Shown here: positions 1 to 45,866 of the stretch, one piece after another
How positions within the stretch are numbered: the stretch's first letter is position 1
How the letters are laid out: each line of letters begins with the position of its first letter
NCBI GenBank assembly: GCA_029258925.1
Contig: JAPDJV010000055.1
Span: 1-45,866, forward strand
Direction: 5' to 3'
Source of the DNA: Thermoproteota archaeon
GTDB lineage: Archaea > Thermoproteota > Thermoprotei_A > EX4484-217-1 > JAPDJV01
DNA length: 45,866 nucleotides
The notes under the pieces: model-generated
The model's database searches: none
Seen by the model: only the letters and a program-made list of their open reading frames with translations
What the model was told of the DNA's origin: nothing
Translations under genes and position numbers: made by a program

Positions 1-11
1 AATGGTGGTGC

Positions 12-419
12 GTAACAACAAAAAAGAATTAAAGAGGATTTGAAAGATGAGATATTTATTTTCTTTTCTTATCAAGTAATAACAAAAAAGAATTGAAAGA
101 TGCGAACATTGGGATGGCTCCAAGCGGGATGCTCAACGTAATAACAAAAAAGAATTGAAAGGCAACAGTGAAGTTACCGTACTTTGCCACTATCTCTTTT
201 AGTAATAACAAAAAAGAATTGAAAGATAATTTGTGGAGGAATTTTTGTAGCGTTTGGATTTATTATGTAATAACAAAAAAGAATTGAAAGTGAAGCTTCT
301 TCATGATGTTATTAAGAGAAGAGCAAAAATAGGTAATAACAAAAAAGAATTGAAAGCATGTTCCATATTCCTGAGTCCACTTCGATAAGTCCACAGTAAT
401 AACAAAAAAGAATTGAAAG
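12..419 (+). CRISPR. CRISPR array, leader-distal part
   Basis: Six perfect or near-perfect copies of a 24-nt repeat start at 12, 76, 138, 202, 267, 333 and 396; the copy at 12 is degenerate and the other six are identical. Each begins GTAATAACA, continues with an A-run and ends GAATTGAAAG. Spacers are 38-42 nt (100-137, 162-201, 226-266, 291-332, 357-395), giving a 62-66 nt period. The ATTGAAAG 3' end matches the 8-nt crRNA tag known for crenarchaeal type I and III systems, so transcription is inferred to run on the plus strand with the leader outside the left edge. The copy at 12-34 has T-to-C and a lost G near its 3' end, and GGATTTGAAAG follows at 36-46. No cas gene is visible in the window, and I saw no match between spacers and the rest of the window. 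Confidence 0.97.
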
Positions 420-451
420 CGAAGTCAAGAGGTTGTATTTGTGGCCTTGCA

Positions 452-475
452 GTAGATGACAATATTAATTGGTGG
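452..475 (+). repeat. possible degenerate terminal CRISPR repeat
   Basis: After the last perfect repeat there are 32 nt and then GTAGATGACAATATTAATTG, which aligns to the repeat with one inserted base (GTA, then AT-ACA, then AATTG). A degenerate last repeat is normal at the leader-distal end. The 32-nt interval is shorter than the other spacers (38-42), so this may be coincidence. The first ATG of the downstream reading frame (456) lies inside it. Confidence 0.4.
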
Positions 476-1757
476 CTGTCGAATTATGCTTGGGTGTAAT
501 GTAGTGGTTGGGATTAGTGTTTTTGACGCGTATCGTAGTGTGTGTAGTGTGCTTGGTAGGTTGTGTCCTAGGCTAGTGCCTAGTCCTTTATGGGGTTATA
601 GTTTGTCTTCGTTGGCGAGGTTGAGTCCAGTGTTAGCGGAAGTGATGTGTGAGGATTGTGGTGGAGTGGTGGGGGAGCTACTTGGGTACTGGAAGAGTAT
701 ACCTAGAGGGGGTGCGTGTAGTGTTTGTGGTGCTCTTGGTGCTAGAGATGTTGATGAGGAGTGGGTTTACGTAGTGTATGAGGGTGGGAAGCCGTTGCCG
801 CGGTTACCCGATATGAGAGATCCGATGAGTAGGGCTAGGTATAGTGGGGAAGCAATACTTTTAGGGGTGCGCTTGCTTTGCGGAAAATGTCACTTGTCGA
901 AACATCAGGGCTATGCTAGGGTAACCGGGAAGGGCAGGGAGGCTTTGGAGCATTTAGCGAGGGTTAACGATGTTAGTGTGGGTGAGGCGGAGAGGCTTGT
1001 AAAGAAGGCGTTTGAAGTGTGGCGTGAACTCAGTAAAATAGATAGCTGGAAAATAAGAGTCTGTGAGCTGCCTGGTTTAAGAGAGGATTTGAGGCGGAGA
1101 ACTGAAAAATTCTTAAATGAGATGTTCGGTCTTGGCTATAGTATTTTTCGAGGCTGGTTCTGGTATATGAGTAAAGATAATGTTGTGAACGTGGAGAAGA
1201 TGGCTATTAGCGAGACTATTGCCTTGTTGGAGTCCTTGAGTCCTGCTGAAAACATTATCAAGGCTCTCGTTAACGAGGTGGGGTCTAGGCTAAAGGAAAA
1301 CAACGTACATGTTCTCGAGAGGGAATTAAGCTACGCTCTGAATTTACAGATGGAGGACGTTAATAAAATACTTAAGGCTATCTCATCTCCGGAAGAACAC
1401 GCTTTCACACTGCTCGCAATCTCCAGATTATTTGTAGGGAAATGGATGGTTTTCGCCAAGGAAGAACACCTTAACACTATTATCCCTGAAATCGTCGAGA
1501 AGTTAAGGGAGGAAAGACTTGACTACGAGTTGAAGACTCCTGCTTCGAGAAGAAGAGGAGACTTGTATCCCGTCATGGTATATGTTCCAAGCTACTTAGC
1601 AACCAGCCTGGTTTCTCGAGTCGGCGGAATAGTGAAAATGGTTGCCGAGGAACTAGGCTTACGTAAACCCATATATTTTAAGCCAGATGTTTTCACGGAG
1701 AAAAGCATCTACAGCGGTAAGAGTACTATTAAACCCTACATATACCTACTTAAATAA
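456..1757 (+). CDS. zinc-finger (HNH-like) and DUF1917-like two-domain protein
   Basis: A 433-residue frame with two recognisable parts. Residues 65-150 carry CxxC (65/68), CxxC (88/91) and a CGKCHLSKHQGYA segment (C142, C145, H146, H150), which looks like an HNH-type zinc-binding fold. The last 110 residues (GKW at 328-330, then KPIYFKPDVFT and a final IKPYIY) resemble the DUF1917/Bles03 family, whose biochemical role is not firmly known. The middle is helical. The first ATG (456) sits in a possible terminal CRISPR repeat, so translation may instead begin at the in-frame ATG at 486 or a GTG after it. The first 500 bases are strikingly G+T rich on this strand and the rest is A-richer, so the two halves may have different origins. 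Adjacency to the CRISPR array is seen; a functional link is only inference. Confidence 0.6.
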   Translation: MTILIGGCRIMLGCNVVVGISVFDAYRSVCSVLGRLCPRLVPSPLWGYSLSSLARLSPVLAEVMCEDCGGVVGELLGYWKSIPRGGACSVCGALGARDVDEEWVYVVYEGGKPLPRLPDMRDPMSRARYSGEAILLGVRLLCGKCHLSKHQGYARVTGKGREALEHLARVNDVSVGEAERLVKKAFEVWRELSKIDSWKIRVCELPGLREDLRRRTEKFLNEMFGLGYSIFRGWFWYMSKDNVVNVEKMAISETIALLESLSPAENIIKALVNEVGSRLKENNVHVLERELSYALNLQMEDVNKILKAISSPEEHAFTLLAISRLFVGKWMVFAKEEHLNTIIPEIVEKLREERLDYELKTPASRRRGDLYPVMVYVPSYLATSLVSRVGGIVKMVAEELGLRKPIYFKPDVFTEKSIYSGKSTIKPYIYLLK

Positions 1758-1922
1758 TGGGCTAGTTAACTCAGTGGTATCATAAGCTAGATTATTCCTT
1801 GATGTATGTGGCTCTAGCGAGTTGTAGTGGTTGGAGGCTGAAGTCGATTATTGTTCACTTTATTTAACTGTTTTAGCTGTGGAGTGGCTAATTTATCTAT
1901 TCTGTGATTTGTAGTTTGTGGG

Positions 1923-2190
1923 GTGTATGTGTGGGTGCCGAGGACTATCCGGGTTAGAGAGGAGATCTACGGTATTTTGGAGAAGATGAAGAGGAGGATG
2001 AAGGCTAGGAGTTTTGATGAGGTTATTGGGAGACTGTTGTTGAAGGAGTTGGGGATACCTGGGGACATGTTCGGTGTTGACCGGGTAAGATATCTCCGTT
2101 TACGGGGAGGGATAGGATGGAGGATAGGGGATGGTGGTATACGATGCTTATGCGTGGATCGAGTATTTCCGTGGCTCTGGGAAGGGCTTA
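1923..2190 (+). pseudogene. vapB: VapB-type antitoxin, frameshifted
   Basis: The first 50 residues (RTIRVREEIYGILEKMK, then RSFDEVIGRLL) match the short ribbon-helix-helix-like VapB antitoxins that precede archaeal vapC genes. GTG at 1935 is a likely start, because homologues begin close to PRTIRVRE; GTG 1923 is also possible. After FGVDR (about 2082) the open frame turns into sequence unlike the family. Adding one G to the GGG run at 2083-2085 restores GKISPF and DRMEDR, the usual tail, and this restored frame runs to a TAG near 2190. The antitoxin therefore seems to have lost one base. The partner toxin gene overlaps its end and is also damaged. Confidence 0.6.
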
Positions 2191-2530
2191 GAGTATGTGA
2201 AATGCTTGGGAGGGGGGATATGCTCCGTCAGTAGTGTTCGCTGGAATTGCAGGGAAGTATTTGATGGAGGGGGTAGGTATTGAGGAGACTAGGGTTAGGC
2301 TGCTCTTCATCGAGGCTAAGACCCGGATAGTCCCCGTGGACTCTGAGCTTGCTCTTAGAGCGGGGGAAACATTCCTCGAACTATGTAAGGTGGCGGGGGA
2401 GAGGGGGCTGAGGACTCCTAGCCTAGTTGATGCCATAGTCTATGCGACCGCGAGAATAGTGGGCGAAGACTTGGTGACAGGCGATAGATTGTTCAAAGAC
2501 TTGCCTCTGGTTGCGTATATTGGAGACTAG
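2131..2530 (+). pseudogene. vapC: VapC PIN-domain toxin, frameshifted and catalytically damaged
   Basis: VapC toxins are PIN-fold RNases with three to four acidic residues that bind metal. ATG 2131 opens VVYDAYAWIEYF, with the first conserved Asp at residue 5. That frame fails after about 28 codons. The downstream frame, starting near YAPSVVFAG at 2219, carries KYLMEG, AKTRIVPVD, SLVDAIVYATA (second Asp) and VTGDRLFKDLP (third Asp) and ends normally at 2530. Removing one G from the run at 2212-2217 joins the two halves into one about 132-residue protein of normal length. Apart from the frameshift, the conserved Glu of the usual LAEIA motif reads Gly (VFAGIAGKY), so the toxin would probably be inactive even if the indel were a sequence error. 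Confidence 0.8.
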
Positions 2531-2614
2531 CCTTTCGTGGGGTTAAATGGGTTCGTGTTAAGCTTGGTGGACTAGGGGTATCGGGCTAGCTGTGCAGAAT
2601 GTACGCGTATATGG

Positions 2615-3022
2615 CTACACGTCTTCTAGTGTTCCTGCCTGCTCCACCATCTCCCTTATTTCCCCAACTATTTCCTCCCCCACGAGAACCCTCCCGTAAA
2701 TTAATGTTTCTCTTATGAACTGGTTTCCCCTCCTACATGCCTCAACTACTTCGCTTGGAGTGTAAGCAGATATTTCGACATTCACGTTTCCCAAAGTTTT
2801 CAGCGCGAACCTCTCCCCCCTCCCAACACTATCCACTATTAAGACCACGTCTATGTCGCTTAAACCCATTACAAACCTCCCCTTAGCAACTGAGCCACCT
2901 ATTATTATTGCTAGAGGCCTGTATTCTTCTAGTAGCTCAGCTATTAGTCTGCAGAATTCTTCTCTTAACTCGGCTAGGCAGGGATTATCTCTTACAATAC
3001 TACTTAATTTCTCCGAGAACAT
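2615..3022 (-). CDS. mntA: MNT-type minimal nucleotidyltransferase antitoxin
   Basis: A 135-residue protein starting at ATG 3022 (MFSEKLSSIV). The frame stays open to 3178, but the upstream part is antisense-like sequence inside the HEPN gene. The signature GGSVAKG followed by SDIDVVLIV is the GSx(10)DxD motif of the DNA polymerase beta-like nucleotidyltransferase fold, and VNVEIS could supply the third carboxylate. Characterised MntA antitoxins neutralise a HEPN RNase (HepT) by adding AMP to it. The start overlaps the end of the HEPN gene by 23 nt, the usual arrangement of a HEPN-MNT operon. Decayed copies of its 3' end occur at 4507-4590 and 7705-7785, so related modules have been inserted and lost here more than once. 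Confidence 0.85.
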   Translation of the reverse strand: MFSEKLSSIVRDNPCLAELREEFCRLIAELLEEYRPLAIIIGGSVAKGRFVMGLSDIDVVLIVDSVGRGERFALKTLGNVNVEISAYTPSEVVEACRRGNQFIRETLIYGRVLVGEEIVGEIREMVEQAGTLEDV

Positions 3023-3383
3023 AGTCCACCACTTCCCTCGCAGCTTCCAATGCTTCCTCCGCATCCCTCCTACGATAGTGTTTGTGCGGTGCTCCATAGG
3101 GCCACGCGTTCGGATACCTTGATGGTACGTAGTGTCTGTCAAGCAGCTCCCCCTTCTCCACGAGGCTTCTGGGAGCATTAATTCTCCTCAACAATTCGCC
3201 GACGCTGTGGATCTCATCGTATCTTCTCAAAGCGTGGATCATTAAGGCTTTAACAGCTTTCTCCGCTGCCTGCTGAGATAGAAAGCATACCTTACTATAC
3301 TTACCCTCCCTGAACAGTATTTCAGCTGCAGACAGGTCGTCAAGTGCCTCGTCAAGCCAGTCCCTAAACCTCTCATAAGCCAT
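3000..3383 (-). CDS. hepT: HEPN-domain toxin partner of MNT
   Basis: 127 residues, all-helical HEPN family: WLDEALDDLSAAEILF, then CFLSQQAAEKAVKALM, then HSVGELLRRI. This is the pattern of the PF05168-like HEPN proteins found upstream of minimal nucleotidyltransferases. A candidate RX4HX site (RYDEIHSV) is present, but the position taken by Tyr in the RX4HXY motif of characterised HepT toxins is Val here. AMP addition at that residue would thus not be possible and the RNase activity is uncertain. It is the first gene of a two-gene unit, translationally coupled to the downstream MNT gene by a 23-nt overlap. Confidence 0.85.
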   Translation of the reverse strand: MAYERFRDWLDEALDDLSAAEILFREGKYSKVCFLSQQAAEKAVKALMIHALRRYDEIHSVGELLRRINAPRSLVEKGELLDRHYVPSRYPNAWPYGAPHKHYRRRDAEEALEAAREVVDYVLGEIK

Positions 3384-3729
3384 AGCGTGGGCACCAAGTA
3401 ATCTAAAGGCACACAGTATAATATTTTATCCGTGGAATGATCCTTAGAGAAGAATTTCTCTGAAGGTTCAAGAGACTTCTTGAAAACGTGCTTAAATCAA
3501 GCACTCGTGTGACTCCAGTATTATTCGTGTGGACACCGTGTTCACATGCTTGAGTTTTAAGTGTGTTAAAAGGTTTGAAGCATATGGGTCCCCGCCATGC
3601 TCGTACGTGAAGTTCTAGTCCACTACTCCCCGAACAGTCTTACCGCACTTCCCACACTTTTAAGCGGAGACACCGTGTCCCCCTAAAGTTGGTGAACACT
3701 TGTATCGTCACATATTCATGTTTCCCCCA

Positions 3730-3753
3730 CCTATAAGTAAAGAGAATTGAAAG
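3730..3753 (+). repeat. isolated CRISPR-repeat-like sequence
   Basis: The 24-mer ending GAATTGAAAG matches the array repeat at 18 of 24 positions, including an exact 11-nt 3' end (AGAATTGAAAG). A weaker similar site, CCTTAAGTGGAGAGGGTTGAAG, ends at 3817, exactly 64 nt later, which is within the array's 62-66 nt period. Together they may be the fossil of an array. The second copy is weak, so the pairing is tentative. Confidence 0.35.
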
Positions 3754-3849
3754 CTGTATCTCGTAACCATTTAGATACGCTCTCAATAATTTTGAACCTT
3801 AAGTGGAGAGGGTTGAAGCGGATATGTTCTCTACGCAGATTGTTTAAGA

Positions 3850-4045
3850 CGTTGATTGAAGCCGGACCCAGCGAGGAAGTTGAAGAACTCTTTTCTCGAA
3901 CATAGATGTTATAGGTAATCTTGAGAGAGCCTACATAGCTTCATGCTGTCTTCCCGTAGAGTTTGAGAGAGTTGAGGCTGAGCACATGTTGGACCTTGTT
4001 AGGAGAGCGTTTAAACTATTGCCGGCATCGAATCCTAGAGGTGGA
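3850..4045 (+). pseudogene. HEPN-domain protein remnant
   Basis: Two frames joined by a shift near 3905 read TLIEAGPSEEVEELFSR, then DVIGNLERAYIAS, then VEFERVEAEHMLDLVRRAFKLL. This is the C-terminal half of a crenarchaeal HEPN-family protein (the RRAYIASRYLP type). The N-terminal half is missing and the frame is broken. An MNT remnant follows at once, so this was a second HEPN-MNT pair on the opposite strand from the intact pair. Confidence 0.5.
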
Positions 4046-4047
4046 GG

Positions 4048-4278
4048 ATGGTGTGTGGGAGAGCTACTTGGCTGACTCGCTCCCATAGGAAGCGGGTTCT
4101 AGAGGTCTTGAAGAATCCGCGGCGAGTTGCGAAGAGTGTTGCTGTCATAGCTGAGTCTATACTGGGCGATGTCGAGGTTACGGTAATCGCCGTCAGGTAT
4201 GCGTGGATGCATCAGCTAATTAAGTATTGCTCCTATATTAATGTGGGTGTTAGAAATGATTGGAACTTATATGGATAG
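4048..4278 (+). pseudogene. MNT nucleotidyltransferase remnant
   Basis: From about 4085 this reads RKRVLEVLKNPRRVAKSV, then IAESILGDVEVTVI, the N-terminal region of crenarchaeal minimal nucleotidyltransferases. In such proteins the catalytic GS motif should come next; here the sequence goes straight to AVRYAWMHQL. The start is also shifted: WESYLADSL is read in another frame at 4050-4080. The catalytic part is therefore deleted and the 76-residue open frame is unlikely to be functional. Confidence 0.5.
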
Positions 4279-4334
4279 AATAGTTGTTAACCCTTAAAGT
4301 GATAAGTGGAAAGCCTGTGGTAAGAGGTGTGCTT

Positions 4335-4363
4335 GCATTCCAACATGTTTCATCTTGGAATGC
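4335..4363. repeat. perfect 9-bp inverted repeat
   Basis: GCATTCCAA at 4335-4343 and TTGGAATGC at 4355-4363, with an 11-nt loop. It lies in sequence without genes, just after the MNT remnant. Its role is unknown: it could be a mobile-element end or a hairpin of a lost gene. Confidence 0.5.
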
Positions 4364-4506
4364 TTGTAAATGTATGGTCCATAGATGATGTCCTCTGAGA
4401 ACACCCTCATTTAACTGAGGAGACATTCCCGTGGCAACTAGGTGTGTTGCAAAAATCTTGAGGGGAGAGTTAATCGTTAAAGCTTAAGCTTCTAGCCGAC
4501 GAGAAT

Positions 4507-4590
4507 ATACGTGTATGTTGTTACATGTCTTCTAGTGTCCCTGCCTGCCCCACTATCTCCCTAATTTCCCCAACTATTTCCTCCCACGAG
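4507..4590 (-). pseudogene. 3'-end fragment of an MNT gene
   Basis: On the minus strand this reads WEEIVGEIREIVGQAGTLED and then a stop at 4521-4523, nearly the same as the last residues of the intact MNT gene (2615-2690). Nucleotide similarity continues about 15 nt past the stop. Upstream of 4590 the match ends abruptly, so only the last 23 codons remain. Confidence 0.7.
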
Positions 4591-4748
4591 GCCTATGATC
4601 GCCTGTTTATTCGAGTACACCTAGCTACATTTTCCTTCACTCAACTCTTGTCTAATGCGCGGGTAATAGTGCTTGTAGTATTGTGGAGCTGGCTTCTTTT
4701 CTGCACTAGTTCTTCACGAGAACCCTTGCTTTGCGGGAATGAAAATGA

Positions 4749-4759
4749 AAAATATATAT
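4749..4759 (+). promoter_or_regulatory. BoxA promoter of the metalloprotease-like gene
   Basis: AAAATATATAT lies about 40 nt before the GTG start at 4792. A short leader containing AAGGGGTGG would follow. Confidence 0.5.
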
Positions 4760-4791
4760 GCGTATGTGTATAATCATTTTAATTTTAAGGG

Positions 4792-7401
4792 GTGGGTGGC
4801 ATAAGTGGGAGAACAGTGTACTGGGTTTTGATAGCCTTATGCATCCTCACCTCGCTAGTTACTGGTGCTGCAAGCCTTGGCACTAGTAGTCAGGGGGGTT
4901 TAAGTGTTCCAGCGCTTGTTGAGGAGGAGACTTTGGATCTGCCGCCGTCGTACCTGTTGCTCAACACTACGGTGGCTTGGAGAGTTGTTGAGGAGAACAT
5001 GGCTGAGGTGACTGTGACTGTAGCAGCCCATGATTACGCTCCTAACACTGTGTCCGAGGTCGAGGTGCCCTCAGGGCTTAGCGTGGTGTGTGGTGAGACT
5101 AGGTGGGAGGGGGATCTTGAGGCTGGGCAGACGGCTACCTACAGTTTCACGTTGAGAGCTGAGGAAACAGGGTTCTGGGAGCTTGAGGCCCACTCGCATA
5201 GCTCTAGGGGGTACGATTGGGATCTGGACGGCTACTCCATCTTCTACGTTTACTACGACAAGAAGATTCGCCTCAGTGAAACGCCGCCTCAGGACCTTGT
5301 GAGAGAGGAGTGTGAGGCTACTAGTGGGAAGCAGTTGGGCGGTGAGCTGGGTCCCGGGGGCTTCAAGGCCGGGTCAACAGTGACTGTGGGAGGACGTGTT
5401 TTATGGGAGGATGGAAATGGAAACTATCATATAGCTAGGTGTATAGTGGTCGAGTTCTACAGTGATGGGAGTAAGGTGGGGGAGACCGTTACCGACCAGA
5501 ACGGCGACTACACTTTCACCTTTTCAAGAGATGATGTTGGGAACCGGTTGTGGATAAGGTTCTACACTAAGGCCGTGGACCCTCTTGGCACAATAGTCGA
5601 GGTGAAGAGGGGGAATAGCCTGTACTACGCCGAGATGGGGATCAACATACCTTCGACAGCCAGCTACGTGGACGCGGGAGCCTTAATACCCTCCCCGTCG
5701 AAGTTCGAGATAGTTGGCAGCATAGTTGACGCCTACTACTGGATATACGAGCACACCGGGTACGCTCAGCCCAAGGTAGTGGTGAAGATACAGGAGAACT
5801 GGCCCCACTCACATGGAACAGAGATCCACATACCAGACAGCCCCGACTGGATACACGACAGGACCACGCACATGCACGAGTACGCCCACTGCATCCAGTA
5901 CAGGATATACGGTAACAGGTGGCCCAGGAGCAGCAGCATAGGCAGTAGCCATACTGTGGCCTCAGAGTACGACGAGGGCTTCGCCATATGTGAAGGGTGG
6001 GCCGAGTTCCTGCCATGCGCTATCCAGGACGACCCTGATGCTTTAAGAGGCTATGGCGGAAACATAGAGTCCAATGACTGGCAGAACGTCCAGGACGTAG
6101 GCGACATGGACGGTCATAGAGTGGAGGGCTGTGTAGCCAGCGTCCTATGGGACATATTCGACGACCACGATGAGCCCGACATAGACTGGCTCGACGCGGG
6201 CTTCGACGAGATATGGACCATAATGAGGGGCCACAACCCCGACAGCATGCTCGAGTTCTGGCACTACTGGTTCGAGGAGGACTTCGGCCACAGAGTAGAG
6301 ATGAACCACATATACTGGGATCACGGGATAGATGAGAACGTCGAGCCCATAGCCTACATAGTTGACCCCACAACCACCAGGCCCCACTGGGCCAGCGGGC
6401 CAATAACTATTACGGTGGAAACCCACGATACCGACGGCTACGTTAGGAGAGTCCGCTTCTACGCCTACGACTCTGTAACGGGCACCCAGCACTATATAGG
6501 AGTGGACAGCGACGGCAGCGATGGGTGGAGTATAACAGTAGACCCCGAAGACCTGGCCCCAACACCACTACCCGACTACTTCGACGCCTGGATAGAGGTC
6601 GAGGCCTACGACGGCATGGAGACCGGCCCCAGGTCGCAGTGCCTACACGTACGCTACGAGTTCCAGGAGCCAACCATAACCATAAACATGCGCAGCACCT
6701 TCAGCGACTCCGAAGTACCCTCCTTCCAAGCCGTAATCGAGGACTCCATGTCGGGGCTGAAGAACGTAAGCATCGGGATAGCCAGCTGCTTCACGTCCTA
6801 CATGTGCAACGGTGAAAACACGTACACAGTATACGGCACAACCTACGTCAGCCTAGACCTCGGCACCTACAGCTACAGCGTGAGCGCAGCCGACAGAGCA
6901 GGCAACGTGGCCTCTGAGAGCGGGACCTTCACGGTCGTAGACGACGACGATGAACCACCTGAGTTCCTCTCCCTCTACGCTAACGTTGAGGGGAGGAATG
7001 TGAAGCTGTGCGTAGTGCTTAACGATGACAGCGGTATCGACAGTGTTGAGTTCAGGTACAGGATAGGTGATGGCGAGTGGTCGGACTGGCAGGGGTACAC
7101 TAGTAGAAGCCCAATAGGGTACGCGTTCTACTACACTATAGAGGGGGTCTTCGAGGGGGTGCCGAGGTTCGCCACGTCGACTAAGACCATCACCTGGCAG
7201 GTTAGAGCTGTTGACGCTGACAACGATAGGCCCGGGGACAAGTTGGAGGCCACTAGTCAGGAGCAGGTCGACGAGGTAACCTACAGGCCGAGCATCATAG
7301 ATAGTATAATAGGGTACTGGGAGGTATACATCGCCGGCATCATCACAAGCCTCATCCCCATATCACTGATAGCGTTAGCCCGACGCCTACGCAGGCGTTA
7401 A
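4792..7401 (+). CDS. secreted, membrane-anchored zinc metalloprotease-like protein
   Basis: 869 residues. It has an N-terminal signal segment (VYWVLIALCILTSLVTGAAS), a beta-rich region (about 60-310), then a domain with HEYAH at residues 362-366 and EGWAEF about 40 residues later. HExxH plus a downstream Glu in EGxAE is a gluzincin-type zinc site. The rest (about 520-830) is Ig/FN3-like: DTDGYVRRVRFYAYD, AADRAGNVASESGTF and DSGIDSVEFRYRIGDGEW. It ends in a membrane helix and basic tail (ITSLIPISLIALARRLRRR). I infer a cell-surface peptidase facing the medium. Codon choice changes inside the gene: 5640-6950 is rich in C-ending codons (TAC, GAC, ATA, AGC), while both flanks use more G and T, suggesting a mosaic origin. 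A nearer GTG at 4816 could be an alternative start. Confidence 0.75.
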   Translation: MGGISGRTVYWVLIALCILTSLVTGAASLGTSSQGGLSVPALVEEETLDLPPSYLLLNTTVAWRVVEENMAEVTVTVAAHDYAPNTVSEVEVPSGLSVVCGETRWEGDLEAGQTATYSFTLRAEETGFWELEAHSHSSRGYDWDLDGYSIFYVYYDKKIRLSETPPQDLVREECEATSGKQLGGELGPGGFKAGSTVTVGGRVLWEDGNGNYHIARCIVVEFYSDGSKVGETVTDQNGDYTFTFSRDDVGNRLWIRFYTKAVDPLGTIVEVKRGNSLYYAEMGINIPSTASYVDAGALIPSPSKFEIVGSIVDAYYWIYEHTGYAQPKVVVKIQENWPHSHGTEIHIPDSPDWIHDRTTHMHEYAHCIQYRIYGNRWPRSSSIGSSHTVASEYDEGFAICEGWAEFLPCAIQDDPDALRGYGGNIESNDWQNVQDVGDMDGHRVEGCVASVLWDIFDDHDEPDIDWLDAGFDEIWTIMRGHNPDSMLEFWHYWFEEDFGHRVEMNHIYWDHGIDENVEPIAYIVDPTTTRPHWASGPITITVETHDTDGYVRRVRFYAYDSVTGTQHYIGVDSDGSDGWSITVDPEDLAPTPLPDYFDAWIEVEAYDGMETGPRSQCLHVRYEFQEPTITINMRSTFSDSEVPSFQAVIEDSMSGLKNVSIGIASCFTSYMCNGENTYTVYGTTYVSLDLGTYSYSVSAADRAGNVASESGTFTVVDDDDEPPEFLSLYANVEGRNVKLCVVLNDDSGIDSVEFRYRIGDGEWSDWQGYTSRSPIGYAFYYTIEGVFEGVPRFATSTKTITWQVRAVDADNDRPGDKLEATSQEQVDEVTYRPSIIDSIIGYWEVYIAGIITSLIPISLIALARRLRRR

Positions 7402-7584
7402 ACTCCTGGTGCAGGATGCTCATAAGGCTATCACAAGCCTAACACACTATTTCTCCACACTCCGGAAAACAAGGTGACATCTGCAGGTTCGCCGCGTAAC
7501 GCAACATAGTGCACGCCTAGAAAGCACGAAATGACCGTAGAGCTCGCCTAAAACCTGGACAATAGTGTTCATCCTCTACAGCCG

Positions 7585-7682
7585 GGCTCACAGATCCGGC
7601 GATGCTGCTCAAGCCCAGGCGCTGCGCGTCCACCTTGTACACTATCATGCTTCTAGCCGGCTCACAGATCCGGCGATGCTGC
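7585..7682. repeat. direct repeat of 24 nt, 74 nt apart
   Basis: GGCTCACAGATCCGGCGATG followed by CTGC occurs at 7585-7608 and at 7659-7682, exactly. The preceding AGCC is shared too, with a one-G difference. On the minus strand the copies read SSIAGSVS, so this may be a duplication inside a decayed reading frame. Confidence 0.8.
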
Positions 7683-7704
7683 AAGCATCATACATCAGTG
7701 CTCC

Positions 7705-7785
7705 TCTTACAATAAACCCTCCTGTATGCCTCAACAATTCAGCTTGTAGTGTAAGCACACATCTCGACGTAAACTTCTTAAAGTC
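7705..7785 (-). pseudogene. internal fragment of an MNT gene
   Basis: The minus strand reads VYVEMCAYTTS, a stop, then IVEAYRRVYCKR. This matches VNVEISAYTPSEVVEACRRG of the intact MNT gene (about 2725-2795). DNA similarity is clear (TGCCTCAAC-A/T, CTTG-AGTGTAAGCA, TCGAC). It has an in-frame stop and no motif region, so it is a third nucleotidyltransferase fossil. Confidence 0.6.
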
Positions 7786-8052
7786 TATATTCGAACATGT
7801 TGCCTGCCTAGTTTACTCGCCATTACTTGAGCTGGCTTCCTGCAGGTTAAGAATAGATGTGCACATGGTTTTCACACGGATACCTAACTTCTCCAAGGAG
7901 TTCTGTTAGCATGTTGTTTAGGTAGTTGGATGGGTTGGTGGAGCAGGTAGTTTAGTATAGTTCTGCAAGATTTTTCCTCTTAATCGTTGCCAATGTTGTT
8001 TCCCGGAGGATTGTTGAAAGCATATTGTAAACACTATGCCACGGAGGCAACA

Positions 8053-8433
8053 CTACCTTTTCATTTCATCGAAGAACGCCCTGATTTTTGAAGTATCGTA
8101 AATTATTGTTAGTTCTCTGATTTTACCGTTATCGTCGAATTGGAAAACGTCGACGCATTCGAATGATGTTGGTGTTCCATCCTTCAGGATCCAATGGTAG
8201 CGGAAGTGGGCTGCTGCGGTTCGAGGATTATTTATGCTTACGAAGATGTTTATTAGGGTGATTTTGGATTTTGAAGTGTCTTTGAACAATTCTTTGTAGA
8301 ATTCCCTAGCTTCCACTTCCCCGTATAGGGGGGAGTGGACGATGGCGTTGGGGGAGAAGAGTTTTATTATGTTTTCATAGCTGCCTACTTCTAGGCCTTT
8401 GAAGTACTCTTTGATTGTTTTTTCGATTCGCAT
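8053..8433 (-). CDS. SnoaL-like (NTF2-fold) protein
   Basis: 126 residues with the pattern of the SnoaL-like/NTF2-like superfamily: TIKEYFKGLEVGSYENIIKLF, then HSPLYGEVEAREFYKELF, then FRYHWILKDGTPTSFECVDVFQFDDNGKI. This fold occurs in isomerases, hydratases and ligand-binding proteins, so the substrate cannot be given. It is complete at the normal family length. A BoxA (CTTATATAAAC on the minus strand, 8453-8463) lies about 22-30 nt before the ATG, implying a nearly leaderless transcript. It stands alone and faces away from the DUF362 gene. Confidence 0.75.
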   Translation of the reverse strand: MRIEKTIKEYFKGLEVGSYENIIKLFSPNAIVHSPLYGEVEAREFYKELFKDTSKSKITLINIFVSINNPRTAAAHFRYHWILKDGTPTSFECVDVFQFDDNGKIRELTIIYDTSKIRAFFDEMKR

Positions 8434-8606
8434 ATTATGGCAGTAACTTGCGGTTTATATAAGTGTTTTGAGGAGGTGCTACGCTGTTCATCAGGTGTTC
8501 GACTGTTTTGTTAGACGCGGTTGTGGTGGGGTTTGTGTTTCGTGTTTTGTGTTTGGAGGTTTTTGAGTGTGTTACTGTTTTTTAGTTTGTGTAACACTTT
8601 GTCGAA

Positions 8607-8619
8607 ATGTTTATAAAAT
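8607..8619 (+). promoter_or_regulatory. BoxA promoter of the DUF362 gene
   Basis: TGTTTATAAAATA lies about 60 nt before ATG 8676. Transcription would begin near 8640, leaving a short leader, which favours ATG 8676 over the GTG at 8655. Confidence 0.5.
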
Positions 8620-8675
8620 AGAATTACTATTCTATTTTTGAAACAAAATATTTTGTGTTTAAATGGGTGTTTTTT

Positions 8676-9971
8676 ATGCGTGAAAAACCTGTGGTTTCAA
8701 TTGTTCACAGGAAGGTTTCTGATAGGCCACCTGTTGAGCAGGTTACTAGGATTGATCATGGGGAGGTTGAGGTTATTAAGGGGATGATTAAGGAGGCCAT
8801 TGACCTGGCTGTGGGCGGCTTAGACAAGCTTGTCTCCCCCGGGGACATCGTTTTGATTAAGCCTAATCTTGCTTTCAAGGCTCCGCCAGATAGCTTCGCT
8901 GTTGTCGACCCTAGGGTTATTGAGGCTATTTGTAGGTTGATTAAGGAGGAGGCGAAGTGTAAGGAGCTTTGGGTCGGGGACAATCCCTCATTGGGACCCT
9001 ACGTTGGTATTGCTAGGGAGGCTTTCAAGGAGAGCGGGATGGAGGAGGCTGCTTACAGGGGTGGAGCGGACAAGGTGATATATTTCGATGAAACTGCTAC
9101 CGTGGAGGTTGACATACCCAATGGTATGGTTTTCAGGAAGGCTAAAATATTTAAGCCGATATTCGACGCGGACGTTATAATAAATCTGCCGAAAATGAAG
9201 GTCCACCTAGCTGGAGTAGTTACTTTGGGTCTTAAGAATTGGAATGGTATAATACCCTACGAGCATCCAAGTGGGCAGCAGCAGGGAGCTCACAGAATCG
9301 ACTTGGGCTACAAGTTCGCGGATCTGTATAGGGCAGTTAAGCCCAATTTAACTCTGGTTGACGGGATTATTGGGATGGAGGGTCAGGGACCGCATGCAGG
9401 CGAACCAGTTGTAATGAACTTGATCATTGCGGGCAAAGACACTGTCGCGGTTGACGCAGTGACGTCTGCAATAATGGGGTTCGACCCGTTCGAAATACCT
9501 TCGATAAGATGCGCACACACCTACAGGCTTGGAGTAGCAGACTTGAGGGAGATAGAGGTTAAGGGTGCTAGGATAGAGGATGTTAGGAGGTTCTTTAAGA
9601 GAGCTACAAGCGACCCAACAGGATTATTCGAGAAAATACACGTGTGGGTTCAGCAAACATGTCCAGGATGCTACTGCAATATTAGGGGAGCACTAGACTT
9701 GTTCAGGAAGGAGGAGGGATTATACGAGAAGCTCATCGAGAGATACGGGGAAGTAAATATTATTGCGGGCGGAGTACCCGATCTGGATGTTGATAGAATG
9801 AAGCCTTCACCACTATTCGTTGTGGGGGACTGCTGGAAGCTGTTTCCATCTAAGAAACTAGTTGAGAAGGCTATTGAGAAGGCGACGAAGGTAATATACT
9901 ACCCTGGATGCGCACCAGTATACATATTCTCACAGCTATACGCAGACCTAGTGAAACTAGCAGAAGAATGA
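8676..9971 (+). CDS. DUF362 family protein
   Basis: 431 residues from ATG 8676 (MREKPVVSIV); the open frame extends to GTG 8655. It has the DUF362 hallmarks: VSPGDIVLIKPNLAF near the N-terminus, WVGDNPS, ADVIINLPKMKVH, then LGLKNWNGIIP and LVDGIIGMEGQGPHAGEP. A C-terminal cysteine set (QTCPGCYCN, VVGDCWKLF, YPGCAPVY) could bind metal or an Fe-S cluster; many DUF362 proteins carry a ferredoxin-like tail, but here the spacing is not the ferredoxin one. Function is not established. It is a single gene; a T5 tract (TTTTTATT) follows the stop and may end transcription. Confidence 0.85.
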   Translation: MREKPVVSIVHRKVSDRPPVEQVTRIDHGEVEVIKGMIKEAIDLAVGGLDKLVSPGDIVLIKPNLAFKAPPDSFAVVDPRVIEAICRLIKEEAKCKELWVGDNPSLGPYVGIAREAFKESGMEEAAYRGGADKVIYFDETATVEVDIPNGMVFRKAKIFKPIFDADVIINLPKMKVHLAGVVTLGLKNWNGIIPYEHPSGQQQGAHRIDLGYKFADLYRAVKPNLTLVDGIIGMEGQGPHAGEPVVMNLIIAGKDTVAVDAVTSAIMGFDPFEIPSIRCAHTYRLGVADLREIEVKGARIEDVRRFFKRATSDPTGLFEKIHVWVQQTCPGCYCNIRGALDLFRKEEGLYEKLIERYGEVNIIAGGVPDLDVDRMKPSPLFVVGDCWKLFPSKKLVEKAIEKATKVIYYPGCAPVYIFSQLYADLVKLAEE

Positions 9972-10287
9972 AATTCAATCAAACATTTTTATTAATCTGC
10001 ATAAACAATTCACAATTCTTTCCATACGGTTTCACGGTCTTGGTTCCACTTCCTCTTGAAATCTAAACAGCTTAAAAATTATTAATACAGCGCTTACCAT
10101 GAGACCTTCTTTAAGAAGATGTTTTGACTCATAGCTCAAGGGAGACTCTTAGGAATGAGAAACACCGCGTCATCCAGCTATGTGTGATTTTAGTATACGC
10201 AATGCTTTGAAAATTTCAAAAGTACTTGTGGAAGCATGAAGTTAAAAATTATAGTATGTAAGACCCTATATTACACGGTGCACGATA
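9972..10287. other. intergenic region, nothing recognised
   Basis: 316 nt. It begins with a T-rich stretch after the DUF362 stop and ends in AT-rich sequence (AAAAATTATAGTATG near 10246-10260) that could be the promoter of the next gene. I see no RNA gene or coding frame. Confidence 0.5.
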
Positions 10288-10872
10288 TTGGCAACTAGTA
10301 GATTACCTTACATTCTAGTTGCTGGCGTGATCGCCCTATGCATAGTAGCATACATGCTACTATTGAGCAGGCCCAGTGCTTTGAGTCCTGAGAGCATAGT
10401 AGCTGATGTTAAGGAGATGTTTGTTCTTGAAAGCGTGGCCTTCGAGAACGGTGGGGAAATACCGTCAAAGTATTCTCTTAAAGGAGAGAACATTTCACCT
10501 CCGCTTAAGTGGAGTGGTCAGTCGCCGAACACTGTTTCCCTTATACTAATAATGTACGATCCCGATGCTCCCGGAGGCATATTCTACCATTGGATACTGT
10601 ACAATATACCGAACACATTGACATCGCTACCGGAAGGAGTGCCCAAAGCAGAGGAGACTATTTACGGTCTCCAAGGAATCAACAGCTATGGGAATATAGG
10701 GTATGGGGGTCCAAGTCCGCCTCCTGGAAGCAGGCATAGATACGTATTCCTGTTGCTGGCATTAGATGTAAGACTGTCTTTGGAGGGCGGGGCTAGGGTG
10801 AGTGAGGTATTGGAGACGTGCCGTGGACATATAATAGCGTACGCCGAGCTCTCAGGATACTACAGTGGATAA
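10288..10872 (+). CDS. membrane-tethered PEBP (YbhB/YbcL-type) protein
   Basis: 194 residues from a TTG start. Residues 7-26 form a membrane or signal segment (YILVAGVIALCIVAYMLLL), so the domain is probably extracellular. The rest is the phosphatidylethanolamine-binding/Raf-kinase-inhibitor-like fold: GGEIPSKYSLKGENISPPLKW, then YDPDAPGGIFYHWILYNIP (the DPDAP ligand-site motif), then GPSPPPGSRHRYVFLLLALD (the GPCPPxGxxHRY motif, with Ser for Cys). The prokaryotic branch binds small anionic ligands; the real ligand is unknown. Single gene, ordinary length. Confidence 0.88.
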   Translation: MATSRLPYILVAGVIALCIVAYMLLLSRPSALSPESIVADVKEMFVLESVAFENGGEIPSKYSLKGENISPPLKWSGQSPNTVSLILIMYDPDAPGGIFYHWILYNIPNTLTSLPEGVPKAEETIYGLQGINSYGNIGYGGPSPPPGSRHRYVFLLLALDVRLSLEGGARVSEVLETCRGHIIAYAELSGYYSG

Positions 10873-11044
10873 AGTGTTTCAGAGGCTCGAGGAGAGCTTG
10901 AAGAGCGATTTTGTGCAGAGTATTTACGTGGGTGTTTAAAGATTTATGGAAAACCTTCTCCTTTACTTTGAGCAGAAATTTTATATTTCGCAATTCATCA
11001 CTCGAACCAGCAATATTGCCTCTCGAACTTTTCATTGAGGAACA

Positions 11045-11056
11045 ATTTATATATTT
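11045..11056 (+). promoter_or_regulatory. BoxA promoter of the dha operon
   Basis: ATTTATATATTT lies about 50 nt before the TTG start of dhaK. It is the only strong TATA element between the PEBP gene and dhaK. Confidence 0.6.
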
Positions 11057-11102
11057 TTCAGCGTGAAATTACACACAAATCATTCTGCGTGGTGTTAAGG
11101 GG

Positions 11103-12122
11103 TTGCCCGAGTTCGTTATGAAGAAGTTGATTAATAAGCCTGGAGACGAAGTAAAGGAAATGATTGAGGGAATGGCTCTAGCATTCCCCCAAATAGTCCG
11201 TAAAGACCCTAAGTGGAACAATCTTTACAGGCGTGAATCCCCGATACCGGGAAAGGTTAGCTTGGTTAGTGGCGGTGGAAGCGGGCACGAGCCTGCTCAC
11301 GGAGGATATGTTGGTAAGGGTATGCTGGACGCTGCTTGCGCAGGTGAAACATTTACTTCGCCAACAGTGCCGCAAATATTCGATGCTATAAAGGCTGTTG
11401 CAAGCGATGCGGGAGTACTGGTCATAATAAAGAATTTCGCTGGAGACGTTATGAACTTCCAGACAGCTGCCAAAATGGCTAGGGCGCAGGGGATTAAGAC
11501 TGACTGGGTCATAGTTAACGACGACGTGGCTATACCCGAGCCAGCTAAGAGGAGAGGTATCGCTGGAACAGTTTTCGTACACAAGTGTGCTGGTGCAGCA
11601 GCAGAAGAGCTTCTCCCATTAGAGGAGGTTAAGAGAGTTGCACAGAAGGTAATAGACAACGTTAGGTCTATGAGTGTTGCTTTAACGCCTTGTGTAGTGC
11701 CGAAGGCAGGGAAGCCAACGTTCGAGCTTGGACCAGACGAGATGGAGGTTGGAATAGGAATACACGGTGAGAAGGGTGTTGAAAGAAGGAAGCTTATGAC
11801 AGCGAACGAGATAGCCGAACTGCTCTGCTCAAGGATAATAGAGGACTTGAAGCTTGATAAGGGAGAGGAGGTTGCGGTAATAGTTCAAGGAAACGGTGGA
11901 ACACCCTACATGGAGAAGTTCATAGTTTACAGGAGAGTACACCAGTTCCTAACAGAGAAGGGGATAAAGATCGCTGTCGCATGGGTAGGAGAGTTCATGA
12001 CATCCCTGGAGATGGCAGGGACATCAGTAACATTGCTCAGAGTAGACGAGGAGTTGAAGAGATACCTGAATGCTCCAGCCGAGACAATAGCAATACACAC
12101 ACCTGGACCCGTAACAAGCTAA
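11103..12122 (+). CDS. dhaK: dihydroxyacetone kinase, substrate-binding subunit DhaK
   Basis: 339 residues from TTG 11103 with TTAAGGGG before it. DhaK binds dihydroxyacetone covalently and receives phosphate from DhaL. Seen here: GGGSGHEPAHGGYVGKG (about 57-73, with H62 matching the catalytic His), KNFAGDVMNF (about 110-119, Asp115), and GIGIHGEKGVER, whose H221 corresponds to the His that forms the hemiaminal with substrate. All key residues are present and the length is that of the family. It is followed by dhaL (41 nt later) and dhaM, the three-part PEP-dependent arrangement rather than the fused ATP-dependent kinase. Confidence 0.95.
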   Translation: MPEFVMKKLINKPGDEVKEMIEGMALAFPQIVRKDPKWNNLYRRESPIPGKVSLVSGGGSGHEPAHGGYVGKGMLDAACAGETFTSPTVPQIFDAIKAVASDAGVLVIIKNFAGDVMNFQTAAKMARAQGIKTDWVIVNDDVAIPEPAKRRGIAGTVFVHKCAGAAAEELLPLEEVKRVAQKVIDNVRSMSVALTPCVVPKAGKPTFELGPDEMEVGIGIHGEKGVERRKLMTANEIAELLCSRIIEDLKLDKGEEVAVIVQGNGGTPYMEKFIVYRRVHQFLTEKGIKIAVAWVGEFMTSLEMAGTSVTLLRVDEELKRYLNAPAETIAIHTPGPVTS

Positions 12123-12163
12123 ATACACTAACCTTAAATTCCACTTTTTTCCTCTAAGAGCTC

Positions 12164-12844
12164 ATGGTGGTGGCTGTGAGCGACATCAACGTTCTAACAT
12201 CCCAAGACGTATACGAGATAATATTCAGAATATTCGATGTGATAAAGGAGAACGAGAAGTATTTGACGGATCTGGACGCTGCGATAGGAGACGCAGATCA
12301 CGGAATAAACATGACAAGAGGATTTAAGCTCGCAACGGAGAGGCTTAAAGAGTTGAATCCGAGCTCCGACGTGGGAACAATATTCAACACTGTTGGAATG
12401 GCGCTTCTGGAAACAGTTGGAGGAGCAGCTGGACCCCTATACGGAATGTGGTTCATGAACATGGCCCAGGTAGTTATGGGTAAGAGCGAGCTTGACAAGA
12501 AGACTATTGCTGAAATTCTCGAAGCAGGGTTAAAGGGAGTCCAGGACATAGGCGGGGGAACACAGCCAGGGGAGAAGACAATGGTTGACGCAATATATCC
12601 AGCACTTGAAGAGTTGAAGAAGGCCGCTGAGGACGAGTCAGTAAGCCTCTTAGAGGCTTTGAGGAGAGCCGCGGAGGCAGCTGAGAAAGGCATGAAGGCA
12701 ACCATACCGATGATAGCTAAGAGGGGTAGAGCAAGCTACCTTGGAGAGAGGAGCAGGGGACATCAGGATCCAGGCGCAACATCAAGCTACCTCATAATAA
12801 AAACATTCTACGATTACTTAAAGGAGAAGACAGGTCAATCCTAA
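12164..12844 (+). CDS. dhaL: dihydroxyacetone kinase, nucleotide-binding subunit DhaL
   Basis: 226 residues. DhaL holds an ADP that is rephosphorylated by DhaM and passes the phosphate to dihydroxyacetone on DhaK. The magnesium/ADP motif DLDAAIGDADHGINMTRGF is intact (D38, D43, D45). VGGAAGPLYG and GGGTQPGEKTMVDA are the other conserved nucleotide-site loops, and the C-terminal RGRASYLGERSRGHQDPGA is also typical. GTG 12176 is a possible alternative start. The stop TAA shares its last A with the ATG of dhaM, so the two are translationally coupled. Confidence 0.95.
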   Translation: MVVAVSDINVLTSQDVYEIIFRIFDVIKENEKYLTDLDAAIGDADHGINMTRGFKLATERLKELNPSSDVGTIFNTVGMALLETVGGAAGPLYGMWFMNMAQVVMGKSELDKKTIAEILEAGLKGVQDIGGGTQPGEKTMVDAIYPALEELKKAAEDESVSLLEALRRAAEAAEKGMKATIPMIAKRGRASYLGERSRGHQDPGATSSYLIIKTFYDYLKEKTGQS

Positions 12845-13242
12845 TGGTGGGAATAGTCATAATATCACACAGCAAGAAGCTCGCTGAAGGAGTAAAAGAA
12901 CTAGTACTACAAATGGTTAGGGAAGGAGTGAAAATAGAGGCCGTCGGTGGAGTAGCAGCAGACCCTAAAGCACTTGGAACAGACCCGCTGAGAGTAAAGG
13001 AGGCAATAGAGAAAGTATTCGACGAGAAAGGAGTACTAATAGTGGGGGACTTTGGAAGCGCAATACTAAGCGCGAGAGTAGCATTAAAAATGTTGCCCGA
13101 GGAGAAGAGGAAGCTCGTTGCAATAGCAAACGCCCCCCTAGTTGAGGGAGCATTCGCCGCAGCAGTAGAGGCAAGCACAGGCGGAGACTTGGAGTCCGTT
13201 AAGGAGGCGGCGGAAGAGGCGAGAAACTTAAAGAAAATATGA
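12844..13242 (+). CDS. dhaM: phosphotransferase subunit DhaM
   Basis: 132 residues. This is the EIIA-mannose-like domain that takes phosphate from HPr and rephosphorylates ADP bound to DhaL. IVIISHSKKLAEGV supplies the phosphorylated His9, and VLIVGDFGSAILSARVAL is the conserved second motif. In E. coli DhaM is fused to HPr and Enzyme I-like domains; here it is a single domain, so it needs separate HPr and Enzyme I. An HPr gene lies 141 nt downstream on the opposite strand. The dhaL stop and the dhaM start overlap by one base. Confidence 0.93.
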   Translation: MVGIVIISHSKKLAEGVKELVLQMVREGVKIEAVGGVAADPKALGTDPLRVKEAIEKVFDEKGVLIVGDFGSAILSARVALKMLPEEKRKLVAIANAPLVEGAFAAAVEASTGGDLESVKEAAEEARNLKKI

Positions 13243-13244
13243 TT

Positions 13245-13271
13245 AAAGCAGGCCTACCACGGCCTGCTTTT
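13245..13271 (+). terminator. intrinsic-like hairpin after dhaM
   Basis: A perfect 10-bp stem, AAAGCAGGCC (13245-13254) with GGCCTGCTTT (13261-13270), loop TACCAC, followed by T. It starts three bases after the dhaM stop. It resembles a bacterial intrinsic terminator, which is not the usual archaeal form. Confidence 0.6.
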
Positions 13272-13383
13272 ATGAATTCCCCAAAAGCTTCCTCAACCAA
13301 CAAATCATCCTATTCTAAACCACGTAGCATTATGTGTCCGCGGTTGGAGACCATAGTCTTGCAACAAAGGTTTCCCTGAAGCC

Positions 13384-13650
13384 CTATTCCTCCCCGAACT
13401 TTTCTTCTATCAGAGACTTCAATTCCGAGAGAGCTTTATCAGCATCCTCACCCTCGGCTCTAACAACTATTTCATCACCACACCTAACGTCGAGAGACAA
13501 GAGCTCTATTATCGACTTGGCGTTAGCCCACGAACCACCCTTGCCGACGCTTATGTTGGAGGAGAACTTCTTAGCAGTCTTAACGAATAACACGGCAGGC
13601 CTAGCGTGCAAGCCAACCTTGTTTAAAACTCTCAGCCTCACCTCGGGCAT
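13384..13650 (-). CDS. ptsH: phosphocarrier protein HPr
   Basis: 88 residues, full-length HPr. GLHARPA carries the phosphorylated His15, and NAKSIIELLSL places Ser at position 46, the regulatory serine position of Gram-positive HPr. HPr shuttles phosphate from Enzyme I to phosphotransferase components; here the obvious acceptor is DhaM, encoded convergently 141 nt away. PTS proteins are rare in archaea. A BoxA (GGTTTATTTTAATC on the minus strand, about 13680-13693) and GGTG before the ATG support expression from its own promoter. No Enzyme I or HPr kinase is seen in the window. Confidence 0.93.
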   Translation of the reverse strand: MPEVRLRVLNKVGLHARPAVLFVKTAKKFSSNISVGKGGSWANAKSIIELLSLDVRCGDEIVVRAEGEDADKALSELKSLIEEKFGEE

Positions 13651-13679
13651 CGGCTGACACCGCGAACAATAACGGTTAG

Positions 13680-13691
13680 ATTAAAATAAAC
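13680..13691 (-). promoter_or_regulatory. BoxA promoter of the HPr gene
   Basis: On the minus strand TTTATTTTAATC lies about 30-40 nt upstream of ATG 13650. Confidence 0.45.
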
Positions 13692-13800
13692 CTTATGGAA
13701 CCTCTCCACTAATAATCTAGGATCCAGCATAGAATAATATTGTGAGAGTCCGGTAAACACTTTTATTCTGGGGGACGTTTATAGCATTGCATGCTCTCTA

Positions 13801-14153
13801 ATGGTGGTTCCCTTGGTTTTAAGTAATAGAGGTAAGACATTGATATGTGTCACCGTGGCAGGCGTATTGTTCATGCCGGCAGTCCTATACAATATACCAT
13901 TACTAGTCTTGCCGGGGCATTCTTCGACTGGCTTCCTCTCCCAACAGGTTGGATGAGGGTTAGCGGTGGGGGAAGGGATAGGAGGCTTGCTCTCACACAT
14001 GCAGCTATCACTCTAGTAGCCTACTGTCTGGCTTCTCTATGGATCATATTCTCTCTGACAAGTGTTCCCGTGGGCTTCAGCCAAGTGCTAAGGTTAGCGT
14101 TCATTGAGGTATGGTGGCTTGCAGTAATGGTTGGAGTCACACTAGTATCGTAG
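13801..14153 (+). pseudogene. small three-helix membrane protein, possibly frameshifted
   Basis: ATG 13801 opens LVLSNRGKTLICVTVAGVLF and a first membrane segment, but this frame stops at 13954. The overlapping frame that ends at 14153 gives FFDWLPLPTGWMRV, RRLALTHAAITLVAYCLASL and two further membrane segments. One extra G in GGGG at 13914-13917 would join them into a protein of about 117 residues with three membrane segments. ATG 13801 has a TATA-like GTTTATAG about 25 nt upstream. Alternatively the second frame is used alone from a start near 13845. No family recognised. Confidence 0.4.
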
Positions 14154-14246
14154 TGGTTAAAGGATTTCGATCAATTAAAGAATTTATCGATATTCCTATA
14201 AGTACTCTTATTTGTGTGAGCAGTGTAGTATATGTTGGTGGTTTAA

Positions 14247-14678
14247 GTGTTGTCCCATGGAAGTCTTGGAAGAGTGTTCTTCGGCAGGCTTGAAGCAGGC
14301 TCCGACATATTGGAGGCCGTGGGGAGAATAGCTTTAGAGAACGAGATCAACGCGGCCCTAGTTTACGCTATAGGGTTAACTAGTTACGCTAGAATAGGCT
14401 ACTACGACGAGGACTCCAAGAAGTACCTGGAGAAGACTTTCGAGGAACCCATGGAAATACTCTCCTGTAAGGGAAACGTTGTCAGGGATTCCGAGGGTAA
14501 GCCAATAGTCCACCTACACGCAGTACTGGGAGCCAGAGATGGGAGAGCGTATGGGGGCCACGTTCTAAAGGGAACCAAGGTACGTATATGTGAAATAGCG
14601 TTATTAGAATTGAAAGATCTTAAGGCAACCAGGGTTTTCGATGAGGAAACAGGTCTAAAACTATTACACGTAGAATAA
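14247..14678 (+). CDS. PPC/DUF296 domain protein
   Basis: 143 residues from GTG 14247. The domain is the PPC (DUF296) fold: VFFGRLEAGSDILEAVGRIALENEI, then AALVYAIGLTSYARIGYYD, then the signature HLHAVLGARDGRAYGGHVLKG. In plants it is joined to AT-hooks; prokaryotic members are free-standing trimers with a possible metal site formed by the HxH and GGH residues. No function is firmly known. It is complete and has no obvious operon partner. CCTATAAG near 14194 could be part of its promoter. Confidence 0.88.
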   Translation: MLSHGSLGRVFFGRLEAGSDILEAVGRIALENEINAALVYAIGLTSYARIGYYDEDSKKYLEKTFEEPMEILSCKGNVVRDSEGKPIVHLHAVLGARDGRAYGGHVLKGTKVRICEIALLELKDLKATRVFDEETGLKLLHVE

Positions 14679-15000
14679 CCTATGGAGAGAACTGCTATTC
14701 AGGAGCATGGAGTCCCTACACCACTAGAGGAACTAGACATTTAAGCTACAGAATAATGAAACTATAAACACTCATGCTATGTAACACTCTAATGGAAGGA
14801 TGAAAGCTGTAGTTAACCTGTAATTCCGAGTAGTAACTAGCCTTAAATAACAATATAGTCAGCGTTGAAGTTCTCATAGCTGAGGCTAGAGGGTGAAAAT
14901 TCTCTTAACACAATAAAGAAGTTCCGACCTTTAGAGACAACATAATTTATTTAATACTGCTGATGAATGTACACTTGTATCAGCCTTCAATTATTCTATG
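14679..15000. other. intergenic region, nothing recognised
   Basis: 322 nt between two genes that converge here. I looked for tRNA, C/D-box sRNA (RUGAUGA/CUGA pairs) and small frames. A lone TGATGA at 14967 has no matching CUGA box, so no sRNA is called. Confidence 0.5.
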
Positions 15001-15765
15001 TCAAGGATAGTAGTATATGCACAGATAATGCCACCCCCACTCCCAGGAAGCCCAGCCTTGGTATGGAATAAACTTCATGAATTGCACGTCAAAATACGCA
15101 CCTATCATGAGGGAATGATCCTGTGGAACTCTAACTATGAACATGTGCCTGCAAAGATATGTATATGAACCACTATCTTTTTCCTCATCTATGTCAAACC
15201 ATAAGTGAACCTTATGCTCCTTAAAATTGCTCTTATCTCTAATCACAACCTCCGGTATGCTATATGATTCAGCATAGTCGGGTAGTGGAAGAGGCACCAG
15301 TTCTTCACCTATAGTTGCAAGATTTAACCCGACACTCCAGCCAACAGTTCTAGTACTAGTAGTAGTTGTAGGAGCATAGCCCACCAGCTTATGGTTACTA
15401 TAATAATATTGAATGTAATACTTAGCCTTGAAGTCCGCGGACTTCCAGCCGTTACCCGATAGCAGCTGTCCGGGAATTATCTGTGCTAGTGTTTGGATCA
15501 TATACCAGTCATAGTAGTCATTGTTGTCATTCGCCAGCTTGTAAATGATGATGTGAACGCTAAGCTTACCTTTATCACTATCGCAGAAATAGTCTTCAAC
15601 CTTCGTCTTAACTATTACCCATTGAGCGTCATCCGTACTGCTAACGGGAAATGCATGTATTATAATTGATATGAAGACTAGTAAGATAGGTATTATTAAG
15701 ATGAAGCGCCTAGCAAGTTCACGGTCTTGCCACACTATTTTATCATAAGCTCCCCTATTCAACAC
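15001..15765 (-). CDS. exported protein of unknown family
   Basis: 254 residues. A membrane segment (FILIIPILLVFISIIIHAF, about 21-39) near the N-terminus suggests a signal anchor with the rest outside the cell. The mature part is rich in Tyr and Trp (ends WASWEWGWHYLCIYYYP) and beta-strand-like, with a threonine-rich stretch TTTTSTRTVGWSVGLNL. No family is recognised. Its start lies 11 nt inside the end of the upstream gene at 15755-16519, so the two are co-transcribed and probably act together. The overlap supports the ATG at 15765. Confidence 0.6.
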   Translation of the reverse strand: MLNRGAYDKIVWQDRELARRFILIIPILLVFISIIIHAFPVSSTDDAQWVIVKTKVEDYFCDSDKGKLSVHIIIYKLANDNNDYYDWYMIQTLAQIIPGQLLSGNGWKSADFKAKYYIQYYYSNHKLVGYAPTTTTSTRTVGWSVGLNLATIGEELVPLPLPDYAESYSIPEVVIRDKSNFKEHKVHLWFDIDEEKDSGSYTYLCRHMFIVRVPQDHSLMIGAYFDVQFMKFIPYQGWASWEWGWHYLCIYYYP

Positions 15766-16519
15766 AGTCCTTCTCGCCCTCCATGATTATGTGCACTATT
15801 TCGCTCATCACCTGGCCTACGACATCCTCGCGGAGCTCCTCGACACTATTGATCCCCAAACCTATTGATGGACCTAGCACGTTTACTCTACTATCGCAGT
15901 TAACTATGCAGATGTAAGTGACCATAAAGTACGGGTTTTTCAACAACTCCTCTTTCCAAGAGTAATATTCTTTTTTGAGGGCATCCAGCTCCTCAAGCTT
16001 CTCTTTTCCACATATGACAGACTTATTCTCCAATACATCTTTGAGCTTGTCCACTAGCTCAGGCTGGTGAACTTGGAAAATGAGTACGAACTTAGCTGTG
16101 TCCACGAGTTTTCCAACATCTACACTATCCAAGTTCCGGGCTAGCCATTCGCCGTCCACAAGCAATATGGACTTATCTCCATGCCATGCGTCCAGCTCCC
16201 CAACTCTTAAGTATGTGATCTTGTCTTCAGAGCCAAGTTGCTTGAAAGCTTCTCTAATGAACCCCGCTACTGTGCCGTTGCCCAGCAAGTACACGTCGTA
16301 CTCTGCTAACCTTGACACAATGAACTCCCTATCCTCCTCCCTCTCCCAAGGCCTAGGCCACCAGGGCTCGGGCGTGGAAGTAGCTGTTGTGGAACCATTT
16401 TCTACAACTTCCGTAATGTTAAGAGCGAAGCCCGATGATAATGAGAGCACTATTGTGATAACAACTAGCGCTACAATAGCAATTACAGCGAGGATTCTCG
16501 GGAGTACTCTGACTCCCAT
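15755..16519 (-). CDS. membrane-anchored extracellular protein of unknown family
   Basis: 254 residues, by chance the same length as its downstream neighbour. It has an N-terminal membrane segment (ILAVIAIVALVVITIVLSL), then a low-complexity linker with STTATSTPEPWWPRPW, then a compact alpha/beta domain with YDVYLLGNGTVAGFIREAF and KSILLVDGEWLARNL. The pattern of strands and helices would suit a Rossmann-like fold, but no motif identifies it. It is the first gene of a two-gene unit; a BoxA (GATATATATAT, minus strand) lies about 50 nt upstream. Confidence 0.6.
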   Translation of the reverse strand: MGVRVLPRILAVIAIVALVVITIVLSLSSGFALNITEVVENGSTTATSTPEPWWPRPWEREEDREFIVSRLAEYDVYLLGNGTVAGFIREAFKQLGSEDKITYLRVGELDAWHGDKSILLVDGEWLARNLDSVDVGKLVDTAKFVLIFQVHQPELVDKLKDVLENKSVICGKEKLEELDALKKEYYSWKEELLKNPYFMVTYICIVNCDSRVNVLGPSIGLGINSVEELREDVVGQVMSEIVHIIMEGEKDCVE

Positions 16520-16566
16520 ACATTTAACCCGGTCTATGCTTCTAGAGAACTATAGAGCGAACTCTC

Positions 16567-16577
16567 ATATATATATC
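16567..16577 (-). promoter_or_regulatory. BoxA promoter of the two unknown exported genes
   Basis: ATATATATATG-type element on the minus strand, about 50 nt before ATG 16519; it is the only strong TATA element in the gap to the MBL-fold gene. Confidence 0.5.
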
Positions 16578-16723
16578 GCTTGTTAGCTCTTAGAGAACAG
16601 AACCTCATTGTATAAGCTTTAAACTTGTAGAAGCCGTCGATAAACCGCATGGCTATAGGTGGCTTTATTTCCTTCAATATTGTTTCATAAATTTGGAACT
16701 GCTTCGACGATCTGCTTATTTAC

Positions 16724-17629
16724 TTACTTCATTTTTGAGAAGCATTCTATTAAGCCCACGTGGCCGTCTCCGTAGTGATCGCAGTATTCTTCTTCCAGAA
16801 GCCTCCTAATATTCTCTCCACTACAATGTATTGGATATATTTTCTCGACTCCTAGCTCAAGGAGCTTCTTTACTGTGGAGTTCAATTCCTCGAAGGGTTT
16901 GCCAGCTAGGTGGAATCCTCCTATAACAGCATAAGGCTTCACACCTATCTCGCTACAAGCTTTCTCGACAATGTTTTCCACACCCGGATGACTACATCCC
17001 ACGACAACTATTAGGCCAAGGCCTTCAACGTTCACTGCTAAAGCCTGCTCGTACGGGGGTCCACGCATCTCTCCAATAATCCAGACCCCCCTGGCTATCA
17101 TAGTTGTCTCACCCACTTCAACCACTTCCAGCCCAAGACCCTTAATCCAGTCCTTGACCTCCCTACTCATGTGTGCTGGAACATACACTCTCCTTCCCGA
17201 AGCAACTTCAGCAATCTTCTCCAAACCCCCAACATGATCCCAGTGCTCGTGGGAGACAACTATTACGTCGACACTGCTCAAGTTCACTCCTAGAATATGG
17301 GAGTTGCGTTCTAGAACTAGGGGACTAGACCCCGTGTCGAATAATATTGTAGTGTTATCTGCTTCCACAATAATGCTTATACCCCACGCGGTTTCGAGGA
17401 ACGCGTTGGAAGGATCAGCATTGTTGTCTACTAGAACGGTTATCCTAGCTATGCGACAAGTTTCCGTAGAAAGCTGTTCTCTAGGAGGACTATATCTTAA
17501 AAATGCTAGAATGAATAATGATAGTAATGTTAGAATAACGATCACTACGAGCATTCTAGAAGAATTCTTCACAGCGCCCCCAAGCATTCTACACGCAATG
17601 TGATATAAAGCGTTTTCACACTCCCGCAA
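16724..17629 (-). CDS. membrane-tethered metallo-beta-lactamase-fold hydrolase
   Basis: 301 residues. An N-terminal membrane segment (MLVVIVILTLLSLFILAFL, about 25-43) precedes a metallo-beta-lactamase domain. SHEHWDHVGGL is the HxHxDH metal motif, TTILFDTGSS is the preceding conserved strand, VVGCSHPGVENIV carries the third His, and a C-terminal GGFHLAG and PIHCSGE supply later metal ligands. This order matches the 7,8-dihydropterin-6-methyl-phosphate-synthase-like branch. An extracellular location would be unusual for a pterin enzyme, so the substrate may differ. The in-frame ATG at 17590 (MLGGAV) is an alternative start and would still keep the membrane segment. Confidence 0.8.
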   Translation of the reverse strand: MRECENALYHIACRMLGGAVKNSSRMLVVIVILTLLSLFILAFLRYSPPREQLSTETCRIARITVLVDNNADPSNAFLETAWGISIIVEADNTTILFDTGSSPLVLERNSHILGVNLSSVDVIVVSHEHWDHVGGLEKIAEVASGRRVYVPAHMSREVKDWIKGLGLEVVEVGETTMIARGVWIIGEMRGPPYEQALAVNVEGLGLIVVVGCSHPGVENIVEKACSEIGVKPYAVIGGFHLAGKPFEELNSTVKKLLELGVEKIYPIHCSGENIRRLLEEEYCDHYGDGHVGLIECFSKMK

Positions 17630-17671
17630 CTATTACCACTTGTTGGAAGCAGTCAGAACCACGTTGAAAAT

Positions 17672-17785
17672 GTGAAAACAGTAATACTGGTTGAGGAGTA
17701 CATCTGCACTAAGACGTTAACACGTGTAGGGAGGCTTCCGGGACGGGCTCTACTAGAATATTTACTTGAAGAGTTGTGGAAGTAG
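17672..17785 (+). CDS. short frame of 37 codons, uncertain
   Basis: GTG 17672 to TAG 17785 encodes MKTVILVEEYICTKTLTRVG, then LPGRALLEYLLEELWK. It has protein-like composition (alternating charged and hydrophobic residues) in the otherwise empty gap 17630-17911. It may be a small gene or the tail of a lost one. No family recognised. Confidence 0.25.
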   Translation: MKTVILVEEYICTKTLTRVGRLPGRALLEYLLEELWK

Positions 17786-17911
17786 GGTGCTCGAGGCTGC
17801 GGAGAAGTGGTGTTTAAATCCGTAAAAATTTTATGACACAGCTCAAACTATTAGTTAAACTATTGTCACAGTAATGCACTAGCGTTTCTAGCATTTAGAG
17901 GGGTTCAACTG

Positions 17912-19072
17912 TTGAGGATACTAGTGGTGACACATTATTGGCCGCCGCATATCGGTGGAGTGGAGACGGTGGCCTATGAACAGGCTAGGAGAATTGCGGT
18001 TAAAGGATATGATGTAACAGTGTTTACGAGCAGAGTGCCGAGGAACACTCCGGAATACTCTGAGGAAGACCACGTGAAAGTGTTCAGGGCTCCAGCAATA
18101 AATCTTTTAGAGGATAAATTTGGAATACCCTATCCAATATTCGCTTTTAACGCATTAAATACTTTAAGAGAGCTCGTCAGGAGAGTTGACATAGTGCACG
18201 TCCACGAAGCATTCTACCACTCATCATATTTCGCTTTAAACTATGCCAAGAAGTATGGTAAGCCCTCAATAGTCACAATGCATATTTCAAAGAGGAAATT
18301 CGGGTCTACAATACTAAACCTAGCAGGGTACTGTTTAGATCTTATTGAAAGAGATGGTTTAAGGAAGACAAGTCTAATAATAGGTGTTTCTAGGAAAACT
18401 TTGAATTCTAAAGGTGTGAAGGGGATAGTACTCTATAATGGTGTAGACCACGAAAAATTCCGCCCACCAACTCCTAAAGAAAAGGAGGAGTTGAGGAGGA
18501 AACTCGGAATACCTCCCGAGAGAATGGTAGCATTATATGTTGGAAGAATTGCCAGGATCTCTAAGGGAGTAGATATTTTAGTGGAGGCAATGGAGATCTT
18601 GGAGAAGAAGAGGAGTAACGTATTCTTCCTCATAGCCGGGGGAGGAGTCGACGAGAACTGGCTTAGAAGAGAGATTGCTTTAAGGAAGCTGAGAAACGTC
18701 AAGTATTTGGGACAAATAGAGTACCGAAGTCTCCCGGAAATATACATGGCCTCGGACATCGCAGTATTCCCCTATAGAACAGGTGAGGGAATGCCCATGA
18801 CACTACTGGAAGCACTATCGACAGGCCTACCAGTAGTGACTACACGTGTCAAAGGAGGACACTTGGAAATCGTGAGAGACAAGTACAATGGTCTACTGGC
18901 GGACTTCGAGAACCCCGAGGACCTGGCGCTTAAAATAGAATTATTGGAGGCAAACCCCAGTCTCGTAGCTGAAATGAGCTTAAACAATAGGAGGGTTGTG
19001 GAGGAGAAGTATACTTGGGATATTAACGTGAAAATGCTTCAAAAAATATATGAGGGTGTCCTCTCGAGATGA
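17912..19072 (+). CDS. GT4-family glycosyltransferase
   Basis: 386 residues from TTG 17912. GT4 retaining glycosyltransferases move a sugar from a nucleotide donor to an acceptor such as a lipid-linked glycan. The N-terminal half has VTHYWPPHIGGVETVAYEQAR, the usual acceptor-side GGVE start. The C-terminal half has ALYVGRIARISKGVDILVEAM and the donor-site EGMPMTLLEALSTGLPVV, which is the EX7E motif. No membrane segment, so it acts at the cytoplasmic face. Its end overlaps the next gene by 4 nt (ATGA), so a glycan-assembly operon runs on to 22594. Confidence 0.92.
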   Translation: MRILVVTHYWPPHIGGVETVAYEQARRIAVKGYDVTVFTSRVPRNTPEYSEEDHVKVFRAPAINLLEDKFGIPYPIFAFNALNTLRELVRRVDIVHVHEAFYHSSYFALNYAKKYGKPSIVTMHISKRKFGSTILNLAGYCLDLIERDGLRKTSLIIGVSRKTLNSKGVKGIVLYNGVDHEKFRPPTPKEKEELRRKLGIPPERMVALYVGRIARISKGVDILVEAMEILEKKRSNVFFLIAGGGVDENWLRREIALRKLRNVKYLGQIEYRSLPEIYMASDIAVFPYRTGEGMPMTLLEALSTGLPVVTTRVKGGHLEIVRDKYNGLLADFENPEDLALKIELLEANPSLVAEMSLNNRRVVEEKYTWDINVKMLQKIYEGVLSR

Positions 19073-21060
19073 GGGAGCCTGTAATTAGATTATGTGAGAG
19101 AAAGCTTTTCATCGGGCTAGCAGTATACGCTTTAGCAGCATACTCTTCTAGATTACTGGAAATAGCTGATCCAGTGAGGGGACTACTGGCCTACACGGTT
19201 TTCGTGGCAATACCCTTAATCATTGGCAGATTGCTCATCGAAGTGGTATGCACGGTTCTCGAGAAGCCCATGCCACAAACACGACACCTACTTCTCCAAG
19301 CAATGCTATACTGGTTTCCGGGCTCGCTCACAATATTCTTCATAGCGGCATCGTTGAGCGCTTTAGGAGCATATAGCATTGTGAACACTACTATAATAAT
19401 CATGGTAATGCTGGTTGCAAGCATACTATTCGATTTCACGCCAGTAAGCTACAGGTTGAACCTGGAATACTCGGTGAAATATGATAGCTTAAAGCTTGCA
19501 GCCATAGCTTTCGCTTCAGGGGTCCTAGCAGTCGCATTACTCAGATCTATCTTACCGTACCCCCTACAACCCAACTACGATATGTTCCAAGACTTCTACT
19601 TAATTGGGAGAATGATGTATTACAGCGAATTCCACATTACTCCAAGAGAATTCCTACAATACGCCTACACTAGGCCGGCTACCACACTCTACGACCTGAT
19701 GGTCACGGTCTCGGCTTACTGGACTCAAGCAGACGTTCTCGCAGTATTCTGGAGCGCGCCGATAATTCAAAACGGTTTATTCGGTATATCGCTATATGTT
19801 TGGGCTTCAAGAGTATTTCGAGAAAAACTTCCCTCGATAACCACGGCTGTTATTGGAACGTGGATTTTAGAGTATAGGCCTCAAGGTATGACACAGTTTC
19901 GCTCGGACAGACTGCTCATTCTAATCCTACCCCTCCTACTATATGCTGTGGAAGAATGGTTTGCCGAGGGGTCGATGGATAGAAGTAAGCTCTTATACAT
20001 GGCTTTAATTTCGGCAGTAGCCATAATCTTACACCAGTATTCCGGGGCTTTCCTAACGATAATCCTCATCCTATACATAATCCTCTCTAAGGGGAAACTG
20101 AGGAGGGAATGTGATCTAATACCCATGTTAGCAGTTCTCCTAGTTGCTGCCATAAGGCTTCTAAAATTATCGTTGCCTGCTGAGTTCTCAATAAACGTTT
20201 TGGGTCCAGTAGGCAAGTATCCTGGAACAGAAATCTATAGGCTAACCCTCATGGAGGGGGCTTGCACTATTCTAGTTGTAGGCATGTTTCTCGCGGGCAT
20301 TGTACTGGCTTTATTGGAGAACGGTGTTTTAAGGAAGATCTCCGTGTTTGCGTCAATAATACTATTAACATACTATGCACCACTATGGGGGGTTCTCAGG
20401 GTAGCACTATACATCCACCCATTCGTGGCTCTCTTCACAGCGTACTCCATAACATACATTATTAGAGAGGTCTTGGAGCCCTTTGGAGACAAGGATGTCA
20501 AAGTAGTTCTATCACTACTGCTATTAGCATTCACGTTATTCGGATTAATAGCTCCCATCGGAGGATCATTTACTAACTTGAATAAAAGTTATAAGAGGTT
20601 CTTTAAACCCTCTTTCTCCCTCCAAGAATTGGAGGCAGCTATTTGGATTAGAGAGAATACTCCGAAGGACTCCGTTATCGTTAGCGATGCTATAACACAG
20701 CAAGTTATCAGAGGTTTATCGTTTAGAGACGGGGTTGGTAGGAGCTACATGCTTTCGGACGACAGGATGCAAATATTATATGAGGCATTCGAATCTAACG
20801 ATACCGAGAGAACTGTTCAACTCATACTATCCATACTTCCAGAATCCTTCAAGAATAGGAGCATATACATTGTTATTACGGGGCGAACAACTGGTTGGCT
20901 GAACTCCGAGAATCCGAGGATGTTGTTCTGGCCTCCTAGAGAAATCGTGGATTACACTATAATTAATAGGCTCAATAATTCAGACGATTTAAGTTTAGTG
21001 TATAGCGTTGACTCCCAGGTCTTCATATTCAGATTAAATAGGGGTTTGAACAGTGATTAA
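19069..21060 (+). CDS. polytopic membrane protein, GT-C glycosyltransferase-like
   Basis: 663 residues with about a dozen membrane segments over the first 490 (for example SLTIFFIAASLSALGAYSIV and LIPMLAVLLVAAIRLL). A soluble C-terminal domain begins ELEAAIWIRENTPKDSVIV and reads SDAITQQVIRGLSFRDG. This design, with a conserved WIRENTPKD start to the soluble part, is seen in archaeal GT-C-type or dolichyl-phosphate-sugar-dependent transferases. No family motif proves the donor. The position between a GT4 enzyme and two phosphodiesterases suggests transfer or export of a surface glycan. It overlaps its neighbours by 4 and 8 nt. Confidence 0.7.
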   Translation: MREPVIRLCERKLFIGLAVYALAAYSSRLLEIADPVRGLLAYTVFVAIPLIIGRLLIEVVCTVLEKPMPQTRHLLLQAMLYWFPGSLTIFFIAASLSALGAYSIVNTTIIIMVMLVASILFDFTPVSYRLNLEYSVKYDSLKLAAIAFASGVLAVALLRSILPYPLQPNYDMFQDFYLIGRMMYYSEFHITPREFLQYAYTRPATTLYDLMVTVSAYWTQADVLAVFWSAPIIQNGLFGISLYVWASRVFREKLPSITTAVIGTWILEYRPQGMTQFRSDRLLILILPLLLYAVEEWFAEGSMDRSKLLYMALISAVAIILHQYSGAFLTIILILYIILSKGKLRRECDLIPMLAVLLVAAIRLLKLSLPAEFSINVLGPVGKYPGTEIYRLTLMEGACTILVVGMFLAGIVLALLENGVLRKISVFASIILLTYYAPLWGVLRVALYIHPFVALFTAYSITYIIREVLEPFGDKDVKVVLSLLLLAFTLFGLIAPIGGSFTNLNKSYKRFFKPSFSLQELEAAIWIRENTPKDSVIVSDAITQQVIRGLSFRDGVGRSYMLSDDRMQILYEAFESNDTERTVQLILSILPESFKNRSIYIVITGRTTGWLNSENPRMLFWPPREIVDYTIINRLNNSDDLSLVYSVDSQVFIFRLNRGLNSD

Positions 21061-22594
21061 AGTAATGGTCTTAGGATTAGATGGAGCCACATGGAGCCTA
21101 CTTCTACCCCTAATAAGAAGAGGGAAGCTCCCCACATTGAGGAAACTTCTAGAAAAATCTGCATGGGGACCTCTGGAATCATCCAAGCCGCCAGTCACGT
21201 TCCCAGCGTGGAAATGCTACTCTACTGGCAAAAACCCTGGGAAACTAGGTGTATACTGGTGGCTTAACGTAGACTTTGATAGGAAAAGGTTTGTGGTCAA
21301 TAATAGTCTATCGTTTAGAGGATGGGAGATTTGGGACTACTTGAGTGTTGCAGGCTATAGTTGCGGAATCATAGGCATGCCCACAACACATCCTCCCAAA
21401 CCTGTGAACGGATTCATGGTCTCGGAGGGAGGTCCGGAGGAATCAGCATACACGTACCCGCCGGAACTGAAGAATATGTTAAAGGAATTGTTTGATTATA
21501 GTCTAGGAGAGTTCGTGAAGTGCAGAAGTCCGGAGTGTATGATTAGGGAGTGCTGGAGACACGTAAAGCAGAGATTCAACGCTGCCATCTACCTAGCTGA
21601 AAGGTTTAGACCAGAATTCTTAAACTTGACAATTCTCCAAACAGACACGATACAACACTTGTTCTGGAGCGATGAAGGAGGGAGAGGGTTCGGGGTTTTA
21701 GAGAAGTTCTGGAAGCTTGTAGATCACGAAATAGGAAGGCTTATTTCCAGATTAGTAACTGAGAAAACATTTCTCTTCCTCATCTCGGACCATGGCTTCA
21801 CAAAACTACATTGCACCATAAACTTATCAGAAGTGCTTTGTAGACTGGGATATCTTAAACCAAGCCTTAGAGGAAAGATCATAAGAGGGGGTAGGAGGCT
21901 ATTTGAAAAAATGCTTGGGAAGAACATGGATCATTACATTAAAGGCGTACTAGAATTTTTAAGATTAAGAGGTTTAAGGCCATGGAAGTATCAGGAGATG
22001 CTAATGGATTGGAATAGCTCTCTCGCAATACCGCTGCCAAGCGGACTGATCTATGTGAATAAGAGAATTGTTGGAGAAGAGGAGACTAAGATAGCATCGA
22101 ACATCCTGGAAGATTTAAGGGTACTTCTAGAATTAGAGCCGCCGGTATTCGAGGAAGTGCTACTGGGAGAAGAAGTTTATGTTGGAGACAACAACTCTCC
22201 AAACATATATGTCACTCCACATGAGAAAATCTACTTAACTTCTAGAATAGATGAATACAGGCTTGTAATAAGGGAGCAAGGACTTGGAGAGCATGGGGTA
22301 TGCAAGTGGAGGGGAAAACATCATCCTCAAGGAATATTCTTGGCAAGCGGACCTGGAGTGAGGAGAGGGTTCTTCGAGAATATTAGAATATACGATATAG
22401 CTCCAACAATACTCCACGTATTCAACCTACCTATTCCAAGAGACATGGATGGAAGAGTCCTGACAGAGATCTTGGCGGAACTTCCCGAACCAAAATACGT
22501 TGATCCAAGCTACTACAAGTTGATAGGATTGAAGATGAAAATAGCGAAACTAAGAGAAGCCCTCAGAGATAGAAGTCGACGACTTAATACGTAG
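21053..22594 (+). CDS. type I phosphodiesterase / nucleotide pyrophosphatase family, copy 1
   Basis: 513 residues from GTG 21053, overlapping the upstream stop by 8 nt. Alkaline-phosphatase superfamily, NPP-like: Asp10 in GLDGATW, the nucleophile Thr49 in PPVTFPAW, the STGKNPGK loop, and a metal-binding SDHG at 245-248, with GEHG and later His residues completing the site. Such enzymes split phosphodiesters or pyrophosphates, including nucleotide-sugar or lipid-linked substrates. There is no signal peptide, so it is cytoplasmic. A paralogue follows at 22766. The C-terminus (YVDPSYYKLIGLKMKIAKLR) is shared by both copies and is not catalytic. Confidence 0.9.
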   Translation: MIKVMVLGLDGATWSLLLPLIRRGKLPTLRKLLEKSAWGPLESSKPPVTFPAWKCYSTGKNPGKLGVYWWLNVDFDRKRFVVNNSLSFRGWEIWDYLSVAGYSCGIIGMPTTHPPKPVNGFMVSEGGPEESAYTYPPELKNMLKELFDYSLGEFVKCRSPECMIRECWRHVKQRFNAAIYLAERFRPEFLNLTILQTDTIQHLFWSDEGGRGFGVLEKFWKLVDHEIGRLISRLVTEKTFLFLISDHGFTKLHCTINLSEVLCRLGYLKPSLRGKIIRGGRRLFEKMLGKNMDHYIKGVLEFLRLRGLRPWKYQEMLMDWNSSLAIPLPSGLIYVNKRIVGEEETKIASNILEDLRVLLELEPPVFEEVLLGEEVYVGDNNSPNIYVTPHEKIYLTSRIDEYRLVIREQGLGEHGVCKWRGKHHPQGIFLASGPGVRRGFFENIRIYDIAPTILHVFNLPIPRDMDGRVLTEILAELPEPKYVDPSYYKLIGLKMKIAKLREALRDRSRRLNT

Positions 22595-22694
22595 AATGCG
22601 GGCCTCAGGTCACCACTATAGAGACTAGGGGTACAGTTCATAATGCTCGTTGCGCTTGAAATAGTGTTCATTTGAGATAATAGGTGTCCGGGCC

Positions 22695-22704
22695 AAATAT
22701 TTTA
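22695..22704 (+). promoter_or_regulatory. BoxA promoter of the second phosphodiesterase
   Basis: AAATATTTTA lies about 60 nt before ATG 22766. It indicates that copy 2 has its own promoter and is not simply the last gene of the operon. Confidence 0.45.
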
Positions 22705-22765
22705 AGGTGTAAAACTCACATAGTTCCAGAAACGGCTTATGTCAACACTGCACGGTGTACGTTAA

Positions 22766-24304
22766 ATGGCTAGAGTAGTTGTCGTGGGGATAGATGCTGC
22801 ATCATGGAATCTCCTAGAGCCTTGGATAAGAGACGGCGTACTTCCCAATCTAAAGCTTCTAGTTGAGGGAGGGGCCTACGGCCCTCTTGAAAGCACCTAT
22901 CCCTTCATAACTTCCCCTGCATGGAAATCCTTCTCCACAGGCAAGAACCCCGGGAAAATAGGGATATTCTACTGGTTTAACTTCGATAAGGAGAGTAAGA
23001 GGATAGTGTTTCCAAACTATACTAAACACTTGGAGCTCTGGGATGTGGCGAGTTTTCATGGTATGAGGAGTATGGTGGTAAACATTCCACTGACCTATCC
23101 CCCTAAGCCGATAAGTGGGGTCATGGTATCCGGCTTTCCAGTGCTGGAACATCAAGAATACGTTCATCCGAAGCATTTGAAGAAACACTTATACGAGAAA
23201 TATAATTATAGGGTGGCACCTAAAGAGCACTTCTCAAACCCCAAATCAGTATCCGATGTGAAGAGCGTTATTGAGAGCAGGTTAAAGTTGGCTATCGACA
23301 ATATAGAATACTATAATCTAACATGTATTGGACTATACTACACGGATGCGATCCAACACTATCATTGGGATAACAGAGAGCTATTGATGGATCTCTGGGA
23401 GTTCATAGATGATTGGATAGGCAAAATAATGGGTTCCCTAGGCGAGAAAGACTACCTCATAGTGTTCTCGGATCACGGTGCAACAGAACTGAAATCAGTA
23501 TTCCTAGCAAACATGTGGCTACGTGAAATGGGGTACCTGCACTTCAAAAAAGACCCGTTTAAACCCGGTTTAAGCTTAAGAACTATTCTGAAAACCTTCG
23601 GGTTGAGTAGGGAGAAATTGGTCAGAGTATTCTTCAAGCTGAATAAAGTGCTCAGCCCGCTCATAACGGAGAAAACATTGCTGAAAAACCTGGGAGCCCC
23701 GTATGAGAGCGAGTACGGTGAAATAGGGATCATTGGAGTACTGAGTGCAGTAGACTGGGAGAAAACCAAGGCCATCGTTATAGGTGAAGGCGACCTATAC
23801 ATCATTGCAGATAATAGAGAGGAATACGAGGACACATTGACTAGAATAATTAGGGAGGTTGAGAAATACTGTAACGGTAAGATTAGAGCTAAAACTAAAA
23901 AGGAGTTATATAGTGGGCCATATGTTAGCAACGCCCCCGACATAGTACTGGTTCCCAGTGAAGGATACATGGTTTCAGACCACATGTCGAGGAGTGGGAG
24001 AATATGGGTGGTACGCGACAATTACAAGTCTTTCCACATAAAGAACGGAATACTAATCATTAACGGCCCCTCCATACAGGAAAACTACAAGACTAGCAAT
24101 GCCAAGATATACGATTTAATGCCAACAATTCTACAAATACTCAAACTACCGATACCGAGGGATGTAGATGGTAGAGTACTCACAGAAGTATTTAAGACTA
24201 GAACGGAGCCCGCTACCAGACCAGTAAAATACGTTGATCCCCTAAAGTTCAGAGTAGCAGGTTTAAGATCTAAGCTTAAAGCGAAAACGAGAGAACGAGT
24301 ATAG
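22766..24304 (+). CDS. type I phosphodiesterase / nucleotide pyrophosphatase family, copy 2
   Basis: 512 residues, a paralogue of the preceding gene over its whole length. Asp10 (GIDAASW), Thr49 (YPFITSPAW), STGKNPGK and SDHG (235-238) are all kept. It ends with the same YVDP and repeated basic helix. The two have diverged widely in the middle, which suggests different substrates rather than a recent duplication. ATG 22766 is preceded by a weak GGTG and lies 171 nt after copy 1, with its own BoxA. Cytoplasmic, with no membrane segment. Confidence 0.9.
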   Translation: MARVVVVGIDAASWNLLEPWIRDGVLPNLKLLVEGGAYGPLESTYPFITSPAWKSFSTGKNPGKIGIFYWFNFDKESKRIVFPNYTKHLELWDVASFHGMRSMVVNIPLTYPPKPISGVMVSGFPVLEHQEYVHPKHLKKHLYEKYNYRVAPKEHFSNPKSVSDVKSVIESRLKLAIDNIEYYNLTCIGLYYTDAIQHYHWDNRELLMDLWEFIDDWIGKIMGSLGEKDYLIVFSDHGATELKSVFLANMWLREMGYLHFKKDPFKPGLSLRTILKTFGLSREKLVRVFFKLNKVLSPLITEKTLLKNLGAPYESEYGEIGIIGVLSAVDWEKTKAIVIGEGDLYIIADNREEYEDTLTRIIREVEKYCNGKIRAKTKKELYSGPYVSNAPDIVLVPSEGYMVSDHMSRSGRIWVVRDNYKSFHIKNGILIINGPSIQENYKTSNAKIYDLMPTILQILKLPIPRDVDGRVLTEVFKTRTEPATRPVKYVDPLKFRVAGLRSKLKAKTRERV

Positions 24305-24471
24305 ACTAATAGTTTCCCCTACTGACAGCATTGGCCTGTGAGCACAAAGTATTCTAAGTCGTTGTAACAAATGAAAAGCATGATGCCATGAAGCGTTTAC
24401 TAGTTAAGGAGGGTTTAGTTTATAATAAATAATTACTTTTTAAATAATTTTATGTAGTGGGAGGCCTGTAC

Positions 24472-25413
24472 ATGAAGAAAAGCGTAGTTGCCTGCATACT
24501 AGCTATTTTAATTGTACTAGGTTTGCTGGTAGCATTCTTTGTGTTGGCCGGGGGTTTTCGAGCAGCAATCAATGTTTCAAGCATAGAGCTTTACGTGGAT
24601 ACTAGTACGGTGAGCGAGGAGGAGACCCCCCTGGAAATTCATATTTCTGTTCAAAACAGCCTGCCATTTGATGTTTCAATTCTTGGTGGAAATATCTCGG
24701 CACATTTCGCTGGGCTAAGAATTCTATCAATAAAAGTGCCGGGAAACCATACTATTAGAGGCTTCACTACTTCAACTATTATACTCGACGCTAGACTAAA
24801 TAATAGTCTTGTCGACGACTGGTGGTATAGGCATTTGAGTATGGAGGAGTGTTCACAGCTCGCGCTGGCAGGATTCCTTGAAATAGGGAGTCCTGCAGGT
24901 AGCATAATTCTTCCAGTAAACTATGGGAGCACTATTGAAACAAGTATTTTCCCACTGGAGATAGAGTTAAACAGAGTTTACGATCTAAGTCTCCTGGGCG
25001 AGATCGCTGTTAAAAGCATTAGGATTGAGCTAGTTAACGTTACTCGCTCTGAAACCACGCTTAAAGCAACTATAACTATTAGAAACGAGCTTGTAGTGCC
25101 ATTATACGTGAACGGCGTTGTTTTCACAGTAAAATTATCCGACAATACTGTCATCGGATGCGGAGAACAATATGTCCCAGCATACATAGGTAGCGGGGGA
25201 GAAGGCTTGTTGGTCTTCAACTTTAAACTAGAAAACAATAAGCTACCACACTGGTGGTACCTGCACGTGAAGAACAGGGAGAGGTCGACTATAAGAATAA
25301 ATACATGGCTTAAACTTAGGATAGTGGGTAGAACCGTGGAATTATTTAGAGACAGCCCTCTGGAAGTCAACATGGAAATTGAGACCAGTATTTTCAAGTA
25401 TGAAGGCCAATAA
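24472..25413 (+). CDS. membrane-anchored protein with two LEA14-like repeats
   Basis: 313 residues from ATG 24472. GGGAGG lies at a good distance upstream, so this ATG is better than the GTG at 24457. A membrane segment (VACILAILIVLGLLVAFFVL) anchors it. The outer part is two similar beta-sandwich units of about 130 residues. Each has a conserved Trp-Trp-Tyr motif (DDWWYRHLS and PHWWYLHVK) and ends in IETSIF (TIETSIFPLEIE and EIETSIFKYEG). The layout recalls LEA14/WHy-type domains that face the outside of archaeal cells. No enzyme motif. It may be a structural envelope or stress protein. Confidence 0.65.
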   Translation: MKKSVVACILAILIVLGLLVAFFVLAGGFRAAINVSSIELYVDTSTVSEEETPLEIHISVQNSLPFDVSILGGNISAHFAGLRILSIKVPGNHTIRGFTTSTIILDARLNNSLVDDWWYRHLSMEECSQLALAGFLEIGSPAGSIILPVNYGSTIETSIFPLEIELNRVYDLSLLGEIAVKSIRIELVNVTRSETTLKATITIRNELVVPLYVNGVVFTVKLSDNTVIGCGEQYVPAYIGSGGEGLLVFNFKLENNKLPHWWYLHVKNRERSTIRINTWLKLRIVGRTVELFRDSPLEVNMEIETSIFKYEGQ

Positions 25414-25547
25414 ATCGAAGAAATCGAAGCTGCAAATATATTACTTAAATTATTGGCTATTTAGAACAGTTACCAGGTCAACCACCATATCCTGGTGGGC
25501 TTAATAATATTTATCTGGTTCTGCGATCCCATTTTATAGGGGGTAAC

Positions 25548-26282
25548 TTGATTGTTCTGGTACTAGGTTCGGCTGGGACTGTTCCGTCTCCTGGGAGGGC
25601 GTGTTCGTCAATTCTCTTAGATGGGAGGATTCTAATCGACTGCGGTACAGGCTCCTTGATGAACATGGTTTCCGCTGGCGTTGAATTCGAGAAAATAGAA
25701 ACCATACTATTAACACATTTACACTGCGACCATGTTTCAGACATTGTCCCCCTACTATGGACTATGAGGATGAAGGGTAGGAGGAGGCCTCTAAGAGTTT
25801 ACGGGCCTCCTGGAACCAAGAGTAGTTTAATGGATTTCATGGCTCTCCTCAACACACCAGAAGGCTTCATAGACTATGAACTATTAGTCGAAGACTTGGT
25901 GGGCGGAGTTTCTTTAGGGGGATTCTCCACTTGCTGGGCGGACCACACTATTCCCGCTCTAGCTTATAGAGTGAGCATTGGAGGTAAGAGTGTTTGCGTC
26001 ACCGGGGATACTAGGCCTTGCGAGAGAATTATTGAGTTAGCTAGAGGCGTAGACTTGTTAGTTCACGACTCCTCGTTCACCCGGGAACACATTGACCTAG
26101 CTTGGAAAACAGGGCATTCAACAGCCTACCAAGCGGGAGATGTAGCGGAGAATTGTGGAGCCAGAATTCTCCTATTAACACACCTCTACTCATCTGACCT
26201 TGGGAAGCTTGTCGAAGAAGCTTCTAGAAGCTATGGTGGCAGAATTATTATCTCAGAAGACCTCCTCAAAATAGAATTATGA
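25548..26282 (+). CDS. RNase Z-like metallo-beta-lactamase-fold hydrolase
   Basis: 244 residues from TTG 25548 with GGGGGT before it. The motifs are those of the RNase Z / ElaC-related branch: LGSAGTVPSPGR at the N-terminus, HLHCDHVSDI (HxHxDH, with Cys for the usual variable residue), TGDTRPCE (the metal-bridging Asp) and LLTHLY at the C-terminus. The family includes tRNA 3' processing nucleases and many small-molecule hydrolases. It lacks the long flexible arm of true tRNase Z, so a tRNA role is uncertain. Cytoplasmic. Followed 88 nt later by the CooC-like gene. Confidence 0.88.
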   Translation: MIVLVLGSAGTVPSPGRACSSILLDGRILIDCGTGSLMNMVSAGVEFEKIETILLTHLHCDHVSDIVPLLWTMRMKGRRRPLRVYGPPGTKSSLMDFMALLNTPEGFIDYELLVEDLVGGVSLGGFSTCWADHTIPALAYRVSIGGKSVCVTGDTRPCERIIELARGVDLLVHDSSFTREHIDLAWKTGHSTAYQAGDVAENCGARILLLTHLYSSDLGKLVEEASRSYGGRIIISEDLLKIEL

Positions 26283-26370
26283 GTAAGCTAGCAGCTCTAT
26301 CCAAACCAACCCTACTCTCCAACCTAAAGAATTAAATTTACTCTACTAATAGGAATATTCGGGGTTTTAA

Positions 26371-27123
26371 TTGGTCAAGCTCCTAGTTTTCGGGAAGGGG
26401 GGTTCAGGTAAGAGCACTCTTACAGCTCTAATCGCGGGAAACCTTGCTAGAAGAGGGTTTAGAGTTTTAGTAGTGGACTGCGACGAATCTAATATGACAC
26501 TGCATAGAATGCTTGGAATAAATACTCCGAGAAGAACCTTGGTCGAATACCTTGGCGGCAGGAAAAAGGTTTCAAGGACATTGTTCAGGGGTGAAGGCAG
26601 CATTGATTGGGGCATGCTTGGAACAACAATAACATCACTTCCAAAACAATGCGTTGAGTGGAGTGGTAGGATAGGACTTCTAACAATAGGCAAGATAACA
26701 GGGTACCAGGAGGGATGTGCGTGCCCACTTCAAGCACTTGCAAGAGAATTCCTGGGGAAAATAAGTCTTGGAGAATGTGAAGCCATCGTAGTCGACACAG
26801 ATGCCGGAGTAGAGCATTTTGGCAGGGGACTGGAGGAAGCATGCAACCCCCTTCTAATGATAGTAGACCCGACATACGAATCGATAGTCTTAGCCGGTAA
26901 GGCTAGTGAAATGGCTTCTAAAGCAGGCAAAAAACTATACTATGTTTTAAACAAGGTCGACAACACTACAACAAAGATCATTAAGTCCAAGATAGGCGAG
27001 GATAAGATAATAGCAGTACTGCCATACTACAGTGAACTAGTAGAACTATGCTTAGAGGGAAAGCCCATCATAGACTTCCCCGTAAACCTAGACAACCTAG
27101 TCAGTAAGATAATAAGTTTCTAA
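26371..27123 (+). CDS. CooC-like P-loop ATPase
   Basis: 250 residues from TTG 26371. The N-terminal GKGGSGKST is the deviant Walker A loop of the MinD/ParA/CooC group, and VVDCDESN is the usual Asp-containing strand. IVVDTDAGVEHFGRG is Walker B-like. EGCACPL (about 112-118) is a C-x-C motif shared with CooC-type nickel-insertion ATPases for carbon monoxide dehydrogenase and with relatives of Fe-S carriers. The likely role is ATP-driven metal or cluster loading. No target enzyme is encoded nearby, so the client is unknown. Confidence 0.85.
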   Translation: MVKLLVFGKGGSGKSTLTALIAGNLARRGFRVLVVDCDESNMTLHRMLGINTPRRTLVEYLGGRKKVSRTLFRGEGSIDWGMLGTTITSLPKQCVEWSGRIGLLTIGKITGYQEGCACPLQALAREFLGKISLGECEAIVVDTDAGVEHFGRGLEEACNPLLMIVDPTYESIVLAGKASEMASKAGKKLYYVLNKVDNTTTKIIKSKIGEDKIIAVLPYYSELVELCLEGKPIIDFPVNLDNLVSKIISF

Positions 27124-27221
27124 TAGGTAGCATCTCGAGCATTTGTAAGAGGTTAATGACATTTAGATCGCTAGGCCTGTTAGAATACTATAAAAACTTT
27201 AAAGTGTGATAAAAAATGTTT

Positions 27222-28889
27222 TTACTTAAATCTCCTTCCAAACACTACAAATGCTGAGATAGCTGCTATCATCACTGTTATCAGAGACAGCGTGCTCAAG
27301 TACGGGTTCGCGTAGTCGCTTGCCGCCTCAATAATTCCACCAATAATTCTAACAGGCTCTAGTCTAGCAGTATAAACGTCGTCCTCGTAATCGTATATGC
27401 TAGTCTTGTCCCTCCTATCAGTCCATATCGGGTGTATTCCATCATTTATTGAGGCAACCAATCCATTGTAGTCTCCTATGAACGTATAGTCGCTCATAGA
27501 CGACTTGCTGGTGACCCTCATATTCGGAGACCAAGTCTCACCCTCGTCAGTACTGTAAGAATAGTAGACGTCGTAGTACAGGTTTGGATCTGATGGAGGA
27601 GAATTCCTGTGATCCAGCCACATTACGTGGATCACGCCGTTCTCGTCCACATCTAGCCAGCCATAGTATTGTGCCATGCCCTTGAAGTCGTTTATCCTCT
27701 TCGGAGCACTCCAAGTAACACCGTTATCGGTAGACTTAATGAACAATAGGTCGGCGCAGTCCCCAGGCCCAACCGAAGAACAGTTCGCGCTGAAAATAAT
27801 GTACAGATTCCCGTTCGGCGCAACCTTCGGTATGGGAAACATTGCACCCCAAAGCCTATGATAAGATGAGGCCGGGCAGAGCCAGTAAGGTAGCTCGTAC
27901 TCTATGTGGACTGCTTTAACGGGTGGATTAAAGGTTGCACCACCGTCGTCGCTCCTTGAAACCCATATTTCGAATGCTCCTGTAAGCCATCCATCATCAG
28001 TACTATTATACCATGCAACATATACTTCACCAGCTCCAGCAGCGGGGTAAGCTCCCTGAACAGTCCATGCACCCCCACCGTCTGTTCCAAGAGTTATCGG
28101 TGGACCCCAAGTCAAACCGTAATCTGTAGACGTCACCACAACAATTTTTATCTCACCTGTCGAGGTGAAGTTCGTGAAGCTCACGTAGAAGTATCCGGGT
28201 CTGACGGGGTCGGCTGCAACGAAGTCTTTGTCGTAGAAGTGCTTGTCGCTTCCTGCAACCACGTATGGCCCGCTCCAAGTAACGCCTCCATCGTCAGACC
28301 TCATTGCTAGGACGTAGCTAGGCAAGTAATTTGGATCGCTGGCGTTGAAGGATAGATATGTGAATATGAATGTTCCGTTGGGTGCAACAGCTAGTGCTGG
28401 ATCGCTAGCATAGAAGTCCGCTGGTGGACCTGCAGGGTAGTCGAATGTTGAGAAATTCCACGTAGCACCACCATCCATACTATACCATAAAGCTATCGCA
28501 ATCCTACCTGTTGCCGGCTCGGGGTAGTGGTGGAATGCTGCAACAAGGTTTCTGGGGTTGGTGGGGTTCATTGCTATTGTTGGCTCGTTGTTCTGGGCTT
28601 CATCGTCTTGATCGATCCAAACCTCGCTTACAACATGGTAACCTAATAACTGTAGAAGATTGTTCGGCTTCGACTTTAAGAGCAAGCCACCTGGTGGCTT
28701 TTTCCCATCGTAAAGCTTAAAGAAGTCTCCCATTGTAGGCTTCATCTCTCCATCGGATGTGGGATTTTTGAAAGTTTTCTTAACATTCTTTGCTGAAACC
28801 GCTCCCATAGAGGACAACATGATTATTGAAGCTATTAGAATGAATAGGAGAAATGTTGCAGTACATCTTCTCAACACTGTAACCCCCAT
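27222..28889 (-). CDS. secreted BNR-repeat (sialidase-like) propeller protein, membrane anchored
   Basis: About 555 residues from ATG 28889 (MGVTVLRRC). An upstream in-frame start at 28928 lies in the promoter TATA and is rejected. The signal segment TATFLLFILIASIIMLSSM is followed by a beta-propeller with at least six BNR/Asp-box motifs (SMDGGATW, SDDGGVTW, STDYGLTW, SDDGGATF, STDNGVTW, STDEGETW). It ends in a membrane segment (YLSTLSLITVMIAAISAFVV) and FGRRFK. BNR propellers occur in sialidases and glycan-binding proteins, but the Arg triad of sialidases cannot be confirmed. It is therefore a surface protein, possibly glycan-binding. Confidence 0.85.
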   Translation of the reverse strand: MGVTVLRRCTATFLLFILIASIIMLSSMGAVSAKNVKKTFKNPTSDGEMKPTMGDFFKLYDGKKPPGGLLLKSKPNNLLQLLGYHVVSEVWIDQDDEAQNNEPTIAMNPTNPRNLVAAFHHYPEPATGRIAIALWYSMDGGATWNFSTFDYPAGPPADFYASDPALAVAPNGTFIFTYLSFNASDPNYLPSYVLAMRSDDGGVTWSGPYVVAGSDKHFYDKDFVAADPVRPGYFYVSFTNFTSTGEIKIVVVTSTDYGLTWGPPITLGTDGGGAWTVQGAYPAAGAGEVYVAWYNSTDDGWLTGAFEIWVSRSDDGGATFNPPVKAVHIEYELPYWLCPASSYHRLWGAMFPIPKVAPNGNLYIIFSANCSSVGPGDCADLLFIKSTDNGVTWSAPKRINDFKGMAQYYGWLDVDENGVIHVMWLDHRNSPPSDPNLYYDVYYSYSTDEGETWSPNMRVTSKSSMSDYTFIGDYNGLVASINDGIHPIWTDRRDKTSIYDYEDDVYTARLEPVRIIGGIIEAASDYANPYLSTLSLITVMIAAISAFVVFGRRFK

Positions 28890-28928
28890 AATTGACAAAT
28901 AGATTATTTCTGTTTTCGTGATTACCAC

Positions 28929-28940
28929 TTATAAAAGTTT
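28929..28940 (-). promoter_or_regulatory. BoxA promoter of the BNR protein
   Basis: On the minus strand AAACTTTTATAAGTG, about 45 nt before ATG 28889. It overlaps the longest possible frame of that gene, which is why the shorter start is chosen. Confidence 0.55.
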
Positions 28941-29115
28941 CTCCAAATTACCCGTGAACTTGAGGTACGTGAACATTATTGAAAAGATAAACACTAGCAT
29001 ACTGAATTATGGGGATTTTATGGAGCTTGTGCCAGTAGATTATGGAGATTCCTGTCTGAAGAGTTCCGGGGGCTGGATTTTATCTAAGTTGATAATGTAT
29101 GTTAACCCGGCTAGT

Positions 29116-29409
29116 CTATTTACGGCTGGAGTAGCTGATTACTCCTTCTGGAAAATCCTTCTTAACTTCGTCGAAGAACTTGTTCATCTTAGTGTACATG
29201 TTGTATAATTTCTTGCAGGGAAATTGATTGCAGTAGGTGCATAGCCTTAAACCTTTTTCGAAAGCGCAATCCCTAATAACACACTTCTCCCTAGTCAAGC
29301 ACCCACCACACTTAAACTCCCTTGTCCCGGCAACATAGTATGGACACCAACCACAGTATAGGCCGCAGGGTGCTACGAGCTTCTCGTCTAAGACTACCAT
29401 GAACGCCAC
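29116..29409 (-). CDS. Cys-rich DUF3795-like protein
   Basis: 97 residues with ten cysteines: LVAPCGLYCGWCPYY, CGGCLTREKC, DCAFEKG and CTYCNQFPCKKL. This layout (CGLYCGxCxxY near the N-terminus, then CxxCxxxxC) fits the DUF3795 family of small zinc- or metal-binding proteins with unknown function. Its start overlaps the end of the upstream surface gene by 16 nt, so it is the second gene of that unit. No membrane segment. It looks complete. Confidence 0.78.
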   Translation of the reverse strand: MAFMVVLDEKLVAPCGLYCGWCPYYVAGTREFKCGGCLTREKCVIRDCAFEKGLRLCTYCNQFPCKKLYNMYTKMNKFFDEVKKDFPEGVISYSSRK

Positions 29410-30308
29410 TTCCTCTCAATTACGTGTCCTATAGTTGCCATGGCTCCAGCTACTAATGCTATCAACAATATTATGGTATTGCTGCGGCGTGGATAGTTAA
29501 CTCTAATATTGCTCAATAATCCCCCTACATTCACTTTCTCTATTAAAACATCGTCTATGATCCAACCTCTGAAACCATTATACGTGTCATCTACGCTGTC
29601 GAATCTGAACCTCACTCTAATGGTTCCCTCGGGTAGGGGAATAGAGTACTTGACCCATTGTGGGGGTTTGAAGGGGTCTTCCTCTACTGCTGGCTCCCCT
29701 AAGCCGCTGTAACCTGAAGCATAGTGTAGGTCTGGCTCACCCCATGGAGGAGGGGTTTCGGGGTTTAAGCGTGCTATCTCTTTCCATGAAGTGCCGTCGA
29801 ACGCCTCTATCACCATCAAGTCGAAGATGTTTGGAAGAGCAGACTCAATTTCCCACCAAGACCAGAATACTAGGCGTGCACCTTTAGGAGTTGGCTGGAA
29901 CCCCGGTGAAGTTAGGTTTCCGAATATTCTTAGAACACCAGAGGTTCCCCCTCCCTTCGGCTGCTGGTATACTTGAGTCCAGCTGTCTCCAATATATGTG
30001 CCAGTATTGACGTGGCCAAACCAGTAGACGTGGCTACCGCTATGTGCCTCCGATAAGCTGGCGGCTCCACTGTCTGGAATTGTTACGAGCTCTGGGTCTA
30101 TGTCCGGTGAAAGCACGCTTATGGACTGAGGATTATTTATGAGCTGCCAGCCAACACCGTCCACTAGTGGATCAGCACTCCACCCTTCCGCACCAGACTC
30201 GAAGTCGTCGAAGAAAATCACTTGACTGCCACACTCGGCTAGTGTGACGTGAATCAGAGAGTAAAGTAATAAGCATAGTATTGCTAATATTATTAGCTGT
30301 CTACACAC
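29394..30308 (-). CDS. secreted jelly-roll protein, membrane anchored
   Basis: 304 residues. Signal peptide (LIILAILCLLLYSLIHVTLAE), then a beta-rich domain starting VIFFDDFESGAEGWS and containing AHSGSHVYWFG, SPGFQP, VRFRFDSVDDTYNGFRGWIIDDVLIE. This combination (FFDDFESG with ... GWIIDDV) is that of choice-of-anchor or MAM/jelly-roll ligand-binding modules. It ends with a membrane helix (TIILLIALVAGAMATIGHVI) and ERKWRSW. No catalytic residues were recognised, so it is probably an adhesive or structural surface protein. Confidence 0.75.
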   Translation of the reverse strand: MCRQLIILAILCLLLYSLIHVTLAECGSQVIFFDDFESGAEGWSADPLVDGVGWQLINNPQSISVLSPDIDPELVTIPDSGAASLSEAHSGSHVYWFGHVNTGTYIGDSWTQVYQQPKGGGTSGVLRIFGNLTSPGFQPTPKGARLVFWSWWEIESALPNIFDLMVIEAFDGTSWKEIARLNPETPPPWGEPDLHYASGYSGLGEPAVEEDPFKPPQWVKYSIPLPEGTIRVRFRFDSVDDTYNGFRGWIIDDVLIEKVNVGGLLSNIRVNYPRRSNTIILLIALVAGAMATIGHVIERKWRSW

Positions 30309-30539
30309 TCCAATTACACCAAATTAAGTTTCAATAAAAGTTCGCTTAAAAAGGTAGTCCCATACCTAGTTAAGCCGCCTAAGGAGACTAAAGTTCTGAA
30401 ATCCACCAGTAGAATGACTTCGTGGTCACGCGCCGTAATGTTGATAAGAGTTATGGAGACTGGGAAAACCGTCAAAAAGAGAGTTCAAAGTCAGCGAAAA
30501 GAATATATTCAATGGTAACAAAAAAATTTACCACTTGTC

Positions 30540-33500
30540 GTGGTGGAATATTTGAAGACTAGATTCCTTGGAATAATCCTAATATTTATATTGATGTTAT
30601 CGCTGATACCAATGCCCCTGCTTGAGGGAGAGCCGGAGTTTCCCTGGCTTGGGTTGAATGCTGGAGACTTCGAGAGAATAGCTGTTAATGGTTTTGGCAA
30701 AGGACTTAATAACAGCTATTCCTGGGCAATAGCCTATTTCAACGGCAAACTGTATATTGGAACTGGAAGTATTGGAACAATATTCCAGGCAGCAATAAAA
30801 TACATTATCGGCCTCTTAAACATCACGTTACCAAGCGAGATAGAAGAAGGGTTGAAGAAGTATCCTCCATTCATAACCGACTGGGCCAACATGACAGGAC
30901 CCCCAGGACAATGGGAGGTAATAAACTACACAGCTTACCTAGAGTGGAGAGAGGCTAATAGAGCTGAGATATGGAGGTATAATGGGTCTTCCTGGGAAAT
31001 GGTTTACAGGTCTCCTTTAGTAAATAGGACAGCGTGGTTCAAGAACGCTAACGCAACCCACCCAATACTAGTGTCTAGAGAGATGGGAATTAGGATAATG
31101 AAGGTGTTTAACAATACCCTATATGCTGGGGCAGGAGGATTAGCGGGAGTAATATTTAGGACAGGATCCCTCTTACTGGAGAGCGTGGACGGTGAAACTT
31201 GGAACGTAGTGCCCACTCCTCCCCAAATGGGATGTGATGTCAGGGCGCTGGAAGTCCACAATGGGAAGCTATACGTTGCATCGCGTGAAGTGACGTTTTA
31301 CGGGGGAGGAAACGCGCTCATATGGGCTTCTGACAATCCTGGCGTCAGTCCATGGACTCTTGTGGCGAACCTGACTAGAAATGATCCTCCTTCGAGCGGG
31401 AACACTGGTGTTATAAGTCTTGCAAGCTTCAACGGATACCTCTATGCTGGAACCGAGAACATCAAGTACGGCTTCGAGGTTTGGAGGAGCAATGTCAGCG
31501 ATCCAACGGATCCAATAAACGACTGGGTTAAGATAGTGGAGTACGGTGCGGGAGACATGATGAACTACTGGGCTGGGACAATGAAGGTTTACAATGGAAC
31601 ACTATACGTTGGATCCATGCTCTGGCCTATAATGAAGGAGGACGAAAACATAACTTTCATGCCCAGAGGATTTGACTTGATAAGGGTTTACGCTAACGAT
31701 AGTTGGGATCTCCTGGTGGGAGCATACTTCCCGAGGAGACCTCCACCTGGATACCCCGATTTCAGAGTTCCGAAGAGCCTGTGGCCAGCTGGCTTCGGGA
31801 ACCCATTCAACATCTATGTTTGGTGGATGGAGGAGTACGATGGAGTACTCTACTTGGGTACTATGGATTGGAGCACGATACTCCACTTCATGCCGACAAG
31901 TCTATTAATGGAGCTCCTCGGAGGAGAATATGGAATTAATGGACTTATTAACGAAACGATAAATGAGTTTTCCGCAGCTTTAAGCCAGCTTGAGGATATG
32001 GGGGTTGACGAGAACTATATTGAAAGTCTCGAGGATTCAATAGAGTTGCTTCAATCCATTGCATCTAACCCGAATGCTTCGAGCTTGGAATTATTGAAGG
32101 AGGTGTTCTTGAGGTGTTTCGGAGGAGCAGATCTCTGGAAAACTGTTGATGGAATACTATGGGTCCCTGTCACTCTAAACGGCTTCGGAAACTCGTTCAA
32201 CTATGGAATAAGAGTAATGCAGGCTACAGACGGACCTAACGGTTACCTCTACGTTGGAACAGCCAACCCATTTAATGGAACAGAAGTCCTATACGCTCCT
32301 AAACCGCTTGAAACACGTGTCTGGATAGACAAGAATAAGAATGGAGTTAATGATCTTGAAGACCTCAACTTCACTAGAATACAGAGTGCTGTAATCGCAG
32401 CTGATCAAGGAGACTGGATATTCACCGAGCCAGGAGTATACTACGAGCACGTCTTCATAAATGGTAAAGCAGTGAACTTGACGAGCACTCAAGGGCCGGC
32501 TTTAACGAAGATCGTTGGATCAATTGATGTCGGGGGAGCTGGTTTCTCCGGGGATCTGAGAATACATGGCTTCACCATCGAATGTGACACGTGCTTCCTC
32601 TGCCCACTATGTGGTTCAATAAGCCTGGCTTTCATACATCCAGAGGATGCTTCGTGGACTGGTAAAATAATATTTGAAGATAACATCCTGGTCTATCATG
32701 GGATAGGGATAGGGGCAATACATGTTGAAGACCAGTTCTACGCTCTAGGAGGTAACATCAATGGCTTGCCGGGCACCCGCCTCATCCTTAGGGGGAACAC
32801 TGTTAACTGCAGTTGGGCTCTAATAGGTTCCGGAATAGTATTGGAATATGTCTTCGACGCTCTAGTTGAAGAAAACACTGTGTTCAGCCATCTACTAGGG
32901 GCTGGAGCATGTATTAGTGGGAGCATGTTCGTTGACTTCAAGAACAATACTATACGAGATAATGCTTACGGAGGGCTGATCCTAGCACCATCTCTAACAA
33001 GGACAAGCAATCTGAGAATTTTTGGCAACAGCTTTGAAAACAATGGACACCTATACGGATTATTGAGACCGTTGTTCACAATTTTAAACGAAACACTATT
33101 AAACGAGACATTGCTATCGATCCCCATTGTAAGGGGCTTAGGGTGGAACATTGCTATATTAAACAATTCAGTGATCTCTGATACTATACAGTTGAATTAC
33201 AATACATTTACAAACACCACTATAATACGAGGACACCTAGCAGTATTCGAGAAGTTCTCTGATACAATAAATGCGACATATAATGATTGGGGATTCTACA
33301 CTGTGCACGAAATAGAAGACGTGGTCTATCATCACTTCGATGATCCAAGATTAGATGTAGTAATATTTGCGCCATGGCTTTACCCAAGTAATGAGTCTAG
33401 CGGAATAGCTATTTCGATCGAACACCTACCATCCGGTTCAACAGATCACGTTGTGGAGACCGCAACTGAGGACGCTAAGGTAGTGGCCTACGTAGATACT

Positions 33501-33974
33501 GTTGGAAATGTTGCATTCGAGCTCACACTATACACGATGAACCCTGAACCCGAAGCCGAAATCCCAGCTAACACAACGCTCTCTGGCTACGGCTTTGACA
33601 TTAACTTAAACGACACGGATGCAATATCTTGGCCAATATACATTGAACTCCACTATCCAGATGACGTGGAGAACGAGGAGACTCTAGCAGTGTACTATTA
33701 TAATAAGACTGCAAATAGTTGGATGAGATGTAGTAATACAGGTGTGGATGTTGAAAACAACATTGTCTGGGCATATATATCAAAAGACGAGTACTTGGCT
33801 GAGATGGGAAGCAGGTTCAATATATTGCATGGCGAGATTGAGATCGTGGGAGGCCTAATTCAAGTAGTTGGAGAAGACGTTGAGGCAAATACTATTCTCA
33901 CACCAATACTACTGCTATTAGCGGTCTTTGTATCGGCGAAAGCAGTCTATACTTGGAATTCTAGAAAACGCTGA
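30540..33974 (+). CDS. giant surface protein: NGxLYxGT propeller plus parallel beta-helix
   Basis: 1144 residues from GTG 30540. A signal segment (FLGIILIFILMLSLIPMPLL) is followed by seven repeats of FNGKLYIGT type (NGKLYIGTG, NNTLYAGAG, NGKLYVASR, NGYLYAGTE, NGTLYVGSM, DGVLYLGTM, NGYLYVGTA), which suits a seven-bladed propeller. An EF-hand-like calcium loop follows (DKNKNGVNDLED, about 600), then a right-handed parallel beta-helix (FINGKAVNLTS, then NNTIRDNAYGGLIL). A beta-domain and a membrane helix (TILTPILLLLAVFVSAKAVY) end in NSRKR. It faces the same surface as its neighbours. No enzyme motif seen; a stalk, adhesin or lyase role is possible. Confidence 0.8.
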   Translation: MVEYLKTRFLGIILIFILMLSLIPMPLLEGEPEFPWLGLNAGDFERIAVNGFGKGLNNSYSWAIAYFNGKLYIGTGSIGTIFQAAIKYIIGLLNITLPSEIEEGLKKYPPFITDWANMTGPPGQWEVINYTAYLEWREANRAEIWRYNGSSWEMVYRSPLVNRTAWFKNANATHPILVSREMGIRIMKVFNNTLYAGAGGLAGVIFRTGSLLLESVDGETWNVVPTPPQMGCDVRALEVHNGKLYVASREVTFYGGGNALIWASDNPGVSPWTLVANLTRNDPPSSGNTGVISLASFNGYLYAGTENIKYGFEVWRSNVSDPTDPINDWVKIVEYGAGDMMNYWAGTMKVYNGTLYVGSMLWPIMKEDENITFMPRGFDLIRVYANDSWDLLVGAYFPRRPPPGYPDFRVPKSLWPAGFGNPFNIYVWWMEEYDGVLYLGTMDWSTILHFMPTSLLMELLGGEYGINGLINETINEFSAALSQLEDMGVDENYIESLEDSIELLQSIASNPNASSLELLKEVFLRCFGGADLWKTVDGILWVPVTLNGFGNSFNYGIRVMQATDGPNGYLYVGTANPFNGTEVLYAPKPLETRVWIDKNKNGVNDLEDLNFTRIQSAVIAADQGDWIFTEPGVYYEHVFINGKAVNLTSTQGPALTKIVGSIDVGGAGFSGDLRIHGFTIECDTCFLCPLCGSISLAFIHPEDASWTGKIIFEDNILVYHGIGIGAIHVEDQFYALGGNINGLPGTRLILRGNTVNCSWALIGSGIVLEYVFDALVEENTVFSHLLGAGACISGSMFVDFKNNTIRDNAYGGLILAPSLTRTSNLRIFGNSFENNGHLYGLLRPLFTILNETLLNETLLSIPIVRGLGWNIAILNNSVISDTIQLNYNTFTNTTIIRGHLAVFEKFSDTINATYNDWGFYTVHEIEDVVYHHFDDPRLDVVIFAPWLYPSNESSGIAISIEHLPSGSTDHVVETATEDAKVVAYVDTVGNVAFELTLYTMNPEPEAEIPANTTLSGYGFDINLNDTDAISWPIYIELHYPDDVENEETLAVYYYNKTANSWMRCSNTGVDVENNIVWAYISKDEYLAEMGSRFNILHGEIEIVGGLIQVVGEDVEANTILTPILLLLAVFVSAKAVYTWNSRKR

Positions 33975-34293
33975 AAGCTATCGGGTACACACTTAACATT
34001 TTTACCTTATAAATAAAGAATTAGAATAGAATTGCGACTCCATGCTTCCGGCTACGCGGTTTCCCGAAAACGCGTGCTAACCCTTCACGCTTTTTGAACA
34101 TAATTTTTCAGCTATCGCTAGCTCGATGAGGTGGGAAAATGATGGAGGTATTTGTGAAGATATAGATATGAAGTTGTGAGCGGAACGTTTAGTATTCTTC
34201 CACTAATTCTTGAGAATATGTTTTAAACTTAGCTGGTCCGGCTTTGAATAAGCGGGTATAATCATGTTAGACTTGAATCTATAGTATTATACT
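33975..34293. other. intergenic region, nothing recognised
   Basis: 319 nt. It opens with a T-rich stop region and includes a palindrome-like GTTTCCCGAAAACGCG patch. I see no RNA gene, and short frames do not look coding. Confidence 0.45.
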
Positions 34294-34509
34294 GTGATGA
34301 ATATTCTAGAACGTTTCCTCTTCGAGAATAAAAATCTCCGAGTTGTGAAAATTCGGTATTTGCTAGAAAATGTAATGGGAGCTGGAGCTAAAATTATATA
34401 TTCAAATGGAGTTTCATATAGAATGTATGATGACAAGTCCCATCTCGGAAAGGTAACGTTGGAGGTTTCGGCTGATCACTACCAATATCTCATAAATTGG
34501 ATTTCTTGA
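34294..34509 (+). CDS. small hypothetical protein
   Basis: 71 residues from ATG 34294: LERFLFENKNLRVVKIRYLL, then MGAGAKIIYSNGVSYRMYDD. The composition is protein-like (alternating beta-type strands and a helix), but no family is recognised. A TATA-like GGTATAATC lies about 40 nt upstream. The next gene starts 100 nt later in the same direction. Confidence 0.45.
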   Translation: MMNILERFLFENKNLRVVKIRYLLENVMGAGAKIIYSNGVSYRMYDDKSHLGKVTLEVSADHYQYLINWIS

Positions 34510-34609
34510 AAGCTAACTTGGGCTAACACAGATATTCCTCGGATCCCCTGAGTATATGTTTAATAACCTCGCAGTAACTATGATATTTGTATTGGAGAGG
34601 TGTTATTAT

Positions 34610-35227
34610 TTGAGTAGTGAATTGCTCGAGAAAATACTGTCCAGATGTTCCATAAGGTTTTTCAGAGAAGACCCTGTTCCGAGGGAGATCTTAGAGAAGA
34701 TTATCGAAGCTGGGATAAGTGCTCCAACAGCTAGTGTTGGAGAACAGTGGTTTTTCAAGGTGGTAGTGAGCCCTGAGCGTAGGAGGAAGCTCCACGAGCT
34801 CCTAGTGGAAGCCCATTTGAGGTATGGGAGAGAAGTTTTGAGAAAACCGCTTCCAGAGAGCTCGTTGGAGAAGTGGAGGAATAGAATGGTTAAAGAGGGA
34901 ATGTACTATGCTCCAGCATATATTGCAGCCTACGTCGACCTTAGGGAGAAGTTCCTCAGAGAAGAGTATCGTGAATTGGAGTACTTGTGGGCTGTTCAAA
35001 GCATTTCGGCCGCAGTAGAGAACATGATGCTCGCAGCATGGAGCATGGGATTGGGATCTGTATGGCTAGGCGTACCACTCTTAATGAAGGAGGAGTTCAA
35101 TGAGGTTATCGGAGTGGAGTCTGAGGATATGGATTTAGCTGCAATAATAGCATTAGGATATCCTTCAGTTGAACCCGTGAAGAGGAAGAGGAAGAAGACG
35201 CTAAGCCAAGTATCGTCATTCATATAA
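34610..35227 (+). CDS. nitroreductase-family flavoprotein
   Basis: About 205 residues from TTG 34610, chosen because GAGAGGTG lies 8 nt upstream; the frame is open to ATG 34556. Nitroreductases are FMN-binding dimers that use NAD(P)H. Here RCSIRFFREDPVPREILEKIIEAGISAPTAS is the FMN-site start and EYLWAVQSISAAVENMMLAA, then SMGLGSVWLGVP, is the dimer and FMN helix. YPSVEPVKRKRK is the usual end. It could act on nitro compounds, quinones or a cofactor; the substrate is not readable. Confidence 0.88.
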   Translation: MSSELLEKILSRCSIRFFREDPVPREILEKIIEAGISAPTASVGEQWFFKVVVSPERRRKLHELLVEAHLRYGREVLRKPLPESSLEKWRNRMVKEGMYYAPAYIAAYVDLREKFLREEYRELEYLWAVQSISAAVENMMLAAWSMGLGSVWLGVPLLMKEEFNEVIGVESEDMDLAAIIALGYPSVEPVKRKRKKTLSQVSSFI

Positions 35228-35534
35228 ATCGGACAAGCATAATGCACCGGCATTAGAGAGACAACAATATTGTATTCAACGTTTGCCTTTAAGGAGAGCA
35301 AAGCCATATGTGCAACACATGCTTCCTTAAAGTAGCTGTAAAAGTCAAAGAGTTCTAATTAAATGGCTAGAAGAACCATCTCCAGACGCCACGTACTTCC
35401 CGCTTTAAAGTCCACCGTTGCTACTTCTACATGAACTCCACAATGTCTTGTTTAGCTTATGACCTGTTGAAGTCCTGGTGAGTATCGACAATATTTATAT
35501 TCTATTTGTATAATGTTGTTGTGAGGTGGCTTAA
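35228..35534. other. intergenic region with the amidohydrolase promoter
   Basis: 307 nt. The first 250 nt show no gene. A BoxA (AATATTTATAT, 35490-35500) and GAGGTGG (35523-35529) then lead into TTG 35535. Confidence 0.55.
35490..35500 (+). promoter_or_regulatory. BoxA promoter of the amidohydrolase
   Basis: AATATTTATAT lies about 40 nt before TTG 35535. The Shine-Dalgarno GAGGTGG with 5-nt spacing confirms that start. Confidence 0.6.
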
Positions 35535-36806
35535 TTGACTTGTTTCGCTCTTGTGGGCGGACGTATTATTGACGGCACTGGTAAACCCCCTATCGAGAGA
35601 GGCGTTGTTGTTATCAAGAATGGGGTAATAGTTGATGTTGGTTCAACGGGTTCTGTTGAAGTCCCTAGCAAGGCTAAGGTTATCGATGTTTCCGGTAAAA
35701 CCATTATGCCTGGACTCGTCGACGCCCACACGCATCTAACTGGTCTTAGGACAGGTGACTTGATCCGCGAGCCTCTTTTAACACCTTTCGCAACCCTGGT
35801 TGCCAGGGCGATTAGGGATTTAGAGGCCTTAATTAACTCTGGTTTCACTACTATCGGCGACGCTGGGAGCATTATTGCTCTACAGCTTAAGAAGGCTGTT
35901 GAGGAAGGTACTATTGTCGGGCCGAGAATTATTGCCGCTGGACACGTGCTCACCCAAACGTTTGGACACGGCGATGAACACTTCATGCCAGTCGAATACG
36001 TTGATGCAAGGACATCTAAATTGACCATGCCATTTTCGGCTTTAATATGTGACGGTATTGAGGAATGTAGGAAGGCGGCTAGATATGCTTTGAGGGTTGG
36101 AGCGGACTTCATTAAGATTATGACTTCCGGCGGCGTTCTTTCCGAGAAAGATAGACCAGAGTACACACAGTTCACTTTAGACGAGATTAAAGCAATTGTT
36201 GAGGAGGCTAGACATGCACGTAGATTCGTCCATGCACACGCTCAGGGAGCCGAGGGCATTAAGAATGCGATAAATGGTGGTGTGAAGGTTATAGCCCACG
36301 CCATATTCATCGACGACGAGGGTGCGGAGCTTGCGAAGGAGAAGAACACGATAGTTGTTCCAACATTCTCAGTCGTAGAACACTTACTCGAGTTCGGTGG
36401 GGAGGTTGGCGTACCGGAGTGGGGCTTGAAGAAGGCTTCAGAAGTATACGAAGTGCACGTTGAAAATATTAGGAGAGCCTACAAGAGGGGAGTGAGTATA
36501 GCTTGTGGAACAGATTTCCTCGGCGGAGCCAAAGCTTTCAGACACGGGGAAAACGCTCTTGAACTCCAATTGCTAGTTGAGAAAATCGGCATGAGTCCTA
36601 TGGAGGCAATAGTTGCTGCAACAATGAATGGTGCAAAAGCTGTTGGATTAGAGGAGAAGATCGGCACTCTTGAGAAAGGTAAGATAGCTGACATAATAGT
36701 TGTCGATGGAAACCCTCTAAGCGACATAAAGGTTTTGAGAGATACAAGTAAAATCGTGCTCGTAGTTAAGGAGGGCAGAATAGTCAAAGACGTTTTGAGA
36801 GAATAG
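35535..36806 (+). CDS. imidazolonepropionase-like amidohydrolase
   Basis: 423 residues from TTG 35535. Amidohydrolase superfamily TIM barrel: ALVGGRIIDGTG and PGLVDAHTHLTG (H65, H67), the metal-bridging Lys in DFIKIMTSGG, His residues in FVHAHAQG and VIAHAIFI, the Asp in CGTDFLGG, and the C-terminal KIADIIVVDGNPL with LVVKEGRIV. This branch includes Xaa-Pro dipeptidases (prolidases), N-acyl amino acid hydrolases and imidazolonepropionases. The exact substrate is not predictable. No signal peptide, so cytoplasmic. Confidence 0.9.
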   Translation: MTCFALVGGRIIDGTGKPPIERGVVVIKNGVIVDVGSTGSVEVPSKAKVIDVSGKTIMPGLVDAHTHLTGLRTGDLIREPLLTPFATLVARAIRDLEALINSGFTTIGDAGSIIALQLKKAVEEGTIVGPRIIAAGHVLTQTFGHGDEHFMPVEYVDARTSKLTMPFSALICDGIEECRKAARYALRVGADFIKIMTSGGVLSEKDRPEYTQFTLDEIKAIVEEARHARRFVHAHAQGAEGIKNAINGGVKVIAHAIFIDDEGAELAKEKNTIVVPTFSVVEHLLEFGGEVGVPEWGLKKASEVYEVHVENIRRAYKRGVSIACGTDFLGGAKAFRHGENALELQLLVEKIGMSPMEAIVAATMNGAKAVGLEEKIGTLEKGKIADIIVVDGNPLSDIKVLRDTSKIVLVVKEGRIVKDVLRE

Positions 36807-36977
36807 TACTACACGGTGTCAAGGCTTGTATTGCAGGCAATCCACGCAGTAGCCAACTCCAACTAACATACTTTCCATATTTTCCAACATGTCTACTAAA
36901 CTTCTTCAGCACGCTTCCAGACACTAGATTTTCGTATTTTAAGCTAGTTTAGACGTTAACGCTTTGAAATCTCTATT

Positions 36978-36997
36978 GTTGAAACTATGGTTTCAAC
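36978..36997. repeat. 8-bp inverted repeat
   Basis: GTTGAAAC (36978-36985), loop TATG, GTTTCAAC (36990-36997). Perfect and compact; it could be an operator or a hairpin. No gene starts next to it. Confidence 0.55.
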
Positions 36998-37122
36998 TCG
37001 TTATCCCACAGTTCACGAATTCTGCTACAATATTGCTTTTATTATAGCTAAAACGGGAGATTACGCTTGTATTAGGAAGAGGCTTTGATAACAACATATA
37101 CTTCTTAGGGATAAGGTGAAGG

Positions 37123-37272
37123 GTGATAGGTGAATCAGGACTTTCAAAGCTATTATGGGAAGAATACAGTAGAAGGGATTATTCCCTCCTAACGGGAATA
37201 ATTGCGATAGCCGTTGTCCTAGTGTCTAGAAGAAAAAATTCCCGCTTCAACATAAACGAATTCTTATTATAG
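37123..37272 (+). CDS. small single-pass membrane protein
   Basis: 49 codons from GTG 37123 to TAG 37272, with AAGGTG just upstream. It reads SGLSKLLWEEYSRRDYSLLT, one clear membrane helix (GIIAIAVVLV), then SRRKNSRFNINEFLL. The basic flanks suggest the C-terminus is inside. It is too short for automatic prediction. No family is recognised. Confidence 0.45.
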   Translation: MIGESGLSKLLWEEYSRRDYSLLTGIIAIAVVLVSRRKNSRFNINEFLL

Positions 37273-37400
37273 TGGAGAAGAAAGGTGCTGTGTAATCAAT
37301 ATGATGCTAATTTGATGTACTTGCATTTACTCAGCAGACTGTTCTTTCATAAAGGCACATTTTTATTTCGAGTCTTCTCAGTGTTGCATGGTAGTGTGGT

Positions 37401-39224
37401 TTGAGGTTCCCCTACCCAACTTATCGAGTTGGACAAAGAGAGTGTGTTGAGAGAATAGCGAATTCCATAGTTGGAGAGAGGGGACTACTGTTTAATGCTC
37501 CGACAGGTTTCGGGAAAACTGTGACAGCTTTATGTGCCTGCATCGAAGCTGGGGCTGAGAAGATAATTTATACTGTGAGAACGAGGAATGAGATAGATCC
37601 GCCTCTAAGAGAGGCGCATAGGCTTGGATTGGATGCTGCATTCTTCATATCGAAGAAGCTTCTATGCCCCCTATTATCCGATTGGAGAAGACTTGGCGTA
37701 GAAGATTTCTGGGAGAACTGTAGGCTTCTGAGGAAGAGAGGTAAATGCAAATATTGTAATAAGGCTTTTCAAATAAGCTTGGATTCCCTGAAGAGAGGTT
37801 TCGTGGAGGGGAGAGGTAGGGCTTTTAAGATTGTTAGTGAGCTCCGCGAGCTCGGAGTCTGCCCCTTCTACTCTATGAAGAGGCTTGCCGCCGATAACCC
37901 CCTAATAGTAGTGACTTATCCATACGTGTTCGACCCATACATCTACGAGGCGACGCTGGGGGAGATTAGGCTAGAGGAGGCGGTGTTGATAGTTGATGAA
38001 GCACATAGCTTAATTAATGCAGCGGATATGGCTGAGAGAAGGCTGAGCTGTAGGAAGATGGGATTTGCTATAAGAGAGTTGGAAGAGTACTTGCCCGAGG
38101 AAAGCGAGCTTAGAAGTAGGCTGGTGGAGTTGAAGAGTCTTGTTGAGAATGTCAGCGTTGACAGGGGATACAAGTATGCGGAGAAGAACGTAATCCTAGA
38201 TATTTTAGGGGAATTCGACGAGTGGTTTGATGCTGCTAGAGTGATCAGAGAACTTAAATCTCTGAGAGCCGTGGGAGTCGAGGAGGCTATTAGGATTAGA
38301 GTGCACACGTTAAGCATAGCTCTATTCACATTTCTACTCGAATCAGAATACTATGAAGCATTTTACGTGGAAACGAGGGGGGGTACAGCTTTAACGGTTA
38401 AACCTGTTGATCCAGCAATAGTAGTCTCGCCCCCATTGAATAATAGTAAATCAGTTATTCTAATGTCGGGTACTCTCCCGCCGAAAAGCTTCTTCGAAGA
38501 AGTGCTGGGATTAAATAGGGTTATCGACGAGCTCGACGTGGAGAGGGAGTACAGCCCCGTGTTCCCGTTGGAAAATAGAGCTACAATAGTGTTAACCTAT
38601 GTTACGTCGAAGTTCACTAAGAGAACAGAGGAAATGTACGAGAAATATGCTAGAATAGTGGTAGACGCTAGGAGACTGCTACCCCACGTGATTCTAGCAG
38701 TATACCCATCATACGACTTCATGTGGAAAATATTGAAGAAAGTGCCGGAGGAGTTGATTGGAGTAGTGGAGGAGGAGCATACTAGGATATCCGATGTCGT
38801 GGAGGAGGCATTAGAGGAGAAAAACATATTAATAAACGCTGTCGCGGGGGGAAAACTCTGTGAGGGAGTTGAAATAGTCGACCCTGAAACAAAGTTGAGT
38901 ATGATTAGAACAGTAATCTTAGCTGGCTTACCCTATCCGCAGCCAGACGACTACCTTGAGAAAGTTCTGGAGAAAATCAGTAGTAGGATCAGTAGGGAAA
39001 GAGCTTGGGAACACTTGTTCAGAGAGACTGCTGCAGTCAGGGCCAGGCAGGCTCTTGGGAGAGCTATTAGATCCGAGAGGGACAGGGCGCTTTACATTCT
39101 GGCAGACAACAGGTTCATGGATCCTAAAATAAGGCATCTTATTGGAGAAAGATATGGGAGGATAATAGTTAATCATGTGAAATATGTGGATACTCTGAGA
39201 AGGATCTCAACGGAACTAATCTAA
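37401..39224 (+). CDS. XPD/Rad3-type Fe-S DNA helicase-like protein
   Basis: 607 residues from TTG 37401. Superfamily 2 helicase: motif I NAPTGFGKT (32-40), motif II DEAH (199-202), motifs V and VI GGKLCEGVE and QALGRAIRSERDRA at the C-terminus. Four or five cysteines between motif I and II (C89, C107, C116, C119, C154) suit the 4Fe-4S cluster domain of XPD-type 5'-3' helicases. The role would be nucleotide excision repair or DNA unwinding. The length is a little more than archaeal XPD. It lies apart from other repair genes. Confidence 0.9.
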   Translation: MRFPYPTYRVGQRECVERIANSIVGERGLLFNAPTGFGKTVTALCACIEAGAEKIIYTVRTRNEIDPPLREAHRLGLDAAFFISKKLLCPLLSDWRRLGVEDFWENCRLLRKRGKCKYCNKAFQISLDSLKRGFVEGRGRAFKIVSELRELGVCPFYSMKRLAADNPLIVVTYPYVFDPYIYEATLGEIRLEEAVLIVDEAHSLINAADMAERRLSCRKMGFAIRELEEYLPEESELRSRLVELKSLVENVSVDRGYKYAEKNVILDILGEFDEWFDAARVIRELKSLRAVGVEEAIRIRVHTLSIALFTFLLESEYYEAFYVETRGGTALTVKPVDPAIVVSPPLNNSKSVILMSGTLPPKSFFEEVLGLNRVIDELDVEREYSPVFPLENRATIVLTYVTSKFTKRTEEMYEKYARIVVDARRLLPHVILAVYPSYDFMWKILKKVPEELIGVVEEEHTRISDVVEEALEEKNILINAVAGGKLCEGVEIVDPETKLSMIRTVILAGLPYPQPDDYLEKVLEKISSRISRERAWEHLFRETAAVRARQALGRAIRSERDRALYILADNRFMDPKIRHLIGERYGRIIVNHVKYVDTLRRISTELI

Positions 39225-39258
39225 TGATGGAACCTGGTTATTATTATGGAAAACAAGG

Positions 39259-39268
39259 CTTAAATATT
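39259..39268 (+). promoter_or_regulatory. BoxA promoter of the phosphorylase gene
   Basis: CTTAAATATT lies about 45 nt before ATG 39311. Confidence 0.45.
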
Positions 39269-39310
39269 GTACTCTTATCGATAAACCTCTAGGATCGAGG
39301 TTGTTCTATA

Positions 39311-40843
39311 ATGATAATCATAAGCATTACACCGGACTTTGCATTAGACCGCGGATACACTTATGCTGGTGGCCTAGGAGTTCTAGAGGGAGACAAATTC
39401 TATGCTGCAGCAAAACTAGGATTAAACTATATCGTATTCACGCTACTATATAGAAATGGCTACGTCGAATACGAGTTCGACGAAAAGGGGAGCCCCATTC
39501 CAAGACCCCAGCCCCAGCCAAGAGAGTTCCTAGAGGAATTAAAGGCTTCAGAGGAAATTACTATAACTCTACGAGGAGAGGAAGTTAAGATAAAGCCGTG
39601 GATCTATAGGTTGAATACTGCTAGAGCAGTTTTCTTCGAACCTGTGGAGCCGGATTGGGCTGCAAAACTAGCCGACAGACTATATATTGAAGAATGTTTG
39701 GAGGAAAAATTCTACAAGTACGTTCTGCTGGCTAAGGCGACTGCGGAATATATTAGGAAGAACATAAATCTTGAGAGAGTAAAGTACATAGATCTTCAGG
39801 AAGCCTATGCTGCAATGCTACCATTAATACTTAAAATACCCGGCAAGTACAGGCTAATAATACATACTCCAGGTCCATGGGGGCACCCCAGGTTTCCCAG
39901 AGAACTTTTTGAGAGAGAATTCGGGTATAGGTTCATAAACGATAACGTTGTTTTAACTGACATAGGATTGGCTGCATCAAGAGAAGTGTTCACTGTTTCC
40001 GCAAAACACTACGACGTAATGAACAAGATAATCCCTCACTTCATAGACAAAGTAAGGTATGTTACGAACGGTGTTAATATAGATAGGTGGATGGATCCTT
40101 ACTTGAAGAAGAGGTTCGAGGAAAACACTCTTACGCTGGAAGAATTCATTAAGCTGAGGAAGTCTATTAGGGCAAGGTTTGAGAGTTTTCTTAGAAGTTA
40201 TAAGGAGGACGTTGAAATCGAAGATAAACTAGTTGTTGCATGGTGTAGAAGACTAGTCCCATATAAGAGGCCGGAGTTCGTAATGGAGTTCATCGAGAAA
40301 AACGAGGATCTTCCAATAATCTACGTTATAGCAGGTAAATCGCATCCCCAGGACTCATATGGCCTTCAATTAATGGAGAAACTCAATAAGTTACATGGAG
40401 AAAAAGAGAATGTAATATACATTCCAAATTACGGTGTTGCAGAAGCGAAGGAGATTTTGAAGGGTGCAGACCTACTACTATTCACGCCGTTCCCGGGCTG
40501 GGAGGCTTCTGGCACTAGTTTCATGAAGGCTGGGATAAACGGTGTTCCTACACTTTCCTCAAGAGATGGATCCGCAATAGAGTTCATAGTTGACAGAGTT
40601 AATGGGTGGCTCTTCGGAGAAGACCTAAGAGAACTAGTAAACATACATATAGACCCGAGAGCTAGGAGAATTAATGAGAGAGAGAGCAGGGAGTTCGAGG
40701 AGAAGCTGATACACATATGCGATCTATACTTCAATCAATCGGAAACATTCTATAAGGTGGCGCTAAACGCTATGAGGACATTCGTCCACAGAGTGAACAT
40801 TGAGAGAGTATTAAAGGAATACTATCCTGACATAGTAAAATAA
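39311..40843 (+). CDS. short alpha-glucan phosphorylase-like (GT35) enzyme
   Basis: 510 residues. GT35 phosphorylases release glucose-1-phosphate from alpha-glucans with pyridoxal phosphate. The N-terminal TYAGGLGVLEGDKFYAAAKLG matches the GGLG start of the family. VVAWCRRLVPYKRPEFV and the C-terminal GTSFMKAGINGVPTLSSRDG contain the GTSxMK segment whose Lys forms the cofactor bond. The protein is shorter than bacterial or animal phosphorylases (about 800) and close to archaeal and Thermotoga-type short forms. The donor could also be trehalose or another glucan. Single gene. ATG 39311 is preceded by GAGGTTG. Confidence 0.8.
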   Translation: MIIISITPDFALDRGYTYAGGLGVLEGDKFYAAAKLGLNYIVFTLLYRNGYVEYEFDEKGSPIPRPQPQPREFLEELKASEEITITLRGEEVKIKPWIYRLNTARAVFFEPVEPDWAAKLADRLYIEECLEEKFYKYVLLAKATAEYIRKNINLERVKYIDLQEAYAAMLPLILKIPGKYRLIIHTPGPWGHPRFPRELFEREFGYRFINDNVVLTDIGLAASREVFTVSAKHYDVMNKIIPHFIDKVRYVTNGVNIDRWMDPYLKKRFEENTLTLEEFIKLRKSIRARFESFLRSYKEDVEIEDKLVVAWCRRLVPYKRPEFVMEFIEKNEDLPIIYVIAGKSHPQDSYGLQLMEKLNKLHGEKENVIYIPNYGVAEAKEILKGADLLLFTPFPGWEASGTSFMKAGINGVPTLSSRDGSAIEFIVDRVNGWLFGEDLRELVNIHIDPRARRINERESREFEEKLIHICDLYFNQSETFYKVALNAMRTFVHRVNIERVLKEYYPDIVK

Positions 40844-40935
40844 GTTAGAAATATACCTGTTTATGCTATGAAGTAGCGAAGCCTCCTAAACAGTGAGTAT
40901 ACATTCAACTTCCTTATTTGATATTACTGGCTCCG

Positions 40936-41211
40936 CTACTCCCCTGTTTTCCTCTTCTTCACAGCTCTATCGAAAATTATCCAGTTCCTATACCACTCCT
41001 CATTTTCTTTCTTCAGAAGCTCTAAGATCATTTTAGTCAAATCTATGGCAGTAACCTCTTTTACACCTTGATCTAATAATCTTCCCTCAATTATTTTCCC
41101 TATCTTTCTGGCAACATCTAATGGCGCACCGGACTTCAGACAGCTCACAACAACTTTTTCAACAGCAAAAACTTCTCTTCTACCATCCCTTTTAATGACT
41201 GTGATCTCCAT
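40936..41211 (-). CDS. free-standing ATP-cone domain protein
   Basis: 91 residues from ATG 41211 (MEITVIKRDG), supported by GGTGA 5 nt before it; ATG at 41226 and 41223 are possible earlier starts. VIKRDGRREVFAVEKVVVSCLKSGA, then YRNWIIFDRAV, is the ATP-cone found in ribonucleotide reductases and in the NrdR repressor. Here it is alone, without a Zn-ribbon or a catalytic partner. It may sense ATP/dATP levels or help regulate an unknown enzyme. A BoxA lies about 45 nt upstream. Confidence 0.85.
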   Translation of the reverse strand: MEITVIKRDGRREVFAVEKVVVSCLKSGAPLDVARKIGKIIEGRLLDQGVKEVTAIDLTKMILELLKKENEEWYRNWIIFDRAVKKRKTGE

Positions 41212-41253
41212 GGCTCTCACCATCATTTCTATACATTTTGTTTTAGTTACCGA

Positions 41254-41268
41254 AAAAATATAAATTTA
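41254..41268 (-). promoter_or_regulatory. BoxA promoter of the ATP-cone gene
   Basis: On the minus strand AATAAATTTATATTT lies about 45 nt before ATG 41211. Confidence 0.5.
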
Positions 41269-41439
41269 TTTTAAATTATTCCTTACATAGTCCATGGTAT
41301 CTTCAATAAAAAGAGGTCTTAGCTAATGTTAACTTTTACATTTCTAGTCGAAACACCTTTAGCGGGCTTGTAAAACTTTTCAGAAAGATTAATCTGGATG
41401 ATTACTTGTATTCTTTACTGGAATCTATAGGTGATTAAC

Positions 41440-41745
41440 ATGGATTTGAGAAGACTAGTTGGGGAAACTTCAGTTGGATCTAGGTTCACGGTATACGTTA
41501 AGCCGGGGTCAAAAGACACTGTTCTTAAACTTGAGAGGGGGGAGCTCGTGTTTTACACAGAGGAGGAGCCGATTAAGGGGAGGGCGAATGCCTCTCTAAT
41601 AAAGTACTTATCGAAGAATATGGGGATTCCCTCTAGTAAGATCGAGATAGTGCATGGTATTAGGAGTAGGGTTAAAACGGTTCTAGTGAGAGATTTGAGA
41701 GGAGAGAGTTTAGTAGAGTTACTGGAGAAAATAGTCGTATCGTAG
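41440..41745 (+). CDS. DUF167 / UPF0235 family protein
   Basis: About 101 residues from ATG 41440; GTG 41431 is also in frame, but AGGTGATT acts better as a ribosome-binding site for ATG 41440. The pattern is that of the UPF0235 family: VYVKPGSKDTVLKLERGELVFYT, then EPIKGRANASLIKYLSKNMG, then KIEIVHGIRSRVKTVLV. The function of the family is unknown. It converges with the wtpC gene, with 16 nt between the stop codons. Confidence 0.92.
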   Translation: MDLRRLVGETSVGSRFTVYVKPGSKDTVLKLERGELVFYTEEEPIKGRANASLIKYLSKNMGIPSSKIEIVHGIRSRVKTVLVRDLRGESLVELLEKIVVS

Positions 41746-41761
41746 TTTGAGGTTAAAACTT

Positions 41762-42859
41762 CTATTTCACTCCTAGAATTCTGATACTCGATGCTTTAAA
41801 ATATGCATAGACCTTGTCTCCAGGCTTAATACGTAAGTCTTCTAGGGCGCCTCTCGTAATATAGCTTTTGAGGCGGATACCCATAACGTCCATTACAACC
41901 AAGTATATGGGGCCCCTGTCTAGGAGGTTCTCGACGACAGCTTCATAAACGTTTCTAGCACTCGTTTGGATAGGGGGTTTCTTAGATAATACTATGTCCT
42001 CGGGCCTTATGACCACGTGAACTCTACCGGTTTCACCTAGATCCAAGTGCTGTGGAATGGGGGCGGCCATAACACGTAAATTAGAGGGCTTCAGTTCGAG
42101 AACAATGCACCCACTTTTCGATCCCACTATTTCAGCACTATAGAGATTTATTTCACCTGTGAACTTCAATACTTCGCTGCTTTTAGGATTGTAGAGTATT
42201 TCCATGGGTTCCCCTATCTGTAATATTCTCCCTCCACTCATGAACGCTATTCTATCGGCCAACTCTATTGCTTCAACTATGTCGTGTGTTACGTGGATTG
42301 CAGTGAAACCATGTTTTGCGTGGAGTGATCTCAGGAGACTTCTGGCACTAGTTTTTAAGGCTGGATCTAGAGCTGCAGTCGGCTCATCTAATAATATGAC
42401 TTTAGGCTCTACTACAAGAGCTCTCGCTAACGCCACTCTCTGCTGTTCTCCACCACTAAGCGTTCTAGGCATTCTATGGAGGAGGTGGCTTATTTCCAGT
42501 TCCTCCGAAATCCTCTTAACTCTTTCCTCAATCTCACTGGAACCAACCCCCCTAGTCCTCAAGCCATACGATATGTTCTCGAAGACCGTGAGGTGGGGGA
42601 ATAGTGCGTAGTCTTGTGGAACTAGGGCTACACTCCTTTTCTCCGGAGGGAAAACAGTTACATCAACTCCTCCAATCCTAACCGTTCCCCTACTGGGCAC
42701 GTATATTCCAGCTATCGTGTGAAGTAGCAATGTTTTCCCGGCTCCACTAGGACCCATGACAACAAAGTATTCTCCCCCCTTAACACTTAGACTAACGTCT
42801 TCCAGCTTGAATTCGCCGAGATCTAAGCATACATTTAAAACCTCGACACGCCCCCCAAT
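41762..42859 (-). CDS. wtpC: tungstate/molybdate ABC transporter ATPase, start unresolved
   Basis: About 365 residues. Cytoplasmic ATPase with Walker A GPSGAGKT, the Q-loop PQDYALFP, signature LSGGEQQRVALARALV, Walker B ILLDEP and VTHD. The C-terminal VEVVIRPEDI-type domain resembles a molybdate-binding (TOBE) domain. The first in-frame ATG (42757) is inside Walker A, so it cannot be the true start. In the same frame, residues GRVEVLNVCLDLGEFKLEDV lie upstream, back to 42859, as expected of the family, but no ATG, GTG or TTG exists there. The options are ATT 42859 (GGAGG is 7-8 nt upstream), or a missing G in the six-base run 42851-42856 that would give a TTG start. The permease lies 2 nt upstream. 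Confidence 0.85.
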   Translation of the reverse strand: MGGRVEVLNVCLDLGEFKLEDVSLSVKGGEYFVVMGPSGAGKTLLLHTIAGIYVPSRGTVRIGGVDVTVFPPEKRSVALVPQDYALFPHLTVFENISYGLRTRGVGSSEIEERVKRISEELEISHLLHRMPRTLSGGEQQRVALARALVVEPKVILLDEPTAALDPALKTSARSLLRSLHAKHGFTAIHVTHDIVEAIELADRIAFMSGGRILQIGEPMEILYNPKSSEVLKFTGEINLYSAEIVGSKSGCIVLELKPSNLRVMAAPIPQHLDLGETGRVHVVIRPEDIVLSKKPPIQTSARNVYEAVVENLLDRGPIYLVVMDVMGIRLKSYITRGALEDLRIKPGDKVYAYFKASSIRILGVK

Positions 42860-42860
42860 C

Positions 42861-43580
42861 CTAGGCCCTCCTAGATAGATATCTTATGCAAGCAAATAAT
42901 ACTATGCATATGACTAGTAGTGGGACTGTCAGAGACTTAGCGTATTCTAGGCCGAAAGTGTTGAACCATTCGATTATAAGAATGTTTATTGTTTTAGGAT
43001 AGTAGGCTACTATTAGGAGTGCCCCTACCTCGCTCACAGCTCTAGCCCAAGAGAGAATAATACCTGTCACAACGCTCCTCCAAGCCATTGGAAGAGATAT
43101 TGTGAAGAATGTTCTATATGGTCCTGCTCCAAGAGTTCTGGCAACGTATTCCAACATTGGATCCACCGATTTAAACCCGTCTTTAACACTGTCTACTAGT
43201 AGAGGCGCTGAAACATATACCATGACGAAAACTATTCCCCAAAAATTATCTTCAACTATCAGTCCTAGATTAGATAGAATGTTGCCAATACTTGTCCTAG
43301 AACTGTAAGCTACGAGTATGAGTATTCCCACGACCGCGTGCGGTATTACTAGTGGTATGTCGATAATGGACTCTACAATACTCTTCCCCCTGAACTCTCT
43401 CCTGGCTAGAATATATGAGAGGGGGATTCCCAGTATGGCTAGTATTATTGTTGAAGCTGACGCTGCGGTAAAAGTTGTTATGAAAGCTCTCAGCACTATT
43501 TCTGCTTGGACTAGCTTGTAAGTTAAGAAATAGTTCGTTGCAATGTGGAGCACTATTAGTGGTATTAGGATGAAGAGCAC
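42861..43580 (-). CDS. wtpB: tungstate/molybdate ABC transporter permease
   Basis: 239 residues from GTG 43580, integral membrane subunit with about six helices. The cytoplasmic EAA loop RTLGAGPYRTFFTISLPMAWR contacts the ATPase. Family pattern ILGIPLSYILARREFRGK, then IDIPLVIPHAVVGILIL, is typical of ModB/WtpB permeases. The frame remains open upstream of GTG 43580 for about 50 nt and encodes further hydrophobic residues (TIIFSTIGSIIV), so the true N-terminus may lie nearer the end of the binding-protein gene, without a normal start codon. It sits between wtpA and wtpC in the same direction. Confidence 0.88.
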   Translation of the reverse strand: MLFILIPLIVLHIATNYFLTYKLVQAEIVLRAFITTFTAASASTIILAILGIPLSYILARREFRGKSIVESIIDIPLVIPHAVVGILILVAYSSRTSIGNILSNLGLIVEDNFWGIVFVMVYVSAPLLVDSVKDGFKSVDPMLEYVARTLGAGPYRTFFTISLPMAWRSVVTGIILSWARAVSEVGALLIVAYYPKTINILIIEWFNTFGLEYAKSLTVPLLVICIVLFACIRYLSRRA

Positions 43581-43626
43581 TATTATTGAGCCTATTGTTG
43601 AAAAAATTATGGTAAATGGTAGATCT

Positions 43627-44679
43627 CTACGAGCCTTCAGAGCTCACCACCACTAAGTCTCTCAGCTCCTCGGGTACGTTACCGACTCCGATTGGGTGCT
43701 CTAGGAATGGTTGGCCGCATTCCCCAAAAATTCTTTTCCCCGTGTCTCCTAGAAGCATCTTCAAGAATTCTATTGCAAGATCTCTATTCGACACCGTGAA
43801 TGGTATTGTGACGCCGTAGACTATGGGGCTTCCAGAAACCTCCCTCTCATTGCTAGTTCCATATAGAAGTCTCACCCTGGCAGTTCCATAGAAGTCCTCG
43901 TACTCTATTGAGCTCAAGTCTATTTGTTTCGGTAACTCTATGTAGCTTAAATTATGTTGCACTGCTACACTCCTATACTCGAATGCGTAGTCCAGTGCAC
44001 TGGATTCAAGTAGTGCTATGAGGTCAACGCTCTTACTCCTCACCACGAGATTGTTCTTGACCTCTAAGTTTTCTGGGATGTTTAAGTAAGTGGTTTCATT
44101 TATTTCCTCAACATCTATGTTAGTGTTCTCTACTATGAGCTTCTCCAATATTGCCGAGTTATTGTAGTATTTGGATGCCAGGGTTAAGACTATTACAGCT
44201 CTGTAGCCGCAGGGATCGTCGTTTGGATTAGAGAAACCGTACTTAACGTCGCTCCTCGTTAGAATCTCATACCAGTTCTCGCTAGTTATCTCCTCAGAAT
44301 ACTTACTGCTATTAGTGTAGCATAGTACTATGCTGTTGGATGCAAACATTATGTAAAAGTCCGCGTGGCTGGGCATCATGTATAATGGTATTAGCCTGTA
44401 GTCTGCTAGAGCCATCACATCGCACTTCTTCCCAAGTTCAGTAACCTTCCTAACAGCCATAACACTTCCGCTAGGCTCTATGTGGATTTCAACCCCACTG
44501 CGGCTCTTAGTAAACTCCGAGGAAAGCTTGTCTAGGGGAATCGAGAGGGAGCCGGCGCAAAATATTGTAAGTTTCTCGCTCTTACCTGGAAGAATGAAAT
44601 AGTTTACATATATTATTGACCCTGCTATTGTTACTAGAATTATTAGAGTCGCAACAATATATTTTAGACTCTTCTCCAT
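43627..44679 (-). CDS. wtpA: tungstate/molybdate-binding protein, membrane anchored
   Basis: 350 residues. The N-terminal segment IVATLIILVTIAGSIIYV anchors the binding domain outside the cell. The extracellular domain matches WtpA/ModA-type oxyanion receptors: GSLSIPLDKLSSEF, then SGSVMAVRKVTELGKKCDVMAL with ADYRLIP, GFSNPNDDPCGYRAV and GVTIPF. It captures tungstate or molybdate and hands it to the permease WtpB. First gene of the wtpABC unit; a BoxA lies 32-41 nt upstream. A tfx-like gene lies 104 nt further upstream, in the same direction. Confidence 0.92.
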   Translation of the reverse strand: MEKSLKYIVATLIILVTIAGSIIYVNYFILPGKSEKLTIFCAGSLSIPLDKLSSEFTKSRSGVEIHIEPSGSVMAVRKVTELGKKCDVMALADYRLIPLYMMPSHADFYIMFASNSIVLCYTNSSKYSEEITSENWYEILTRSDVKYGFSNPNDDPCGYRAVIVLTLASKYYNNSAILEKLIVENTNIDVEEINETTYLNIPENLEVKNNLVVRSKSVDLIALLESSALDYAFEYRSVAVQHNLSYIELPKQIDLSSIEYEDFYGTARVRLLYGTSNEREVSGSPIVYGVTIPFTVSNRDLAIEFLKMLLGDTGKRIFGECGQPFLEHPIGVGNVPEELRDLVVVSSEGS

Positions 44680-44710
44680 AAGAAATCTCCCAGAGGTTAT
44701 TTTATTGAAA

Positions 44711-44720
44711 GTATATTTAA
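44711..44720 (-). promoter_or_regulatory. BoxA promoter of wtpABC
   Basis: On the minus strand TTAAATATAC, about 32-41 nt before ATG 44679. No clear palindromic metal-regulator operator was found around it. Confidence 0.5.
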
Positions 44721-44783
44721 CTATTCTGTTTAGATATGTCGATTACTGGTTTACATAATATATTTAATATCCTTGCTTCAATG

Positions 44784-45263
44784 TTAATCAAGCTTGTTTA
44801 AAATGGGTTCTACGACCACGTCTCCCTGCGGCCCCACATAGACTTCGAATCCTATTCTCACAACATCTCCCTCTATATGGTCAGCTAAGGATTCTCTCAA
44901 TATTCTCAGAAGCATTGCAGTACCGAACTTAACTTTAATACCCTTTCTATCAGCATTCCTATATATTTGGGATATTGCTTGAAATATGTTAGTGTCCTCC
45001 TTAAATGAGAGCTTGATCGGCGCAGTTATCTTAATATATGTATTAATTGTTTCCCTAGCCCTCCTAATGTTTCTTAAAGCCTTCTTCTCGATTAAACATA
45101 TGTTCGCCTTAGTTGTACCCATAATTTCAGCTATTTTACTTAGGGTTAATCCCTTATATCTTAATTCCAGAACTTTAATCTGTTTTTCTGAGAGAAAAGG
45201 TCTTACCTTTTCTTTCATCGCCTCCTGCACCAGTGAGTTTAGTAGCAATGATATACTTTTCAT
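44784..45263 (-). CDS. Tfx-family helix-turn-helix regulator
   Basis: 159 residues. The N-terminal half carries FLSEKQIKVLELRYKGLTLS, then KIAEIMGTTKANICLIEKKALRNIRRAR, the sigma-70-region-4-like helix-turn-helix of the Tfx family. Tfx was described in a methanogen as a protein binding the promoter of molybdenum formylmethanofuran dehydrogenase genes, and its relatives often sit near molybdate or tungstate transporters. The C-terminal half (about 85-159, GDVVRIGFEVYVGPQGDVVVEP) is the usual second domain. The adjacent wtpABC operon makes it the probable metal-responsive regulator of uptake; that link is inferred. Confidence 0.88.
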   Translation of the reverse strand: MKSISLLLNSLVQEAMKEKVRPFLSEKQIKVLELRYKGLTLSKIAEIMGTTKANICLIEKKALRNIRRARETINTYIKITAPIKLSFKEDTNIFQAISQIYRNADRKGIKVKFGTAMLLRILRESLADHIEGDVVRIGFEVYVGPQGDVVVEPILNKLD

Positions 45264-45343
45264 GCTATGTAATAAAGTTATTTTGTTAAAAAGTTTGTGT
45301 TAAGTTGAAGGAATTCTATTTTCCTTAAAGGAATCTTCCAACA

Positions 45344-45695
45344 GTGAACGTGTAGTCGAACCATCCGTACGCCGTCTTCAAGACGAATATTATCAATGCA
45401 AGGATTATTGAGAAGTGTATTCCAAATGTAAAAACAATAAGCGTCTGCATTAAAAACCAGCCTAGGGGAATATTTGACGAAGAATCTGAGAGGAGAACTG
45501 TACCTAAAATAATCAATGTTGCAAGAGAACTGTTGGCAAGAGGCGTTGACGGGATAATAATAAGCTGTGCAGCTGATCCTGGAGTGAGTGAGGTTAGAAA
45601 GTTTACTTGGAAACCTGTGATGGGGGGCGGTAGACCCGCTGCTCTTGTAGCCCTGAACACTTCTAGTAGAATAGGTGTTATTGGAATAAGCGATG
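45344..45695 (+). pseudogene. aspartate/hydantoin-racemase-family gene, broken
   Basis: The frame from GTG 45344 reads NV, a TAG stop (45353-45355), then SNHPYAVFKTNIINARIIEK, VCIKNQPRGIFDEESERRTV, KIINVARELLARGVDGIIIS with CAADPGV, and GVIGISD. This is the N-terminal two-thirds of a racemase of the Asp/Glu/hydantoin type, with the first catalytic Cys (IISCAADPG) present. No usable start follows the stop until internal TTG codons. After GISDAP at about 45695 the homology ends, and the sequence turns GC-rich and reads on the other strand as a possible tnpB tail. The second catalytic Cys and the C-terminus are lost. It seems to have been interrupted by an insertion. Confidence 0.65.
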
Positions 45696-45866
45696 CTCCC
45701 CGTTTCCTCGAACCGTATCACTCTATGTGTTTTTGTTTCATTGTGACACGGCTTCATCGGTTCCTGCCTCGCCCATGGGGATTTAGATATCCCTATGGGG
45801 TCATGGGTGGCTGTCGAGCCCAACGGCACGGGGCCCCCATCTAAGGGGCTAGTCTCCACGGGGCTT
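45696..45866 (-). mobile_element. tnpB: possible 3' end of an IS200/605-type tnpB gene, partial
   Basis: Entering from the right edge on the minus strand, an open frame reads METSPLDGGPVPLGSTATHD, then SPWARQEPMKPCHNETKTH, then RFEETGS. Tails of this kind, rich in Pro and Gly with QEPMKPxxNETK, are what I recall at the C-terminus of archaeal TnpB proteins, which become structured RNA at DNA level. No TnpB catalytic domain is inside the window. The GC-rich sequence contains a strong hairpin (45773-45798). The reading frame then runs into antisense racemase sequence. Confidence 0.45.
45773..45798. repeat. hairpin in the putative tnpB tail
   Basis: CCATGGGGAT (45773-45782) pairs with ATCCCTATGG (45789-45798), loop of 6 nt, all pairs Watson-Crick except one G-U-type pair. 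It could be part of a guide (omega) RNA scaffold that overlaps the end of tnpB. Confidence 0.5.

What the first reader, a model, noticed from the sequence alone, without database searches (positions are those of the whole stretch)
456..1757. Zinc-finger and DUF1917-like protein abutting the CRISPR array
The domain pair (HNH-like cysteine cluster plus DUF1917-like C-terminus) is uncommon and its first ATG lies in the last repeat-like sequence. The two halves differ in base composition. A nuclease-like finger fused to a possible phosphate-handling domain beside a CRISPR array is a candidate for an unrecognised defence-linked protein, although adjacency may be chance.
Basis: partly seen in the sequence, partly recalled or inferred. 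Interest (0 to 1): 0.55.

Follow-up and report, generated by a model that had tools for sequence, protein, structure and literature searches.

The report
HNH-like BLES03 fusion in archaeal defence islands
This is a real but rare archaeal gene that joins a zinc-finger domain related to DNA-cutting enzymes to a domain resembling a human protein of unknown role; its relatives often lie near varied virus-defence genes rather than beside CRISPR arrays, so it is a candidate for an undescribed defence protein.

Summary
The ORF and both domains are real. The N-terminal half is an HNH-type zinc domain (phrog_5200, E 4.5e-15). The C-terminal half is a BLES03 domain (PF08939, formerly DUF1917; 27.5 bits, cut-off 23.1); its predicted fold matches human BLES03 (Z 9.0). 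Relatives suggest that translation starts downstream of ATG456, so 'start codon in the last repeat' is doubtful. CRISPR adjacency does not recur: no array within 9 kb in 28 relative loci, 16 of them readable about that far on both sides. The patchy family (14 of 229 class genomes by my sorting) often lies near other defence systems: Hma-type methylase/ATPase, type I restriction, type III Cas genes. In 5 of 6 complete genomes a marker is within 25 kb (Fisher P 7e-5; markers partly chosen post hoc). An exonuclease-like gene adjoins 7 of 20 loci. The HNH general-base histidine is Asp in 13 of 14 readable members; the four BLES03 pocket residues are intact in 9 of 11. Most likely: a defence-island protein that binds nucleic acid through a non-canonical HNH domain and acts through the BLES03 phosphate pocket. 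Function is untested.

The parts
76..419 (+). CRISPR array: six identical repeats GTAATAACAAAAAAGAATTGAAAG, spacing 62-66; a degenerate seventh copy near 12-35; the contig starts inside or at the array
   Evidence: a 22-nt core of the repeat occurs nowhere else in the held genome with up to 2 mismatches
456..1757 (+). longest ORF, 433 aa, HNH-like + BLES03 fusion
   Evidence: family alignment
486..1757 (+). more likely gene extent (ATG486 with GGTGG upstream; GTG504 with GGTG upstream also possible)
   Evidence: most relatives align from residue 21-24; start contexts; inferred
636..1085 (+). HNH-type zinc domain (borders approximate): C88-x2-C91 and C142-x2-C145, H146/H150 of CHLSKH; the general-base position is D100 (DEEW) instead of His
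   Evidence: phrog_5200; alignment with phage and plasmid HNH proteins; residue tables
1128..1754 (+). BLES03 (PF08939, ex DUF1917) domain with K329, K360, Y376, K409 equivalent to K128, K159, Y175, K204 of human BLES03
   Evidence: profile match to 1ztp E 4.7e-4; fold Z 9.0; residues
1923..2530 (+). VapB-like antitoxin (1923-2234) followed by a PIN-toxin-like frame (2234-2530); neighbour, not a conserved partner
   Evidence: (PF02697) for VapB; PIN reading is by eye
2615..3383 (-). HEPN (3000-3383) and nucleotidyltransferase (2615-3178) genes, a probable toxin-antitoxin pair; neighbour
   Evidence: PF05168, PF01909

Best explanation
A patchily inherited archaeal defence-island protein. The HNH-fold zinc domain most likely binds nucleic acid, with cleavage lost or changed because the general-base histidine is Asp. 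The fused BLES03 domain (fold shared by eIF4E and phosphothreonine lyases) supplies a conserved Lys-Lys-Tyr-Lys pocket that binds, or eliminates, a phosphate group on a protein or nucleotide ligand. In some genomes it works with an exonuclease-like protein encoded next door. Shown: domains, predicted fold, residue pattern, patchiness, neighbourhoods. Inferred: nucleic-acid binding, the phosphate ligand, and the role in defence.
For: Domains; model with pLDDT 82, pTM 0.81; C-domain model matches 1ztp Z 9.0, eIF4E Z 8.2, LxmY lyase chain 9dk1_B Z 7.8 at 2.5 A over 105 residues. Pocket residues all four kept in 9 of 11 readable members of the window's branch. HNH base His replaced by Asp in 13 of 14. 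Defence systems near: Hma-type methylase and ATPase in L028 and L036, type I RM in L033, type III Cas10/Csm3-like genes in L031. A marker lies within 25 kb in 5 of 6 complete genomes, Fisher P 7e-5. Adjacent exonuclease-like gene in 7 of 20 loci; all 3 class genomes holding both genes have them adjacent. Patchy: 14 of 229 class genomes, in 7 families (my sorting).
Against: Markers and the 25-kb cut-off were partly chosen after seeing neighbours; for the two genomes not used for choosing (G215, G051) P is 0.0045 with the first marker set and 0.011 once Cas10 is added. G303's nearest marker is 976 kb away. Weak N6-methylase hits (E above 1e-10) were left out as markers. No PADLOC model matches the protein or the two exonuclease-like proteins tested. 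The partner gene is not seen in 13 of 20 loci, several on short contigs, nor anywhere in this genome. Of 9 uninterrupted copies, L032 has lost CHxxKH, L030 the pocket Tyr, L037 most motifs. No experiment.
Confidence: 0.42

Rival explanations
1. An active HNH nuclease of restriction or homing type, with Asp serving in place of His, and BLES03 as DNA- or modification-recognition module.
For: Zinc cysteines and CHxxKH kept in 7 of 9 uninterrupted copies; the relatives outside archaea found here are phage and plasmid HNH proteins, the two collections searched; defence context.
Against: General-base His is Asp in 13 of 14 readable members, Ala in L037, E/N/K in three short relatives; L032 has also lost CHxxKH.
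Confidence: 0.2
2. A phosphoserine/phosphothreonine lyase acting on host or viral proteins or on peptides, as proposed for archaeal BLES03 by Khater and Mohanty (PMC4159009); the zinc domain only targets it.
For: K-K-Y-K pocket with spacing 31/16/33 against 31/16/29 in BLES03; fold match to LxmY lyase.
Against: No protein kinase among the 40 neighbour proteins that I chose for Pfam scans, against the kinase-rich synteny claimed in that paper; lyase activity of BLES03 itself rests on docking and simulation there; eIF4E shares the fold without activity.
Confidence: 0.18
3. A selfish or decaying gene without a conserved role.
For: Of 14 class loci, G045 has an in-frame stop, G116 a frame break, G043 an IS607-type insertion and no BLES03 part found, G128 several stops.
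Against: Nine uninterrupted copies exist (38-41% identical to the window protein for the seven apart from the window and L037; 28% for L037); 7 of 9 keep zinc ligands and CHxxKH, 7 of 9 keep all four pocket residues.
Confidence: 0.1
4. A housekeeping nucleic-acid or translation protein.
For: A diverged branch confined here to family f8 lies in neighbourhoods shared between genomes.
Against: That branch has lost the HNH histidines and two of the pocket lysines; the window's branch is rare and has no neighbour shared by more than a few loci.
Confidence: 0.07

Closest known systems
BLES03 / C11orf68 (PF08939, PDB 1ztp)
   Same: Pfam match above cut-off, predicted fold Z 9.0, all four proposed pocket residues present
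   Different: Human BLES03 has no HNH-type zinc domain (recalled); here the domain is fused to one, in archaea, often near defence genes
phrog_5200 HNH endonucleases of phages and plasmids
   Same: CxxC...CxxC, a conserved Glu after the base position, LC-x2-CH-x3-H and the following helical region align (four phage and plasmid proteins aligned)
   Different: The four phage and plasmid proteins keep the first His (CHE); the archaeal family has Asp, and carries BLES03
SpvC/OspF and LanY (LxmY, CaoY) phosphothreonine lyases
   Same: Fold of the C-domain (LxmY Z 7.8) and a Lys-Lys-Tyr pattern like that of SpvC in PMC4159009; CaoY keeps Lys219 and Tyr236 but uses an Arg (PMC9486802, passages)
   Different: No sequence match, no kinase partner seen among scanned neighbours, activity untested
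Hma / DUF499-centred BREX-related systems, type I RM, type III CRISPR-Cas
   Same: Physical neighbours of several family members
   Different: I saw no description of these systems with this protein: in PMC12839542 'bles03' has 0 occurrences (where 12 of 29 places were read)

Membership tests
Bles03 (PF08939) | score above Pfam's curated cut-off | tested here: met
   27.5 vs 23.1 bits
Bles03 (PF08939) | BLES03/eIF4E-like fold | tested here: met
   predicted model: 1ztp Z 9.0, rmsd 3.6 over 134 residues; Foldseek E 1.6e-4
Bles03 (PF08939) | conserved K128, K159, Y175, K204 | tested here: met
   K329, K360, Y376, K409 in the window protein; all four in 9 of 11 readable members of its branch, window included
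HNH (His-Me finger) nuclease | zinc-binding cysteine pairs and CHxxKH | tested here: met
HNH (His-Me finger) nuclease | general-base histidine of the first motif | tested here: not met
   Asp100 where four phage and plasmid relatives have His; that this His is the general base is recalled
HNH (His-Me finger) nuclease | DNA cleavage | not testable with these tools
   needs purified protein
Phosphothreonine lyase | catalytic Lys, phosphate-binding Lys and Tyr in the fold | tested here: met
   by equivalence to BLES03 residues in PMC4159009
Phosphothreonine lyase | proton-donating His (H106 of SpvC) | tested here: inconclusive
   PMC4159009 assigns Lys204 of BLES03 this role; K409 matches it, no His tested
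Phosphothreonine lyase | kinase partner or phosphate elimination | tested here: inconclusive
   no kinase among 40 scanned neighbours, which were a chosen part of all neighbours; activity not testable
CRISPR-associated protein | recurrent adjacency to CRISPR arrays | tested here: not met
   no array within 9 kb in 28 relative loci, 16 readable at least 8.7 kb on both sides; one (L029) has an array 9.2 kb away
Known defence protein | match to a PADLOC model | tested here: not met
   0 families
eIF4E cap-binding protein | tryptophan sandwich for m7G | not tested
   fold match only

The most novel reading that the evidence does not exclude
A new archaeal anti-virus protein family in which a catalytically altered HNH domain senses foreign nucleic acid and a BLES03-type phosphate lyase domain is the effector, in some genomes paired with an exonuclease; this would be the first defence system to use eliminylation-type chemistry that I know of (from recall).
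Probability: 0.15. Interest if true: 0.85.

Novelty: new variant of a known kind. Interest (0 to 1): 0.5.

Why it matters
I found no demonstrated function for BLES03 (the 2014 lyase proposal in PMC4159009 is computational; searches, open-access library only, listings read). Finding it fused to an HNH-type zinc domain near archaeal defence genes gives the orphan domain a testable setting and adds a candidate defence protein that PADLOC 2.0.0 does not model.

Tried and rejected
CRISPR linkage: rejected as family trait. Start codon inside the last repeat: judged unlikely from relatives' N-termini and a shuffle test. Viral carriers of the fusion: two scans of viral contigs confirmed none, and tblastn of phages and plasmids found no place covering 80% of the query; the rows listed end at query residue 247 or before, i.e. 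the HNH half (20 of 36 plasmid and 20 of 219 phage records listed). PDB sequence search with the single protein found nothing convincing. Papers, open-access library only: 'DUF1917' 0 papers; 'eIF4E-like'+archaea+HNH 0; 'Bles03' 10 papers listed, one with the term in its title; 'HNH' has 0 occurrences in that paper. Exonuclease as obligatory partner: rejected; it is beside 7 of 20 loci and occurs in 13 other class genomes without an HNH-BLES03 match (16 genomes hold it, after leaving out 4 whose only hits lie in ~800-aa frames that look like DNA polymerase B). Of those 13 I looked at the neighbourhoods of 10 (G149, G150, G212, G077, G087, G213, G211, G214, G206, G216); none had an HNH gene of this family. 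A primase-like neighbour (L029, L032): no Pfam match, not pursued.

Rows dropped or merged: L068 = L090, L039 = L119, and L064-L067 = L027, L030, L034, L033 are the same records and were counted once; L094 and L095 were left out of the 20 as doubtful relatives; weak N6-methylase hits (E above 1e-10: G000 three, G116 and G097 one each, G032, G303) were not used as markers; only the 6 single-contig genomes entered the distance test, the drafts did not. The sorting of the 21 matching class genomes into 14 and 7 is mine; for G198 and G201 it rests on search scores only.

Full report
What is in the sequence. The window starts in a short CRISPR array, six identical 24-nt repeats at 76-419 with a degenerate copy near 12-35. 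A 22-nt core of the repeat is found nowhere else in this 1.75-Mb, 56-contig genome, with up to two mismatches. The 433-aa ORF at 456-1757 follows on the same strand.

Start codon. Most relatives align from residue 21-24, and L029, L031 and L032 have their first possible Met one or two residues before that point. In-frame alternatives in the window are ATG486 (GGTGG, 10 nt between) and GTG504 (GGTG, 7 nt between). The stretch around ATG456 resembles the repeat no better than shuffled sequence (P 0.19). The gene therefore probably does not start in the array; this is inference.

Domains. HMM scans give phrog_5200, HNH endonuclease, E 4.5e-15, and Pfam Bles03 at 27.5 bits against a cut-off of 23.1; NCBIfam and PADLOC give nothing. 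Pfam's HNH model is missed by the window protein; it stays below its cut-off in relatives (best L088, 20.9 vs 21.4 bits) and in the three plasmid proteins scanned. That DUF1917 is the older name of PF08939 is recalled; a BFVD entry named DUF1917 is the top viral fold match. A profile of eight relatives finds human BLES03 1ztp at E 4.7e-4. AlphaFold2 with four sequences gives pLDDT 82 and pTM 0.81. The C-domain alone (pLDDT 77.9) matches 1ztp with Z 9.0, eIF4E with Z 8.2 and the lexapeptide lyase chain LxmY (9dk1_B) with Z 7.8, rmsd 2.5 over 105 residues. The tool warns that Z under 8 may mean only a common arrangement. The HNH half was not searched by fold on its own.

Active-site reading. In PMC4159009 (abstract, passages and sections 11, 13, 14 read) K128, K159, Y175 and K204 of BLES03 are equated with phosphothreonine-lyase residues. 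They correspond to K329, K360, Y376 and K409 here. All four are kept in 9 of 11 readable domains of the window's branch; L030 has Gln for Tyr, and the diverged L037 keeps only the last Lys. In the diverged f8 branch (L038, L040-L043, L045, L046) the first Lys is Ala and the second Arg in 7 of 7, while the last Lys remains in L040 and L042. In the HNH half, four phage and plasmid relatives have CHE; here it is DEEW. Asp is at that place in 13 of 14 readable members of the branch, Ala in L037; three short HNH-only relatives have E, N or K. So canonical HNH catalysis is unlikely, though not excluded. That the missing His is the general base is recalled knowledge of HNH enzymes.

Base composition. 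GC skew drops from 0.53 to 0.13 between the halves. Because the same fusion is present in nine uninterrupted copies (counting the window and diverged L037), this is not evidence of a recent fusion; I did not test its cause.

Distribution. 21 of 229 genomes of the class match (11 of the 122 that are at least 90% complete and at most 5% contaminated). By my sorting 14 belong to the branch of the window, in seven families, and 7 to the diverged branch only. Eight of the 14 are uninterrupted full-length fusions (G000, G097, G215, G188, G032, G051, G158 and diverged G147). The others are broken or cut off: an in-frame stop (G045), a frame break (G116), an IS607-type TnpA/TnpB pair inside the gene (G043), several stops (G128), HNH half only (G127), contig end (G144). 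A full-length copy also occurs in another class (G303). The Pfam Bles03 hits in the class (6 of 226 genomes) and in a phylum sample (3 of 398) are all members of this fusion family; the Pfam model misses other members.

CRISPR test. With a simple array finder that detects the window's own array, none of 28 relative loci has an array within 9 kb; L029 has one 9.2 kb away. Sixteen of the 28 are readable at least 8.7 kb on both sides, 12 are cut shorter; the 28 include the diverged branch and doubtful L094 and L095. The only Cas1 hit of this genome lies on another contig. The CRISPR neighbour is therefore not a family trait.

Defence-island test. Neighbours include Hma-type methylase and DUF499-type ATPase (L028, L036), type I RM genes hsdR, hsdS and hsdM (L033) and Cas10- and Csm3-like genes (L031). 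PMC12839542 (passages) describes DUF499-centred systems as BREX-related defence. For six complete genomes I compared the distance to the nearest DUF1156 methylase, strong N6-methylase (E up to 1e-10) or Cas10 hit with random positions: 5 of 6 lie within 25 kb (Fisher P 7e-5; chance of five or more at that cut-off 2e-6). Families and cut-off were picked after seeing some neighbours. The two genomes not used for choosing, G215 and G051, give P 0.0045 with the first marker set and 0.011 with Cas10 added. G303 is a clear exception (976 kb). No control with another gene family was run.

Partner gene. An exonuclease-like gene (an invariant D-x-E; Pfam similarity to DNA polymerase B exonuclease domains below cut-off, E 0.0099 and 0.0011) lies directly beside the HNH gene in 7 of 20 loci: G116, G097, G303, G461, two loci of G448, and G144. 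The G303 protein was found by its own profile and is linked to the others mainly through the broken copies of G144 and the D-x-E alignment. In the class the family occurs in 16 genomes (after leaving out 4 with polymerase-like hits only); the 3 that also hold the HNH gene have the two adjacent. The window's genome has no match.

Conclusion. Its link to CRISPR is chance or, at most, one case of a wider defence-island habit. The best-supported reading is a patchy, often decayed, defence-island protein whose working site is the BLES03 pocket. The biochemical step is inferred.

Noticed in passing
L036 8851-10804 (G043): IS607-type TnpA (resolvase) and TnpB genes inserted within the HNH gene; HNH pieces on both sides, BLES03 half not found.
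   Followed up: partly
L033 5769-6440, L027 6252-6662, L088 8621-9397, L090 10806-11390, L091 3870-4316, L092 7346-7789, L119 11919-13398: Exonuclease-like family adjacent to HNH genes and, in other class genomes, without one; the members scanned pass no Pfam cut-off and match no PADLOC model.
   Followed up: partly
L038, L040-L043, L045, L046: Diverged f8 branch of the family with neighbours shared between genomes (by eye an aminoacyl-tRNA-synthetase-like and an NAD-dependent-oxidoreductase-like gene) that has lost the HNH histidines and two pocket lysines.
   Followed up: partly
L029 8601-9389 and L032 8082-8933: Neighbour of 262-283 aa shared by two genomes of one genus, next to the HNH-BLES03 gene, no Pfam match; a DxD followed by a HLHVY motif looks primase-like by eye.
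   Followed up: no
window 2119-2530: PIN-toxin-like sequence seems split between two frames downstream of the VapB-like gene (read by eye).
   Followed up: no
window 12-35: The repeat nearest the contig start is degenerate while the one nearest the gene is intact, which is odd if the gene side is the trailer end (orientation recalled from other archaeal repeats).
   Followed up: no
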